From positions 1 through 64,000 of the forward strand of contig JAIKZS010000173.1 in assembly GCA_024682035.1 (NCBI GenBank): a stretch of 64,000 nucleotides of DNA. Direction: 5' to 3'. Shown here piece after piece: positions 1 to 64,000 of the stretch. The stretch comes from Bacteroidaceae bacterium. Its GTDB lineage: Bacteria > Bacteroidota > Bacteroidia > Bacteroidales > Bacteroidaceae. The notes beneath the pieces are model-generated. The model searched no databases. It saw nothing but the letters and a program-made list of their open reading frames with translations, and was not told where the DNA came from. The position numbers and the translations under genes were made by a program. The stretch's first letter is position 1. Each line of letters opens with the position of its first letter.

Positions 1-31
1 CCCGTTTCTATGTAAATAAAGTGATTATATT

Positions 32-2116
32 ATGTCTATAATTTTTTTAGCTGCTTTACTATCGTTTATCACTCTAACATCACTTGCCAATGATACAAAT
101 ACAATTCAGCAAGATAGCACGGCAATAAGGCGCATGGGACAAAATCCCGATGTAACTAAGGAATTCGAATTAAATCCTGTAGTTGTAACAGGTACCGGTA
201 CACACCAGCGTTTGAAAAACACCACTGCTCCTGTAGCTGTGGTAACAGCCAACGAAATAAAACGTGCCGGCATCATGGATTTCCAGCAAGCTATGACTAT
301 GATGATTCCATCTCTTTCATTTAATCCCACATCAATGGGTTCTTATCTTATGATGAACGGGTTGGGCAACAAATATGTGCTGATTCTTATAAATGGCCAC
401 AAACTCATTGGTGATGTGTCTAACAACATCGACCTCGAACGAATAGACATGAGTCGCGTAAAACGCATTGAGGTACTTAATGGGGCTGCATCATCTATCT
501 ATGGTTCTGATGCTATAGCCGGTGTAATCAACATCATTACCAACGATCCAGAAGATGAAATAACATTTACCAGCAATAGCAAATACAGCGGAAAAGGCCA
601 ATACACACAAGATGTAAATCTCGATATTGCCAAAGGCAAATTTGGTTCATCTACAGCTTTTAGACATACCCAAGCCAATAACTGGCAGAACTCTCCTTAC
701 GAGACAGTCAAAGAGAAAGATGGCACTATCAGCTTGCGCGAAACCGTCTATCCCATGTCATTTGGCTATCACTCAAATTCAGTAAATCATAAATTTACAT
801 TCAAGCCAAATGACAAACTATCGTTCTATGCCAGCGGCAATTATTATTGGAAATTAACCAACCGCCCTCCTAAGGTGAAAGGTACTAATGGTGGCTTTAA
901 TTATGACCTTCACAACGAATCGTGGCGATTTGAAGGAGGAGGTTTATACCGCATAGACAACAAGAACTCTATCAAGTTGGACCTCACAGCTGATAATTAT
1001 AAAGGTAGTCACAAATTTATTACAGATTATCAAAGTTATAAACCAGGTGACTATACCATGAGTAAGCATCAGAAATATTATAACGCTGAAATGCGCGGCA
1101 TTTTCCATTTTACAGAAAACAGTAACACTGTGTTTGGTTTGAATACCCGCCAGGACAAACTGAAATCATCCAGCGGTAATGTAGAAGGTTCTGCTTATAC
1201 CCTTTCTGCTTACGCACAACATGAGGTAAAATGGAAGGCATTCAAAGCTACTGTTGGTGCACGTTATGACTACCACGAACTTGCAGGCAGTCATTTCAGC
1301 CCGAAAGCTACCCTTATGTACTCCATTGGAGGCTTTAACCTGCGAGCTACTTATGCACATGGTTTCCTGTCGCCACAATTAAGTGAGTTGTATTACAAAT
1401 ACTACAATGACAATGCGGGTAAAAAGCCTACAATCACAATTGGCAACAAAGAATTAAAAGCGGGTAAGAGCAACTATGTATCACTGAATGCTGAATATAG
1501 GACCGACAAATTCAGTGTGTCGGTAACTGGGTATCTGAACTACCTGAACGACATGATTACCCGTAAGTCCTATCCTATTACTGATGAAGTGATTGATTGG
1601 TCACGCAAAAATCTGCAATTAACAGAAGAACAAATAGCTCGTCTGGAAGACTACAGCATTTATGTTAACTTTGACCGGGCTATCATTCGTGGTGTGCAAG
1701 TTGACGCTTCTGCCAACCTTTTCCCAGGTTTTATTGTTAGCGGAAACTATAGCTACACTTATTCTCGTGGTAAACTTGATGGTGTGTGGCAGAACATAGA
1801 ACGCAGCATTCGTCACACGGGGACCATTGCTGCTAACTACTCTCACAGTTGGGGTTATTACCGTTTAAATATTAACCTGAATGGCCGTTTACAAAGCAAG
1901 CGTTTGTTTCCCGACGAAGACGATGCGCCTGGATATGGTCTTTGGAACATCAATACTCGCCACACATTCGATCATCTGAAACATGTTCAGTTGGAACCAA
2001 GTATCGGTATCGACAATATCTTTAACAAGAAAGACTGCCGTCCAAAGGGTGTCAACTATGCTTTGCTTTCACCTGGCAGAATGATCACTATAGGATTGAA
2101 TATTAAATTTAAATAA
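32..2116 (+). CDS. btuB: TonB-dependent outer membrane receptor, probably cobalamin/corrinoid (BtuB-like)
   Basis: Plug-domain motifs (NPVVVTGTGTHQRLKNT, RIEVLNGAASSIYGSDAIAGVINIIT), C-terminal beta-barrel ending in F-K; first gene of the cobalamin cluster. Confidence 0.85.
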   Translation: MSIIFLAALLSFITLTSLANDTNTIQQDSTAIRRMGQNPDVTKEFELNPVVVTGTGTHQRLKNTTAPVAVVTANEIKRAGIMDFQQAMTMMIPSLSFNPTSMGSYLMMNGLGNKYVLILINGHKLIGDVSNNIDLERIDMSRVKRIEVLNGAASSIYGSDAIAGVINIITNDPEDEITFTSNSKYSGKGQYTQDVNLDIAKGKFGSSTAFRHTQANNWQNSPYETVKEKDGTISLRETVYPMSFGYHSNSVNHKFTFKPNDKLSFYASGNYYWKLTNRPPKVKGTNGGFNYDLHNESWRFEGGGLYRIDNKNSIKLDLTADNYKGSHKFITDYQSYKPGDYTMSKHQKYYNAEMRGIFHFTENSNTVFGLNTRQDKLKSSSGNVEGSAYTLSAYAQHEVKWKAFKATVGARYDYHELAGSHFSPKATLMYSIGGFNLRATYAHGFLSPQLSELYYKYYNDNAGKKPTITIGNKELKAGKSNYVSLNAEYRTDKFSVSVTGYLNYLNDMITRKSYPITDEVIDWSRKNLQLTEEQIARLEDYSIYVNFDRAIIRGVQVDASANLFPGFIVSGNYSYTYSRGKLDGVWQNIERSIRHTGTIAANYSHSWGYYRLNINLNGRLQSKRLFPDEDDAPGYGLWNINTRHTFDHLKHVQLEPSIGIDNIFNKKDCRPKGVNYALLSPGRMITIGLNIKFK

Positions 2117-2128
2117 CCCATAATAAAC

Positions 2129-2947
2129 ATGAAAAAAATTTGTTTATTTGCCATATTGCTGTGTGTCAGCATCATTACATTTGCACAAGCTGATAAGACT
2201 GCAATCTTGATGGTGCACTTTGGTACTACAGAGCCTGAAGGTAGAACTTTGTCATTAGAAACAGTGAATAACGATGTAAAGGCTGCTTTCCCCGATATGG
2301 AAGTCAGACAAGCTTATGCGTCTGCTATTATCAGAAATATCTGGGGTAAACGAGGCGAGCGCATCTACAGTCCACAAGAAGCATTGATGCAGTTACGTGC
2401 GGACGGTTACGAACACGTTTACGTACAAAGCACCACATTGATGGAAGGTTACGAAATGACCTATCTTAGAGAAACGATTGCCTCTCTACGACCATTCTTC
2501 AAAGAGTTGGTAGCAGGTAATCCCCTACTATACAGTGTAGAAGATTGCAAAGAAGTGTTGAGAATTTTATCTGTCGATGCTGCAGCGAAAAACCAATCAG
2601 TTGTGTTGGTTGGTCACGGAACCACCCATCCTTCTACCGCAGTTTATGCAATGATGCAAACTATGCTGCAAGAGACTGGTCAAAACAATTGGTATGTCTC
2701 CACCATCGAAGGTTATCCTACACAAGATATGACTTTGAAAAAACTTAAGCAAGACAAAGTGAAAAAAGTAGAGCTTCGCCCATTGTTACTTACTGCAGGT
2801 GATCATGCAAGAAATGACATTGCCAAAGAATGGAAAGAACTTTTCGAGCAACAAGGTTTCGAAGTATCTATCAAACTGCAAGGGTTAGGTGAATTCAAAG
2901 CCATCAGAGACATTTATATCCAACATATTAAAAATATGTTGAAGTAA
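2129..2947 (+). CDS. cbiK: Sirohydrochlorin cobaltochelatase CbiK with N-terminal signal peptide
   Basis: CbiK motifs VGHGTTHPSTAVYAMM and LRPLLLTAGDHARNDIA; N-terminus MKKICLFAILLCVSIITFAQA looks like a cleavable signal peptide. Confidence 0.88.
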   Translation: MKKICLFAILLCVSIITFAQADKTAILMVHFGTTEPEGRTLSLETVNNDVKAAFPDMEVRQAYASAIIRNIWGKRGERIYSPQEALMQLRADGYEHVYVQSTTLMEGYEMTYLRETIASLRPFFKELVAGNPLLYSVEDCKEVLRILSVDAAAKNQSVVLVGHGTTHPSTAVYAMMQTMLQETGQNNWYVSTIEGYPTQDMTLKKLKQDKVKKVELRPLLLTAGDHARNDIAKEWKELFEQQGFEVSIKLQGLGEFKAIRDIYIQHIKNMLK

Positions 2948-3035
2948 ATCACTATTTTTGCAACATACTCACCTCTCAGTAAGTCTGCTTACCGACAACA
3001 GAGAAATCGTTTTTCAATTTAGAAAGATATAACAA

Positions 3036-4451
3036 ATGAAACAACCAAAAATTATTGTAGCAGGCATTGGACCTGGAAATGAAGCCGATATAACCACAGC
3101 TGTCAGAGAAGCCTTGAATGAAGCCGATGTGGTAGTAGGCTATAAATACTATTTCCAGTTTGTCAAGCCTTATCTGCATGAAGGTGCTCAATGCATAGAT
3201 ACTGGCATGAAGAAAGAACGTGACAGAGCCCTGCAAGCTTTTATGCTGGCCGAAGAAGGCCACACCGTTGTGGTCATCAGTTCTGGTGATGCTGGCATCT
3301 ACGGTATGACCCCTTTAATCTTCGAAATGAAGAAAGAGCACAATAGCAATATCGAGGTTGTTTCTATTCCTGGCATCAGTGCTTTCCAAAAAGCAGCTTC
3401 TTTGCTGGGAGCCCCTATCGGTCACGACTTGTGTCTCATATCCTTGAGTGATTTAATGACTCCTTGGGATAAAATTGAAAAACGCATCATAGCTGCAGCC
3501 GAAGCCGATTTCGTAACGGCTGTTTATAACCCTAAGAGTGTGGGCAGATATTGGCAACTCTATCGCCTACAGGAACTCTTCCTGCAGCATGGACGCAGTG
3601 AAGATACTCCAGTAGGTTTTGTGCGGCAGGCAGGACGTCCGGAACAAGAAGTTACTGTAACCACCTTGGCGGCTTTCAATCCTGAAGACGTTGATATGTT
3701 TACTGTTGTTATCATAGGTAACTCACAATCATACAATTGGCAAAACACTATGATTACACCTCGTGGCTATTACCGCAACGAAAACATAGAACCAGCTTTG
3801 AAAGTCGGACAAAGCATCATGATTGAGAGTTTCCGTACCATTGAAAAAGAATTGAAAGACAAAAATATTCCACTGGGTCGTAAATGGTCACTCCTACATG
3901 CTATCCATACCACCGCCGACTTCGATATGGAAAATATTTTATTGGTTGATGACCAAGCAGTTGAAACCCTATATGATGGAGTAGAAAGTGGGCGCATCAA
4001 GCACATCATTACCGATGTAACAATGGTGGTAAGTGGCATCCGAAAGGGAGCCTTGCAACGATTAGGAGTAGATGCAAAATGCTATTTAGACGACCCTCGA
4101 GTTAAGCAAATGGCTGATGAGAAAGGAATTACCCGTACACAAGCAGGCATTCGTCTGGCAGTAGAAGATTTCCCAGAAGATGCAATTTTTGCTTTTGGCA
4201 ACGCCCCCACCGCCTTGATGGAACTGTGTGAATTGATTCGTAAGGGTAAAGCCCATCCGGCTGGCATCATAGCCTCACCTGTTGGTTTTGTGCATGTCAG
4301 AGAATCTAAACATATGGTAAAACCTTTCAAAAATATTCCCAAACTCATTGTGGAAGGTCGCAAGGGAGGCAGCAACTTAGCAGCCACCTTGATTAATTCC
4401 ATCTTGTGTTTTAATGATGCTGCGGCTTTATGGCCGGGAAGGGACCTTTAA
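3036..4451 (+). CDS. Fused precorrin-3B C17-methyltransferase (CobJ/CbiH) and precorrin-8X methylmutase (CbiC/CobH)
   Basis: N-half tetrapyrrole methylase (IIVAGIGPGNEADIT, SSGDAGIYGM, TAVYNPKS); C-half CbiC (ESFRTIEKEL, HTTADFDM, AHPAGIIASPVGFVHVRESK). Confidence 0.9.
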   Translation: MKQPKIIVAGIGPGNEADITTAVREALNEADVVVGYKYYFQFVKPYLHEGAQCIDTGMKKERDRALQAFMLAEEGHTVVVISSGDAGIYGMTPLIFEMKKEHNSNIEVVSIPGISAFQKAASLLGAPIGHDLCLISLSDLMTPWDKIEKRIIAAAEADFVTAVYNPKSVGRYWQLYRLQELFLQHGRSEDTPVGFVRQAGRPEQEVTVTTLAAFNPEDVDMFTVVIIGNSQSYNWQNTMITPRGYYRNENIEPALKVGQSIMIESFRTIEKELKDKNIPLGRKWSLLHAIHTTADFDMENILLVDDQAVETLYDGVESGRIKHIITDVTMVVSGIRKGALQRLGVDAKCYLDDPRVKQMADEKGITRTQAGIRLAVEDFPEDAIFAFGNAPTALMELCELIRKGKAHPAGIIASPVGFVHVRESKHMVKPFKNIPKLIVEGRKGGSNLAATLINSILCFNDAAALWPGRDL

Positions 4452-4540
4452 CCATGAAGGTTGAAGATTTATGTATTTTATCAATAAATCTAATTAGGTA
4501 AACTGAAGCGAGAAACAAAACATTTTATGGGTGAAGAAGC

Positions 4541-5740
4541 ATGAAGAACTTTGTTGTCATAGGACTAAGTGATGCACAGCAACCTTTTTTAGAACCTGCT
4601 GCATTAGCGCATATTGCTAAAGAAAAAGTGTTTAGCGGAGGAAAACGTCACCACGAAATTGTGGCCAATTTACTGCCAGACGATGCCGTTTGGATTGACA
4701 TTACTGTACCACTTTCCAATGTCTTTAAACAATATGAGGATCTTTTTCGCACGCATCAAACCATCGTAGTTTTTGCTTCAGGCGACCCGTTGTTCTTCGG
4801 TTTTGCTAACACCATTCTGCGTGAGATGCCCAATGCCTCCATAGAGCTCATCCCTTCTTTTAATTCCTTACAAACATTGGCCCACCGCATACTGATGCCT
4901 TATCACGACATGCGTATAGTTTCACTCACCGGTCGTCCGTGGCATGAATTCGACAGAGCATTGATTGAAAGAGTCCCCAAGATAGGTGTGCTAACCGACA
5001 ACCGGGAACATACTCCAGGCAGCATTGCCCAGCGCATGCTTGATTTTGGATACGACCAATACAAAATGTGTGTAGGGGAACATTTAGGCAATCCAGAAGT
5101 CGAGCGAGTCACCCATCTCACTTTGTCTGAAGCCAGTCAGCAATCATTTAGCAGTCCTAATTGCATCATCCTGCAAGCGGCACAGACTAAACCAAGATTA
5201 TTCGGAATTCCCGACAATCAGTTTGCTATTTTGGAAGGACGCCCCAGAATGATTACCAAAGCCCCTATCCGACTGCTGTCATTGCAAACTCTTGATTTAT
5301 ATCAGAAACATACACTGTGGGACATTGGTTTCTGTACAGGTTCTATCAGTATTGAAGCAAAGCTGCAGTTTCCACATCTCCAAATAGTTGCGTTTGAAGT
5401 TCGACAGGAAGGAAAGGCCCTTATGCAAACCAATACTCAGCGATTTGGAGCTCCCGGCATCATTAGTTTAATAGGCGATTTCCTTACACAAGACCTTAGT
5501 TCACTGCCCCAGCCCGATGCCGTATTCATAGGAGGACATAACGGTCAACTTCCTCTTATGCTGGAACGCATCAAGAGCGTCTTATTACCTGGTGGTTGTG
5601 TTGTGTTCAATTCCGTTAGCAAAGACAGTCAACAAGCTTTCAAAGAAGCAGCAACCACACAAGGTTTTGCTTTGCAACCATCTATGCATGTTGCACTCAA
5701 CGATTATAACCCCATAGAAATTATAAAAGCTACGTTATGA
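4541..5740 (+). CDS. cobL: Precorrin-6Y C5,15-methyltransferase (CbiE-CbiT / CobL fusion)
   Basis: N-terminal CbiE-like methylase (VVFASGDPLFFGF) and C-terminal SAM methyltransferase (LWDIGFCTGSISIEA). Confidence 0.88.
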   Translation: MKNFVVIGLSDAQQPFLEPAALAHIAKEKVFSGGKRHHEIVANLLPDDAVWIDITVPLSNVFKQYEDLFRTHQTIVVFASGDPLFFGFANTILREMPNASIELIPSFNSLQTLAHRILMPYHDMRIVSLTGRPWHEFDRALIERVPKIGVLTDNREHTPGSIAQRMLDFGYDQYKMCVGEHLGNPEVERVTHLTLSEASQQSFSSPNCIILQAAQTKPRLFGIPDNQFAILEGRPRMITKAPIRLLSLQTLDLYQKHTLWDIGFCTGSISIEAKLQFPHLQIVAFEVRQEGKALMQTNTQRFGAPGIISLIGDFLTQDLSSLPQPDAVFIGGHNGQLPLMLERIKSVLLPGGCVVFNSVSKDSQQAFKEAATTQGFALQPSMHVALNDYNPIEIIKATL

Positions 5741-7524
5741 AAATAGCAATAATTTACATAAACGAAACGGGTAAAAATATAGCTGCCACCCTATGCCAAC
5801 AATTCAAAGGAGAATTACTAAATCGAACACAGGTTGGCAATATGTGGGAAAACTACGATGCTTTTGTCTTTATCGGAGCCATGGGCATTTGTGTTCGTAC
5901 CATCGCTCCGTATATAAAAGACAAACACACAGATCCTGCAGTGGTATGTATAGACAGTCTGGGTAAACAAGTCATCTCTGTGCTGTCAGGACATGTTGGC
6001 GGTGCTAACGAACTCACCCAGCAAATTGCCAATGCTTTAGGGGCTATACCCGTTATCACTACGCAAAGTGACATCAGCGGTCTTTGGGCGCTTGACACGT
6101 TTGAGAAACGTTTTGACTGGTCGATAGCTTCCGATTTATGGGGTGATGACATGAATAAGATTATTGCCACTTTTGTGAGCGGTCAGCCCACCGCTTTACT
6201 ACTCGAAGCACACGACGATGGTACTGATTATCTGGAGAGTACCCTCCCATCACACGTTAGTATTGTCAACAGCATGGACGAAGTGATAGCCAGCAAATAC
6301 AAACTGGTCATCATCGTTTCTCCCTTTATGCATTCAGCTCCCGACGGAGTATTAGAGCTCCATTTTGTACCTATGATAGGTACCATAGGTTTTGGATTGG
6401 CGCACCAAGCATCCAATCCCCTTGAGATCTACGATGAAATAGATCAGGCATTTGCCGAAAAGGGGGTGCTGCCCTGCTCGCATCATTACTGTACAATTGA
6501 TGTGAAAGCCGACGAACCTTTTGTCGAAGTATTAAAAAATGAATACGGAAATAAAGTTACTTTCTTTACAGCCGAACAATTAGCCCAAGTGGAAGTGCCC
6601 CACCCCAGCGATACGGTATTGAAGCATGTGGGTACTCCCAGTGTCTGCGAGGCAGCTGCTATTTTGGGTTCAAATAAAGGAAAACTGATCATTGAAAAAG
6701 TGAAAGGCAAAAACTGGACGGCAGCACTGGCCATTGATTATGCCCATTTGCGTACGCCCAAGCACGGACACATTGAGATTGTTGGCGCTGGACCAGGCGA
6801 TCCCGATCTGGTATCTGTTCGCGGCAGGAAATTGTTAGAGAAAGCTGATTTGATTTTATATGCAGGCAGTTTGGTTCCCAAAGAGTTAACAGAATGCCAT
6901 AAACCTGGCGCCACCGTTCTCAGTTCTGCATCAATGGCTTTAGAAGAGCAAGTAAACCTCATGAAGAAATTTTACGATGATGGCAAATACATTGTTCGCT
7001 TACACACCGGCGACCCCTGTATCTTTGGCGCTATTCAAGAGCAAATGAATTATTTCGACCAATGGGGACTTGACTATCACATCACGCCCGGCATATCTTC
7101 ATTTTTGGCTGCTGCAGCTGAACTGCGTTCACAATTCACAATACCTGAGCGTGTGCAAACCATTATTCTCACACGAGGAGAAGGCCGAACACCTATGCCC
7201 GACAAAGAGAAGTTGCACCTTTTGGCCCGCTCTCAAAGCACTATGTGCATCTTCCTGAGTGCTGCCATTGTTGATGATGTGCAACGTGAACTTCTTCAGG
7301 AATATCCTGAAAACACACCCGTAGCAGCTTGCTATCACCTTACTTGGAAAGATCAGCGCATTTATCGCGGAGAATTGAAAGATTTAGCTAAAATCGTAAA
7401 AGATAATAAGCTAACGCTCACCACCATGCTGGTAGTTGGTGATGCCATCGATAATCGCCACGGACTGTCGGAATTGTATAACAAACAGTTCACGCATTTG
7501 TTCAGGAAAGGTGAAGATAAATAA
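5737..7524 (+). CDS. Fused CbiG (cobalt-precorrin-5A hydrolase) and precorrin-4 C11-methyltransferase (CobM/CbiF)
   Basis: CbiG motifs (FIGAMGICVRTIAPYIKDKHTDPAVVCID, VISVLSGHVGGANELT) then CobM (VGAGPGDPDLVSVRGRKLLEKADLILYAGSLV, RLHTGDPCIFGA); overlaps upstream stop by 4 nt. Confidence 0.9.
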   Translation: MKIAIIYINETGKNIAATLCQQFKGELLNRTQVGNMWENYDAFVFIGAMGICVRTIAPYIKDKHTDPAVVCIDSLGKQVISVLSGHVGGANELTQQIANALGAIPVITTQSDISGLWALDTFEKRFDWSIASDLWGDDMNKIIATFVSGQPTALLLEAHDDGTDYLESTLPSHVSIVNSMDEVIASKYKLVIIVSPFMHSAPDGVLELHFVPMIGTIGFGLAHQASNPLEIYDEIDQAFAEKGVLPCSHHYCTIDVKADEPFVEVLKNEYGNKVTFFTAEQLAQVEVPHPSDTVLKHVGTPSVCEAAAILGSNKGKLIIEKVKGKNWTAALAIDYAHLRTPKHGHIEIVGAGPGDPDLVSVRGRKLLEKADLILYAGSLVPKELTECHKPGATVLSSASMALEEQVNLMKKFYDDGKYIVRLHTGDPCIFGAIQEQMNYFDQWGLDYHITPGISSFLAAAAELRSQFTIPERVQTIILTRGEGRTPMPDKEKLHLLARSQSTMCIFLSAAIVDDVQRELLQEYPENTPVAACYHLTWKDQRIYRGELKDLAKIVKDNKLTLTTMLVVGDAIDNRHGLSELYNKQFTHLFRKGEDK

Positions 7525-7560
7525 ATAGACATATCCTAAAAATAGAATAAAAAGGAAGGT

Positions 7561-9477
7561 ATGATTTTAGTATTTGGAGGTACAACCGAAGGAAGGATCG
7601 CTATCAAAAAGCTCGAAGAAGCAGGCAATCCTTACTACTACTCAACGCGAGGCGACGAGCAGGAAGTTGTACTCCAACACGGTCACCGCCTCAAAGGAGC
7701 AATGGATGCTGACAAGCTCACTACTTTCTGCAAAGAACATGGAATTCAATTACTCATTGATGCCGCACACCCCTTTGCAGAAGTGTTGCACCAAACGGTA
7801 GCCCATGTAGCTTCTACCTTATCCTTGCCAGCCATTCGTTTCGAGCGTATCTTTCCTCCCAGAGATCCAGCCATTATTTGGTGTAACGATTACCAAGATG
7901 CCATTGAACAGGTTCAAGCTAAAGGCATTCAACATTTGCTGGCACTCACCGGTGTACAAACTATTTCTAAGCTCAAGCCACTTGTTGAGCAAGGAGTAGA
8001 TTGCTATTTCCGTATTCTTAACCGTGAAAATTCATTTAAAATTGCCCACGAACAAGGCATAGAAGACAACCACCTTTTATTATATAGTGAGAATGCCCAT
8101 TTCTCTAAGCTACAAGAGCAGTTTAACAGAAGCTCAGTACAAGGACAGCAGAAAGGCATTGAAACGCTATGTGATGGAATGATTACCAAAGAAAGCGGAC
8201 TAACTGGTGGTTTTCAAGAAAAAGTAAACGAAGCGAAAGAGCGTGGCATGCAAATATTTGCAGTTTGCCGCCCCATTACTCCCTCCGTCTTCCACATTGT
8301 TAATGGTGAACACGGACTGCGCCGAATGGTCGAGAAACTCCTGCCTGAGTTTTATCCCTTGCACAGCGGCATCACCACAGGGACCTGTGCCACAGCCGCT
8401 TCTGTTGCCGCCTTGCATCAGCTGACTGGGCAACAACCACCTACAGTACCCGTTGTTCTGCCCAATGGCGAAACCATACATATTGATGTGCATTATGCTA
8501 ATCAGTATGCTTATGTACTGAAAGACAGCGGCGATGACCCCGACGTTACCAAAGGCATTGAGATCAGAGCATCCATTGATCTTTTGTCACCTGATACTTC
8601 ATTGACTGCAGAAGACCTGGCAGACGATGATAATCTCATGCCTCATATTCTCGTCAGAGGAGGCGAAGGCATTGGTCGCATCACGCTACCGGGATTCGAT
8701 TATCCTATTGGTTCAGCTGCCATCAACAAAGTACCTCGACAAATGATTCGCCAGAACATAAGACTCTCGTTGGCTCATCAACACCTTGCGGCGCAATTAA
8801 CAATAAAAAAAGATGGATTCAACTTCACCGGTTCACCTCAACAGCCACCCACGCTGCAAGTAACAATTGCAATACCCGAGGGAGTTGAGTTAGCCCACCG
8901 CACCTTCAATCCTCGTTTAGGCATCGTTGGTGGCATCTCAGTTGTGGGCGTATCAGGCATCATTCAGCCTTTCAGCATTGAAGGCTTTATCAACTCTATC
9001 AGGAAGTGCATAGGTGTAGCTAAAGCTATGGAATGCAAGCACATAGTGCTTCATTCAGGAGCCAAGAGCCAGCACCTTTTAGAGCTCAACCATCCTAATC
9101 TGCCTACGCAAGCTTTTGTAGAATATGGCAATTATGTGGGCGAAGCCCTACGGTTGGCCAGCGAACAGCAAATTCCTCAGGTAACGATAGGCATTATGTT
9201 GGGAAAAGCCGTTAAACTGGCAGAAGGACATCTGGATACACATAGCCGCAAGGCCACTATGAACAAAAAATTCATCAAGGAAATGATGCGCGAAGCTGGA
9301 TGTGCAGCAGCACATTTGCAACTTATCGACAACTTGAATATGGCGCGCGACCTTATTAAAATCCTGCCGGGACAAGAACTGGATGCCTTTGCCCAAGTAG
9401 TCATACAGCATTGTTACCGGCATTGTGCTCCTCTTTTACCCAATGGGAAATTAGACATAGAATTTGTAAAAGAATAA
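7561..9477 (+). CDS. Fused precorrin-6A reductase (CobK/CbiJ) and cobalt-precorrin-5B C1-methyltransferase (CbiD)
   Basis: N-half ILVFGGTTEGR, LIDAAHPFA; C-half LHSGITTGTCATAASVAAL, TFNPRLGIVGGISVVGVSGII typical of CbiD. Confidence 0.9.
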   Translation: MILVFGGTTEGRIAIKKLEEAGNPYYYSTRGDEQEVVLQHGHRLKGAMDADKLTTFCKEHGIQLLIDAAHPFAEVLHQTVAHVASTLSLPAIRFERIFPPRDPAIIWCNDYQDAIEQVQAKGIQHLLALTGVQTISKLKPLVEQGVDCYFRILNRENSFKIAHEQGIEDNHLLLYSENAHFSKLQEQFNRSSVQGQQKGIETLCDGMITKESGLTGGFQEKVNEAKERGMQIFAVCRPITPSVFHIVNGEHGLRRMVEKLLPEFYPLHSGITTGTCATAASVAALHQLTGQQPPTVPVVLPNGETIHIDVHYANQYAYVLKDSGDDPDVTKGIEIRASIDLLSPDTSLTAEDLADDDNLMPHILVRGGEGIGRITLPGFDYPIGSAAINKVPRQMIRQNIRLSLAHQHLAAQLTIKKDGFNFTGSPQQPPTLQVTIAIPEGVELAHRTFNPRLGIVGGISVVGVSGIIQPFSIEGFINSIRKCIGVAKAMECKHIVLHSGAKSQHLLELNHPNLPTQAFVEYGNYVGEALRLASEQQIPQVTIGIMLGKAVKLAEGHLDTHSRKATMNKKFIKEMMREAGCAAAHLQLIDNLNMARDLIKILPGQELDAFAQVVIQHCYRHCAPLLPNGKLDIEFVKE

Positions 9478-9485
9478 AGAAATAT

Positions 9486-10664
9486 ATGAATAACATTATC
9501 AAAACACTCGGTTTATGTTTGTTAGCTTGCCTCATTTGTTCCTGTAAAGGCAAGAAAGCCACTATCGAAGGCGAAGGTCAACAGCCAGATCAAGGCACAG
9601 TCCAAAGTGCCAATAGCAAGACTACTGAAAAAATAGAGTTAGCCTATGCGCAAGGATTTAAAGTAAAAGATTTAGCTGAAGGTATTCGCTTGCTTGACAT
9701 TCAAGACCCACAGAATGAAGCTTCTAACGCTTGGCATTTTGCCTTAGTTCCTAAAGATTTACAATCGTTCGAGGTACCCAAAGACTATACCGTTATTCGC
9801 ACGCCCATCAGTACAGCCATTTGCATGACGATGCTGCAATTGGCTGACTTCATTGCTCTTGATGCTTTAGACCAAGTATCAGGTATTACCAGTACCCGTA
9901 ATTTGTTCAATGAAGATGTGCTGCAGCGTGTGGAAAATGGGAAAATTCTTTCTATTGGTTCTGAAGGCTATTTCGACGCTGAAATTGTAATGGCTGCTAA
10001 TCCTGATGTTATCTTTATTTCTCCTTTTAAACGTGGTGGCTACGAGGCTATTAAACAGACGGGCATTACGCTTGTGCCACATTTAGGTTACAAAGAACTA
10101 CATCCACTCGGACAAGCAGAATGGTTAAAATTCATAGCCTTGTTCATTGACCAAGAAGCCCAGGCTAATACCCTTTATAAGGATATTTGCAAACGTTACG
10201 ACCACATCAAGGAAATGGCTGCTAAGGCAGCATACAGACCCACTGTACTTAGCGGTGAAATGCATGGAGGCAACTGGTATGCTGTGGGTGGTAAGAGTTT
10301 CCTGGCACAGATCTTTGCCGATGCTGGCGCCGATTATGTACTCAAAGACGATCCCAATAGCGGCGGTGTGAACATTGAGTTTGAGAAGTTGTATGCGATG
10401 GCTGCCAATGCCGACTATTGGCGCATTCTTAACAGTTTTCCTGGTGAATTCAGCTATGATGCCTTAAAGGCCAGCGAACCCAGAAACGAGTTATTCAAAG
10501 CTTTCAAAGAACGCCAAGTGATATACTGCAATATGAAACGCAGTCCGTATTACGAAAAGGCACCAGTCGAGCCTGATGTCTTGCTATCCGACTTGGTGTA
10601 TGTGTTCCATCCAGAAGTATTGCCAGCCGATTACAAACCCATATATTACAAGATTTTACCATGA
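9486..10664 (+). CDS. btuF: Cobalamin/iron-siderophore ABC transporter substrate-binding lipoprotein (BtuF-like)
   Basis: Lipoprotein signal LLACLICSC; periplasmic binding protein fold; ATG at 9486 in frame with the longer ORF call starting at 9411. Confidence 0.8.
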   Translation: MNNIIKTLGLCLLACLICSCKGKKATIEGEGQQPDQGTVQSANSKTTEKIELAYAQGFKVKDLAEGIRLLDIQDPQNEASNAWHFALVPKDLQSFEVPKDYTVIRTPISTAICMTMLQLADFIALDALDQVSGITSTRNLFNEDVLQRVENGKILSIGSEGYFDAEIVMAANPDVIFISPFKRGGYEAIKQTGITLVPHLGYKELHPLGQAEWLKFIALFIDQEAQANTLYKDICKRYDHIKEMAAKAAYRPTVLSGEMHGGNWYAVGGKSFLAQIFADAGADYVLKDDPNSGGVNIEFEKLYAMAANADYWRILNSFPGEFSYDALKASEPRNELFKAFKERQVIYCNMKRSPYYEKAPVEPDVLLSDLVYVFHPEVLPADYKPIYYKILP

Positions 10665-11692
10665 AAAATACCACCTATCTCATAGCATTGTTCATAGTCA
10701 TTGTGGTGCTGTTTGCACTCAATTTAGCTGTGGGAACTATCGAGATACCCCTTAAGAGCGTATGGCTCATACTCATAGGCAGCGAAAACCAACAGGAAAT
10801 ATGGAGCAACATCATCTTACGTTCCCGTCTGCCGCAAGCCCTAACGGCTATGGTAGCCGGTGCCGGATTGGCTGTCAGCGGTTTACAAATGCAAACCGTT
10901 TTCCGTAATCCACTGGCTGGTCCATCAGTCTTGGGTGTCAGTAGCGGAGCCACCTTAGGCGTAGGCTTTGTAGTATTGCTTTCTGGCTCTATTGGCGGTG
11001 TGGCACTGAGTCGCCTGGGATATCTGGGCGATGCTGCCATGTCTGTCGCAGCTATAGCTGGTTCGATGGCTGTTCTTTCACTCATCGTATGGGTATCACA
11101 TAAAGTAAAAGGCAACGTGACACTATTGGTGATAGGTGTAATGATTGGTTACTTGGCTACTGCCATTATTGGTGTACTGAAATTTTTCAGTAATGAAGAA
11201 GACGTAAAAGCTTTCGTGGTATGGGGATTAGGTAGTTTTTCGCGTGTCAGCGGTGATCAGATGATGCTCTTCGTCACGCTGATGTTGATTCTTCTTCCTA
11301 TTTCTATGACACTCATTAAATCGTTGAATTTATTGCTTTTAGGTGATGCCTATGCGCGCAGTTTAGGCCTTTCTGTTAAATGGGCTCGCACACAGGTTAT
11401 CTGTTGCTCAGGCACATTGGCTGCCATTGTTACCGCCTATTGTGGACCTATTATGTTTTTAGGATTGGCTGTGCCCCACCTTTGCAGAGCGTTGTTCCGC
11501 ACCTCCGACCACCGCATCCTCTTGCCAGCCTGCATATTAGCTGGAGCCGCTTTAGCCTTGCTCTGCAATTTAGTTGCTCGCATGCCTGGCTATGAAGGCG
11601 TTTTGCCGGTTAACTCGGTCACGGCCCTTATCGGTGCCCCCATCGTGGCAATGGTGCTGTTTGGGAAGCATAAGAATGAAGCGCAGGAATAA
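10661..11692 (+). CDS. btuC: ABC transporter permease, FecCD/BtuC family
   Basis: RSRLPQALTAMVAGAGLAVSGLQMQTVFRNPLAGPSVLGVSSGATLG motif; 4-nt overlap with btuF. Confidence 0.88.
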   Translation: MKNTTYLIALFIVIVVLFALNLAVGTIEIPLKSVWLILIGSENQQEIWSNIILRSRLPQALTAMVAGAGLAVSGLQMQTVFRNPLAGPSVLGVSSGATLGVGFVVLLSGSIGGVALSRLGYLGDAAMSVAAIAGSMAVLSLIVWVSHKVKGNVTLLVIGVMIGYLATAIIGVLKFFSNEEDVKAFVVWGLGSFSRVSGDQMMLFVTLMLILLPISMTLIKSLNLLLLGDAYARSLGLSVKWARTQVICCSGTLAAIVTAYCGPIMFLGLAVPHLCRALFRTSDHRILLPACILAGAALALLCNLVARMPGYEGVLPVNSVTALIGAPIVAMVLFGKHKNEAQE

Positions 11693-11795
11693 TTCAAAAC
11701 TATAAAATAATTGCCCACGAACAAGTAAAATTTGTTCATCAGACAACAGTTTCGGCTACTAAGATAGCCAAATAGTTTTGAATATCTAAAAGCGT

Positions 11796-12310
11796 ATGGA
11801 TAAAATGCGCTGTCCGTGTTGTAAAAGTCGTCATATTATTCGTAATAGTTATGTATGGCGCGACTTCAAGACCGTCCCGATAGGTCACATTCCAGTAGTC
11901 CTTCATACAAAGATTCAGCATATAAAGTGCAAGAATTGCGGTTGTGATATGCAAGAAGAGATCCACTTCGCTCATGGTAAGCGCACCTACACTGCCAGTT
12001 TAGAGAACCTTGTGATAGATCTGCTTGATATTGAAACCATCAATCCTGTAGCCTAATACCTCCACCTGACATCGGATACGGTGAAAGACATCCATTAACG
12101 CCGTCTGAAGTCCAGGTATGGTAATCCGGACATCCGGTATCCTAGCATGGTATGACTGACACATCTGTACTGCTAAAGTCGAAGGTATCAATAATAAGAT
12201 TAAAGTGCTCAAAAGAAATGCGTATGGATTCAGGGATGAAAAGTACTTTGAACTTAGGCTCTATGCCTTACGACAGACGCATCACGCCATTTGCCTGATG
12301 AACCACCAAA
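11796..12310 (+). pseudogene. Decayed ISL3-like transposase: N-terminal zinc finger fragment plus C-terminal fragment, internal part deleted
   Basis: Translated N-terminus MDKMRCPCCKSRHIIRNSYVWRDFKTVPIGHIPVVLHTKIQHIKCKNCG; downstream, after stops, in-frame AKVEGINNKIKVLKRNAYGFRDEKYFELRLYALRQTHHAI, typical of ISL3 transposase ends. Confidence 0.8.
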
Positions 12311-12398
12311 AACACCTTTATTGTGAATGGTTTTCTCTGTTTTTTGTTTACCTTTGCACCGTTATTTGAAAATCTAAACAACAACATTCTTTATAAAA

Positions 12399-12419
12399 AA
12401 ATTGCTTTATGAGCAATTT
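12399..12419 (-). terminator. Hairpin terminator for the minus-strand adenosyltransferase gene
   Basis: AAATTGCT/AGCAATTT stem followed by T-run on the minus strand. Confidence 0.5.
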
Positions 12420-12444
12420 TATATGTGTACCAAACCGAAATTGG

Positions 12445-12948
12445 TCAACACTCTTTGGTCAATACGAAGAAGAAATCACTGAGCCGGTTCATGAACCGCA
12501 TGATGGCCGGATTCACCGGATACACTCGGTTGACGGTCCATAACCGACGTTCAGCTTGCCGGGCCACTGTACGGGTAATATGAATCTCAGCTGCCGCCAA
12601 CGAGCCTCCCGGTAGAATAAAACCACCTTCGGTTGCTTTGGCATTCAACTCATCTATGAAACTTTCCAACATGCTTGTCAGTTCCTCAACGTGCAGCACT
12701 TTTGGATTAGTCTGATTTTCAGGCGTAGCAATGTGACTCATCACAATCATTAGTTCCTGTTGAATCTTCAGTAAAGTAGGTTTCCATTCTTCTCCTACCT
12801 CTGGCATTGCCCGCAACTTACCTATCAGCGAGTTGAGTAAATCAATCGTGCCGTTTGCTTCAATGCGTACATCATCTTTCGGCACTCTCACACCATCTCG
12901 CAAACTGGTAGTACCTTCGTCACCCGTCTTTGTATATATCTTTTTCAT
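12445..12948 (-). CDS. PduO-type ATP:cob(I)alamin adenosyltransferase
   Basis: KIYTKTGDEGTTSLRDGVRVPKDD, FILPGGS, ITRTVARQAERRLW motifs. Confidence 0.9.
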   Translation of the reverse strand: MKKIYTKTGDEGTTSLRDGVRVPKDDVRIEANGTIDLLNSLIGKLRAMPEVGEEWKPTLLKIQQELMIVMSHIATPENQTNPKVLHVEELTSMLESFIDELNAKATEGGFILPGGSLAAAEIHITRTVARQAERRLWTVNRVYPVNPAIMRFMNRLSDFFFVLTKEC

Positions 12949-12988
12949 AAAATAATGATTTGATTTTCAATATTATTACATTATACAA

Positions 12989-14305
12989 TCAGTCCCAGAA
13001 CGGGCATCCACTTTCAGCAAAATACAAATGCGTATAACTTGCTACCACATTCTTATAACGGAAAACTGGTGTTGTGACCTTCCTGCCTCGTGCATCATAC
13101 ACTTGTACCATCGATGTAGGCAACTCTCCTTCAGGAGCAAATTGTGTGTAATGAAACTCATGCCCACGCAAAGCTTGTCCGCCGTAGGTAAACTGGCGAT
13201 AGCCCAATGACAATTTGCGGTCTTGTTTCCGCATGGAAATCTTGAAAGGCAACACCCCTACCATTTCATAATAAGCCCCAGAATCGGCCAAAATACCTTC
13301 AGTCAAATAAATCATCCCCCCACATTCAGCCAACACATGTCCTCCGTTTTCCACGTAATGTTTTATTGAAGTTCGTGTTACCTCAGCCGTTGTCAGTGCA
13401 GTTGCATGCTTCTCAGGATAACCTCCAGGCAGATACAATAAATCAGTATCAGCCGGCAAGTTGAAATCTTCTTCTGGATTGAAAAATCGCACCTCTCCCT
13501 TGCGTTGCAGTACATCCAAATGCTCGGCATAAATAAACGAAAAAGAGTCTTCATTACGAGCTACATAAATCTTTTGATTACCAGCTGTATTGTGATTATC
13601 ATAAGACATATTGTCATACTTTTCCATGGGGAGCATTTCCTTTTCTGTAGCAGCCAGTAAAGCCTTCCAGTCAATGCGATCGCCTATTAGGTCTGCCAAT
13701 CCACCATCTTGTTTCATGTCACTGAAATCCAATCCTAAGTAGCGCGACGATTGCTCCAAGTCCTTCTGTCTGGTCAAATAACCGAAACACGGCAACTGCA
13801 CATCATCGCATACTTGCTGTAACATCGCAAAATGCCGTTCCGAACCTACTTTGTTGAATATCACACCCGCCACCTCTACCTCATCATTGAAGTGCATAAA
13901 TCCATTCAGCAACGGTGCCATCGAATAAGCAGCGCTTTGCGCATTTACCACCAGCACGACTGGCAAGCCCAGTACGCGAGCTATCTCAGCGCACGATCCC
14001 TTGTAGCGATCGTAGCCATCATACATGCCCATCATACCCTCTACTATGCACACGTCGGCCAACTGTGCATGTTGCGCATAAAGCTCACGCACGTGTTGTT
14101 CTGAGGCCATAAAGGTATCGAGATTATACGATGGACGTTGGCACACCTGCGCATGAAATTTTGTGTCTATATAGTCAGGACCACATTTAAACGGTTGCAC
14201 ACGTAGCCCTTGGTGCACTAATAAATCCATCAGTCCGCGACTTATAGTCGTTTTTCCCGAACCCGATGTGGGAGCAGCAATCAGAAATTGAGGCTGTTTT
14301 TTCAT
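12989..14305 (-). CDS. cbiA: Cobyrinic acid a,c-diamide synthase CbiA
   Basis: LIAAPTSGSGKTTISRGLMDLL P-loop, GPDYIDTKFH, glutamine amidotransferase ECGGMIYLTEG; start assigned at MKKQPQFLIAAP rather than the upstream ORF-track start. Confidence 0.9.
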   Translation of the reverse strand: MKKQPQFLIAAPTSGSGKTTISRGLMDLLVHQGLRVQPFKCGPDYIDTKFHAQVCQRPSYNLDTFMASEQHVRELYAQHAQLADVCIVEGMMGMYDGYDRYKGSCAEIARVLGLPVVLVVNAQSAAYSMAPLLNGFMHFNDEVEVAGVIFNKVGSERHFAMLQQVCDDVQLPCFGYLTRQKDLEQSSRYLGLDFSDMKQDGGLADLIGDRIDWKALLAATEKEMLPMEKYDNMSYDNHNTAGNQKIYVARNEDSFSFIYAEHLDVLQRKGEVRFFNPEEDFNLPADTDLLYLPGGYPEKHATALTTAEVTRTSIKHYVENGGHVLAECGGMIYLTEGILADSGAYYEMVGVLPFKISMRKQDRKLSLGYRQFTYGGQALRGHEFHYTQFAPEGELPTSMVQVYDARGRKVTTPVFRYKNVVASYTHLYFAESGCPFWD

Positions 14306-14467
14306 TGACAAACATCTATTAAATACCACAAAGTTATGGATATTTGAGTGGAGAACAAAATTAGCGCGCTTATTTTTTATGATGTAACAGAATAACTCAT
14401 CCAAACTTAAGCTTTTCTGACGAAAAATATGTAAATTCGCAACATAAAAGTACGAAAGCTTGTTTTT

Positions 14468-14977
14468 ATGAAAAAAATCATCCTCATTACAGGCGGAGCA
14501 CGTTCTGGCAAAAGCAGTTATGCCGAGCAACTGGCTCTCAGTCTGTCGCCTAATCCAGTATATTTAGCTACTGCCCGCGTGTGGGACGACGAGTTTCGCC
14601 AACGTGTGCAAAAGCACCAGGACCGTCGTGGTCCAGAATGGACCAACATTGAAGAGGAGAAAGCGCTTAGTAAACACAACTTGACCGGCCGTGTTGTGCT
14701 CATTGACTGTATTACTATGTGGTGCAACAATTTCTTCTTCGACCTTAACAATGATATCGATGCCACCCTTGAGGCTATGAAAAAAGAATTTCTGGCCTTC
14801 ACCCGATCCGATGCCACCTATATTTTCGTTACCAACGAGATTGGTATGGGAGGAACCTCGGTCAATGAAGTACAGCGCCACTTCACCGATTTACAAGGAT
14901 GGTTTAACCAATTTGCCGCTTCTCAAGCACATGAAGTGATATTTATGGTAAGCGGAATACCAATGAAAATCAAATAA
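14468..14977 (+). CDS. cobU: Adenosylcobinamide kinase/adenosylcobinamide-phosphate guanylyltransferase
   Basis: [37 protein letters not shown]. Confidence 0.92.
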
Positions 14978-14979
14978 AT

Positions 14980-16017
14980 ATGAAACGATTCAACATACAA
15001 TCACCTCAGCGTACCATCGAGACTATGCTCGTTGATAAGATTAATAATCTTACCAAACCTAAAGGCTCATTAGGTACATTGGAGGATCTGGCCTTGCAAA
15101 TAGGCCTCATACAGCAAACACTCAGTCCTGAGTTACATCATCCCCAAAACATCATTTTCTGTGCTGATCACGGCATAGCAGACGAAGGGGTAAGCGTATC
15201 GCCAAAAGAAGTGACCTGGCAGCAAACCATTCATTTCACACACGGTGGTGGCGGTGTTAATTTTTTATGCCATCAGCATGGCTTCGGTCTTAAAATCGTT
15301 GATGCAGGCGTCGATTTTGACCTGCCTTATCAACAGGGCATCATCAATATGAAGGTCCGTAAGGGCACTCGCAATTTCTTGCGCGAGGCAGCTATGACAT
15401 CGGAAGAAATGGACCTATGTTTAACGCGTGGGGCGGCTTTAGTGAAGATGTGTGAAGACGAAGGAAGCAACATTCTGAGCTTTGGCGAGATGGGTATTGG
15501 CAACACCTCGCCATCCTCTATCTGGATGCATTTGTTTACACATCTCCCTCTGCAGCAGTGTGTAGGCGCTGGCAGCGGACTCAACAATTTTGGTATCAAT
15601 CACAAACTACATATTCTACAACAATGTGTTGATAACTATCGTGGCGATGGCTCTGCGGCCGATATCATCCGCTATTTTGGAGGTTACGAGATGGTAATGG
15701 CCATAGGAGCTATGTTACAAGCTGCTCAAGACCATGTTATTATTTTGGTTGATGGATTTATCATGACCGCTTGTATGCTGGCTGCAATGCAGCTTTATCC
15801 TGAGGTGAAACAATATGCCATTTTTGGTCATTGTGGCGACGAGTCGGGGCATCAGCTGTTACTCAATGCAATGGGTGCTTATCCTTTGTTGCATTTGGGT
15901 TTGCGATTGGGCGAAGGCACAGGTGCAATTTGTGCTTATCCCATTGTTGATTCTGCCGTACGCATGATCAACGAGATGGAGAGCTTCCAGAAAGCCTCTA
16001 TTACCAAATATTTTTAA
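14980..16017 (+). CDS. cobT: Nicotinate-nucleotide--dimethylbenzimidazole phosphoribosyltransferase
   Basis: [50 protein letters not shown] motifs. Confidence 0.93.
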
Positions 16018-16094
16018 AACATTTGATTATTAGACAACTTATATTGTTTCCCAAAGTTAATAAGGGGAAACCAAAACGTTATAGTACATAAACT

Positions 16095-16832
16095 ATGGAT
16101 AGAGTATTAGCAGCATTGATATTCTTTACTCGACTACCCTTCTGGCGCATCAAGCAGGTAGATGCCGAGCATTTCAAGCATGTGGTACCTCTCTGGCCTT
16201 TCACAGGCTGGCTCACAGGAGGCATCATGGTAAGTGTACTGTGGCTGGCAGCACAAATTTTGCCACTCAGTACTGCATGGCTCATCGCTATTGTGGCCCG
16301 TTTGCTCACCACTGGTTGTCTGCATGAAGACGGATTAGCCGATTTCTTCGATGGCATAGGTGGTGGTGTCAATCGAGAGCGCATTTTGATTATCATGAAA
16401 GATTCTCATATTGGCACCTATGGGGTCATTGGTCTCATCATCTATTTCCTGTTGCTCACTCAACTCAGTGCTCTTCCCCTCGAGACACTTTGTGCTGTAG
16501 TTTTTACGGGAGATGCCTGGAGCAAAATGGTAGCGGCCAACATTACCAACTTACTGCCATATGCGCGCAAAGAAGAGGAAGCTAAGAGCCACACCATTTA
16601 TCAAAGCATGACGTTGTTTGAAGCTTTCATCTGTGTACTGTTTGGAGCCTTGCCTGCTGTATGGTGGCTACCTCAAACGTTCTGGCCTGCTTTGCTCGCC
16701 CCATTGGTAGCATTTATTTTGGTCTTTCTCCTTATAAAACGCCGATTGAAAGGCTATACAGGTGATTGTTGTGGTGCCATATTTCTGATATGTGAGCTCT
16801 CCTACCTCATCACTTGCCTCAGCATCATGTAG
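16095..16832 (+). CDS. cobS: Adenosylcobinamide-GDP ribazoletransferase (cobalamin synthase)
   Basis: ALIFFTRLPFWR, TGCLHEDGLADFFDGIGGG, GTYGVIGL motifs. Confidence 0.9.
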   Translation: MDRVLAALIFFTRLPFWRIKQVDAEHFKHVVPLWPFTGWLTGGIMVSVLWLAAQILPLSTAWLIAIVARLLTTGCLHEDGLADFFDGIGGGVNRERILIIMKDSHIGTYGVIGLIIYFLLLTQLSALPLETLCAVVFTGDAWSKMVAANITNLLPYARKEEEAKSHTIYQSMTLFEAFICVLFGALPAVWWLPQTFWPALLAPLVAFILVFLLIKRRLKGYTGDCCGAIFLICELSYLITCLSIM

Positions 16833-16912
16833 TTTTTTAAAGCTTTGAATACCAATTATGAATGCATTTTTTGTATGTGTTATTAATTAAAAAATTAAAA
16901 AGAAAAAACAAA

Positions 16913-17443
16913 ATGAAAGTAACCCTTATACGCCACACCTCAGTTGGAGTGCCCCCCGGCACTTGTTATGGTCAAACCGATGTACCTCTTAATGAAACAT
17001 TTGCCGAAGAAGCAGCTAAAGTAAAGACCCATCTTCAAACCTACGAGCCTTTCGAAAAAGTATATTGCAGTCCGTTGAGCCGTGCAAGCAAACTGGCCAC
17101 CTACTGTGGCTATCCGGATGCACAGCGTGACAAACGATTGTTGGAGCTAAATATGGGTGATTGGGAGATGCAGCGCTTCGATGAGATAGCGGATCCCTAT
17201 ATCAACGAGTGGTACAACGACTACATGCGACTACCTACTCCTAACGGCGAATCATTTACCATGCAGCTGGAACGAGTCAGTAATTTCCTCGATGAACTTC
17301 GCCAGAAATCCTATCAAGAAGTAGCTATTTTTGCTCACGGAGGAGTGCTCATTTGTGCTCAGATTTATGCTGGTATCATTACCATTGATGATGGTTTCAA
17401 ATACCAAACTCCCTATGGTGGCATTATTCAGATTGAGATTTAA
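16913..17443 (+). CDS. cobC: Histidine phosphatase family protein, alpha-ribazole phosphatase
   Basis: LIRHTSVGVPPGTCYGQTDVPL; position after cobS; ATG at 16913 preferred over 16862. Confidence 0.85.
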   Translation: MKVTLIRHTSVGVPPGTCYGQTDVPLNETFAEEAAKVKTHLQTYEPFEKVYCSPLSRASKLATYCGYPDAQRDKRLLELNMGDWEMQRFDEIADPYINEWYNDYMRLPTPNGESFTMQLERVSNFLDELRQKSYQEVAIFAHGGVLICAQIYAGIITIDDGFKYQTPYGGIIQIEI

Positions 17444-17879
17444 AATCCTATAAATGCTGCAGCGATTGTAAAGAACTTACTAACAAGACTTGAACGTGAG
17501 AATAGTCAGGAAATGTAGGAAAAAAGATAAACGGTGTAAAATGAAAATGGCGATCTTCACAGACCACCAAATTCCTTAAAAACTAGAATTATTATCTTTA
17601 AACTAAATCTGGCTGCAAAGTTACGATTTTTTTTCTTTTTCCAGCATTTTGTCTATCATTTATTTTCATTGCATTACATATTTTTAACTAAAATAGCTAT
17701 GTTGCTTTTCTTTTGACAATACGGCCTATTCAGCGGCTCAAAACTAAAAACGTTTGTATTATATGTCTTTTAAACATTTCCAAAGGGAACATTTTCGCAT
17801 TTAATCTATACAATGTCTTAGCCTGAAATACATTGACTCCTACCAAGCCTCTAAAAAGTTAAAAAGAGTGATGAGTAAA

Positions 17880-18040
17880 GGTCAATGTTCCAGCAAAAAG
17901 TCCACAGAACCAGGAAAAGTGTCAACAAAAGCATGAAAGTTGTCAAAGGTGTCAGTACGAATGTCAACCTGCCCAGGAAATAGACTGTCAACGATATCAG
18001 GAAAGAAGCAAAAAACTGTCAACCGAAATCAGGAAAAGAA
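17880..18040 (+). repeat. Degenerate short repeat array with TGTCAAC...CAGGAAA motif
   Basis: Recurring GTCAA/TGTCAAC followed by (C)AGGAAA at about 17880, 17919, 17940, 17962, 17985 and 18017, irregular 20-32 nt spacing. Confidence 0.55.
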
Positions 18041-18046
18041 AAAAAA

Positions 18047-18177
18047 TGCTACAGTTGCTACAGTTAGATTACCCCTATTCCAAAAACTCAAAAAGAAATT
18101 TTATATTTATATATATATAAATATAAAGGTTTTTTAACCATAGAAATTAATGAAAATAAACTGTAGCAACTGTAGCA
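18047..18177. repeat. Nested inverted repeat: perfect 19-bp outer arms around a 28-bp AT palindrome
   Basis: 18047-18065 TGCTACAGTTGCTACAGTT and 18159-18177 AACTGTAGCAACTGTAGCA are exact reverse complements; 18100-18127 TTTATATTTATATATATATAAATATAAA is a perfect palindrome near the same centre. Confidence 0.85.
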
Positions 18178-18316
18178 AAATAATGTCTCCAGGGCATAAC
18201 GTGCCCCCACCATAGCAAACTAAACAAGGAGTAGTTAGCAGTAGTAAAAGGCGATATTACTTAAACTAAAAGTGGCCATTAGTTATTGATAGCCTCCATC
18301 ACCCCGCCAAATTCCA

Positions 18317-19003
18317 TTACTCATGATGATGACCATCGCAATGATGATGGCACGAACCATCGCCATAAACAATAGTACCACCCAAATATTGCGTCAACAG
18401 TTCGTCAATGGGAATAGCTGGGGCGCCAGCATGTACTTCAATGCCCAACTGGTTGAGCAATGTAACAGCTCCCCCACCCAATCCACCACAAAGCACTGCA
18501 GTGCAGCCATGAGCTGCAATAAAGCGTGGCATAGCGCCGTGTTCGTGAGGTGGTGCGTCCAATACTTCAGTTTCGAGAACCTTTCCCTCTTCAATGGTCA
18601 CGATAGTCACCTGAGGAGCCTTACCAAAATGAGGCCACAAGGCTCCGTCGCAAGTAGGTATAGCAATTTTCTGATTCATAATAACTACATTTATTTTGTT
18701 TGATTGATATGTCGAAAAATCTTTATTACCGCCAGTAATCTTAAGCTGACGTCCTTCTACCAGTGCCGTTGATATTTTTTTTCGTGCCTCCATGTAGATG
18801 CGCGTAAGCGTAGGTCTCGATATTTTCATCTGCTCGGCAGCTTCAGCTTGTTGGCATCCCTCATAATCGAGCAGTCTCACTACTTCGTATTCATCGAATA
18901 GTAATTCAATGCAATTACCCCGCTTGCAATTTCGGCCAAAAGGTCGGAATCCGGCTGTCAAGGGCGTTGATAAAATCTGACGCAATTGCTTGTTTCTTCC
19001 CAT
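18317..19003 (-). CDS. DUF134 HTH domain fused to NifX/NafY-like (dinitrogenase Fe-Mo cofactor biosynthesis) domain, His-rich C-terminus
   Basis: RPFGRNCKRGNCIELLFDEYEVVRLLDYEGCQQAEAAEQMKISRPTLTRI then KIAIPTCDGALWPHFGKAPQ...HGCTAVLCGGLGGGA; C-terminus HHHCDGHHHE. Confidence 0.8.
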   Translation of the reverse strand: MGRNKQLRQILSTPLTAGFRPFGRNCKRGNCIELLFDEYEVVRLLDYEGCQQAEAAEQMKISRPTLTRIYMEARKKISTALVEGRQLKITGGNKDFSTYQSNKINVVIMNQKIAIPTCDGALWPHFGKAPQVTIVTIEEGKVLETEVLDAPPHEHGAMPRFIAAHGCTAVLCGGLGGGAVTLLNQLGIEVHAGAPAIPIDELLTQYLGGTIVYGDGSCHHHCDGHHHE

Positions 19004-19008
19004 TTTTT

Positions 19009-19064
19009 GAACTTATGTTCGATTTAACCAAACAAAGATAATTACATTTTACGAACATATGTTC
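19009..19064 (-). promoter_or_regulatory. Paired palindromic operator flanking the DUF134-gene promoter
   Basis: 19009-19020 GAACTTATGTTC and 19053-19064 GAACATATGTTC (perfect palindrome); a minus-strand TATCTTTG (-7 type) lies between at 19033-19040. Confidence 0.65.
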
Positions 19065-19213
19065 AAATAGATTGATATTTAATCAATTTTAACACTGAAA
19101 GTTAGGTGCTTTTTAATATTTCACGATTATGCATTGTAAAAAAAGAAAAATCTCTTGTTTGTTTTTAAATTAATGCGTAAGTTTGCAACAAGAACAACGA
19201 ACGATTTTTTACA

Positions 19214-19510
19214 ATGGGTAATTTTAGTGATATTATTCATAGCGACCAACTGACTTTGGTTGATTTTTACGCCACCTGGTGTGGCCCATGCCGCATGATG
19301 CATCCAGTGTTGGAACAATTGAAGGGACAGCTGGGCGACAGTATTCGCATTATCAAGCTAGATGTTGACAAAAACGAGAGCTTGGCAATGAACTATCGGG
19401 TACAATCCGTACCTACGCTTATGCTATTTCGCGGTGGTAATATGCTGTGGCGCCAAAGTGGAGCTTTAGACTTGAATAGTCTGAAGTCCATTATCAAGCA
19501 ACATCAATGA
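19214..19510 (+). CDS. trxA: Thioredoxin
   Basis: [22 protein letters not shown]. Confidence 0.93.
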
Positions 19511-19535
19511 CAATTCTAATCTTAATCAATACCAC

Positions 19536-20204
19536 ATGAAGTATAAATGTTCAATTTGCGGTTACGTGTATGACGATGCGAATGAGGGCGTTTCATTTGC
19601 AGACCTGCCAGATAGCTGGCAATGCCCTTTGTGCGGAGCTCCTAAGGCAGCCTTCGAACCTTTTGAAGAGGAAGTGCCCAAAGAAGTTGCGCCTGCTGCA
19701 CCTGTTGTAGAACAGGCGTTGCAATCTGACGAAATTGATGACTCCATGCAGCAACTGTCGGTAGGACAAATGGCAGCATTATGTTCAAACCTGGCGAGGG
19801 GTTGCGAGAAGCAATACATGCCTAAGGAGTCGTTACTATTTAATGAATTGGCTGAGTGGTTCACACAACATGCTCCAAAAGTTAACGATGCTACAGTAGA
19901 GGCTATTGCCGCACAGTTACAACAAGACATTAAGGACTATAAAACAGTAAATGATACTTGTATACAGCAAAGTGACCGCGGAGCACAGCGTGTTTTAGGA
20001 TGGGGTGAAAAGGCCACTCGCATGCTAAGTTCTTTAATAAGCCGCTACCAACGTGAGGGTGATACCCTACTGGCCGACACTGAGATATGGGTGTGCAGCG
20101 TTTGCGGTTTTGTTTACATAGGGCAGCAGGCCCCTGAACTATGCCCTGTATGCAAGGTACCTGCGTGGAGGTTTAACAAAATTGAAAGGAGGAAACGGCC
20201 ATGA
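19536..20204 (+). CDS. Two-rubredoxin-domain protein with central helical domain
   Basis: N-terminal [13 protein letters not shown]...[13 protein letters not shown] and C-terminal [29 protein letters not shown]. Confidence 0.75.
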
Positions 20205-21286
20205 AGTCAACAAGCAAAAAGAAATACGCAGTAAGGAACTTGCGTCTTTGCACCAAAGATTGTTTGTGTCTATATGTCTGCCCTACGGGTGCAACTGACA
20301 CTGAGAATAGTATCATTGACCGCGAGAAGTGCATAGGGTGCGGTGATTGCGCGGATGCTTGTCCGTCGAAGGCAATTTCAATGATTCCAGTTGAAATGCC
20401 GTTACCCCAGGAAAAATCGCAGACGGTTATCAACAGTTTGGACAAGTTGGTAGATCAAAAGGCCCAAACAGAACAAGCTGCCCGCCAAATGGCAGATGCA
20501 ACCGCCAGCGATACAGAAAACAGACTGATGCGGGCTGTTAGCTGCAGCTCACGAGTTATGGCGGAGGATCTGATGCGTGAGGCTGGTTATATGCTCCCCC
20601 AATCGGAAGAATCTTTCAAGTTCCTACAGTCGCTGGTAAACAATCCACCATCTGCTGATTTCCCAATCGAGGTAGCTAAGGAGCTACTTGCAACTATTTC
20701 GTTCCAAAATAAAGATAATAATAACTTAACAAACAATAATATTATGGCTAACAAGTATGAAGGTACCCAGACCGAGAAGAATCTGGAAGCAGCATTTGCT
20801 GGTGAATCAATGGCACGCAATAAATACACCTACTTTGCTTCAAAGGCAAAGAAAGAGGGTTTTGAACAAATAGCTGAACTTTTCTTAAAGACAGCTGACA
20901 ATGAAAAAGAACATGCTAAGATGTGGTATAAAGAGCTGCACGATGGCATTGGATCTACTGCACAGAACCTGAGTGATGCAGCTGATGGCGAAAACTACGA
21001 ATGGACTGACATGTATGAGGGCTTTGCCAAGACAGCTGAGGAAGAAGGCTTCAAGGCATTGGCCATAAAATTCCGTCTGGTGGCAGCTATTGAAAAACGC
21101 CACGAAGAGCGCTATCGTGCACTGCTGAAGAATGTTGAAACAGCTGCTGTATTCGAGAAGAGCGAGGTGAAAGTATGGGAGTGCCGCAACTGCGGACACA
21201 TTGTAGTGGGCACTAAGGCTCCTGAAATTTGCCCTACCTGCGCACATCCAAAGTCTTACTTTGAAATTCACGTGGATAACTTCTAA
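20201..21286 (+). CDS. 4Fe-4S ferredoxin domain protein continuous with rubrerythrin (rubrerythrin start candidate at 20744)
   Basis: Ferredoxin motifs [11 protein letters not shown] and [17 protein letters not shown]-half rubrerythrin [20 protein letters not shown]...EKEHAKM... [22 protein letters not shown]; single open frame. Confidence 0.8.
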
Positions 21287-21407
21287 TTGTTTTTATTGAA
21301 TGGTTGCAGCTTAATGCTGAACGGATTCAAGTCCGATATTGGTAAGTGCAGTCAGACTAAAGAAAGGACCCTGGTGCAAACCATAAAACCTTAAGGGAGA
21401 ACAATTT

Positions 21408-21440
21408 CAGCCGCTTTCGTGTTATTTACGTAAGCGGCTG
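21408..21440 (+). terminator. Rho-independent terminator after rubrerythrin
   Basis: CAGCCGCTT...AAGCGGCTG stem followed by ATTTTAT. Confidence 0.65.
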
Positions 21441-21610
21441 ATTTTATAAAAAAAAGATTTTTAAGCAAAAAAAAAGATAAAAAAGATTATATTTTGATAC
21501 AAGTTATTAATATTTTATATATCTTTACATCGTGATTACAAAACGGGAGCTACAGCCCGATGTAGTCTATAGCAAAAAAAATTACAAAAACAACTAACAA
21601 AAAAAGAGAC

Positions 21611-22372
21611 ATGCAGATAATACTCGCTTCCGCCAAAATAATGAATGACAAGCTGAAGACAGATATCAAAATCAGTCAGTCAACACCCAGCTTTCAGCAA
21701 GAGGCAGAATGCTTTGCCAGAGATATGGCACAGTATGCAACAGAAACGATAGCCGAAATGCTGAACTGCAGTCAGCAGATTGCCGCACAGAACAAGTCAC
21801 GGTACATGCGATTCTTCGAAGATACTTTTAAGCTGCCAGCCATTTTCTCCTATAACGGTCAGGCATACAATCATTTAAAAGCTGATACACTGCATGCAGC
21901 CGACCTCAAATATGCTCAGGAAAAGTTGTGGATTATTTCATTTATGTACGGACTACTCAGGCCACTGGATGCTATTCTGCCTTACAGAATGGAAGGGAAT
22001 ATAGAACTGCCAAGTGGAAAGGGACAAAAAATGTTTGGATTCTGGAGAAGTAGGTTAACAGACAAGCTGATTGAAACAATAAAGGCAGATGACGGGATAT
22101 TAATACATTTGGCAACAGAGGAATACCAGCATTTATTTGACTGGCAGCGGGTAAAAAAAGAAGTACGTATCATTCAGCCACTATTCTATGTACGCAAAGG
22201 CAGCGACCTAAAAATGCAAGCCGTTTGGGCGAAAACTTGCCGAGGTGCAATGACAAGGTTTATCATCGAAAACCGCATTAACAACCCCGAAGAATTAAAA
22301 GCTTTTTGTTACGAAGGGTTTATATATAACGAGCAGTTAGGTGAAGCTAACTATCCACACTTTATCAAATAG
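21611..22372 (+). CDS. yaaA: YaaA family peroxide-stress protein (DUF328)
   Basis: MQIILASAKIM, FSYNGQAYNHLKADTL, FMYGLLRPLDAILPYRMEG. Confidence 0.9.
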   Translation: MQIILASAKIMNDKLKTDIKISQSTPSFQQEAECFARDMAQYATETIAEMLNCSQQIAAQNKSRYMRFFEDTFKLPAIFSYNGQAYNHLKADTLHAADLKYAQEKLWIISFMYGLLRPLDAILPYRMEGNIELPSGKGQKMFGFWRSRLTDKLIETIKADDGILIHLATEEYQHLFDWQRVKKEVRIIQPLFYVRKGSDLKMQAVWAKTCRGAMTRFIIENRINNPEELKAFCYEGFIYNEQLGEANYPHFIK

Positions 22373-22388
22373 GAAGGAAATGATGCTC

Positions 22389-23432
22389 TTAGAAACGTTT
22401 ACCAAGGATGAAACGGGCACGCCACTTGAAATGATCAATTCGAATAAGGTCGGAATCGCCAGCCGATGTGAAGTTATAGACCAATGTTAGCCCAGCAAAG
22501 AAACTCTTATAATAACGCACTAATGAGGCACGTCCTACAACAGACATTTCAGGAAAAGTAGAAGATAAAGACTTAAAATGCCCCATCATGACAAGTTTAT
22601 TTTCACGCCATATTACCAAAGTAGGCAAAGCGGAAAGATGCAACAGCCAATTACGTGAGGGCACATAATTATAACCGTAGCCCACGCCAAGACTAAAGTA
22701 ATTCATTTTAATTTTGCGAAGTCTGTCTTCTTCATAATAGGTATCATCATCAGCATTGCCACTTTCGACATCAATGAGATTCTTATGGAACGAGGCACCT
22801 AACATAAAACTGCCAGCACTGCGTTTCTGAATATACGACTGACTAAAAGCAGCTGGATAAGAAAACTTACGACCATTAAATGCGTAATAAGCATTGAGAA
22901 TGGCACTTTTTTCTTTTATTCTGGATTTTCCATGGAATTTTTCGCCCAACAATACGATTGTCCCGTCAAAATTACCGTTCCTTTCAAAAATAAAATCAAT
23001 ACCAAAGTGATTACCATAAGCATTGATATTAAACTCCGTACTAGTGTGCTTGCCAAATAAATTGGCGGGATTAACTGCCAAAGCGGCTGCTAACCCTCTA
23101 TAATTGGCACTAAGTGTTACGGTGTGGCGCAAAGGATCGCGGAAACGGAACTGTATTTGCCCCAACTCCTCAGCATTCATCTTAAGCGTAAAGTGAGTAC
23201 CAGTGACGTTGTTAATAAGGCGTAAAGTCCATCTCTGAGGAGGTTTCACCACATAATTAGTATCCGTCTTGGGATTGCTTTGGCGCACTTCAAGCACACT
23301 GTCAAGCTTATTGAGAAGGGGAATTTTTATTTGAGCAGTAGCGTTGAAAGACGAAAAAAAAGTTGAAAAGATAAAGCATATAATAAATATAACTTTTCTT
23401 GTTATAGCCAAAAATCTGTCAATTTTTTTCAT
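22389..23432 (-). CDS. DUF4421-like outer-membrane-associated protein
   Basis: Signal peptide, beta-rich sequence, DTNYVVKPPQRWTLRL; family assignment from memory. Confidence 0.55.
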   Translation of the reverse strand: MKKIDRFLAITRKVIFIICFIFSTFFSSFNATAQIKIPLLNKLDSVLEVRQSNPKTDTNYVVKPPQRWTLRLINNVTGTHFTLKMNAEELGQIQFRFRDPLRHTVTLSANYRGLAAALAVNPANLFGKHTSTEFNINAYGNHFGIDFIFERNGNFDGTIVLLGEKFHGKSRIKEKSAILNAYYAFNGRKFSYPAAFSQSYIQKRSAGSFMLGASFHKNLIDVESGNADDDTYYEEDRLRKIKMNYFSLGVGYGYNYVPSRNWLLHLSALPTLVIWRENKLVMMGHFKSLSSTFPEMSVVGRASLVRYYKSFFAGLTLVYNFTSAGDSDLIRIDHFKWRARFILGKRF

Positions 23433-23554
23433 TCAAAATATTTTGAATATTCCCCAAATAAGCGTACTTTTGCAATGGTTTGATTTATCAAATCACTTAT
23501 TTGAATTTCGGTGTGAAGGCAATTGTCTGTGAAGATAGTTGCCTTCTTTAGTAT

Positions 23555-24133
23555 TTACACTTTAACCACGCCACTGAATCCCATGAACGCCATAGCCAAC
23601 AAGCCTGCCACGATCAGTGCTATAGGGGTGCCTTTCATGCCTTTAGGTATATTTACCAAACTCATTTGTTCACGTATACCAGCAAAAAGTATAAGAGCCA
23701 AGCCAAAGCCAATGGCAGTAGCAAAAGCATAGACAACACTTGTAAGCAGGTCATAGTCTTTCTGAATAACCAAAATGGCTACACCAAGTACAGCACAGTT
23801 GGTAGTGATAAGAGGTAGGAACACACCGAGCGCTTGATAGAGCGATGGTGATACCTTCTTGAGCATGATTTCAAGCATTTGTACCAGTGATGCAATCACT
23901 AAGATGAAAGAGATGGTTTGCAAGTATTGCAAATCAAAAACATCGAGCACAAACCTCTGAATAAGATATGTGACAACTGTAGCTAACGTCAGCACAAAAG
24001 CTACTGCAGCACTCATACCCAAGGCGGTATCAATTTTCTTTGATACACCTAGGAACGGACAAATACCTAAGAATTGCGAGAAAATGATGTTATTGACAAA
24101 TATCGCCGCAATAAATATTAATAATAGTTCCAT
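23555..24133 (-). CDS. rnfA: Rnf/Rsx electron transport complex subunit A
   Basis: [34 protein letters not shown]. Confidence 0.93.
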
Positions 24134-24142
24134 AATTCCTCC

Positions 24143-24730
24143 TTATTTAGCTTCTCTTAGTTTGTTGACAATGGCGCAAAGGTAACCCAGTGCAATGAAG
24201 GCTCCAGGAGCCAACACGAAGAGCAACATGCCATAATCTTCAGAAACGAGAGAAAGGTTAAACATTTTACCTGTACCTAACAATTCACGTACAGCACCCA
24301 ACAATGTGAGAGCCAACGTGAAGCCCAAACCTATGCCTAAACCATCAAAGAACGATGATACAGGACCATTCTTAGAGGCAAAAGCCTCGGCACGGCCTAA
24401 CACTATACAGTTTACTACAATAAGCGGAATAAACAACCCCAAAGTCTTATACAGGTCAGGCACATAGGCCTGCATAACCATCTGCAGCAAAGTTACAAAC
24501 GATGCTATGATGACAATGAACGAGGGTATGCGCACCATATTGGGGATGAAATTCTTGACAGCCGCAATAACAGTGTTAGAACATATTAGCACAAAGGCAG
24601 TGGCCAAACCCATAGACATACCATTGATAGCGCTTGAGGTGGTGCCCAATGTAGGACACATACCCAACATCAGCACAAATGTAGGGTTTTCGTTGACGAT
24701 GCCGTTTATTAAAACTTTCAGGTTACTCAT
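24143..24730 (-). CDS. rnfE: Rnf complex subunit E
   Basis: NGIVNENPTFVLMLGMCPTLGTTSSAINGMSMG. Confidence 0.93.
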   Translation of the reverse strand: MSNLKVLINGIVNENPTFVLMLGMCPTLGTTSSAINGMSMGLATAFVLICSNTVIAAVKNFIPNMVRIPSFIVIIASFVTLLQMVMQAYVPDLYKTLGLFIPLIVVNCIVLGRAEAFASKNGPVSSFFDGLGIGLGFTLALTLLGAVRELLGTGKMFNLSLVSEDYGMLLFVLAPGAFIALGYLCAIVNKLREAK

Positions 24731-24751
24731 AATCTAAAATCCCTTCCTAAT

Positions 24752-25402
24752 TCAATTTGCGGCACCTTTAGCGGTAGCCTGTTCAACATTTTGTTTGTCG
24801 GCCTGCTGGGTGGCACCTGTAGCACCATCAACAGCCTGACCGGAGAAAGCGGTATAGGCAGCATTTACGGCCTTTAAGAAGGCACGTGAGGTAATGGTAG
24901 ATGCAGTAATAGCATCAATTTCTCCACCGTCTTTACTTACCGTCAGGGCCCCATTTTTAGGACTCTTACCGGTAATGTCACCTTTGGCACCCCTCTTGAA
25001 CCAAACATCGGCTTTGGCACCCAAGCCTGGGGTCTCGGCGTGACTGAGCAATGAATAATCATTAATTTGTCCGTCTTTGTTGAAACCCACTAAGATAGTA
25101 AGGTTGCCACCGAAGCCCATCACTGATGACTCAACGGCTGCGCCAATGCTTTGGCCACCTTGTGTAGCTGGATAAATCTTATAGGAAACACCATCAACCT
25201 CAACCGTCTTCATTTCATCAATTGGATTATTGTCGAAGCCTGGTACAACGGTGTTGACCGCATCACTCAGCGTCTTAGCGTTGGCGGCAGCTATAGGCTC
25301 TTTGGTTACCTCATTCACAACAGCCAGTAAGCCCACGCAAATAATGGTGATGCCTGTAAGCACCAGCACCATATTCTTTAAAGATGATTCTAATTTCTTC
25401 AT
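24752..25402 (-). CDS. rnfG: Rnf complex subunit G (FMN-binding)
   Basis: SHAETPGLGAKA; DAITASTITSRAF covalent flavin motif. Confidence 0.9.
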   Translation of the reverse strand: MKKLESSLKNMVLVLTGITIICVGLLAVVNEVTKEPIAAANAKTLSDAVNTVVPGFDNNPIDEMKTVEVDGVSYKIYPATQGGQSIGAAVESSVMGFGGNLTILVGFNKDGQINDYSLLSHAETPGLGAKADVWFKRGAKGDITGKSPKNGALTVSKDGGEIDAITASTITSRAFLKAVNAAYTAFSGQAVDGATGATQQADKQNVEQATAKGAAN

Positions 25403-26400
25403 TTCTTTACATTGACAGCTCTGCTGCTGAATCTTTGAGGTTTAACATATGTATTGATAAGAGGTACGAACCCATTCATAATAAATATGGCGAACGACAT
25501 ACCTTCAGGATAAGAACCGAACAAACGGATGATCATTGTGATAAGACCGATGAAAACACCATAAATGAGTTGTCCTCGGTGACTCATAGGCGATGTAACA
25601 TAGTCGGTAGCCATAAAGATAGCACCCAACATAAGACCACCGCTTAATAAATGATATTCGGGTGACGGGTAGGTTGAAGGATCAACGAGATACATAATAC
25701 CAGCAAACACAAACACGGTGACCAGAATGGACACTGGGATGTGCCAGGTAATGATTTTCTTCCATAGCATATAGGCACCGCCCAACAACAATGCCAGTGC
25801 ACTTACTTCACCCAGAGAACCACCAATATTGTTGCCCAGCAGCAAGCCCAATGCATCGGGCAAATCAGCCAGCGCTGCAGTGTTACCAGTAGCGGCCTGT
25901 TTCATAAGGGCTAATGGAGTTGCTGCCGTAGTAGCATCCACATAAGAGGTAAGCTGTCCGGCTACAGGCCAAGAGGTCATTTGCACGGGGAAGGAAATGA
26001 GCAGGAATATACGACCCGCCAATGCTGGGTTGAAGGGGTTACAGCCCAAGCCTCCAAATGACATCTTGCCCACGCCAATTGCGAACAGGGCACCCAGAAT
26101 AATGATCCATATAGGCAAGTTGGAAGGAAGGTTGAAGGCCAGCAACACACCGGTAATGATGGCTGATCCATCGCAAATGGTGAGGCGCTCACACTTCAGG
26201 ATATACTTGCTGATGGCCCACTCGAAGAATACGCAGGCAGCTACTGATACAGCAGTAACGACCAACGCACCAAGGCCAAAAGCCAGCAATGACACCAAAA
26301 AGGCAGGTATGAGGGCTATGAGCACACCATACATGTTTTTCTGCACGCTGTCGTTAGCATGATCGTGGGGCGAAAGTGAAACTAATAACTTATTTTCCAT
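25399..26400 (-). CDS. rnfD: Rnf complex subunit D
   Basis: LVSLSPHDHANDSVQKNMYGVLIALIPA; DGSAIITGVLLAFNLP; ATDYVTSP. Confidence 0.92.
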   Translation of the reverse strand: MENKLLVSLSPHDHANDSVQKNMYGVLIALIPAFLVSLLAFGLGALVVTAVSVAACVFFEWAISKYILKCERLTICDGSAIITGVLLAFNLPSNLPIWIIILGALFAIGVGKMSFGGLGCNPFNPALAGRIFLLISFPVQMTSWPVAGQLTSYVDATTAATPLALMKQAATGNTAALADLPDALGLLLGNNIGGSLGEVSALALLLGGAYMLWKKIITWHIPVSILVTVFVFAGIMYLVDPSTYPSPEYHLLSGGLMLGAIFMATDYVTSPMSHRGQLIYGVFIGLITMIIRLFGSYPEGMSFAIFIMNGFVPLINTYVKPQRFSSRAVNVKK

Positions 26401-26406
26401 CGTAGA

Positions 26407-27744
26407 TTATTTTTTAGCGTTGCGGGCACGAATGATAGCTCCTACCCTTGCCTTACCCAAGCTGATGTAATCAAGCAATGGACGATTGGCAGGACAGGTG
26501 AACTGACAGGCGCCGCAACTCAAGCAGTCCATAATGTCTTCTTTCTCTAATCTCTCAAACTCGGCATGTTCAGCCAGTTGTGCCATTAAATAAGGTTCAA
26601 GACCCATTGGGCAGGCACTAACGCACTTAGCGCAACGGATGCAAGGCTGCACCTCACCACGCTTGGCATCTTTCTGGTTCATAATGGTAATGCCTGATGT
26701 GCCTTTGGCTGTAGGTACATCAGTGTTAACCAGTGCTTTTCCCATCATAGGACCACCACTGATAATTTTACCAGTATCTTCTGGCAGACCACCACATGCA
26801 TCTATGAGCTGCTGAACAGGAGTACCTATACGAGCCAAGAAGTTACTAGGTGTTTTCACCGATTTACCGGTTACAGTGACAACGCGTTCAAACAGAGGTT
26901 TGTTTTTTTGTACTGCCTCATACACCGCAAAGGCTGTACCTACGTTCTGCACCAAAGCGCCAGTAGATATGGGCAGTGCACCACTACCAACATATTTGTT
27001 AGTTATAGCCTGAATAAGTTGTTTTTCACCACCTTGAGGATATTTCATCTTCAGTGGCACCACCTCTACACCAGAAAAATCTTTGGCAGCTTTGCTGAGG
27101 GCAGCTATAGCATCGGGCTTGTTGTTTTCAACACCAATATAAGCTTTGTTAACGCGCATTGATTTCATAAGAATGCTTACACCCACTACAATTTCAGGAG
27201 CATGTTCCAGCATGAGTCGGTGGTCAGCTGTGAGGTAAGGCTCGCACTCTGCACCATTAATAACCACACACTCGGGTTTGAATGCTGGTGGAGGTGAAAG
27301 TTTTACTTGTGTGGGGAAGCAGGCACCACCCATACCAACTATGCCCATATCGGCAACCTTCTTATTAATCTCTTCTGGAGTGAGTGTGCACTCCTTAACC
27401 AGCGTGTCAGTACGGTCAATGCTTTCAAGCCATTCATCGCCTTCTACATCAATAAAGATGGCAGGTTTTGAGTAGCCGCTTGCATCAATAATGGTGTCTA
27501 TTTTAGTCACTTTGCCGCTGACGGATGAATGGATGGCAGCTGACACGAAACCACCAGGTTCCGCAATCTTCTGGCCTACCTTCACCACATCCCCCTTCTG
27601 CACAAGGGGCTTAGCGGGCGCGCCAATGTGCTGTCCCAGCAAGATGGCTACCTTAGCGGGGATGGCTGCTTTGACGATGGGCTGACCTGCTGAAAGTTTA
27701 TTTCCGTGAGGATGAACTCCTCCGATTGAAAATGTCTTCAACAT
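26407..27744 (-). CDS. rnfC: Rnf complex subunit C
   Basis: GIVGMGGACFPTQVKL; ECEPYLTADHRLM; CIRCAKCVSACPMGL and CLSCGACQFTCPA. Confidence 0.93.
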   Translation of the reverse strand: MLKTFSIGGVHPHGNKLSAGQPIVKAAIPAKVAILLGQHIGAPAKPLVQKGDVVKVGQKIAEPGGFVSAAIHSSVSGKVTKIDTIIDASGYSKPAIFIDVEGDEWLESIDRTDTLVKECTLTPEEINKKVADMGIVGMGGACFPTQVKLSPPPAFKPECVVINGAECEPYLTADHRLMLEHAPEIVVGVSILMKSMRVNKAYIGVENNKPDAIAALSKAAKDFSGVEVVPLKMKYPQGGEKQLIQAITNKYVGSGALPISTGALVQNVGTAFAVYEAVQKNKPLFERVVTVTGKSVKTPSNFLARIGTPVQQLIDACGGLPEDTGKIISGGPMMGKALVNTDVPTAKGTSGITIMNQKDAKRGEVQPCIRCAKCVSACPMGLEPYLMAQLAEHAEFERLEKEDIMDCLSCGACQFTCPANRPLLDYISLGKARVGAIIRARNAKK

Positions 27745-27777
27745 AGTATATATTTTATCATTTTTTATTTTATTGAA

Positions 27778-29166
27778 TTACAACAAAGTAGAAGCAATCT
27801 TTTGAACTACTGCTACAGCTTCTTCCTGTGTCTTAGCAGCACGCTTAACAGCTACCAAGCCGGTAGTCTTTACAGGCACTAATGGAGTAGTATCCACCAC
27901 TGGAATTTCGGCTTTACTCGGGTTCTTTGCTGCATTAGCCAACGCCAGAGCAGCTATCTTGGCAACCACATCCACCTTTGGATGAGCAGCGATGTTCACC
28001 AACTCAAAGGCTGGCATCGTTGCCTTAACAGCGGGTTTTTCTACAGCTGGCGCAGCAGGTGCTGCCTGAGATACTTCTGCTGCAGGGGCAGCCTTCAGCA
28101 AAGCAGCAATCTTAGCCATCACCTCGTCTCCACCAACAGAACACATCTTATCGCCTATTCCACCGTCTTTCACAATAGCAGCTGCAAATGCAGGACAATC
28201 GTCAAAGCCGCAAGCACCGCAATTGGCTTGTGGAAGCAAGGCTGCAATAGATGCAGAGCTTGGCATAGCTACAGGCTTAGCAGCAGGTGCCTTAGTCTCG
28301 GCTGGTTTTGCCACTGCAGCAGGCTTTTCTACAGCTGGCTTAACTGGCTTAGGAGGGAAGTTAAGATCTATAATAGCGTGTGTTGGGCACACGTCAACAC
28401 ATTTGCGACATGATTTACACTTATTGTAGTCAATATATGCCACGTTGTTGGTAACAGTAATGGCGCCAAATGGACAAGTCTTTTCGCACTTGCCACAACC
28501 GATACAGCCTACACTGCAGGCTTTGCGAGTAACCGCACCCTTGTCTTTGTTGACACAGCGCACATATACTCGGCGATTCTTCACGCCTTTCTTACGCAGC
28601 TCTATAATACCTTTCGGACAAGCCTTAGCGCAGGCTCCACAGGCAGTACACTTCTCATCGTCAACTTCAGGCAGACCGGTAGTCGGGTTGATGTGAATGG
28701 CGTCGAACTTGCAGGCATTTATACAGTCACCACAGCCTAAACAGCCGTAGCTACAACCTGTTTCACCACCGTAAAGCGCAGCTGCAATAGCACAACTCTT
28801 TACTCCATCATACTGGTTTAGGCGTGGACGGTTGGCACAACTGCCGTTGCAGCGCACCACAGCCACCATGGGTTCTTTTGCCTCAGCCACAAGTCCCATA
28901 ACAGCGGCTATCTTTTCCATAACGGGTTGTCCTCCCACTGGACACATTTTCCCTTCCAGTGATCCATCTTTAACTATGGCGCTAGCCAATCCGTTACAAC
29001 CCGGATAACCGCAACCGCCACAATTCGCCTGAGGCAACACCTCAGCTACCTGCGCGATACGCGGGTCTTCGTACATAGCAAACTTCTTAGAAGTAAGATA
29101 AAGCACTAATGCAGCCACCAGTGCTATCACTCCTATAGAGATTACTGCTATCAGAATTACATTCAT
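27778..29166 (-). CDS. rnfB: Rnf complex subunit B with duplicated C-terminal FeS domain
   Basis: N-terminal TM and NCGGCGYPGCNGLASAIVKDG; multiple CxxCxxCxxxC ferredoxin motifs; second copy NCGACGFDDCPAFAAAIVKDG near 28.1-28.25 kb. Confidence 0.92.
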   Translation of the reverse strand: MNVILIAVISIGVIALVAALVLYLTSKKFAMYEDPRIAQVAEVLPQANCGGCGYPGCNGLASAIVKDGSLEGKMCPVGGQPVMEKIAAVMGLVAEAKEPMVAVVRCNGSCANRPRLNQYDGVKSCAIAAALYGGETGCSYGCLGCGDCINACKFDAIHINPTTGLPEVDDEKCTACGACAKACPKGIIELRKKGVKNRRVYVRCVNKDKGAVTRKACSVGCIGCGKCEKTCPFGAITVTNNVAYIDYNKCKSCRKCVDVCPTHAIIDLNFPPKPVKPAVEKPAAVAKPAETKAPAAKPVAMPSSASIAALLPQANCGACGFDDCPAFAAAIVKDGGIGDKMCSVGGDEVMAKIAALLKAAPAAEVSQAAPAAPAVEKPAVKATMPAFELVNIAAHPKVDVVAKIAALALANAAKNPSKAEIPVVDTTPLVPVKTTGLVAVKRAAKTQEEAVAVVQKIASTLL

Positions 29167-29209
29167 AAATTAGTTAGTATTAAGTTATTGATTATATTCA
29201 ATTAAATTA

Positions 29210-29641
29210 TCAATTTACCTTTGAAATGCTAAAACTAAAAATGCTCTTCATCTTGGTTCTGCCAAAAATGTAGAGCAGTAAATAGTAAACAGCCACACAG
29301 CCCAACGAGTAAAGAGCTACAGCTATTTCATGATCTTTGCCTAACCAATAGGTAAGACCCATAAGCATCGCCATAAACAAGAGCAACGGCAGCAGGTATC
29401 CATACCAAACTGCTTTACGACCCATGCTGGTAGAACCAATAATCCATACCTCTTCACCTACTTGGTAACTAGCAGCCTCTTTGTCGTACACATCAATAAG
29501 GTGTTCCTTAGATTCTGCTGAGGAACAATTGTTTTTGATGCTACAAGACGAACAGGAAGTGGTTTGAGTGATCTTTACTTGAAGGTAGTTACCCTCAATA
29601 TATTCCACAATTCCACTGTGTTTAACCATTTCGTTTTTCAT
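29210..29641 (-). CDS. rseC: RseC/MucC family SoxR-reducing system protein
   Basis: TTSCSSCSIKNNCSSAES plus two TM segments; next to the rnf operon. Confidence 0.8.
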   Translation of the reverse strand: MKNEMVKHSGIVEYIEGNYLQVKITQTTSCSSCSIKNNCSSAESKEHLIDVYDKEAASYQVGEEVWIIGSTSMGRKAVWYGYLLPLLLFMAMLMGLTYWLGKDHEIAVALYSLGCVAVYYLLLYIFGRTKMKSIFSFSISKVN

Positions 29642-29711
29642 GGTATGTACAAAATATTTGAAATATTTTAGTGCAAAAATAATGTATAAAATTGTAAGAA
29701 CAAAATAAAAA

Positions 29712-29736
29712 GGGGATGATTTTAAGTATCATCCCC
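29712..29736 (-). terminator. Hairpin between DUF3078 gene and rseC-rnf operon
   Basis: GGGGATGAT/ATCATCCCC stem. Confidence 0.55.
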
Positions 29737-29783
29737 AAAACTATAAAAATTATATTTTTATGCGCTACAAAAGCATTTGCTGA

Positions 29784-31256
29784 TTACCAGTTATAGCTCA
29801 GACCGAAACTGAGTAATTCACTTAACTGGAAATAACTGGTACTTCCGTTCAAAGGTACTGCACTATCATCATAACGTGCATGTACATAAAATTTTGTAGA
29901 AAGGAATCTGTTGACAGCCAAATTCAGCGTATTCTCCCACTCTACACGCACCCACTTATAACTGGTAAGGTAGTCTAGACGAGATTCCAATGAAATGTTT
30001 TTGGTAATGTTCCACGTAAGGGTTGGCTTAATTTCAGAACCGAAATTGTGTTTTACGCTCTTGCCCTCATCAAGGCCATAGGTAGTTTCATCAACCTCGC
30101 TGCTTCCAATATATCGCATGGTCCAGTTCAGAGGCGCCAACAACAAAGAGAAGGTAAACTTTTCTGATTTCTTCTTGTAATCCATACCAAGCGCCACAGT
30201 AACATCGGCAGGTGCCAGGAAAGTAGATATCAGTTTTGGATCATTTGACTTATAACCGTTAACAAACTGAGTCTTAAACTCGGCTGAAAGCGTGTAGTAC
30301 CAATTCTTGGCTGCCTGGACACCCAACTTACTGAAAATGCGCAGCTGATCAGTATTGGTAAGATATTTATGCACCTGGTCAGACGGCGTAGAAGCCAAAC
30401 CTAACTTGGCATCTAATAGATTTTCCCACTGCACTTTCTCACGATCGTTGTAGTTGGCCGACAACTGCAAGGTTCCTATCATAGACACACTGCTGACACC
30501 ACCTTTATACCAGTTGTCTGACAAATAATGCTGTGAGAACTGTAGCGAACTGCTCCCAGTAAATTTCCAAAACTCGGGCTTGCGCACTTCTACCTCAGCT
30601 TCTTGTTCCAAATCAAGAGGTGAATTAGCAGTCAGCACATTGATGATGTCACGTTGAGCTTTTGTGGCCGTAGTGCTCTCTTCCTTAGCAATATTATCAA
30701 CAAAAACTCCAGCCTCATCGAGCTGATCCTCTGTGAAGACAATAGCCTCTGGCGAATTTAAGTAAAGATTCATCAAAGTTTTATCAACCACCTTATTTAC
30801 ACGTTCTTTCTTATTAAAACAATTTTGATCAAGTGGCAATAAATCTGGGTCCATTTCAGGACTTTTATCTGCTAATAAAACATCGGTATTGACGGTTGAC
30901 AATTGACCAATAGACGACTTATAATAAGTGGCAGGAAGAAACAGTCTATAATAATCGGGATCTGTTTGAATGTAGCGTTCTGGGGTTTCGGGATTGTTCA
31001 ATGAGTCCAAAACGGAAATATATTTTTCGTAAAGATAAGAAACGGTGTCTTTCTGGAATACATTCTTCTTATCAGTTGGTATTTGCCGAACGAAAAAATA
31101 TTTCCCCAACGAATCTGGCAACTCTATTATCTTAACAGTCTTTACTGGAACTTGGTCTTCGGGCACCGCAGATTTGCGAACAATACTTGCTGCCCTAGTC
31201 GATGAAACCGACAGAAATGCTCCTACTAACAGCAGTGAAATATATCTCATATTCAT
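29784..31256 (-). CDS. DUF3078-like outer membrane protein
   Basis: Signal peptide; FWKFTGSSSLQFSQHYLSDNWYKGGVSSVSM; beta-barrel ending in aromatic residue. Confidence 0.65.
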   Translation of the reverse strand: MNMRYISLLLVGAFLSVSSTRAASIVRKSAVPEDQVPVKTVKIIELPDSLGKYFFVRQIPTDKKNVFQKDTVSYLYEKYISVLDSLNNPETPERYIQTDPDYYRLFLPATYYKSSIGQLSTVNTDVLLADKSPEMDPDLLPLDQNCFNKKERVNKVVDKTLMNLYLNSPEAIVFTEDQLDEAGVFVDNIAKEESTTATKAQRDIINVLTANSPLDLEQEAEVEVRKPEFWKFTGSSSLQFSQHYLSDNWYKGGVSSVSMIGTLQLSANYNDREKVQWENLLDAKLGLASTPSDQVHKYLTNTDQLRIFSKLGVQAAKNWYYTLSAEFKTQFVNGYKSNDPKLISTFLAPADVTVALGMDYKKKSEKFTFSLLLAPLNWTMRYIGSSEVDETTYGLDEGKSVKHNFGSEIKPTLTWNITKNISLESRLDYLTSYKWVRVEWENTLNLAVNRFLSTKFYVHARYDDSAVPLNGSTSYFQLSELLSFGLSYNW

Positions 31257-31444
31257 AAATCAACTTCTATTAAAAATGATTATTTCTTATTGCAAAGATA
31301 ATGTTAATAACTTAATCAAGCAAGAATATCGAAAAAAATCATCTTTCTTTAGGCACTTCGGTCTTATTTTATTACTTTTGCAGCTAAATTGTTGAAATTC
31401 GACATTAACATACCATAATTAATAAAAAAAACATAGAAAAAGAA

Positions 31445-33292
31445 ATGGACAAAAATACAATGATCGGCATGGCATTGATATTCCTGGTACTAATTGTATT
31501 CAGCTATCTTAGCCGCCCGTCACAAGAGCAACTTGCTGCACAACAGCAGTATTATGATTCAATAGCACAGGTTCAAGAACGGGCTGCAGAACTGCAAGCC
31601 AAGGCAGATGCTGCATTAGCTAACGAAAGAATGATGGCAGCAAAAGACTCTAACTCGCTGTTTTTTGGAGCTACGCAAGGTACTGCTGAACTGGTGACCA
31701 TTGAGAATAATCTGGCCAAACTGACACTTAACACAAAGGGTGGTAGCTTATATGCTGTTACTCTGAAAGAATATATGAGTCAAGACAAAGTAACTCCTGT
31801 GACTTTGTTCGAAGACGAAGAAGTTTCACTGAACTATTTGCTATACAACGCGCAAGGGGCTATTGAAACGAGCGATTATTATTTTACTCCTATCAACAAG
31901 ACCGATCAAGCTGTAACAATGCGACTAAAGGCATCGGAACAAAGTTATGTAGATTTTACCTACACGATGCATCCTGATACCTATCTGGTAGACCTGAGTA
32001 TTCAAGCAGTGGGCTTGGACGGCAAGCTGGCCAGCAGCAACAAACATATCGATATTGAGTGGAAGCAACGTGCACGCCAGATTGAGAAGGGTTATACATA
32101 TGAAAATCGTTTAGCTCAGCTGACTTACAAGACTGCTGATGACGTGGAGGAGATGTCTGCCAGCGGCGAAGATCACGAGGAAGTGACCGAACCGGTAACT
32201 TGGGTGGCTTTCAAAAACCAGTTCTTTTCAGCAGTAATGATAAGTGACGAGGGCTTTAACAATACAAAACTGGATTCAAAAATAGAAGATCGTAACAGCG
32301 GATATATCAAAGATTATGCTGCTGATATGAATACGGTGTTCGACTCTACTGGCAGCAAGCCAACAGAGATGCACATGTATTTTGGTCCTAACCACTATAA
32401 GATTCTCTCTGCACTCGACGAAGGCCGCGAAACAAATTGGGATATGCAGCGACTGGTGTACTTAGGATGGCCTATTTTACGATGGATCAACCAGTTCTTC
32501 ACCATCAACATATTCGATTGGCTCACAAAATTGGGCTTAGGAATGGGGTTGGTATTGTTGTTTATGACGCTTATCGTGAAGATTGTGATTCTGCCAACTA
32601 CTTGGAAGACATATATTTCATCGGCCAAAATGAAAGCGTTGAAACCCAAAGTAGATGAGATTAATGCAAAATATCCAAATGAGGCTGATGCAATGAAGAA
32701 ACAGCAGGAAATCATGACGATGTACAGTCAGTATAGGGTAAGTCCTATGGGTGGTTGTTTGCCAATGCTCATCCAGTTCCCTATTTTGATGGCTTTGTTC
32801 CTGTTTGTGCCTAGCGCTATTGAACTGCGCCAGCAAAGCTTCTTGTGGGCAGACGACCTGAGTACATATGACTCATTTGTGACTTTCCCTTTCACGATTC
32901 CTTTCCTGGGCGATCACTTGAGTTTGTTCTGTGTATTGATGACCGTTACTAACTTGATGTACATGATGTACAACATGAAAATGCAGGATACTGGCGCTAA
33001 TCCGTCAATGGCAGCTATGAAATATATGAATTACATTATGCCAGTGGTGTTCTTGTTTATCTTGAATGATTATCCTGCAGGTTTGAATTACTACTACTTC
33101 CTGAGTACACTTATCAGTGTGGCAACAATGGCGTGGATGCGATATGCAACCGATGATGCTAAGTTGCTGGCTCAGCTGGAAGCTAATAAAAAAGACCCTA
33201 AAGAAATGCGTAAGACTGGATTCCAGGCTCGACTAGAGGCTATGCAAAAGCAGCAGGAAGAGATGCAGCGCCAGCGTAATAATAAGAAATAA
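31445..33292 (+). CDS. yidC: Membrane protein insertase YidC
   Basis: [37 protein letters not shown]. Confidence 0.95.
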
Positions 33293-33333
33293 AATAACAT
33301 ATTCTCTACACTTGGGAAGATTAAACTGATACT

Positions 33334-34395
33334 ATGACTGAAAAACATTCAATCAATAGAAGGCAATTCATTAAAAACTCGGCTTTAATAAGCATGGGTG
33401 GATTCATCCCTGCATCGGGCATTGCTGCCTCAAGAGTGGCTACCAGCAGCGGTGAGAAGTTTATGAATTTCAACTTCAAACCTAATGGCAAGTTCAAAAT
33501 TTTGCAGCTTACCGACACACATTTTATTACAGGTGACCCTCGTTCTGAGCGGGCTATAAAGAACATCTGTGAGATGATGGATGCAGAAAAGCCAGACTTG
33601 GTGATACATACGGGCGACATAGTTTTTGGCTCTCCAGCAGAGAAGAGTGTTCGTGATCTTTTCGCTCCTGTAATTGAGCGTAAAATTCCATTTGCTGTAG
33701 CCCTCGGTAACCACGACAGCGATTACGACCTTACACGTAAGGAGATTTTCGAAGTTATTAAATCTTTGCCTTATAACATCAATTCTACTGTTACTGGCAT
33801 GTACGGAGTAAGTAATGACATCATTACCCTTTCTAAAGAAAACGAGGATAAGCCTCAGTGGGTATTTTATTTATTTGATTCAAACAATCGTGCTGAGCTG
33901 GCCGGATTTGAAGAAAGCTATGGCTACATTCACTTTGAGGAAATAAACTGGTACCGTAAGCATAGCGCCGAATTTACTAAAAAGAATGGAGGGATGCCAG
34001 TGCCTTCGCTTTCATTCTTCCACATTCCCCTACCCGAGTTTAATTATGCTTTCAGACTAGACCGTCATCGCATTATGAAAGGCAATTTTGGTGAAGAGCC
34101 ATGTTCGCCCGACATTAATTCTGGCATGTTTGTGGCTATGAAGGAAATGGGTGATGTTAAGGCTGTGATTTGCGGGCATGATCATGACAATGATTATGCG
34201 ATGAAGTGGCACGATATTTTCTTGATGTATGGCCGATACAGCGGCTGCGACACCGTATATAATAACTTAAAGCCGAATGGAGCGCGCGTTATAGAACTAA
34301 CTAAGGACGACAACACTTTCCGTTCTTGGGTTCGTTTATATGGTGGTGAGATTACACAAAACTTAAAATATCCTAATGATTTCAAGACATTCTAA
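33334..34395 (+). CDS. Exported metallophosphoesterase
   Basis: Tat-like RRQFIKNSALISMGG; LQLTDTHF, HTGDIVFG, LGNHDSD, CGHDHDND. Confidence 0.85.
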   Translation: MTEKHSINRRQFIKNSALISMGGFIPASGIAASRVATSSGEKFMNFNFKPNGKFKILQLTDTHFITGDPRSERAIKNICEMMDAEKPDLVIHTGDIVFGSPAEKSVRDLFAPVIERKIPFAVALGNHDSDYDLTRKEIFEVIKSLPYNINSTVTGMYGVSNDIITLSKENEDKPQWVFYLFDSNNRAELAGFEESYGYIHFEEINWYRKHSAEFTKKNGGMPVPSLSFFHIPLPEFNYAFRLDRHRIMKGNFGEEPCSPDINSGMFVAMKEMGDVKAVICGHDHDNDYAMKWHDIFLMYGRYSGCDTVYNNLKPNGARVIELTKDDNTFRSWVRLYGGEITQNLKYPNDFKTF

Positions 34396-34464
34396 TTGGA
34401 ATGATCGTTTTTCAGAACTCACTTTTTTTATTTACGATAATTCACGAATATAGAATAAAAAAAG

Positions 34465-34483
34465 CTGGTCAGAATTTGACCAG
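34465..34483. terminator. Terminator between metallophosphoesterase and tRNA-Asp
   Basis: CTGGTCA/TGACCAG stem with A-run on the left and T-run on the right (works both ways). Confidence 0.65.
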
Positions 34484-34492
34484 TTTTTTTTG

Positions 34493-34566
34493 CGGTGCGT
34501 ACGAGACTCGAACTCGTGACCCCGTGCGTGACAGGCACGTATTCTAACCAACTGAACTAACGCACC
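34493..34566 (-). tRNA. tRNA-Asp(GTC)
   Basis: Minus strand GGTGCGTTAGTTCAGTTGGTTAGAATACGTGCCTGTCACGCACGGGGTCACGAGTTCGAGTCTCGTACGCACCG; acceptor GGTGCGT/ACGCACC, anticodon GTC, TpsiC GTTCGAGTC. Confidence 0.95.
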
Positions 34567-34645
34567 AGTTTGGTTTTGCGGTTGCAAAGATAAATACATT
34601 TTTTTAATACCACAATAAAAAATGCAAAAAAATTACATGAAAAAA

Positions 34646-35689
34646 CTAATGTTTTGTGAGTTTCTGCAAACGTTTCTTCCCTTCAGACAATAACTCACTG
34701 TTACGCTGGCGAATACCTTCAAATATATAATCATTTAACTGACGAATGCCATTAATGACTTCTTGTGCAATATTGGTAACAGAACGATTTTTGCTGTCTT
34801 CAGCCGGCACTATCACCTTCAAGCCTGCATGATGTATTTTCACCTTTAGATTAGCTCCCATATTACCAGGATCACCATCGAAGTGTATCACACCAGGTTT
34901 TTCACGGCGTATGTTGATGGTTTTGCAGCGGAGAGTTTTGATATGACTATTCTGATCGATTGTCTTGGTAAACAGTTGCAAAGTGAGAGAAGGCACATCT
35001 AAGGCGGTAAACGGACTAATGATGGTAACATCTAAGAAACCATCAGTAAGGGTGGCCTTAGGAGCTATGTAAGCATTGTTGCCATACTGAGCTGCGTTAC
35101 CGCAAGCAATCAGAAAAGCCTGATAGATTTCCGTTTCATTATCGTCAATGGTTACCTTATAAGTTTCTGGTTTGTAGTTCAAGGAAGCATTGAGCGATTG
35201 TTCTATATAGGTATTGATGCCTCGTTTTCCGGCTTCAGCAAATTTCAAACTTACAAAGGCATCAAAGCCGACACCACATGTACAGAAAAACTTTCGCCTA
35301 TTGATGGTTCCATAGTCTATTGCCTCTACATAACCTTCATTAATAACCTCAAGCGCTTTTCTGGCCTGCATACTGATTTCCAAATGACGAGCTAAGCCAT
35401 TGCCAGAGCCACAAGGAATAATACCCAAAGCGGTATGAGTATGCGTCAAAGCACGACCAACCTCATTAACAGTACCGTCACCACCAACAGCTACTACCGC
35501 AAATTGATTTTCTTTGGCACACTGAGTAGCGATTTCTTCAGCATGACCAGCGTATTCAGTATATAATATTTGGAAAGAATATTTTTCAACATCGAGAAAG
35601 TCATTAATCATCTGAACAATCTGCTCTTTCTCCGCAGTCCCAGAGATAGGATTAACCACAAAAGTTATATGTCTCTTATCTTTCTCCAT
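34646..35689 (-). CDS. Diacylglycerol/lipid kinase family protein (YegS/BmrU-like)
   Basis: FVVNPISGTAEKE; VAVGGDGTVNEVGRAL; GIIPCGSGNGLARHL. Confidence 0.88.
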   Translation of the reverse strand: MEKDKRHITFVVNPISGTAEKEQIVQMINDFLDVEKYSFQILYTEYAGHAEEIATQCAKENQFAVVAVGGDGTVNEVGRALTHTHTALGIIPCGSGNGLARHLEISMQARKALEVINEGYVEAIDYGTINRRKFFCTCGVGFDAFVSLKFAEAGKRGINTYIEQSLNASLNYKPETYKVTIDDNETEIYQAFLIACGNAAQYGNNAYIAPKATLTDGFLDVTIISPFTALDVPSLTLQLFTKTIDQNSHIKTLRCKTINIRREKPGVIHFDGDPGNMGANLKVKIHHAGLKVIVPAEDSKNRSVTNIAQEVINGIRQLNDYIFEGIRQRNSELLSEGKKRLQKLTKH

Positions 35690-35775
35690 TTATTAAGGTT
35701 ATTTTATGCAAAGATAATGTTTATAATTTAAAAAATAGCTATCTTTGTTCCATATTTTAATAAGATTGTTTTTGT

Positions 35776-37404
35776 ATGACAGACTTTAAAAGCATTTTTG
35801 AAAGTCGCTATACATGGATTGAAGGATTCATGCGTAATGTAAGACGTTACAGCGACAAATTGGCAATGATTAACCCAGACGATAATCGCCAATGGACATA
35901 CAGTGAATTGAACCTTGAGTGCAACAAGCTTTCTAATGCGCTGATTGCTGATGGTTTACAGAAAGCAGATGTAATTATGCTGCAGCTTATTAATTGTCCG
36001 GAATTCGCATTTGGCTATCTGGCAGCACACAAAAGTCATGCTGTTTGCTGTCCTGTTAATTTCAGGCTTAAACCTGGTGAGTTAGCTTTTAACATTGACG
36101 ATTCTAAGCCAATGGCCATCATTTTTAATGAAGTAAATAAAAGTGATGTTCTTGAGGCACTTAGACTTACAAAACATCAGCCAAAGAAACTGATTGTGGT
36201 AGGTGGAACTTCTGATGATTCTGTTATTTCGTATAATGACTATATCCGCAATGCATCTACAGCAGAGCCTGTGTTTGATTATGAGTATAACATTTACGAC
36301 GAGACAACCCGTCTATACACCTCTGGAACAACTGGTTATCCAAAGGCCGTTCCTCTGACCAGCATTAACGAAGTTTTATCAGCACACGATGTGATGATTC
36401 ACTTCCCTATGAATTACAAAGATATTACGATGAATACCACGCCTTGGTTCCATCGTGGAGGCTTGCACTGCGCCGGCCCCTGCCCTGCTTTCTTTGCAGG
36501 TGCTACAATTGTAGTAATGGGTAAGTTTAATGCAGAACTCACATTGAAGTATGTAGATCAATATAAAATATCATTTATCATAGGTGTACCTACTGTATTG
36601 GAAGAATTAGCTGACAATCAAGAACGCAAAGGTTATAACATACATACGTTGAAGGGCATAGTTACTATGGGTAGTCCGTTGGAACGTTCAGCTTGTATTC
36701 GTTACCAGCATGTGCTTACACCTAATATATATAATGGCTACGGCACTACCGAGACCTTCTGGAATACTTTCTTGCGTCCATTCGATTTGCCAGAAAACGC
36801 AGGAACGGCTGGGGCTTCATGTGTTGACGACGATGTACGTGTAGTGAAAATATATGAAGACCGCAGAGCCGATCCGGATGATTTGGCAGCGATGGATGGT
36901 GAAGAAGTAGGCGAAGTTATCATAAGTTCTCCAGCTAAGTCACCCTATATATATGCCAACAATGTATCGGAAACTGACCGCAAATATGCACATGGTTTTA
37001 TTTACACTAACGACTTGGCTACTTGGGATAAGAATCAGTTTATCACCATTGTTGGACGAAAGGACGATATGATTATTTCATCAGGCGAAAACATCTATCC
37101 TACAGAGGTTGAAGCTGTATTGAACATGCACCCAAAGGTAAAGGACTGCATTGTTACTTCAGTACCCGACAAGATGCGCGGCCAGATTGTAACAGCTTAC
37201 ATTGTGCGTGATGATTTGAGTCTTACTCCAGAAGAGTTGGACGAGTTCTGCAAAGCTAGTCAGAACATTGCCAACTTCAAGCGTCCACGTTTTTACCGAT
37301 TTGTCGCACAGATACCATTTAATGCAACAGGTAAAAAGCTACATGTAAAAATAAAGGCTACGGCTCTTGAGGATTTGAAGAACGGTTTGTTGTATAGGGT
37401 TTAA
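35776..37404 (+). CDS. AMP-dependent acyl-CoA synthetase/ligase
   Basis: RLYTSGTTGYPKAVPLTS; NGYGTTET; GRKDDMIISSGENIYPTEVE; PFNATGKKLH. Confidence 0.9.
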   Translation: MTDFKSIFESRYTWIEGFMRNVRRYSDKLAMINPDDNRQWTYSELNLECNKLSNALIADGLQKADVIMLQLINCPEFAFGYLAAHKSHAVCCPVNFRLKPGELAFNIDDSKPMAIIFNEVNKSDVLEALRLTKHQPKKLIVVGGTSDDSVISYNDYIRNASTAEPVFDYEYNIYDETTRLYTSGTTGYPKAVPLTSINEVLSAHDVMIHFPMNYKDITMNTTPWFHRGGLHCAGPCPAFFAGATIVVMGKFNAELTLKYVDQYKISFIIGVPTVLEELADNQERKGYNIHTLKGIVTMGSPLERSACIRYQHVLTPNIYNGYGTTETFWNTFLRPFDLPENAGTAGASCVDDDVRVVKIYEDRRADPDDLAAMDGEEVGEVIISSPAKSPYIYANNVSETDRKYAHGFIYTNDLATWDKNQFITIVGRKDDMIISSGENIYPTEVEAVLNMHPKVKDCIVTSVPDKMRGQIVTAYIVRDDLSLTPEELDEFCKASQNIANFKRPRFYRFVAQIPFNATGKKLHVKIKATALEDLKNGLLYRV

Positions 37405-37413
37405 TGTTAGCTA

Positions 37414-37465
37414 TAATATAATTAATGAGGGTGCGATTAGTATCGCACCCTCATTAATTATATTA
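37414..37465. terminator. Long bidirectional hairpin between convergent genes
   Basis: 24-bp perfect arms TAATATAATTAATGAGGGTGCGAT / ATCGCACCCTCATTAATTATATTA with 4-nt loop. Confidence 0.75.
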
Positions 37466-39293
37466 GTTTGCGATAAGTGATAGCAAGCATCGTTAAATCA
37501 TCACTCGGTTCAGCCCCATCTACAAATGTGGCAACTGCTTCTTTCATGTTAGAAATAAGTTGTTTGGGATTCATCGATAGAGTACCGAGAGCAGCCTTTT
37601 GTCGTTGTAATTCCTGCATAATTTTTTCTTCACCGAAAAGTTCTGGCTTAGCATTCACAGCATCGGTAAGTCCATCTGTATACAGGAATATAGTAGCTTG
37701 TGGTTCTAATTGAACTTGTTGTGTTTCACACTGCCATGCTGGTTGAACACCTATGGGAAAGTTTGAATCTATCGGCAAGAAACTGATATCCTTTCCTATC
37801 AGTACTGGAGCATCGTGACCTGCATTACAATACTTCAAAAGTCCGTTCTTCAAATCAAGCACTCCTACAAAGAAGGTAACAAACATAAAAGAATCATTCT
37901 GATCGGACATAGAGTCGTTGATGCTCGTTATTATTGTAGACGGCAAATCAGCATGCATTGAAACCATACGGAATAGTGTTCTAGCTACCGACATCACCAA
38001 GGAAGCAGGCACACCCTTACCACTTACATCACCTATACAGAAGAACAGTTTCTCTTCTCGAATAAAAAAGTCAAACAGGTCACCCCCAACAGCCTTAGCA
38101 GGAGAAAGCATTCCATATACATCAACATCATCTCGATTTGGATATGGTGGAAATATTTTTGGCAGCATGGACTTTTGAATATCACTAGCTATTCGAAGCT
38201 CGCTTTCAATACTAGCCTTGCTGGCCGTTGTTTTCTTTAATTCGTCAATATATTTCGCAAGTGAATGCTGCATTTCTTCAAAAGAATCATGCAAACGCCC
38301 CACTTCATCATAACGTCTTAAGTCGGGAAGCTGTTCAACAAAATCGCCTTTTGCAATGTTACGAGTAGATTTAGCCAATTCTTTTAACGGCAACAATTCA
38401 TAACGAATGACTAAAAAAAGACCGATAGAAATAGTAACTAATAAAAAAAGAAGAAGAATCAGCATATTCTCACTAAGCATATCGGCTCCCAACATAATCC
38501 TTTCATAGGGGATTGTAAATGAAACTTTCCACTGCACTCCATCTACAAAATCATCGAGCACAATAGCATTTTTGCCAACATGGGTAGATTTACTAATGTA
38601 CTGGCCATCACGACTCACCACATCAGCTTCTGCATAACTATAGGGCTTGGCTTCTTCTACAATTTGATTAACCCACAACAGACCAACATCTGCACACAAT
38701 ACGGCATAAATATTATTGTTTTTATCATGCAAGGGCACCGAATATGTAATCATGGCACGTCTTGTAGATATAGAATCAATGTAGGGCAAGCACCAGTAAG
38801 GAGATTCTAACTTATTAGTATATATCCAATTACTATCTGTTTCCAAATACGAGAAATCGTATGCTGGTCCGCCAATTTCTTCCTCTTCCAGTTCATTTGT
38901 ATAAGGATTGCGCAATATTGTAGGCGCATAATAGCGACCTTCTTCTGGGAAAAAGTTTTCACTATAAAGCAAAGTTACTGCTGTAATATCTTTGTTTGAT
39001 TCAATAAGATTTTTAAGAATGTGATTGGCCTGAACTTTCGCTATGCCCATCTTATCTGCAAAAGCAGCAGCTGTACCCACAGCAGTTTCTACATTTGAAA
39101 TTCTATTGCTGATTATCTGGATGGCACTTCTCATGGCTTTACTGGCATTTTCACGTGTTTCATTTTCCACCCAACCTCTTACATGATACATCTGCCAGAT
39201 GCCTCCACCCAACAATATAATAGTAACCACTAGCACTACAAGTAGTGTTATGCGTGCAGCTATCGATTTTTTAAAAAAATCAATGAGGTTCAT
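37458..39293 (-). CDS. Membrane sensor PP2C (SpoIIE-like) serine phosphatase with Cache-like sensor and HAMP
   Basis: Two TM segments, HAMP-like IRYELLPLKELAKSTRNIAKGDF, AVGGDLFDFF, CIGDVSGKGVPASLVMS, EPSDDLTMLAI. Confidence 0.88.
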   Translation of the reverse strand: MNLIDFFKKSIAARITLLVVLVVTIILLGGGIWQMYHVRGWVENETRENASKAMRSAIQIISNRISNVETAVGTAAAFADKMGIAKVQANHILKNLIESNKDITAVTLLYSENFFPEEGRYYAPTILRNPYTNELEEEEIGGPAYDFSYLETDSNWIYTNKLESPYWCLPYIDSISTRRAMITYSVPLHDKNNNIYAVLCADVGLLWVNQIVEEAKPYSYAEADVVSRDGQYISKSTHVGKNAIVLDDFVDGVQWKVSFTIPYERIMLGADMLSENMLILLLFLLVTISIGLFLVIRYELLPLKELAKSTRNIAKGDFVEQLPDLRRYDEVGRLHDSFEEMQHSLAKYIDELKKTTASKASIESELRIASDIQKSMLPKIFPPYPNRDDVDVYGMLSPAKAVGGDLFDFFIREEKLFFCIGDVSGKGVPASLVMSVARTLFRMVSMHADLPSTIITSINDSMSDQNDSFMFVTFFVGVLDLKNGLLKYCNAGHDAPVLIGKDISFLPIDSNFPIGVQPAWQCETQQVQLEPQATIFLYTDGLTDAVNAKPELFGEEKIMQELQRQKAALGTLSMNPKQLISNMKEAVATFVDGAEPSDDLTMLAITYRKLI

Positions 39294-40606
39294 TTTGTTT
39301 TATTGCTTGTTAGTCTTGCATATGGTTCTCCCATAAGAATATGCTCATATCCACCGGCTCCATCAGTTGTAGTAACAAGGTTAACTTCAATGCCTTTTTG
39401 GAAAATCATCACAACATCAGATCCGCCAAAGAGGAAATAACCCATTTCGTCACCCTTATAAAGTTGGTTGCCCACTTTTAAAGCATTGATCCAATTTACG
39501 CTACATATTTGTGACATACCAATGGGCAGCATAGCTACCAAACCAAAATCTGGTGTTTCTATTATAGCACAAGCCCGTGTTTCCACCATTTGAAAACCCA
39601 TATCATTAACGTAATAATAACGTTTCGATTTGTTATCCCACAAGGTATAACCACCACCTGCTGCGACCCCTGGTATAGTGCGAAGTTCTACTAACTTGCC
39701 TTCTACAGGAGCATGATATCGATGGTAATCATTCACATCCAGGAATGTATGTGTTAGCGTACCACCAGCAAAAGCATCTTTATACTTACTATCGTGACCT
39801 ATTAAATCAGCTATATCAGAGAACTTTGCAGTTTTAATCTGTACATCATCAGGATAAAGTAACTGGTTATTATCATCAATCTCCCACAAGGCCTTGGGCC
39901 AAGAATCGGCAGGTGAAACCAACTCTGCTACCTCATCAATGGGGCGTACATCTGGACTGGCTAATCGACGAGCAAAAAACTCATTGAAAGTACTCCATTT
40001 ATCACCACTCTCATACCATCCATTCGCCACTCCCCAAACAGGATCTGATGATACCATGTTGTAATAAGTATCGTTCCAGCTTTCTGGAGTACTGAGCCAA
40101 TCACCCCAAGCATTGCAATAAGTAGTTAACCAAGAAGCAAATGGTTCAACAAACTCTACTGTAGGATAGAAAAAACCACGATCTTTCAACTCGTCTAAAG
40201 GTTGATCTACCACAAACCAGAAATACCCAACACCTTGATCTACACGGCTGTACAAACTTGCGCCATCAGCTTTTAAACCTGTCATTACATCCCAAGGCAA
40301 AGCACGAACATTCCAATCTATAAAAACAAAAAATTCTTCTAAAGATTGAGCGGGATTATATTTTCTGTCTGGATTAATATCTGCAGCTTGTTGTATAGCA
40401 TGTTCCAACAAAGCTCTCACCTCATCATTCTCTTTACAAATTTCTATAAGTTCTTTTACTGGTTGTGTATGCTCAGCAAGCGGTGGGTAGTCGTATTCAA
40501 TAGGAAGAGGTCCCATGTCGTCAGACGAGCAGGCGACAAAAAATACACTGAACAAAATCAGTAATATAAATTTCCATCTATCTAACAATCGCATATCAAT
40601 TCGCAA
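39290..40606 (-). CDS. Phosphatidylserine decarboxylase-like lipoprotein (PSDC + PSD-like domains)
   Basis: Lipobox FFVACSS; DVNDYHRYHAPVEGKL; YFLFGGSDVVMIFQKG (PSD self-processing region). Confidence 0.75.
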   Translation of the reverse strand: MRIDMRLLDRWKFILLILFSVFFVACSSDDMGPLPIEYDYPPLAEHTQPVKELIEICKENDEVRALLEHAIQQAADINPDRKYNPAQSLEEFFVFIDWNVRALPWDVMTGLKADGASLYSRVDQGVGYFWFVVDQPLDELKDRGFFYPTVEFVEPFASWLTTYCNAWGDWLSTPESWNDTYYNMVSSDPVWGVANGWYESGDKWSTFNEFFARRLASPDVRPIDEVAELVSPADSWPKALWEIDDNNQLLYPDDVQIKTAKFSDIADLIGHDSKYKDAFAGGTLTHTFLDVNDYHRYHAPVEGKLVELRTIPGVAAGGGYTLWDNKSKRYYYVNDMGFQMVETRACAIIETPDFGLVAMLPIGMSQICSVNWINALKVGNQLYKGDEMGYFLFGGSDVVMIFQKGIEVNLVTTTDGAGGYEHILMGEPYARLTSNKTK

Positions 40607-40865
40607 GATTTATATTCCTATGGTAGAACTAAATATAAACATCAAACGTTTATTATTGGGTTTGGCTGTTATACAACTACACAAAGATAATTAAAAAGAT
40701 AATTTCACATGTTGAACGCAAAGGTATTACTTTTTTATCAAAAAAGACCCTGATTTTTGGAGATAATAAAAATATTTCGTAAAATTGCCGCTTAAAATAA
40801 AAAAGTGGTTATAGAATAGTGATTACTGCATTGTATTAGTATTAACAAATTAACAAAAAAGTATT

Positions 40866-41216
40866 ATGAAGAAAAGTATTTTAGCTATTGGTTTGTGCTT
40901 CATAGCCACTATTGGCTTTGCTAAAGACATTAAGACTGTAGTTGTAACCACTACCCCCCAGATGCATTGTGTGAACTGCGTGAATCGTGTAAAGACCAAT
41001 CTCATTAAAGTTAATGGCGTTGAAGGTATTACTACGAGTTTAGTAGCTCAAACAGTAACGATTAAGTATGATGCTGATAAGATTTCCGAGGAAAAACTCA
41101 TCAAGAGTTTTAAAGACTTTAAATACGAAGCTCGCAAACTGAAACCAGGTGAGAAAATCGTACGTGAGAAGCACGAGTGCAAAGAGGGGAACAAGGTTGA
41201 ATACGAAACTGAGTAA
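40866..41216 (+). CDS. Exported heavy-metal-associated (HMA/MerP-like) domain protein
   Basis: Signal peptide; TPQMHCVNCVNRVKTNLIKVNGVEGI CxxC metal-binding motif. Confidence 0.82.
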   Translation: MKKSILAIGLCFIATIGFAKDIKTVVVTTTPQMHCVNCVNRVKTNLIKVNGVEGITTSLVAQTVTIKYDADKISEEKLIKSFKDFKYEARKLKPGEKIVREKHECKEGNKVEYETE

Positions 41217-41258
41217 TTGTTGACTCAACATATGGTTTAGAATAAAAGGTAAAAATAA

Positions 41259-41290
41259 GAGCTCCTCTGCTTGATAAGCGGAGGAGCTCT
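41259..41290. terminator. Terminator between HMA protein and rhamnosidase
   Basis: AGAGCTCCTC/GAGGAGCTCT stem. Confidence 0.7.
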
Positions 41291-41335
41291 TTATTTAAAG
41301 GTATAACAATAAATAAATCCTTTAATAGGCTAGAA

Positions 41336-44300
41336 CTATTTAACCACCAAACTAGTTCCTTGCAACTCAAAGCTAAAGGTACCAGACTGCAATTCGTATT
41401 GAGCACATTCTACTCCATTATGAACAGTCTTACCTACATAGCTAACACCTTTGGACTCACCAAAATTGGACGCCAAAATAGGAAGATACAAGGTAGCAGA
41501 AGTATTAGCGGGAACTGTGGCTTGATATGCTGTCATCTTTCCCTTACCATCAGCCTTCCAAGCACTCTTCACATCACCATAGTTACTACGATAACTACCT
41601 TCTAGGCTTGTGTAATTTGCTCCAGCTGTAGGTTGAAGGATGAAATGTTGATAACCTGCCTTACCATTTACATGATTAGAGGTAATACCCAATTGATATT
41701 CATACATCCACTGCCCTACTGCGCCTAATGCAAAGTGATTGAACGAGTTCATATTATTTTGATTGTTTTTACCAAATGCAACTTCTAAACCGTTCCATCG
41801 CTCCCATACAGAGGTGGCCCCTTTTGTAACAGGGTAAAGCCAAGAAGTAAAATCAGTACAGGTAAACATGCGGAAAGCTTCATCTGCCTTTCCTGATCTA
41901 CTCAAAGCAGGTAATATATTAGGAGTACCCGAGAAACCTGTTGTTATAGTATAAGCAGGGAATTGCTTTGATCCATCTCCGCTAGCCGATGGATTAGCGG
42001 CTAACTCTGCCAAATATTGAATAGCTTTCGCTTTATTCTGTTCATTAAAACAGTTGAAGTTAAGTGGAGTAGCATAAGAAGCCTGTGAATGAATTATTTT
42101 CTTACCATCGGCACTACGTGTTTTACCTGTAGCTGAATCAACATATGCCTCATTCCATTCTTTTAAAGCAGCTTCTCTGCGCGCACGTAATATATTCGCA
42201 TAATCGGTTTTACCAATAGCATCAGACATAATGGCTGTTACCTCCATCATATAGATATATATGGCGTTGTTTACTAAATCGGAAGGTGTGTTCGTATCCA
42301 TAGCCAACCAATCGGCCAAACCGCTTGCTTTCGATGATAAATGTGGGTACTGTTCACTGAAATCATAAAAGTCCATACCGTTAAGCCAAGCCATCATCGC
42401 CTCCATATTCTCCTCTATAATCTGAGTGTTACCATATTGAATATAAAGCTGCCATGGCACCATACAAACAGCTGCTGCCCAAGTTGTTCCATCTGCAAAA
42501 GAAGTATCATCCTGCTGATTGTAAGTTGGTACCGTACTACCAATGCCTCCAGGAGCATCCTTATCACTACCAACTCCTTGATCAGCTCGTAAAGCCACCA
42601 TCCACTGCCGGAAAAAGTTCTGTACATCACTGTTATAAGTAGCTGTGCGGGTATAAGCCTGGGCATCACCCGTCCATCCCATACGCTCATTGCGCTGTGG
42701 GCAATCGGTAGGAATTGTAAAGAAGTTGCCCAATTGGCTACGTTGTATATTCTTAATCAATTGATTAACCAACTTTGCCGTCTTATTTCCATCAGCTGTA
42801 GTGGCCACATAAGTACCTGTAGGTAACTGATCACTCGACATCACTAAGCCTTTAATGTTGGCTACAGGTAAAGCACCCTTATGACTAGGTAAGGTAATTT
42901 GAATGTACTGATAACCACGATACGTGGTAGTAGGCTGGATGATTATTTCTTCATCGCCTTTTGCAACGTAGAAATCAGTAGCCAAAGCTGCTCGGAAAGT
43001 TTCATACAAGGGACGCCCTGCAATATTCTTTCCCTTACGTCCATAAGTGTCTACATAATATTTATCATCACCCTTAAAACCAGGATATAATTGCTCAGCA
43101 TAACGTAGTGTTACCACATCACCTTTTTGGAGATAACCTGCAGGAATTGTAATTTGAGGTACTCCCACCATATTGACACCCATATCGTAAATAAAGGTGT
43201 GCTGATCAGCGCTATGAGTAGGCATTACACGTTGAGCTGTCAGTGTCTCACGCACCTTAACAGGTTCATCGTAGCGAGCCATAAAATCAAAGTTTACCCA
43301 ATCACGTTGAACTATAATATCAGCTGGTTGCCACTTATTATCATCAAACCCTACAGATTTCCATCCTTTTACAGCAGCCTCGTAATTGGCATCGTAACGT
43401 TCACCTTGGAAAAAGCTACCAAAGCGAACTGGTCCGTCATTGTAACTCTTCCACGTCTGTGGATTGGTAACCACTGTTTGCTTACTTCCATCATCATAGG
43501 TGATTACTAGCTTTGCCAATAATGCTTCGTTATCGCCAAAGAAGTTGTAATTACTTGTAGTAAAAGTCATATAGCCAGTAAACCAACCAGGACTTAATTG
43601 TGCACCTATTGCATTATTGCCTTCCTGCAACAAAGAAGTTACATCAAAAGCATGATATCCCATCGTTTCACGATACTGGCTATCACCAGGGGTAAACCAA
43701 TAATTCCCCATACGCTTTCCATTAATAAACATTTCGTATGACCCCATAGCTGTTGCATACAGTTTGGCTTTAACAATCTTCTTGCCTTGCGTGGTAGCAA
43801 ACTGCGTACGAAGCATAGTCATTGATCCATGCGAAGGATCAACGTGCCCCATAAGCATTTTGTTGCTATCATTGCTTACAATAATTGTATTCCCATTAAT
43901 TTCCACACCAGGAATAGAACTAAAAACACTATAATTAGGCTGATCGAAAGCAATACTGTTAATAGCTTGTCCTCTATTATTTATCTGATAGTCTTGATAT
44001 TCTACAATCGATCTTGGCATTGCAGCAAAGCCAATCTCAGCCAAATGAGGAGCAGTATTAAAATCGTGTGTCCGTCCCCAAGGACCAATATTCAAACGGG
44101 TAGCATTACTCATTTTCATACTGGTACTACCAACAGCAAAGCCTCCAAAGCGACGACGATTTGGATCGGCAGGCTCGGTAATGAGATCTTTTCCATTAAT
44201 TATAAAATAAATGTTACTGGTCTCAATATCAACAGTAAGATCATAAACAGCATTCTTGCTAGTAATAATTTCATTGAGGTTCGTCTTCGGAAATTTCTCC

Positions 44301-45013
44301 TTATTAATTGCAATAAAAGGGACATCTGCTTTATCACTTTTAGCATATCCTACACGATAAATATTGATTTCTGCACCCCTATCTGTCCCTACTCCACTAA
44401 AATCAAACTCAACTCGGATATAATTTTCACCTTGCAGATGATCTATATTCTGAAAAGCATCTTTAAGACGAAAATCATTGGCGCCCAGTATAATGCTTGC
44501 TTTATCACCTTTTATAATGTGCAATTTGGTAGCTATTTGAAAATAGTTATGCGAGGCTGCATCGAGAATAACTTCCTTTGAGCCTATCCACTGTGCTCCG
44601 CTCCACGCAGCTTGTTTGGCACTCATAAGACCTGTTTCAAAACGGCTTTGTTGCTGATAATGGTTGCCCTGCGTATCCCAAACTTCTACCTGCCACTTAT
44701 AAGCTGTTTCAGGTTGAAGAGCCACTCCCATATAAGGAACGTTTACTGAAGCATTACTCTGTACACGCCCCGTGCTCCACATTACCTTTCCGTCACTTTC
44801 ACGACAGACAGTCAGTTCGTAAGCTTGTTGATACTGCCCGATTGCATCAGACTCCATTATCCAGCTGAACAATGGATGCTTATCTTCTAAAGCTAAAGGT
44901 TCAACACTATCCTGCACACGCAGGTTGGTAATCTGTGTTCCTGCCCAAGCAACAACAGGTAATATAGCAGAAAGCCCTACTATAAACCATCCTTTCAAAA
45001 GTTTTTTTATCAT
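41336..45013 (-). CDS. Exported GH78 alpha-L-rhamnosidase, 1225 aa
   Basis: Signal peptide; FTIPTDCPQRNERMGWTGDAQAY; TTVWERWNG-like TSVWERWNGLEV. Confidence 0.92.
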   Translation of the reverse strand: MIKKLLKGWFIVGLSAILPVVAWAGTQITNLRVQDSVEPLALEDKHPLFSWIMESDAIGQYQQAYELTVCRESDGKVMWSTGRVQSNASVNVPYMGVALQPETAYKWQVEVWDTQGNHYQQQSRFETGLMSAKQAAWSGAQWIGSKEVILDAASHNYFQIATKLHIIKGDKASIILGANDFRLKDAFQNIDHLQGENYIRVEFDFSGVGTDRGAEINIYRVGYAKSDKADVPFIAINKEKFPKTNLNEIITSKNAVYDLTVDIETSNIYFIINGKDLITEPADPNRRRFGGFAVGSTSMKMSNATRLNIGPWGRTHDFNTAPHLAEIGFAAMPRSIVEYQDYQINNRGQAINSIAFDQPNYSVFSSIPGVEINGNTIIVSNDSNKMLMGHVDPSHGSMTMLRTQFATTQGKKIVKAKLYATAMGSYEMFINGKRMGNYWFTPGDSQYRETMGYHAFDVTSLLQEGNNAIGAQLSPGWFTGYMTFTTSNYNFFGDNEALLAKLVITYDDGSKQTVVTNPQTWKSYNDGPVRFGSFFQGERYDANYEAAVKGWKSVGFDDNKWQPADIIVQRDWVNFDFMARYDEPVKVRETLTAQRVMPTHSADQHTFIYDMGVNMVGVPQITIPAGYLQKGDVVTLRYAEQLYPGFKGDDKYYVDTYGRKGKNIAGRPLYETFRAALATDFYVAKGDEEIIIQPTTTYRGYQYIQITLPSHKGALPVANIKGLVMSSDQLPTGTYVATTADGNKTAKLVNQLIKNIQRSQLGNFFTIPTDCPQRNERMGWTGDAQAYTRTATYNSDVQNFFRQWMVALRADQGVGSDKDAPGGIGSTVPTYNQQDDTSFADGTTWAAAVCMVPWQLYIQYGNTQIIEENMEAMMAWLNGMDFYDFSEQYPHLSSKASGLADWLAMDTNTPSDLVNNAIYIYMMEVTAIMSDAIGKTDYANILRARREAALKEWNEAYVDSATGKTRSADGKKIIHSQASYATPLNFNCFNEQNKAKAIQYLAELAANPSASGDGSKQFPAYTITTGFSGTPNILPALSRSGKADEAFRMFTCTDFTSWLYPVTKGATSVWERWNGLEVAFGKNNQNNMNSFNHFALGAVGQWMYEYQLGITSNHVNGKAGYQHFILQPTAGANYTSLEGSYRSNYGDVKSAWKADGKGKMTAYQATVPANTSATLYLPILASNFGESKGVSYVGKTVHNGVECAQYELQSGTFSFELQGTSLVVK

Positions 45014-45087
45014 ATCGTTTAGTTTTTCTTTCTTTTATTAGTATCTTTACCGCATCAAAGATAATAAATATTTTACACAATTATTAT

Positions 45088-46728
45088 ATGTATAGCGATA
45101 AAAGATCTGTTCGGCAATTAGCAGTTTTACTAAAATCACATGGAGTGACAAAAGTGGTATTATGCCCTGGTAGCCAAAATGCATCACTTATTCATACTTT
45201 TCTACAAGTAAACCACTATACTTGCTATCCTATGAACGATAATCGTAATGCTGGCTTTTTTGCTATAGGATTGTCGCTACACGATGCTGCTCCAGTAGCT
45301 GTGGTTTGCGCAACAGGTAATGGTTTAGCTAACATGCTACCAGCTGTGGCCGAAGCCTATCACCAGCAAGTTCCTTTAGTAGTGATATCAGCTGACACAG
45401 TTCCATCCCGATTAAAAGAGCCTCTTATCTTTGAGAAAACAGTTAAGTGTGCAATTAACTTACAAGAAATTCAAAGTGACGCAGATGCATTGAATTGCAA
45501 CAAATTAATAAACGAAGCCTTGTTGGAAAGTAAACATCACGGAAGAGGTCCTGTACATATTAATATACAACTAAGCGACCCAGCATTTGGGTGTAATACT
45601 GCCGATTTAGAAGAGGAAAGAGTGATAGAAAGATATCAAGGACTTAACATGTATGAACAGGATTATCAACCTTTGGTAAACCGACTTAATAAACTAAAAA
45701 AGCGCATGGTGGTGGCTGGCCAAATGAACAACATTTATGTTTTCGACAAAAAGCATGAAATGACGTTGGCAAAACAATTTGTATGGTTTACCGAAAACCT
45801 AAGCAATCACACCACTCCAGGCAATCCCATTAGAAGAATGGAAGAATTGTTATACCCAATGGATCTGAAAACTCAAGAAAATTTGACACCTGAGCTATTG
45901 ATTACATTTGGAGGAACAATTGTATCCAGAAGGTTAAAATACTTCTTACGCAAACATAAACCACAGGAACATTGGCATGTATCAATTGATGGTAAGATAT
46001 ATGATGCCTTCGGAGCTCTAACGACGGTCATAGAAATGGATCCATTTGAATTTTTTGAGAAAATTGCTCCACTTATAGAAGACATTCCACCTCTTTATCC
46101 CCGACAATGGAGTCAGTTGGAAGAAAAGCTCTCATCACCTCGCTTGCCATATTCAGAATTTTATGCAGTCGGGCAATTGCTATCATCATTACCAAAAGGG
46201 TGCTCACTGCATTTAGGCAACAGTTCTGTAGTTAGGATCGCGCAAATTTTCGCATTGCCTAATGATATTGAAATTCAATCAAATATGGGATTAGAAGGAA
46301 GTGAAGGTTCATTAAGTACTGCCTTAGGATATGCTACTGCGAGTGAGAAATTAAACTTTATCTTGCTAGGTGATGTAAGCTTTTTCGAAGGTATGAATGC
46401 ACTGTGGAACAGTAATTTTGGCTCAAATATACGTATAATGATTATCAATAATGGTGGTAATGCACAAATGCAGAACCTACCAGGATTTACCCCAGATAAC
46501 CAGACACAGCGATATGTTACGGGTACCCATCAGGCTTCGGCCAAATGCTGGGCTGAAGATCGTGGATTTACTTATCTTTCAGCCAACAGCAGCGAAGACT
46601 TGCAAACAGCTTTACCTTACTTTACGAAACCTGACATTACGCGCCAACCCATATTATTAGAAGTATTTACCGATAAAATTACTGATGCAGAAACATTAAA
46701 ACAATATTATAAGGGACTAAAGAAATAA
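45088..46728 (+). CDS. MenD homologue (SEPHCHC synthase family), divergent at conserved positions
   Basis: MYSDKRSVRQLAVLLKSHGVTKVVLCPGSQNA; SFFEGMNALWNSNFGSNIRIMIINNGG; substitutions discussed in findings. Confidence 0.8.
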   Translation: MYSDKRSVRQLAVLLKSHGVTKVVLCPGSQNASLIHTFLQVNHYTCYPMNDNRNAGFFAIGLSLHDAAPVAVVCATGNGLANMLPAVAEAYHQQVPLVVISADTVPSRLKEPLIFEKTVKCAINLQEIQSDADALNCNKLINEALLESKHHGRGPVHINIQLSDPAFGCNTADLEEERVIERYQGLNMYEQDYQPLVNRLNKLKKRMVVAGQMNNIYVFDKKHEMTLAKQFVWFTENLSNHTTPGNPIRRMEELLYPMDLKTQENLTPELLITFGGTIVSRRLKYFLRKHKPQEHWHVSIDGKIYDAFGALTTVIEMDPFEFFEKIAPLIEDIPPLYPRQWSQLEEKLSSPRLPYSEFYAVGQLLSSLPKGCSLHLGNSSVVRIAQIFALPNDIEIQSNMGLEGSEGSLSTALGYATASEKLNFILLGDVSFFEGMNALWNSNFGSNIRIMIINNGGNAQMQNLPGFTPDNQTQRYVTGTHQASAKCWAEDRGFTYLSANSSEDLQTALPYFTKPDITRQPILLEVFTDKITDAETLKQYYKGLKK

Positions 46729-47055
46729 GTGCTGATTATAAGAAATAAATACTTGCCTTTAAAACGATTTACCGCTATTAATCTCCTAGGTATAATATTT
46801 GCACGAAATGAAGCTGATATAAACGAACGGATATTAAACCATGAGCGTATTCATACCCGCCAAATGTTAGAAATGCTCGTGGTAGGTTTTTATTCATGGT
46901 ATCTTATAGAATGGATCATTCGTCTTCCTATGAAAGGCAATGCCTATCGCAACATCAGCTTTGAGCAAGAGGCATACAACAACGAGTCCAATCTAAACTA
47001 TTTGTCTGATCGAAAACCGTTTGCTTGGTTCATATACATCAATAAATCCTTATAA
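46729..47055 (+). CDS. Small protein with HERIH motif (M56/BlaR1-like minimal metallopeptidase-like domain)
   Basis: NHERIHTRQ then FEQEAYNNE; GTG start directly abutting upstream stop. Confidence 0.6.
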   Translation: MLIIRNKYLPLKRFTAINLLGIIFARNEADINERILNHERIHTRQMLEMLVVGFYSWYLIEWIIRLPMKGNAYRNISFEQEAYNNESNLNYLSDRKPFAWFIYINKSL

Positions 47056-47079
47056 TCTCTAAGAACAGAAAAAGACATA

Positions 47080-47619
47080 TTAGATGCCAGAGAAATATTT
47101 TAACAGAGGCACCAACATAAGCGATTGTACAAGTTCCCCCTTTTTAATCATTTCTTTTACTTCTGCGGGTGAAAAAAGATATACTTCTATATCCTCGGTA
47201 GCATCAAGATGTTGTGCACTAACCTTCTCTACACCAGTTGCCAAAAAACAATGAGTAAGGTTAGTCGTTGTACTAGGATTAGCAGAAATAACGGCAATTT
47301 CACGCCATTCACCACCACCATAACCTGCTTCTTCTAACAACTCCCGTTTTGCAGCATCAATAGCCTCTTCACCTTGTTCCATAACACCTGCTACTATTTC
47401 AAAATTAGTTTGTCCCAAAGCATGACGATACTGACGCACCATTACCATCTCACCATCTTTAGTAATAGCTGTAACATTAATCCAAGTGGGATATTCCAAT
47501 ACATAATACTCATTATTTATTCTTCCATCTGGAAGTTCTACCACATCACGTCTGGCAGTAAGCCAAGGTCTTTTTATCAAATATTCAGAAGAAAGTATCT
47601 TCCATTTCATATCCTTCAT
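47080..47619 (-). CDS. NUDIX hydrolase (ADP-ribose pyrophosphatase-like)
   Basis: AAKRELLEEAGYGGGEW Nudix box. Confidence 0.88.
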   Translation of the reverse strand: MKDMKWKILSSEYLIKRPWLTARRDVVELPDGRINNEYYVLEYPTWINVTAITKDGEMVMVRQYRHALGQTNFEIVAGVMEQGEEAIDAAKRELLEEAGYGGGEWREIAVISANPSTTTNLTHCFLATGVEKVSAQHLDATEDIEVYLFSPAEVKEMIKKGELVQSLMLVPLLKYFSGI

Positions 47620-47809
47620 CGGTTCTTTTTTGCTTATTTAACTCTCAAAGTTAAGAAAAAAAACAGGCAGAACAGGCTCATATTTGTTAATTATACTTAA
47701 AGAACAGCTTTTTCAGAATAATAATTCCCTGTAGATAGTTACAATTGAAACTTAAATATCTATCTTTGCAGAGAAAGTTACAATTGAAACTAACGAACTA
47801 ATTAATTAT

Positions 47810-49207
47810 ATGAAGAAAAGTTTTCTTTTAGGACTGCTGTTAAGTATTTGCATCTTCGCCCAAGCAGGCGGCTTGATGACCAATACGAATTATCACATTG
47901 CATTCAACCGAATGATGGCTCGTGGTACATCGTTTGATATTGATGCTATTTTTTCTAACCCTGCTGGTCTAGCCTGGGGTCATGAAGGTTGGCAATTATC
48001 TGTTAACTTTCAGAAACCGTGGCAATATCGTGACATAAAGGCAAATGGAATATTATATGAAGGCAAAGCTTCAGCCCCCATAGTTCCTGCCTTATTTGCA
48101 TCTTACAAAAAAGACCGCTGGGCTATTTCTACCATGATTGGTATAGTAGGTAGCGGTGGATTTGTAGAATATAAGAATGGTGTACCCATGTTCAACGCCT
48201 TAATCAATAAGACCATCACAGATCTAACAAGTGGTCTTTCTTCTGCAACGGGTGGTGCAATTCCACCAATTACACCAGATCAGTACAATTTTGACTCTTC
48301 TATGAAGGGGAAACAATATATATATGGTGCTCAATTTAACTTCACATATAAATTTACTGATAATTTTGCAGGAGCAGTAGGCATGCGTGTTAACTACTAT
48401 GACGGATACTATCGTGGCCACGTAATTGCTGGCAATCATCCCACCAAAGGTACCCTTGCTAGCCTATTACTTGATGTTGACCAAAAAGGTTGGGGCCTTA
48501 CTCCTATGATAAGTTTAAACTTCCATAAAGGTCCTCTAACATTAAGTGCTCGCTACGAATTCCGCACAAAGATCAGTACAAAAAATGATACCAATGTACT
48601 AAATGCAGAGCTGAATTCAGAAGGAATGGTCACACAGCCTTTGACACAGCTGGTGATTAGTGGTGCCATCACACCTGAACAAGCTGCTGCTATTGGTAAG
48701 GGCATACAAGAAAAGATGGCTGGAGGATTTGATCCCTACATTGCTCCTTATAAAGATGGTGCAAAGACTCGCTACGATATGCCAGCTCTACTTTCTTTAG
48801 CTGCAGGTTATGAGTTTACCCCAAAATTACGTGCCACATTAGAATATCATTTTTTTGATGACAAGAACGCCAAGATGGCGAATGACAGACAGAAAGAATT
48901 AACACGTGGCACACATGAGTTTTTGGCAGGTATTGAGTATGATATCAACGAAAAATTCACGATCAGTTGTGGTGGTCAGCGCACAGATTATGGTCTAAGC
49001 GATGGGTATCAGCAGGATACATCATTTGCCTGTGACAGCTACAGTGTTGGTTTAGGAGGTGCATGGAATGTAAGCAAGGTTATACGCTTAAATGCTGGCT
49101 ATTTCTGTTCTATCTACTCTGATTATGAGAAAGCCGCTAGTTTCGGAAAAGAGGTATTCTCCAGAACAAATCATGTTATAGGTGCTGGTATTGACCTTAA
49201 ATTTTAA
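47810..49207 (+). CDS. OmpP1/FadL/TodX family outer membrane protein
   Basis: Signal peptide; GTSFDIDAIFSNPAGLAWG; beta-barrel. Confidence 0.8.
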   Translation: MKKSFLLGLLLSICIFAQAGGLMTNTNYHIAFNRMMARGTSFDIDAIFSNPAGLAWGHEGWQLSVNFQKPWQYRDIKANGILYEGKASAPIVPALFASYKKDRWAISTMIGIVGSGGFVEYKNGVPMFNALINKTITDLTSGLSSATGGAIPPITPDQYNFDSSMKGKQYIYGAQFNFTYKFTDNFAGAVGMRVNYYDGYYRGHVIAGNHPTKGTLASLLLDVDQKGWGLTPMISLNFHKGPLTLSARYEFRTKISTKNDTNVLNAELNSEGMVTQPLTQLVISGAITPEQAAAIGKGIQEKMAGGFDPYIAPYKDGAKTRYDMPALLSLAAGYEFTPKLRATLEYHFFDDKNAKMANDRQKELTRGTHEFLAGIEYDINEKFTISCGGQRTDYGLSDGYQQDTSFACDSYSVGLGGAWNVSKVIRLNAGYFCSIYSDYEKAASFGKEVFSRTNHVIGAGIDLKF

Positions 49208-49226
49208 GATAATTGCTTCAGTGAAA

Positions 49227-49260
49227 AACGGTTGCCTCCAAGCGTGGAGTAGCAGCCGTT
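49227..49260 (+). terminator. Terminator after FadL-like gene
   Basis: AACGGTTGC...GCAGCCGTT stem followed by T10. Confidence 0.75.
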
Positions 49261-49415
49261 TTTTTTTTACATACAAAACAAAAAAGCTCGTCTGGAAAAA
49301 ATCCAAACGAGCCTCGTTATCCTTTAAAGCATATTGACAACTCTCAACTATGCTCTATTTTTGTTGTATTAGTCCTCAATTGTTTATATACATTCTGCTT
49401 AGTTGTTCACTGAAA

Positions 49416-49943
49416 TCAAGATTGACGTTCATTCAAATAAGAAGAAAGCTCCGCAACTGAAATGTTTTTGGCAATTATCATACCATTTTCATCCAGTAAA
49501 TAATTGGTAAATCCTTTCTCCAACTTATACATCTTGAAGATATGGGATTTCTCGCCGTCAGTATCTACAAAACAGCCGGCACCAACTATACCATCTTTTT
49601 TAACCGTTTCATGAAAGATTGACGCATAATCGTCAAACGATACTGAAACGAACTCAATACGTTTCTGGGAATCCTCATTATCAAGCAACACTCTATTCAA
49701 TTCAATATTACGCATACGCGAAGGAGCATCGTAAGAAGCCCAGAAATTAATCAGTACATAGTTTCCATGTAACATAGAAAGCTGTTTATGAACTGAATTA
49801 TTTTTGTCTGTGTCAATGCCCATAATAAAATTAGGTGCATATTCACCAATACTCAGACCTTCAATTGGTCTGTTTTTTTCAACAAATGATGTCAAGGAAC
49901 TAATCAATAATACAACAAAAAACCAATTTACATAATACCTCAT
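49416..49943 (-). CDS. Thioredoxin-fold (TlpA/AhpC-like) exported protein lacking active-site cysteines
   Basis: NYVLINFWASYDAPSRMRNIEL where WCxxC is expected. Confidence 0.75.
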   Translation of the reverse strand: MRYYVNWFFVVLLISSLTSFVEKNRPIEGLSIGEYAPNFIMGIDTDKNNSVHKQLSMLHGNYVLINFWASYDAPSRMRNIELNRVLLDNEDSQKRIEFVSVSFDDYASIFHETVKKDGIVGAGCFVDTDGEKSHIFKMYKLEKGFTNYLLDENGMIIAKNISVAELSSYLNERQS

Positions 49944-50161
49944 GTAATCCGTTTTAGTTAATACTAAAGTAAGATTCAGCGACCGGAGTCGTACATTCTT
50001 ATCCTAATTTCTTCACGAAATCGGGCGCAAAATAAATGCATTTTTTCATAAAGACAAAAAAATATGCTAAAAAACATACTTTTTGCACCCATATTTTTAT
50101 GTTATTTAGCATAAATAGCAAAAATTTTACCTAATTTTGCAGCCTAAATGAATGTGTAGCA

Positions 50162-51373
50162 ATGAAATTTGAGGATCTTGACTTACATGATGACGTGCTT
50201 GACGCACTTTGGGATATGCATTTTGAAGACTGTACCCCTATACAGGAGCAAGCTATACCTGTTTTGCTGGAAGGACGTGACCTGATTGGAGTAGCCCAAA
50301 CTGGTACTGGTAAGACTGCTGCTTATTTGTTACCGGTACTCGACAAATTGGCAACAGGACAATTACCTAAAGATGCTATACATTGCATTATCATGGCCCC
50401 TACCCGTGAATTAGCCCAACAAATTGACCAACAGATGCAAGGTTTCTCATATTACATGGATAATGTGAGCAGTGTGCCTATATATGGAGGTGGTGATGGA
50501 GTTATTTTTGAGCAACAGAAACGTGGATTAACAATGGGTACAGATGTTGTAATTGCTACACCTGGCCGACTTTTGGCTCACTTAAGCTTAGGATATGTTG
50601 ATCTTTCGAAAGTAAGCTTCTTTATTCTTGACGAGGCTGACCGCATGCTTGACATGGGTTTTTATGATGATATCATGCAAATTGTAAGTTTTCTGCCTAA
50701 TTATAGACAAACAATTATGTTTTCGGCTACTATGCCTGAAAAGATACAATTGCTGGCACAGAAAATCCTTTCTGACCCTATTGAAATAAAGATTGCCGTA
50801 TCAAAGCCTGCCGAGAAAATAATTCAAGCAGCCTACATATGTCATGAGCCCCAAAAAATAGGTATTATATTAAATCTCTTTCAAGACGCTAAACCAGAGC
50901 GAGTCATTATCTTCGCTTCAAAAAAAATCAAAGTAAGAGAATTAGCTGCAGCATTGAAGAAAAAAGGATTCAATGCTGATGCTATGCATTCTGAGCTAGA
51001 ACAATCGCAGCGTGAAGATGTTATGTACCGTTTCAAGGCAGGCAAAATAGACATACTTGTTGCAACAGACATCCTTTCCAGGGGCATTGATGTTGATGAC
51101 ATTCGCTTAGTTATCAATTATGATGTTCCATACGATTGTGAAGACTACGTGCATCGTGTAGGTCGAACCGCACGTGCTAATAATGACGGACTAGCCATTA
51201 CTTTTGTCAACGATGATCAACAGACAGAATTCAAAAAAATTGAAGATTTCATCGGAAAAGATGTATACAAAATTCCCGTTCCAGAGGAATTAGGCGAAAC
51301 TCCAGCATACAATCCTAAGAGAAAGACTCGTAAACCTGTAAATAAAAAAACAAGCAAGAAGAAGAAAGCTTAA
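50162..51373 (+). CDS. DEAD-box RNA helicase
   Basis: AQTGTGKTAAYLLP; LDEADRMLDMGF; SATMP; HRVGRTAR. Confidence 0.95.
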   Translation: MKFEDLDLHDDVLDALWDMHFEDCTPIQEQAIPVLLEGRDLIGVAQTGTGKTAAYLLPVLDKLATGQLPKDAIHCIIMAPTRELAQQIDQQMQGFSYYMDNVSSVPIYGGGDGVIFEQQKRGLTMGTDVVIATPGRLLAHLSLGYVDLSKVSFFILDEADRMLDMGFYDDIMQIVSFLPNYRQTIMFSATMPEKIQLLAQKILSDPIEIKIAVSKPAEKIIQAAYICHEPQKIGIILNLFQDAKPERVIIFASKKIKVRELAAALKKKGFNADAMHSELEQSQREDVMYRFKAGKIDILVATDILSRGIDVDDIRLVINYDVPYDCEDYVHRVGRTARANNDGLAITFVNDDQQTEFKKIEDFIGKDVYKIPVPEELGETPAYNPKRKTRKPVNKKTSKKKKA

Positions 51374-51379
51374 TCAACA

Positions 51380-52177
51380 TTACTCTTCATCAATCTGAAT
51401 ATCTCCCTTGGGAGAAATAATCAGATGAATGTGGTGAGAAACAGGACTATCAGGAACTGTCAAGATAGCCTGATAATGATAACCACTATCATCAACGCCA
51501 GAAAAATCCATATCTGATAGTACACTAACAGCCAGTTCTTCTTCGGCCACATTATCTTTGAAAAAAAACTTATCTATATCTCTGCCAAAAATCTCTTGTG
51601 CTCCATCATAGACACAAATATGTATAATGTTGTCGTAATAAACTCTCTCTATCCCAATGCCAATCTCATCATAAGATGTACGGACTACCTTATATTGAGT
51701 AGGATTAATAAATACATAGCCTCTAAAACGAGTACCATTATATACAATTACACTGTCTTTTTCTACATATTCTTGAATTACTTCTTCTTTTTCAACTTCT
51801 TGAGGTAAATCAAAAGCCAATTTGTCATCTTCATAATCTGAACGATGCAATTTCATGAGTCCATAAGTACCAGATTTTATCCAGAATATATTTTCACCTT
51901 GGCGCTCTATTTTATATGCCAAAGTGTCAATACCCATCAAATATAAAGAATCTTGAATAATCTTGAATGTCAAATGTTTAGCATTCTCATCAACATATCT
52001 CAAGGTGTCACCAGATACCATAAAAAGAGGGAAATCGTTGGAATCATCAATCCAAACACCTTGTAAAAGCTCCTTTGCTACCTTATCTTCGGGTATTCGT
52101 TCCAACCTATTAGCTCCCCCATTACATGCTACCAGGAAAAACACAACAAAAAAACAAACGTTTTTAAAGATTCTCAT
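51380..52177 (-). CDS. Lipoprotein of unknown function (DUF4738-like)
   Basis: Lipobox FFLVACNGG; family assignment from memory. Confidence 0.5.
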   Translation of the reverse strand: MRIFKNVCFFVVFFLVACNGGANRLERIPEDKVAKELLQGVWIDDSNDFPLFMVSGDTLRYVDENAKHLTFKIIQDSLYLMGIDTLAYKIERQGENIFWIKSGTYGLMKLHRSDYEDDKLAFDLPQEVEKEEVIQEYVEKDSVIVYNGTRFRGYVFINPTQYKVVRTSYDEIGIGIERVYYDNIIHICVYDGAQEIFGRDIDKFFFKDNVAEEELAVSVLSDMDFSGVDDSGYHYQAILTVPDSPVSHHIHLIISPKGDIQIDEE

Positions 52178-52259
52178 TCAGCACAATTATAAATAAAACA
52201 TGCAAAATTAAAATTTTTTTTGGGTTTAATAAAATCTTTTCGTAACTTCGCAGTAATAA

Positions 52260-53300
52260 ATGAATGAATTGGCCAAACATATTGCCGCGTTGTTACTGGA
52301 GAATGATTGCGTAATCATCCCAGGTTTTGGTGGTTTCATTGCTCACTACATTCCAGCACAGTTGGTGGAAAAAGATAATCTTTTTTTACCACCTATGCGA
52401 GTAGTTGGTTTTAACCCCCAATTACGCATTAACGATGGGTTATTGGCTCAATCATACATGTCGGTTTATGGCTCATCCTTCCCTGAAGCTGAGAGAATAA
52501 TTCATCAACAATCAGAAGAACTGATTTCCACTTTACATGAAAGCGGATCCATGGAGTTAGAAAATGTTGGTGAACTACGTTATGACATTCATGGGAAATA
52601 TGAATTTACGCCATTTGATGATCGCATTGCTACACCTGTATTTTGGGGATTGGACAGCTTTAAAATAGAACCCCCATCTGCAATCAAAAGTGTACAACCA
52701 GAAATTATTATTGCACCCAATCATAATAATATCGAACAGAGTGCTAAGATAGTAGATTTCAGCAAATACATCCAAAATGTAGCAGCGATAGTAGCAGTTA
52801 TCATCTTAGTAATAGGCTCTTTCTTCATTGCCTCACCTATTGAGAATACCGAGGTATATAACAATGAAGCAAGTATGCTGCCCAAAGAGATGTTAAAACA
52901 ATCACTGAACATGAGTTCTATTGTCAAACATCAAGCATCTCCAGAACCTAAGACTACCAATACAGAAAATCAGAAAAGTGAAAATACAACAAAGGTAACA
53001 GAAACACCTTCAGTTACCTCGACATCCACAACAAGCACTTCTTCCATTAAAGCTGAAACACCAGTAAAAGTGAAGAAGTTATATAATGTTATTGTGGCAA
53101 GCGTGGGAAATGCAGAAATTGCACAAAAAGAAGTACAACACCTCATTGAACAAGGTTATCCTAAAGCAAAAGCTATCATAGGCAATGGCAAGGCTCGCGT
53201 AAGCGTAGATTCATATGAAAAAGAAATTGACGCATATCGTGCAATTCATCAATTCCAAGAAAAAGGATTATTCAATGCAGCCTGGGTTCTCAGAGATTGA
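52260..53300 (+). CDS. HU-CCDC81-like and SPOR domain protein
   Basis: N-terminal LAKHIAALLLENDCVIIPGFGGFIAHY; single TM; C-terminal SPOR-like YNVIVASVGNAEIAQKEVQHLIEQGYPKAK. Confidence 0.8.
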   Translation: MNELAKHIAALLLENDCVIIPGFGGFIAHYIPAQLVEKDNLFLPPMRVVGFNPQLRINDGLLAQSYMSVYGSSFPEAERIIHQQSEELISTLHESGSMELENVGELRYDIHGKYEFTPFDDRIATPVFWGLDSFKIEPPSAIKSVQPEIIIAPNHNNIEQSAKIVDFSKYIQNVAAIVAVIILVIGSFFIASPIENTEVYNNEASMLPKEMLKQSLNMSSIVKHQASPEPKTTNTENQKSENTTKVTETPSVTSTSTTSTSSIKAETPVKVKKLYNVIVASVGNAEIAQKEVQHLIEQGYPKAKAIIGNGKARVSVDSYEKEIDAYRAIHQFQEKGLFNAAWVLRD

Positions 53301-53516
53301 TTTATTTCACTCCAATTGCAGCATAAAATACTAATTTTCATCAAATTAGACACCGCAAATTGTCCAAGAATTCTCACATTAAATGGTAAAATGAAAGCTG
53401 AATCATGTTATTGAACATATTTTTGCGTTTTTAGTAAAAATTTTTCATGGTTTCCATGGTTTATCTTAAATAATATATTATCTTTGCCATATCAAAAACT
53501 TATAAATTAATATGTT

Positions 53517-53867
53517 ATGTTAGACGTCGATAAATTTTTAAAACAGAATGGGATGAACAAAAGCCAGTTGGCCAAAAAAGCTGGATTAAAACAGGCAAAT
53601 TTGTATGCTGGACTGCGCAATCCTACTTTACAAACACTACAAAAGATAGCCAACGCGCTCAATGTCACTCCTGCCGAATTATTGGCAGCACAAGAAACTG
53701 ATAAAGTTAAGAAACGTGTTAATAAGTATTCTCGCGTTAAGCTAAATGCCATTATCATTTGCAATGGAGAGCACTACGAACCATCTAACCTGCAAGAATT
53801 ATTAACCGTTAGTAAAACATTAAAAAACAGGCATGCGGAAGTAGATGCAAAAACTGAAGAAAATTAA
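53517..53867 (+). CDS. Helix-turn-helix XRE-family regulator
   Basis: LKQNGMNKSQLAKKAGLKQANLYAGLRNPTLQTLQKIANALNVTPAELL. Confidence 0.85.
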   Translation: MLDVDKFLKQNGMNKSQLAKKAGLKQANLYAGLRNPTLQTLQKIANALNVTPAELLAAQETDKVKKRVNKYSRVKLNAIIICNGEHYEPSNLQELLTVSKTLKNRHAEVDAKTEEN

Positions 53868-53910
53868 GGAATAGTTAACGAACCATGAGCTCACTCTTAG
53901 ATAAGATAAG

Positions 53911-55257
53911 TCAACTTTTCTTATTTTCCAGTTTTCTTAACACATTTCCACAAAGTGGTATAGCCAGCAAGAACGACAGTAAATCTGCTATTGCTTGAGT
54001 GGCTTCAACCCCTTTTATACCAAATAGTTGAGGTATTATTAAGATAGTAGGAATAAAGAAGATACCTTGACGTGCTGAAGATAATATGCTTGCTTCAATA
54101 GGTTTACGTATAGTTTGCATCATCATATTACTATACATAACTATTGCACCCAACGGATATGTAAGTAACTGCCAACGGAAAGCGGCAGCACCTATAGTTA
54201 TGACTTCAACATCATCACGGAACAAAGCCACTATTTCTTCTGCAAAGATTAAGCCAAATACAGCCACAACAGATAAAAAAACAGTTCCAACTTTTACACA
54301 AAACCAAAATCCCTCACGCACACGGTCATACAAACCTGCCCCATAGCTGAATCCACACAAAGGTTGAAATCCTTGTCCATAACCAATCAGTACAGAGTTG
54401 ATAAAAAACGACATGCGATTTACGATTGACATACCTGCAATACCTGCATCCCCACCCCAGGTTCCTGCAGCATAATTCAACATGATCGTTGATACACTGC
54501 CCAAAGCTTGACGAGTGAGTGATGGAGCACCTCCGCTGATAATTTCAACCACAAAACTCCAAGAAGGATTAAACTCCTTCAGATGGATGCGTAAATTTCC
54601 CCCTCTAAATGTTTGAATGAGCTGAATAGTAAAAGCAATCATTTGAGAGACAACTGTTGCCAGCGCAGCGCCACTCACTCCCATGTTGAACGAAAAAATG
54701 AAAATCGGATCAAGCACAACATTCAACACAGCTCCGCTTACAATTCCGACCATTGCATACGATGCGTTTCCTTGCAATCGCATCTGATTATTGAGGGTGA
54801 TTTGTCCAGCCATAAAAGGGCCGCCACACAGAATAATCGACAAATACCGCTTAGTATATGGTAAAATTGTAGGAGTAGAGCCTAAAGCTAATGAAATAGG
54901 TTCCAAAAACAGCAATCCAACTATTCCCAGCATTGAAGCAAACAAGATAGAATACACAAAACCAGTAGCTGCCATTCTAGATGCAGCTTCACGATTCTTC
55001 GCTCCTAATTGTCTTGAAATAAAGTTGCCAGAGCCATGACCAAAGAAAAAGCCAACTGCCTGTATGAAAAACATAACAGAAAGCACAACTCCTACAGCTG
55101 CTGTTGATTGTGTATCCAGTTGTCCGACAAAGTATGTGTCAGTAATACTGTACAAACTAGTCACGAGCATACTAATAATAGTAGGCACAGCAAGCGTACT
55201 AATTGTTTTAGGCACACTCCCTGTAGTCAGCATCTCGTATCTGTCGTTTGATTTCAT
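53911..55257 (-). CDS. MATE family efflux transporter
   Basis: LAVPTIISMLVTSLYSITDTYFVGQL; 12-TM pattern. Confidence 0.92.
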   Translation of the reverse strand: MKSNDRYEMLTTGSVPKTISTLAVPTIISMLVTSLYSITDTYFVGQLDTQSTAAVGVVLSVMFFIQAVGFFFGHGSGNFISRQLGAKNREAASRMAATGFVYSILFASMLGIVGLLFLEPISLALGSTPTILPYTKRYLSIILCGGPFMAGQITLNNQMRLQGNASYAMVGIVSGAVLNVVLDPIFIFSFNMGVSGAALATVVSQMIAFTIQLIQTFRGGNLRIHLKEFNPSWSFVVEIISGGAPSLTRQALGSVSTIMLNYAAGTWGGDAGIAGMSIVNRMSFFINSVLIGYGQGFQPLCGFSYGAGLYDRVREGFWFCVKVGTVFLSVVAVFGLIFAEEIVALFRDDVEVITIGAAAFRWQLLTYPLGAIVMYSNMMMQTIRKPIEASILSSARQGIFFIPTILIIPQLFGIKGVEATQAIADLLSFLLAIPLCGNVLRKLENKKS

Positions 55258-55278
55258 TTTGTAGTAACCAATAGAGAT

Positions 55279-56274
55279 TTATTTAAGTGCTTCCACCAAA
55301 TCAGCTATAGTTGTATAAGTTGTTTTTTTATCTGCTTTATGAAGGATGAAACTATCTGCTAACACCTCAATTTCTTCTTCACCATCTGCTTTAACATCAC
55401 ATTGTATCCCTATGCGTTTCAATGCTTTAGAAACCATTAAAAATCTCACACCGCTACCACGCAAGCGTATCTTTCTGGTATAATCATTCTCTACCCTGAA
55501 CAATCCTATTTCTGGATCAAATACAATTCCCTTACGAGCAAAATAACTACCCAAACTATTATCCAGAGAAAGATCTTCAGGAGCTCCTATCCTTACCCCT
55601 CTCTGTTTGTCCATCAACCACAACTTATCGGCTATTTGCAAAGCCAATTCCAAATCGTGAGTTGAAAGGAAAATAGTTTTGTCAGTTTCTCTGCTCAACC
55701 TAAATAACAATTGCATCATCTCCACCTTACTAGGATAATCCAAGAAAGCTGTTGGTTCATCGAGATAAATTACAGGCGTTTCCTGTGCCAAAGCCTTAGC
55801 TATCATTACCTTCTGTCGTTCACCGTCACTAAGAGTCTGAATCATTCTATCTTGCAAATCTTCAATACCCACCAGTTGAATAGCATTTTTCACAACAACC
55901 TCATCCTCTTTAGTAAGGGTACCCCAAAAACCAGTATAAGGACTTCTTCCCAAGCCAACCAGTTCCAGCACTGTCATGTTACGTATGTCGGGCTTTTCCG
56001 TAAGTACAACACTAATAACGTGCGATAATTGCTTGTCTGTAAATCCACTAATTTCCTTGCCTTCTATAAAAATTTCACCCTCAAGTTTTGGTTGAAAAGC
56101 AGACAACGTACGTAGCAGCGTACTTTTTCCTACGCCATTAGCACCCAACAAACAGGTCAGTTCTCCACTAAAAATAGTAGCAGTAATGTTTTTCGCCACA
56201 ACTTTCACGTTATTTTTATGGGTATATCCAATCGAAAGGTTCTGTATCTTTATTGTTTCCTTCATAAGTTCCAC
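55279..56274 (-). CDS. ABC transporter ATP-binding protein, FecE/BtuD-like, with C-terminal extension
   Basis: LLGANGVGKSTLLRTL Walker A; LSDGERQKVMIAKALAQ signature; VIYLDEPTAFLD Walker B. Confidence 0.85.
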   Translation of the reverse strand: MELMKETIKIQNLSIGYTHKNNVKVVAKNITATIFSGELTCLLGANGVGKSTLLRTLSAFQPKLEGEIFIEGKEISGFTDKQLSHVISVVLTEKPDIRNMTVLELVGLGRSPYTGFWGTLTKEDEVVVKNAIQLVGIEDLQDRMIQTLSDGERQKVMIAKALAQETPVIYLDEPTAFLDYPSKVEMMQLLFRLSRETDKTIFLSTHDLELALQIADKLWLMDKQRGVRIGAPEDLSLDNSLGSYFARKGIVFDPEIGLFRVENDYTRKIRLRGSGVRFLMVSKALKRIGIQCDVKADGEEEIEVLADSFILHKADKKTTYTTIADLVEALK

Positions 56275-56487
56275 TCAGATTTTCAGCATACAAAATTCGA
56301 TAAAAATAGTTAGTTACACAAACTATTTAATACATTTTGACTAAATCAAGGTGAGATTTTACATTAAAAAGAAAAAAACAATAACTTTACCCTACTCGGC
56401 CTTATTCTGAAATGTTCAAATTTATTTGGCTTTTCACTCGCTTATTCGTAACTTTGCAATCAATATTTAAATAAAATTATTTGTGAG

Positions 56488-56880
56488 ATGAAAAAAATCA
56501 TGTTGTTATTAGCGATGCTGACAATATGCATCGGTTATGCAGCTGCACAAAATCAAGCTGACATTAAATTTGACAAGACTGAACATAATTTTGGTGCTTT
56601 CTCTCAGGGAAAAGGAACTGTTACCACGGTCTTTACCTTTACCAATGTAGGCAACGCCCCACTGGTTATCCATCAGGCAGTAGCTTCATGTGGATGCACT
56701 ATTCCAGAATACAGTAAAGAAGCTGTATTGCCCGGAAAGACTGGCAGTATCAAGGTAACATACGATGCACGCGACAAATATCCAGGACATTTTAAGAAAT
56801 CGGTTACCATCCGCACGAACGCAAAGACTGAAACCGTAAGACTTTTCATCGAAGGCGAAGTATTGGCTGACGTTAAATAA
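56488..56880 (+). CDS. DUF1573 exported protein
   Basis: FDKTEHNFGAFSQGKGTVTTVFTFTNVGNAPLVIHQAVASCGCTIPEY. Confidence 0.9.
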   Translation: MKKIMLLLAMLTICIGYAAAQNQADIKFDKTEHNFGAFSQGKGTVTTVFTFTNVGNAPLVIHQAVASCGCTIPEYSKEAVLPGKTGSIKVTYDARDKYPGHFKKSVTIRTNAKTETVRLFIEGEVLADVK

Positions 56881-56891
56881 ATTATATCAGC

Positions 56892-58880
56892 ATGAAAGAA
56901 GAAATACGTACCTCCCTGCCCGACAATGCCTATCGTGAGCTGAAACCAGGCGAGGTGTACAATCCATTATTAAGTCCCGACAAGACTTATGCCGAAGTCA
57001 ATGTTTGGTCAGTCATGTGGGGTTTACTCATGGCAGTATTGTTTTCTGCTGCCGCTGCCTATTTAGGTCTTCGTGTAGGACAGGTATTCGAAGCTGCTAT
57101 CCCTATTGCCATCATAGCCGTAGGTATTTCCAATGCAGCTAAACGAAAAAACGCATTAGGTGAAAATGTTATTATACAGTCCATCGGTGCTAGTTCTGGT
57201 GTAATAGTAGCCGGAGCTATTTTCACCCTGCCTGCATTATACATTTTACAGGAATTTTATCCTGAAGATATCACAGTCACTTTTACACAAGTATTTATTA
57301 GCAGCCTATTAGGTGGTTGCCTCGGCATTTTGTTCCTCATCCCTTTCAGAAAGTATTTTGTCAGTGAGATGCATGGTAAGTATCCTTTCCCTGAGGCAAC
57401 GGCTACCACACAGGTACTGGTTTCAGGCCAACAAGGCGGCAACCAAGCTAAACCATTGTTGATTGCAGGTATTGTGGGTGGTTTGTACGATTTCATTGTT
57501 TCCACCTTTGGATGGTGGAACGAGAATTTCACTACACGTGTAGTTGGTTTTGGCGAGACACTGGCCGACAAGGCCAAATTAGTATTCAAGGTAAATACTG
57601 GTGCCGCAGTCATGGGCTTAGGCTATATAGTAGGTTTAAAGTATGCCTCAATTATCTGTGCAGGTTCTCTGGCAGTATGGTGGATCATAGTCCCGGGCAT
57701 GTCGCTCATCTGGGGTGACAGCATTTTGAATCAGTGGAATCCCGCTATTACAACAGCCGTTGGCGAGATGTCACCAGAAGACATCTTCACCAACTACGCC
57801 AAGAGCATAGGCATCGGTGGCATTGCTATGGCAGGTATTATCGGTATCCTTAAATCTTGGGGCATTATTAAAAGTGCAGTTAGCCTGGCCGTAAAAGAAA
57901 TGGGTGGAAAATCCATTTCAGATGCAGCCACTCAACGTACCCAGCGCGACTTGCCAATGAAAGTAGTAGCAATTGGATCAATCATCACCATCATCCTAGT
58001 GCTATTGTTTTTCTATTTTGATGTGATGAAAGGCAATATACTCTTTACCATAGTAGCACTGTTGCTGGTTACAATCATTGCATTTCTGTTTACTACCGTT
58101 GCCGCTAATGCCATTGCTATCGTAGGCACCAATCCAGTTTCTGGTATGACACTCATGACACTGATTCTTGCTTCAGTAGTTATGGTAGCTGTAGGCTTAC
58201 GAGGTCCAGAAGGCATGGTAGCAGCTCTTGTAATGGGAGGAGTTGTGTGTACGGCTCTTTCTATGGCAGGTGGATTTGTAACCGACCTCAAGATTGGTTA
58301 TTGGATAGGTACCACCCCCGCTAAGCAAGAAGCTTGGAAATTTCTGGGAACCATTGTTTCTGCAGCTACAGTAGGTGGTGTGATGATTATTCTCAACAAA
58401 GCATACGGCTTTACAACCGGACAGCTAGCAGCTCCTCAAGCAAATGCTATGGCGGCTGTTATTGCACCACTGATGAGTGGCGTAGGTGCTCCCTGGTTAC
58501 TCTATGGCATTGGTGCGTTGCTGGCCATCATTCTTAATTGGTGCAAAATCCCAGCTCTTGCATTTGCTTTGGGTATGTTCATTCCTCTACAACTCAACAT
58601 TCCATTGGTTGTCGGTGGTGCCATCAACTGGTATGTAACTACCCGTAGCAAAGATGCTAAAGTTAATAAAACACGAGGAGAGAAAGGCACATTATTGGCA
58701 TCCGGCTTTATTGCTGGTGGCGCATTAATGGGCGTTGTAAGTGCTGGCATGCGTTTTGCCGACATCAACCTCACCAACGAAGCATGGCTGGCCAATCCAT
58801 TGTCAGAAGCAGCTTCTTTGCTGGCTTACATCCTGCTAATCTTATTCTTCATAAAATATACAATGAAAACTGATAAATAA
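56892..58880 (+). CDS. OPT family oligopeptide transporter
   Basis: Multi-TM; AAAYLGLRVGQVFEAAIPIAI; FPFPEATATTQVLVSG-like KYPFPEATATTQVL. Confidence 0.9.
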   Translation: MKEEIRTSLPDNAYRELKPGEVYNPLLSPDKTYAEVNVWSVMWGLLMAVLFSAAAAYLGLRVGQVFEAAIPIAIIAVGISNAAKRKNALGENVIIQSIGASSGVIVAGAIFTLPALYILQEFYPEDITVTFTQVFISSLLGGCLGILFLIPFRKYFVSEMHGKYPFPEATATTQVLVSGQQGGNQAKPLLIAGIVGGLYDFIVSTFGWWNENFTTRVVGFGETLADKAKLVFKVNTGAAVMGLGYIVGLKYASIICAGSLAVWWIIVPGMSLIWGDSILNQWNPAITTAVGEMSPEDIFTNYAKSIGIGGIAMAGIIGILKSWGIIKSAVSLAVKEMGGKSISDAATQRTQRDLPMKVVAIGSIITIILVLLFFYFDVMKGNILFTIVALLLVTIIAFLFTTVAANAIAIVGTNPVSGMTLMTLILASVVMVAVGLRGPEGMVAALVMGGVVCTALSMAGGFVTDLKIGYWIGTTPAKQEAWKFLGTIVSAATVGGVMIILNKAYGFTTGQLAAPQANAMAAVIAPLMSGVGAPWLLYGIGALLAIILNWCKIPALAFALGMFIPLQLNIPLVVGGAINWYVTTRSKDAKVNKTRGEKGTLLASGFIAGGALMGVVSAGMRFADINLTNEAWLANPLSEAASLLAYILLILFFIKYTMKTDK

Positions 58881-58891
58881 TTTATACATTT

Positions 58892-59695
58892 ATGATTTTA
58901 ATTAAAAAAAGACATTCACTAATTATTAGTGCCGTTATAGCAGCATTATTTTCAGCACAAGCTTATGCTCAGACACTGAGCAACCAAGTGCTTACCAATG
59001 CAGTGTCATTATTGGACGTACCTTACGTAGCCAATGTACTCGATCAGAGTGACACCGAGGAATTAGTATTAAACACAGACGAACTAGATTGCACCACCTT
59101 TGTTGAATATTCAATTGCTATGGCTTTAGCACCAATGAAGGAAAACAATTACAAAGATGAAGAAGCGTTTGCCAATTACGTACAAAAATTACGCTATCGC
59201 GATGGCAAGATTGACGGCTACACCTCTCGCCTGCATTATATGACAGAATGGGCAGAGAACGGCATCAAGGCCGGCATTTTGGAAGATATTACAAAAGCCA
59301 ACAGCCAATACACCATGCAAGTGCAAGCAGGCTATATGACAGCCCATCCTACCCAATACCGCCAGTTGGCCAACAATTCTCAAAATGTTCAGAAGATGAA
59401 AGAAATTGAGCAACGCATCAATGGCACCACAGTCAACTATATTCCTCAAAGCAATTTGCCTGCTCATGGTTTCGACTGGATTCATGATGGTGACATCATC
59501 ATGTTTACTACCAATGAGCCAGGTCTCGACATTGCCCACATGGGATTAGCTTTCAAAATTAATGGCAAGCTTACTTTGATGCATGCATCTTCAAAAGAAA
59601 AGAAAGTAGTTGTTTCTAAGTACACCATTAACAAGATGCTCGAAGACAATCCAAAATGGACAGGTATTCGTGTGTTACGTGTAGTGAAACAATAG
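58892..59695 (+). CDS. DUF1460 N-acetylmuramoyl-L-alanine amidase-like protein
   Basis: Signal peptide; TDELDCTTFVEYSIAMAL; LDIAHMGLAFKINGKLTLMHASSKEKKVV. Confidence 0.82.
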   Translation: MILIKKRHSLIISAVIAALFSAQAYAQTLSNQVLTNAVSLLDVPYVANVLDQSDTEELVLNTDELDCTTFVEYSIAMALAPMKENNYKDEEAFANYVQKLRYRDGKIDGYTSRLHYMTEWAENGIKAGILEDITKANSQYTMQVQAGYMTAHPTQYRQLANNSQNVQKMKEIEQRINGTTVNYIPQSNLPAHGFDWIHDGDIIMFTTNEPGLDIAHMGLAFKINGKLTLMHASSKEKKVVVSKYTINKMLEDNPKWTGIRVLRVVKQ

Positions 59696-59716
59696 AATAA
59701 ACCCCTGAAAAAAGAA

Positions 59717-59751
59717 AACACTCCGTTAGTTTCGATAACTATCGGAGTGTT
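59717..59751. terminator. Terminator between convergent DUF1460 and dnaB genes
   Basis: AACACTCCG/CGGAGTGTT stem then T7. Confidence 0.75.
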
Positions 59752-59758
59752 TTTTTAT

Positions 59759-61300
59759 TTAATACGGTACACCATCTTCAGGTAAAGGAGGAGGCGGTAA
59801 AGGTGAATCATTCCCAATAGGTGTATTTATCTTCGATTTAAACGTTTGAGGTTTAGGAACTACAGCATTAGCCAGTAATTCATCATCAAGATTCTGGAAA
59901 CGAGTATATTCACCAATAAAACGCAAGTGAATATCACCCACTGCACCATTTCTATGCTTTGCAATAATAATCTCCGCTTGTCCACGTATGTCATTGCCAT
60001 TTTCGTCAGAATAAATCTTATAATATTCAGGACGATGAATAAAACACACCATATCAGCATCCTGCTCAATGGCACCAGATTCTCGCAAATCACTCAACTG
60101 TGGGCGTCGATTTTGATCACTCTTCTGATCCCCATTGCCGCGCGTTTCAACACTACGATTCAACTGTGACAACGCAATAATTGGTATGTTCAATTCCTTT
60201 GCAAGACCTTTTAGCGATCTGGAAATCGTACTTACCTCTTCCTGACGGTTACCATAACTCATGCCACTGGCATTCATCAGCTGCAGGTAATCAATAAAAA
60301 TAATCTTTACCTCGTGCTCACGTACCAGTCGACGAGCCTTTGTTCGCAATTCAAACACCGACAACGAAGGCGTATCATCAATATATAATGGAGCCCCCAG
60401 CAAATCATTTAGCTTATGGTCCAGTCGTTCCCACTCATGAGGCAATAATTTGCCACTCCTAATTTTATCACTTTCTATCTCACATGTATTAGCAATCAAT
60501 CGATTCACCAATTGCAAATTACTCATTTCAAGAGAGAAGAAAGCAACAGGACATCTATAATTCACAGCCATGTTCTTAGCCATTGATAACACAAAAGCCG
60601 TTTTTCCCATAGCCGGTCGAGCAGCAATAATCACCAAATCGGATTTTTGCCAACCCGATGTAATCTTATCCAAATCGTGAAAGCCAGTCTCCAAGCCAGT
60701 CAATCCAGTAGAAAGTGCAGCTGCTGTTTGAAGCTGGTGATATGCCTCTTCCAAAATAGGATTAATCTGCGTAAAGTCCTTCTTTAGATTCTTCTGTGAA
60801 ATCTCAAACAATTTACCTTCCGCCTCCTGCATCAAATCATCCACATCCTGTGTCTCATCAAAAGCCTTGCTTTGTATGTTGTTGGAATAAGTAATAAGTT
60901 CCCTTGCCAATGCTTTCTGGGCAATAATACGGGCATGAAACTCCACATGAGCTGCTGAAGCCACCTTACTAGTAAGCTGCGTTATATAGAACGGTCCTCC
61001 CACTTCTTCCAGTGTGCCCTCTTTCTCCAATTCGTTTTTCACCGTCAACAAGTCAATCGGCTGCTGACTAATCGCCAAATTAGTGATGGCAGTATAAAGC
61101 AATTGATGTCTTCGCTCATAAAACGATTGTGGGCGCAACAACTCGCTCACCAATGAATATGCGTCTTTCTCTATCATCAGCGCTCCCAACACAGCTTCTT
61201 CTAAATCAGTAGCTTGTGGTGGTATTCTGCCATAATCATTCACCGGTTGTGCACTGCTTGCTGCACGTTGTCCTCTTCCTCTTCGAGTTTGTTCTGCCAT
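59759..61300 (-). CDS. dnaB: Replicative DNA helicase DnaB
   Basis: RIPPQATDLEEAVLGALMIEKDAY; IIAARPAMGKTAFVLSMAKN; LSDLRESGAIEQDADMV. Confidence 0.95.
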   Translation of the reverse strand: MAEQTRRGRGQRAASSAQPVNDYGRIPPQATDLEEAVLGALMIEKDAYSLVSELLRPQSFYERRHQLLYTAITNLAISQQPIDLLTVKNELEKEGTLEEVGGPFYITQLTSKVASAAHVEFHARIIAQKALARELITYSNNIQSKAFDETQDVDDLMQEAEGKLFEISQKNLKKDFTQINPILEEAYHQLQTAAALSTGLTGLETGFHDLDKITSGWQKSDLVIIAARPAMGKTAFVLSMAKNMAVNYRCPVAFFSLEMSNLQLVNRLIANTCEIESDKIRSGKLLPHEWERLDHKLNDLLGAPLYIDDTPSLSVFELRTKARRLVREHEVKIIFIDYLQLMNASGMSYGNRQEEVSTISRSLKGLAKELNIPIIALSQLNRSVETRGNGDQKSDQNRRPQLSDLRESGAIEQDADMVCFIHRPEYYKIYSDENGNDIRGQAEIIIAKHRNGAVGDIHLRFIGEYTRFQNLDDELLANAVVPKPQTFKSKINTPIGNDSPLPPPPLPEDGVPY

Positions 61301-61412
61301 AATCTCAATTTTAGTATGGACAAAGGTAGCATCTAATTTCGAAAATCCCCTCAGATTGCAGTAAGAAATTTCAAAAAGTTATTAACTTTGCTGTTGAAAA
61401 CTGTACCGCCAT

Positions 61413-62249
61413 ATGATAACATTTCCTAACTGCAAAATTAATCTAGGGCTGAACATCGTCAATCGCCGCCCTGATGGTTATCACAACCTGGAAACCGTGT
61501 TCTATCCAGTAACAGAACTGTACGATGCCCTTGAAATAACCCCTTTTGACGATGACTCAAAAGGCAACTATACCCTCCAGCAAAATGGCAATACCCTTGA
61601 TTGCGATAAAGAACACAACCTGGTCATCAAAGCCTACCGCCTACTACTTGCAGCATGTGGTTCTTTGCCCTCTATCCACATTCATCTGTTAAAACACATC
61701 CCTTCAGGTGCAGGATTAGGAGGAGGTTCTGCCGATGCCGCTTTCATGCTCAAGATCCTAAATGACCAGTTCAAGCTACAGTTAACCACTCAACAACTGG
61801 AACATTATGCAGCACAGTTGGGGGCCGATTGCGCCTTCTTCATCAAGAACCAGCCCACTTTTGCTACTGGAATTGGTGAGATTTTTACGCCTATTAATTT
61901 GTCCCTCAAAGACTATCAAATTATCATTATCAAGCCCAACGTATTTGTATCCACCAAGGAAGCCTTTGCCCATATCCACCCACAACGACCTGCCGAACAG
62001 ATCACCGACATTCTTCAGGCACCCATTAGCGAATGGCGCCACCGCCTTGTCAATGACTTCGAGGCAAGCATTTTTCCCCAACACCCTCAAATCGAATCCA
62101 TTAAGAATATGCTATACGAAAAAGGGGCTGAATATGCCTCCATGAGCGGATCTGGTTCATCCGTATTCGGCCTATTCAACCCCAATGTTAATTTACCTAA
62201 GTTGTCAGTAAGTGAAGACTGCTTCTGCTTCGCTGGCAGGCTGTGCTGA
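61413..62249 (+). CDS. ispE: 4-diphosphocytidyl-2-C-methyl-D-erythritol kinase
   Basis: PNCKINLGLNIVNRRPDGYHNLETVF; IPSGAGLGGGSADAAFML; SMSGSGSSVFGLF. Confidence 0.94.
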   Translation: MITFPNCKINLGLNIVNRRPDGYHNLETVFYPVTELYDALEITPFDDDSKGNYTLQQNGNTLDCDKEHNLVIKAYRLLLAACGSLPSIHIHLLKHIPSGAGLGGGSADAAFMLKILNDQFKLQLTTQQLEHYAAQLGADCAFFIKNQPTFATGIGEIFTPINLSLKDYQIIIIKPNVFVSTKEAFAHIHPQRPAEQITDILQAPISEWRHRLVNDFEASIFPQHPQIESIKNMLYEKGAEYASMSGSGSSVFGLFNPNVNLPKLSVSEDCFCFAGRLC

Positions 62250-63329
62250 AATCACCTCAGTAGTAAATCTAGTGTCATGATACTCTGCATAATCTATGAT
62301 TGATCCAAAGACTGGTACCATGGCTGATATTGCCACAGCCAAAGCAATGATCCATACTATCACCAGACTCACCACACTACCTGTTGACATCGGCTTTGAC
62401 GTTGGCTTACGGAACAATTTATGCAGCAACAGAATTAATGGTATAGCAAACACAACGATAATAGAAGTAGCCAGTGTCCACAGCAGCCAATCAGGTACCG
62501 TAAACAATACATCAGTCCATGCTGGATCTACACCCATCCCCACAAATAGTGAACCCAAACCGAACACAGAAACGCCTAATGAGATAAAGATAGTCATAAG
62601 TACAGACAGGAACAATCCTCCAAAGACCAATGCACATAGACCTATAAATGAGAAGAAGCAAATTTTCACGAATGTACTTAAACACCCACTGGCTTTACGT
62701 TGGTTCTCTGGATCTTGCACATATTGCTTCGCGCGATTTACCCCCTGCATCAATTCCTCATTAATAGCGTTAGGAGTCACTCTTTTACCCTTCATCTGTA
62801 ATCGTTCCTCTGCAGTCTTAGCTTCTGGTATCAATGCCCAGCACACAGCATATACAATAATCCCCACTGCGTGCGATAAAAAGACAATCAACACAAACAA
62901 GAGACGCACCAACAGAGGGTCTTCTATGTCAAAATACCGGCAGAAACCAGAGATTACACCACCTAAAATCTTGTCATCAGGATCTCGGAACAGTTTTCTT
63001 ACACCTTTATTCTCAACAGTTTCGGCATACCCACCATCCATCACACGTTCCCCGTTAGCATCAGCTTCTTCATCCATCTGCTGCGGGTCACCAATACGTT
63101 TAATAATATCTTCCACATGCTCTATAGTTATGGCCTCTATACCTTGAGCCTTTAATTCAGCAAAAAGTTCAGCCACGCGGCTCTCCACATCGTTAACTAT
63201 TTCTTCGCCTCCTGCACGACGACTATAATAGCTACGCATATTCTCCAGATACTTCTTCAACAAATCATAAGCATCCTCATCAATGGCATAAATTACGCCA
63301 CACAGATTAACGTTGATATTCTTTTTCAT
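62205..63329 (-). CDS. PspC domain membrane protein
   Basis: KLFRDPDDKILGGVISGFCRYFDIEDPLLVRLLFVL. Confidence 0.88.
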   Translation of the reverse strand: MKKNINVNLCGVIYAIDEDAYDLLKKYLENMRSYYSRRAGGEEIVNDVESRVAELFAELKAQGIEAITIEHVEDIIKRIGDPQQMDEEADANGERVMDGGYAETVENKGVRKLFRDPDDKILGGVISGFCRYFDIEDPLLVRLLFVLIVFLSHAVGIIVYAVCWALIPEAKTAEERLQMKGKRVTPNAINEELMQGVNRAKQYVQDPENQRKASGCLSTFVKICFFSFIGLCALVFGGLFLSVLMTIFISLGVSVFGLGSLFVGMGVDPAWTDVLFTVPDWLLWTLATSIIVVFAIPLILLLHKLFRKPTSKPMSTGSVVSLVIVWIIALAVAISAMVPVFGSIIDYAEYHDTRFTTEVISAQPASEAEAVFTY

Positions 63330-63353
63330 ATTAATATTTATTATCTAATTCGG

Positions 63354-63707
63354 TTAAACAATCAGGAATTTTGCATCAGTAATATTAGATTTCAGCAACT
63401 CTACTGTATGTGTGAGTCCATTCCAAGCTTCATCCAATGCTTTCAATGCCTTCACACCCAAATCAGTCAAACTATAATACTTCCTGGGTGGACCTTGTGT
63501 AGATTCACGCCATTCGTAATTCAGCAGACCATCATTTTTCAAACGTGTTAACAAGGGATATAATGTCCCTTCCACCACTAACAACTCAGCATCTTTGAGC
63601 TGTGTTAGGATGTCCGATGCATATGCTGCCTCCCGATGCAATAGCAACAATACGCAATATTCCAACATCCCCTTTCTCATCTGTGATTTTGCATTTTCGT
63701 TACTCAT
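63354..63707 (-). CDS. PadR family transcriptional regulator
   Basis: MRKGMLEYCVLLLLHREAAYASDILTQLKDAELLVVEGTLYPLLTRLKNDGLL. Confidence 0.92.
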   Translation of the reverse strand: MSNENAKSQMRKGMLEYCVLLLLHREAAYASDILTQLKDAELLVVEGTLYPLLTRLKNDGLLNYEWRESTQGPPRKYYSLTDLGVKALKALDEAWNGLTHTVELLKSNITDAKFLIV

Positions 63708-63771
63708 AAATCATTACATTTACATTGTGAACATATACAGAAGTCAAACATTGTGTACTTCTTTGGTTTTG

Positions 63772-63815
63772 CAAAGATATAAATAAATTTTAGTACCTTG
63801 CAATACAAAGTACTA
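63772..63815 (-). promoter_or_regulatory. PadR-gene promoter with near-palindromic operator
   Basis: TAGTACCTTG-CAATA-CAAAGTACTA (63791-63815, 9/10 arm match) just upstream of minus-strand TATCTTTG (63772-63779). Confidence 0.6.
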
Positions 63816-63880
63816 TAAAAATGTAACAGATTTACAATATTTAACCTTTCAACATCCTAACACATTATTATAATAAAAAA

Positions 63881-63908
63881 CCAGGCCTTGTTTCTCAACA
63901 AAGCCTGG
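63881..63908. terminator. Hairpin terminator at window edge
   Basis: CCAGGCCTTGTT/AACAAAGCCTGG stem with one G-T pair, flanked by an A-run. Confidence 0.55.
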
Positions 63909-64000
63909 CTTACAACACAAACACAAAATAAAACACGACAAAACTACTATTCAATTAGCCTGTCAATGCATAAAAATATATGCATTAGTATGATGTGATT

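Follow-up and report, generated by a model that had tools for sequence, protein, structure and literature searches.

The window analysed here, a stretch of 64,000 nucleotides from a Bacteroidaceae bacterium, carries a menD-derived gene whose product is the former MenD of its lineage, altered after the menaquinone pathway was lost. To our knowledge, the only role described for MenD is that of the first committed enzyme in menaquinone synthesis, and it has been studied as an antibacterial target. The protein described here was probably retained and repurposed as a binding, scaffold or regulatory pseudoenzyme following the loss of the pathway, at least in the sub-clade that lacks the catalytic Glu. 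MenD and pseudoenzymes are each already known; a search of a partial literature collection turned up no MenD described as retained after the loss of both its pathway and its active site.

The reading frame was found to be intact over 546 residues and to carry the MenD signature, as an earlier note on this DNA had claimed. The protein matched the menD model TIGR00173 with 264.6 bits, above the curated cut-off of 244.2, the ordinary menD genes of the genus reaching 302-387 bits. The MenD homology extends over the full length, in sequence and in fold, and the closest structural relatives are MenD enzymes. An AlphaFold2 model based on 39 aligned sequences displayed a confident ThDP-enzyme fold (pLDDT 85.8, pTM 0.82), with the exception of residues 462-482, which follow the second metal motif. 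All of the 50 best PDB matches listed for the model were MenD. Superposition of the whole chain on MenD crystal structures was poor (TM about 0.5), probably owing to the domain placement in the single-chain model; the model was used for the fold alone and domain placement was left out of the conclusions. The features are collected in Table 1.

Table 1. Features of the menD-derived locus (positions of the window; residue changes are given relative to B. subtilis MenD)
Feature	Position	Strand	Remarks
menD-derived gene	45088..46728	+	546 aa, ATG start; MenD fold with degenerate active site
PGSQNAS, residues 27-33	45166..45186	+	Arg32 to Gln30; Q/T/L/V in the clade
DNRNAGFFA, residues 51-59	45238..45264	+	cofactor-activating Glu to Asn52
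shortened active-site loop, residues 103-115	45394..45432	+	8 residues of the canonical DRPAAWIGQMDGQTLPQ gone; Arg106 to Thr104
SNMGLEGSEGS, residues 398-408	46279..46311	+	Arg428 to Met400, Ile433 to Ser405
GDVSFFEGMNAL, residues 428-439	46369..46404	+	metal-ligand Asp429 retained; YD to xG
NNGGNAQMQ, residues 454-462	46447..46473	+	metal ligands Asn455/Gly457 retained; Ile489 to Gln460
gene of small HExxH (HERIH) protein, phrog_15610 'protease' type	46729..47055	+	108 aa, GTG start immediately following the stop of menD

Residues were mapped by alignments to B. subtilis MenD, and their roles were taken from the work on that enzyme (PMC2914249). There, isochorismate is assigned to Arg32 and Arg106 and alpha-ketoglutarate to Arg409 and Arg428, Arg409 serving both substrates (PMC2914249). 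Ile433 props ThDP in its bent form, and a large hydrophobic residue holding ThDP bent is described in the same work as strictly conserved in MenD (PMC2914249). All the altered motifs named in the earlier note (PGSQ30NAS, DN52RNAGFFA, SNMGLEGSEGS and NNGGNAQM) were found. The replacement of the catalytic Glu was confirmed by alignment with 67 ordinary MenD sequences: its column (Glu55 in E. coli, Glu54 in B. subtilis), invariant in them (97% or more), holds Asn52 in the window protein, and no other Glu substitutes for it. Two changes went beyond that note, namely the 8-residue deletion in the substrate loop and the replacement of the cofactor-propping Ile by Ser or Ala. The main isochorismate residues are lost (Gln30, Thr104 and the 8-aa deletion), and of the alpha-ketoglutarate Arg pair one is retained (Arg383) and one lost (Met400). 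The window protein resembles MenD/SEPHCHC synthase (2X7J, 5EJ4, 7TIN, 9E9B) in its full-length match, its orthologous position in the tree, the three-domain ThDP fold and the Asp/Asn metal-diphosphate ligands. It differs from it at the positions of Glu, Arg32, Arg106, Arg428, Ile433, Ile489 and Phe490, in the shortened substrate loop and in the absence of menF and menB from the genome.

When 84,980 genomes were scanned with a profile of the clade, nine more proteins closely related to that of the window were obtained, with identities of 70-81%. Their assemblies are from rumen, omasum, reticulum or RUG sets, the last of which we take, from the isolate names, to be rumen assemblies. All ten frames are intact (about 544-547 aa), with up to 30% protein divergence. 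The loop deletion, the loss of the PGSR Arg, the NMG motif, Ser or Ala for Ile433 and Gln for Ile489 were present in 10 of 10 members, and the Arg428 position is Met in every one. Gly435 is likewise fixed throughout, and the Phe490 position (461) holds Met, Leu or Gln, with Met461 in the window protein. The anchor of the Mg-ThDP diphosphate, Asp457/Asn484/Gly486, is kept across the clade as Asp429/Asn455/Gly457, Arg409 is retained in all members as Arg383, and Lys299 is replaced by Arg281. A sequencing or assembly error was rejected as the source of the changes, which are common to ten independent assemblies. In six of the ten (the window protein, L085-L088 and L127) the Glu itself has given way to Asn or His; Asn recurs in the independent goat-reticulum assembly L086, and the four others have His. 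The remaining four (L089, L090, L091 and L107) retain Glu and share the other changes, which indicates that Glu was lost after the rest.

In the phylogenetic tree the ten orthologues group together as a single clade (SH-aLRT 100), whose sister is the pair L092 and G023 (SH-aLRT 99), with nearly canonical motifs; clade and sister pair are nested among Phocaeicola-like MenDs. Such a position among the MenDs of the lineage identifies the protein as an orthologue and not a paralogue. The earlier note had suggested a paralogue with a new or non-enzymatic role rather than menaquinone synthesis. The second part of this proposal stands as the best reading, with MenF and MenB missing and the substrate residues gone; the term paralogue had to be abandoned, since the genome contains no menD besides this one and the tree places the protein as the lineage's own MenD. 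The lack of another menD is one half of what the note had named as speaking against its reading, the other half being complementation of a menD mutant. A single menD over the cut-off was found in each of four clade genomes, namely that of the window (G000), G013, G093 and G117. True divergent paralogues do occur elsewhere in Bacteroides: second MenD-like copies of 266-293 bits (G001:C41:216518, G065:C43:93957, G145:C1:181686 and G137:C2:1590032) lie beside a normal menD and menB. They share with the window protein a divergent MenD-family sequence in the same genus, but coexist with the normal genes, as in G001:C41 and G145; the copy of G001:C41 (L025) moreover retains the motifs DERSAG and NRG, and its identity with the window protein is about 35%.

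Genes menF and menB normally sit beside menD. The window gene is not adjacent to menF, menB, menC or menE, and its neighbourhood agrees with the earlier note on this point. For the pathway as a whole, 113 genomes of the same genus were compared, all at least 85% complete except G000, a 74% complete assembly that was included. Among the 113 genomes, menD was detected over the cut-off in 70 and menB in 67. The genomes with menD and without menB were exactly the clade members G000, G013, G093 and G117, two of which are 90% complete; menB was present in 66 of the 66 others with menD. No menB was found in G000 or in any clade genome searched, two of them giving weak matches far below the cut-off. 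A search of the clade genomes for menF yielded at most single TrpE-type matches below the cut-off, and the control genomes G012 and G003 gave MenF above it. The menE model scores true Bacteroides menE well below its own cut-off. The sister genomes G023 and G052 (L092) are also without menB and menF, and their MenD is nearly canonical, which places the loss of the pathway before that of the active site. The futalosine pathway was rejected as a replacement: MqnC gave no match in G000, G006, G008, G013 or G023. G000 also carries ubiE and menA as a gene pair (G000:C46:5045-6654), ubiE being named from its sequence. Genomes that have menA and ubiE and lack the early genes are presumed to rely on DHNA taken up from outside (PMC5738691; PMC4746308).

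Several side observations were made on these genes. G081 (93% complete) has menB and no menD over the cut-off; its menD, at G081:C111:105938-107193, is split into two pieces and has one in-frame stop, possibly a recent break or an assembly error. Across G000-G024, prenyltransferase matches of MenA/UbiA type nearly always number two without menB and one with it, the only exceptions being three assemblies with a completeness below 77%. The second copy, a UbiA/MenA-like gene, directly precedes a radical SAM-like gene that begins with a Cys-rich stretch (TNGCNSTCRHC) in three genomes of the clade, at L173:3547-5392, L175:6221-8009 and L176:5432-7223. The neighbourhood of the second copy in G011 differs, so the second copies may not be one family.

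The distribution of the changes was evaluated on columns invariant in the 67 ordinary MenDs, of which 27 were changed in all ten clade members. Thirteen of the 27 belong to the active site, which makes up 19 of the 209 background columns (p=2e-9). The divergent MenDs of G015 and G003, which have menB, showed none of their 29 and 46 changed columns in the active site, so that the constraint on the active site was lost specifically in the clade. The protein is under strong purifying selection, as ordinary MenD is: the dN/dS ratios were 0.045 and 0.070 for close clade pairs and 0.024-0.078 for ordinary MenD; the measure rests on the closest pairs, dS being saturated in most wider ones. Six formerly invariant positions were re-fixed in all ten members (F274, R281, K291, M400, G435 and Q460), and this pattern favours a new constraint over free drift. 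Judged from its sequences, the protein is functional in some sense and the old active site is not needed.

The gene directly behind menD encodes a small HExxH protein. It was found in this place in 12 of 12 loci of the lineage (the ten of the clade, L092 and G023), whereas no further menD locus of the scan has it there; in several lineage loci the menD stop and the HExxH start overlap or abut. Its dN/dS was 0.08-0.10. The protein matched phrog_15610 'protease' with E 7.7e-36, and relatives were detected in 127 phage records, including crAss-like phages annotated as 'putative zincin superfamily protease', as well as in two prophage-like regions of G080 (L190:8451-8756 and L191:612-950). One of the G080 relatives adjoins holin-like and peptidase-like genes. 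The family appears as an uncharacterised small zincin common to phages and Bacteroidaceae chromosomes. It was present in 74 of 251 sampled Bacteroidaceae genomes and 13 of 30 genera, and no menD was near it in 29 loci examined from these 74 genomes. The proposal that it is a unique functional partner is weakened, as the family is widespread without menD and common descent may explain the pairing; a functional link with the MenD-like protein is possible. A known defence system was rejected, since PADLOC gave no match for the window protein or its HExxH neighbour.

It is extremely improbable that the protein is a diverged but working SEPHCHC synthase whose partner genes are missing through incomplete assemblies. 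It passes the TIGR00173 equivalog cut-off and its genome is 74% complete, but menB was not found in any clade genome searched, two of these being 90% complete, nor was menF in any of those searched for it. Arg residues for both substrates are lost, and mutation of Glu55 in E. coli MenD is cited in PMC2914249 as abolishing activity. On these residues and genes the protein is very unlikely to be a working synthase, and given the absence of menF and menB, complementation of a menD mutant by the window gene would be unlikely. A relic in decay, with menD becoming a pseudogene once the pathway was gone, would account for changes at sites that serve catalysis alone, as expected once catalysis is unselected, and G023 would represent an early stage. 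Ten intact frames across up to 30% protein divergence make this reading very improbable, and decay was rejected by dN/dS of 0.04-0.07, the same as in working MenD. A DHNA sensor, in which an organism that salvages DHNA has kept the known allosteric site of MenD, is similarly doubtful and was rated slightly lower. M. tuberculosis and S. aureus MenD bind DHNA away from the active site (PMC9835592), ubiE-menA is retained in the genome, and DHNA salvage has been proposed for Prevotella (PMC5738691). The DHNA cage of the M. tuberculosis enzyme, however, consists of Arg97, Arg277 and Arg303 (PMC9835592), and in the alignment the Arg97/98 position is Gln94, an invariant Gln in the clade, and the Lys283 position is Gly276, leaving the first two cage positions unmatched. 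Ordinary Bacteroides MenD has Lys, Asn or Gln at the Arg97/98 position. A sensor acting through the known cage is not supported, the cage residues not being conserved.

The main rival is a new ThDP-dependent enzyme with another substrate, although we regard it as unlikely. The reshaped pocket (Met400, Gln460, Gly435 and the short loop) would hold a new donor, and the missing Glu might be bypassed by analogy with glyoxylate carboligase, which works with Val at the Glu position (PMC3534367). The clade has kept its metal and diphosphate ligands as well as Arg383, R281, M400, G435 and Q460 were re-fixed in or next to the pocket at formerly invariant positions, and Glu is retained in L089, L090, L091 and L107. 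Glyoxylate carboligase is likewise a ThDP enzyme without Glu, but it belongs to another family of the superfamily and its Val is family-wide, whereas the clade has a variable Asn or His and many other active-site losses. Against a new enzyme, Glu gave way to polar Asn or His and not to one fixed residue, the hydrophobic residue that bends ThDP is Ser or Ala in 10 of 10, the Phe490 position is variable, and there are no metabolic neighbours that point to a reaction. The pseudoenzyme reading has its own difficulties: the Glu of four members and the ligands and Arg383 of all ten would equally fit an enzyme with a new substrate, the HExxH protein occurs alone in many Bacteroidaceae and its pairing with menD may be chance inheritance, and the genome of the window is 74% complete.

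The repurposed pseudoenzyme is nevertheless the reading that we favour. The early menaquinone pathway (menF, menB) was lost first, and the lineage's own MenD was kept, its active site being specifically dismantled while strong purifying selection continued; the protein would no longer make SEPHCHC and would have been re-used. The ThDP fold and the Mg-diphosphate anchor Asp429/Asn455/Gly457 would now serve in binding, as a scaffold or in regulation, and the residues of the Glu-less sub-clade that includes the window protein predict no ThDP catalysis. The protein perhaps acts with the HExxH protein encoded directly behind it. Imported DHNA would then probably be converted to menaquinone by UbiE and MenA, both of which are retained.

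Of greatest interest is that the same fate was reached twice. L140 and L141, from Phocaeicola assemblies of the rabbit gut (their isolate names contain 'Lapin'), lie near P. massiliensis/B. fluxus in the tree, and neither menB nor menF was found in their assemblies. Like the window protein, they have intact frames and active-site Arg losses (Arg106 to Tyr, Arg428 to Met or Leu), together with Ile489 to Ala or Thr, but they are of separate origin and retain Glu and the loop length. In these two as well, the changes cluster in the active site (p=9e-5 and 8e-6); pN/pS was 0.10/0.77, with dS saturated. Since two lineages separately lost menB and menF, kept MenD and dismantled its active site, it may tentatively be proposed that Bacteroidaceae MenD performs a second, non-catalytic function, one that persists once the menaquinone pathway is gone and to which the rumen lineage would have added a new two-gene unit with an HExxH protein of a phage-associated family. 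If true, selection on MenD without pathway or active site would be evolutionary evidence for a second role. In these uncultured rumen bacteria one protein of the pathway has remained strongly selected after the known early vitamin K2 genes were lost, which suggests a different job for it. There is also a warning here for annotators and for surveys of vitamin K2: such genes score above an equivalog cut-off, and in rumen metagenomes they might be taken for menaquinone synthesis.

Elsewhere in the window, a 438-aa lipoprotein-like ORF on the reverse strand (39290-40606) has a phosphatidylserine decarboxylase-related look, and the adjoining ORF (37458-39293) resembles a PP2C-type phosphatase with a HAMP-like region; both were named by eye.
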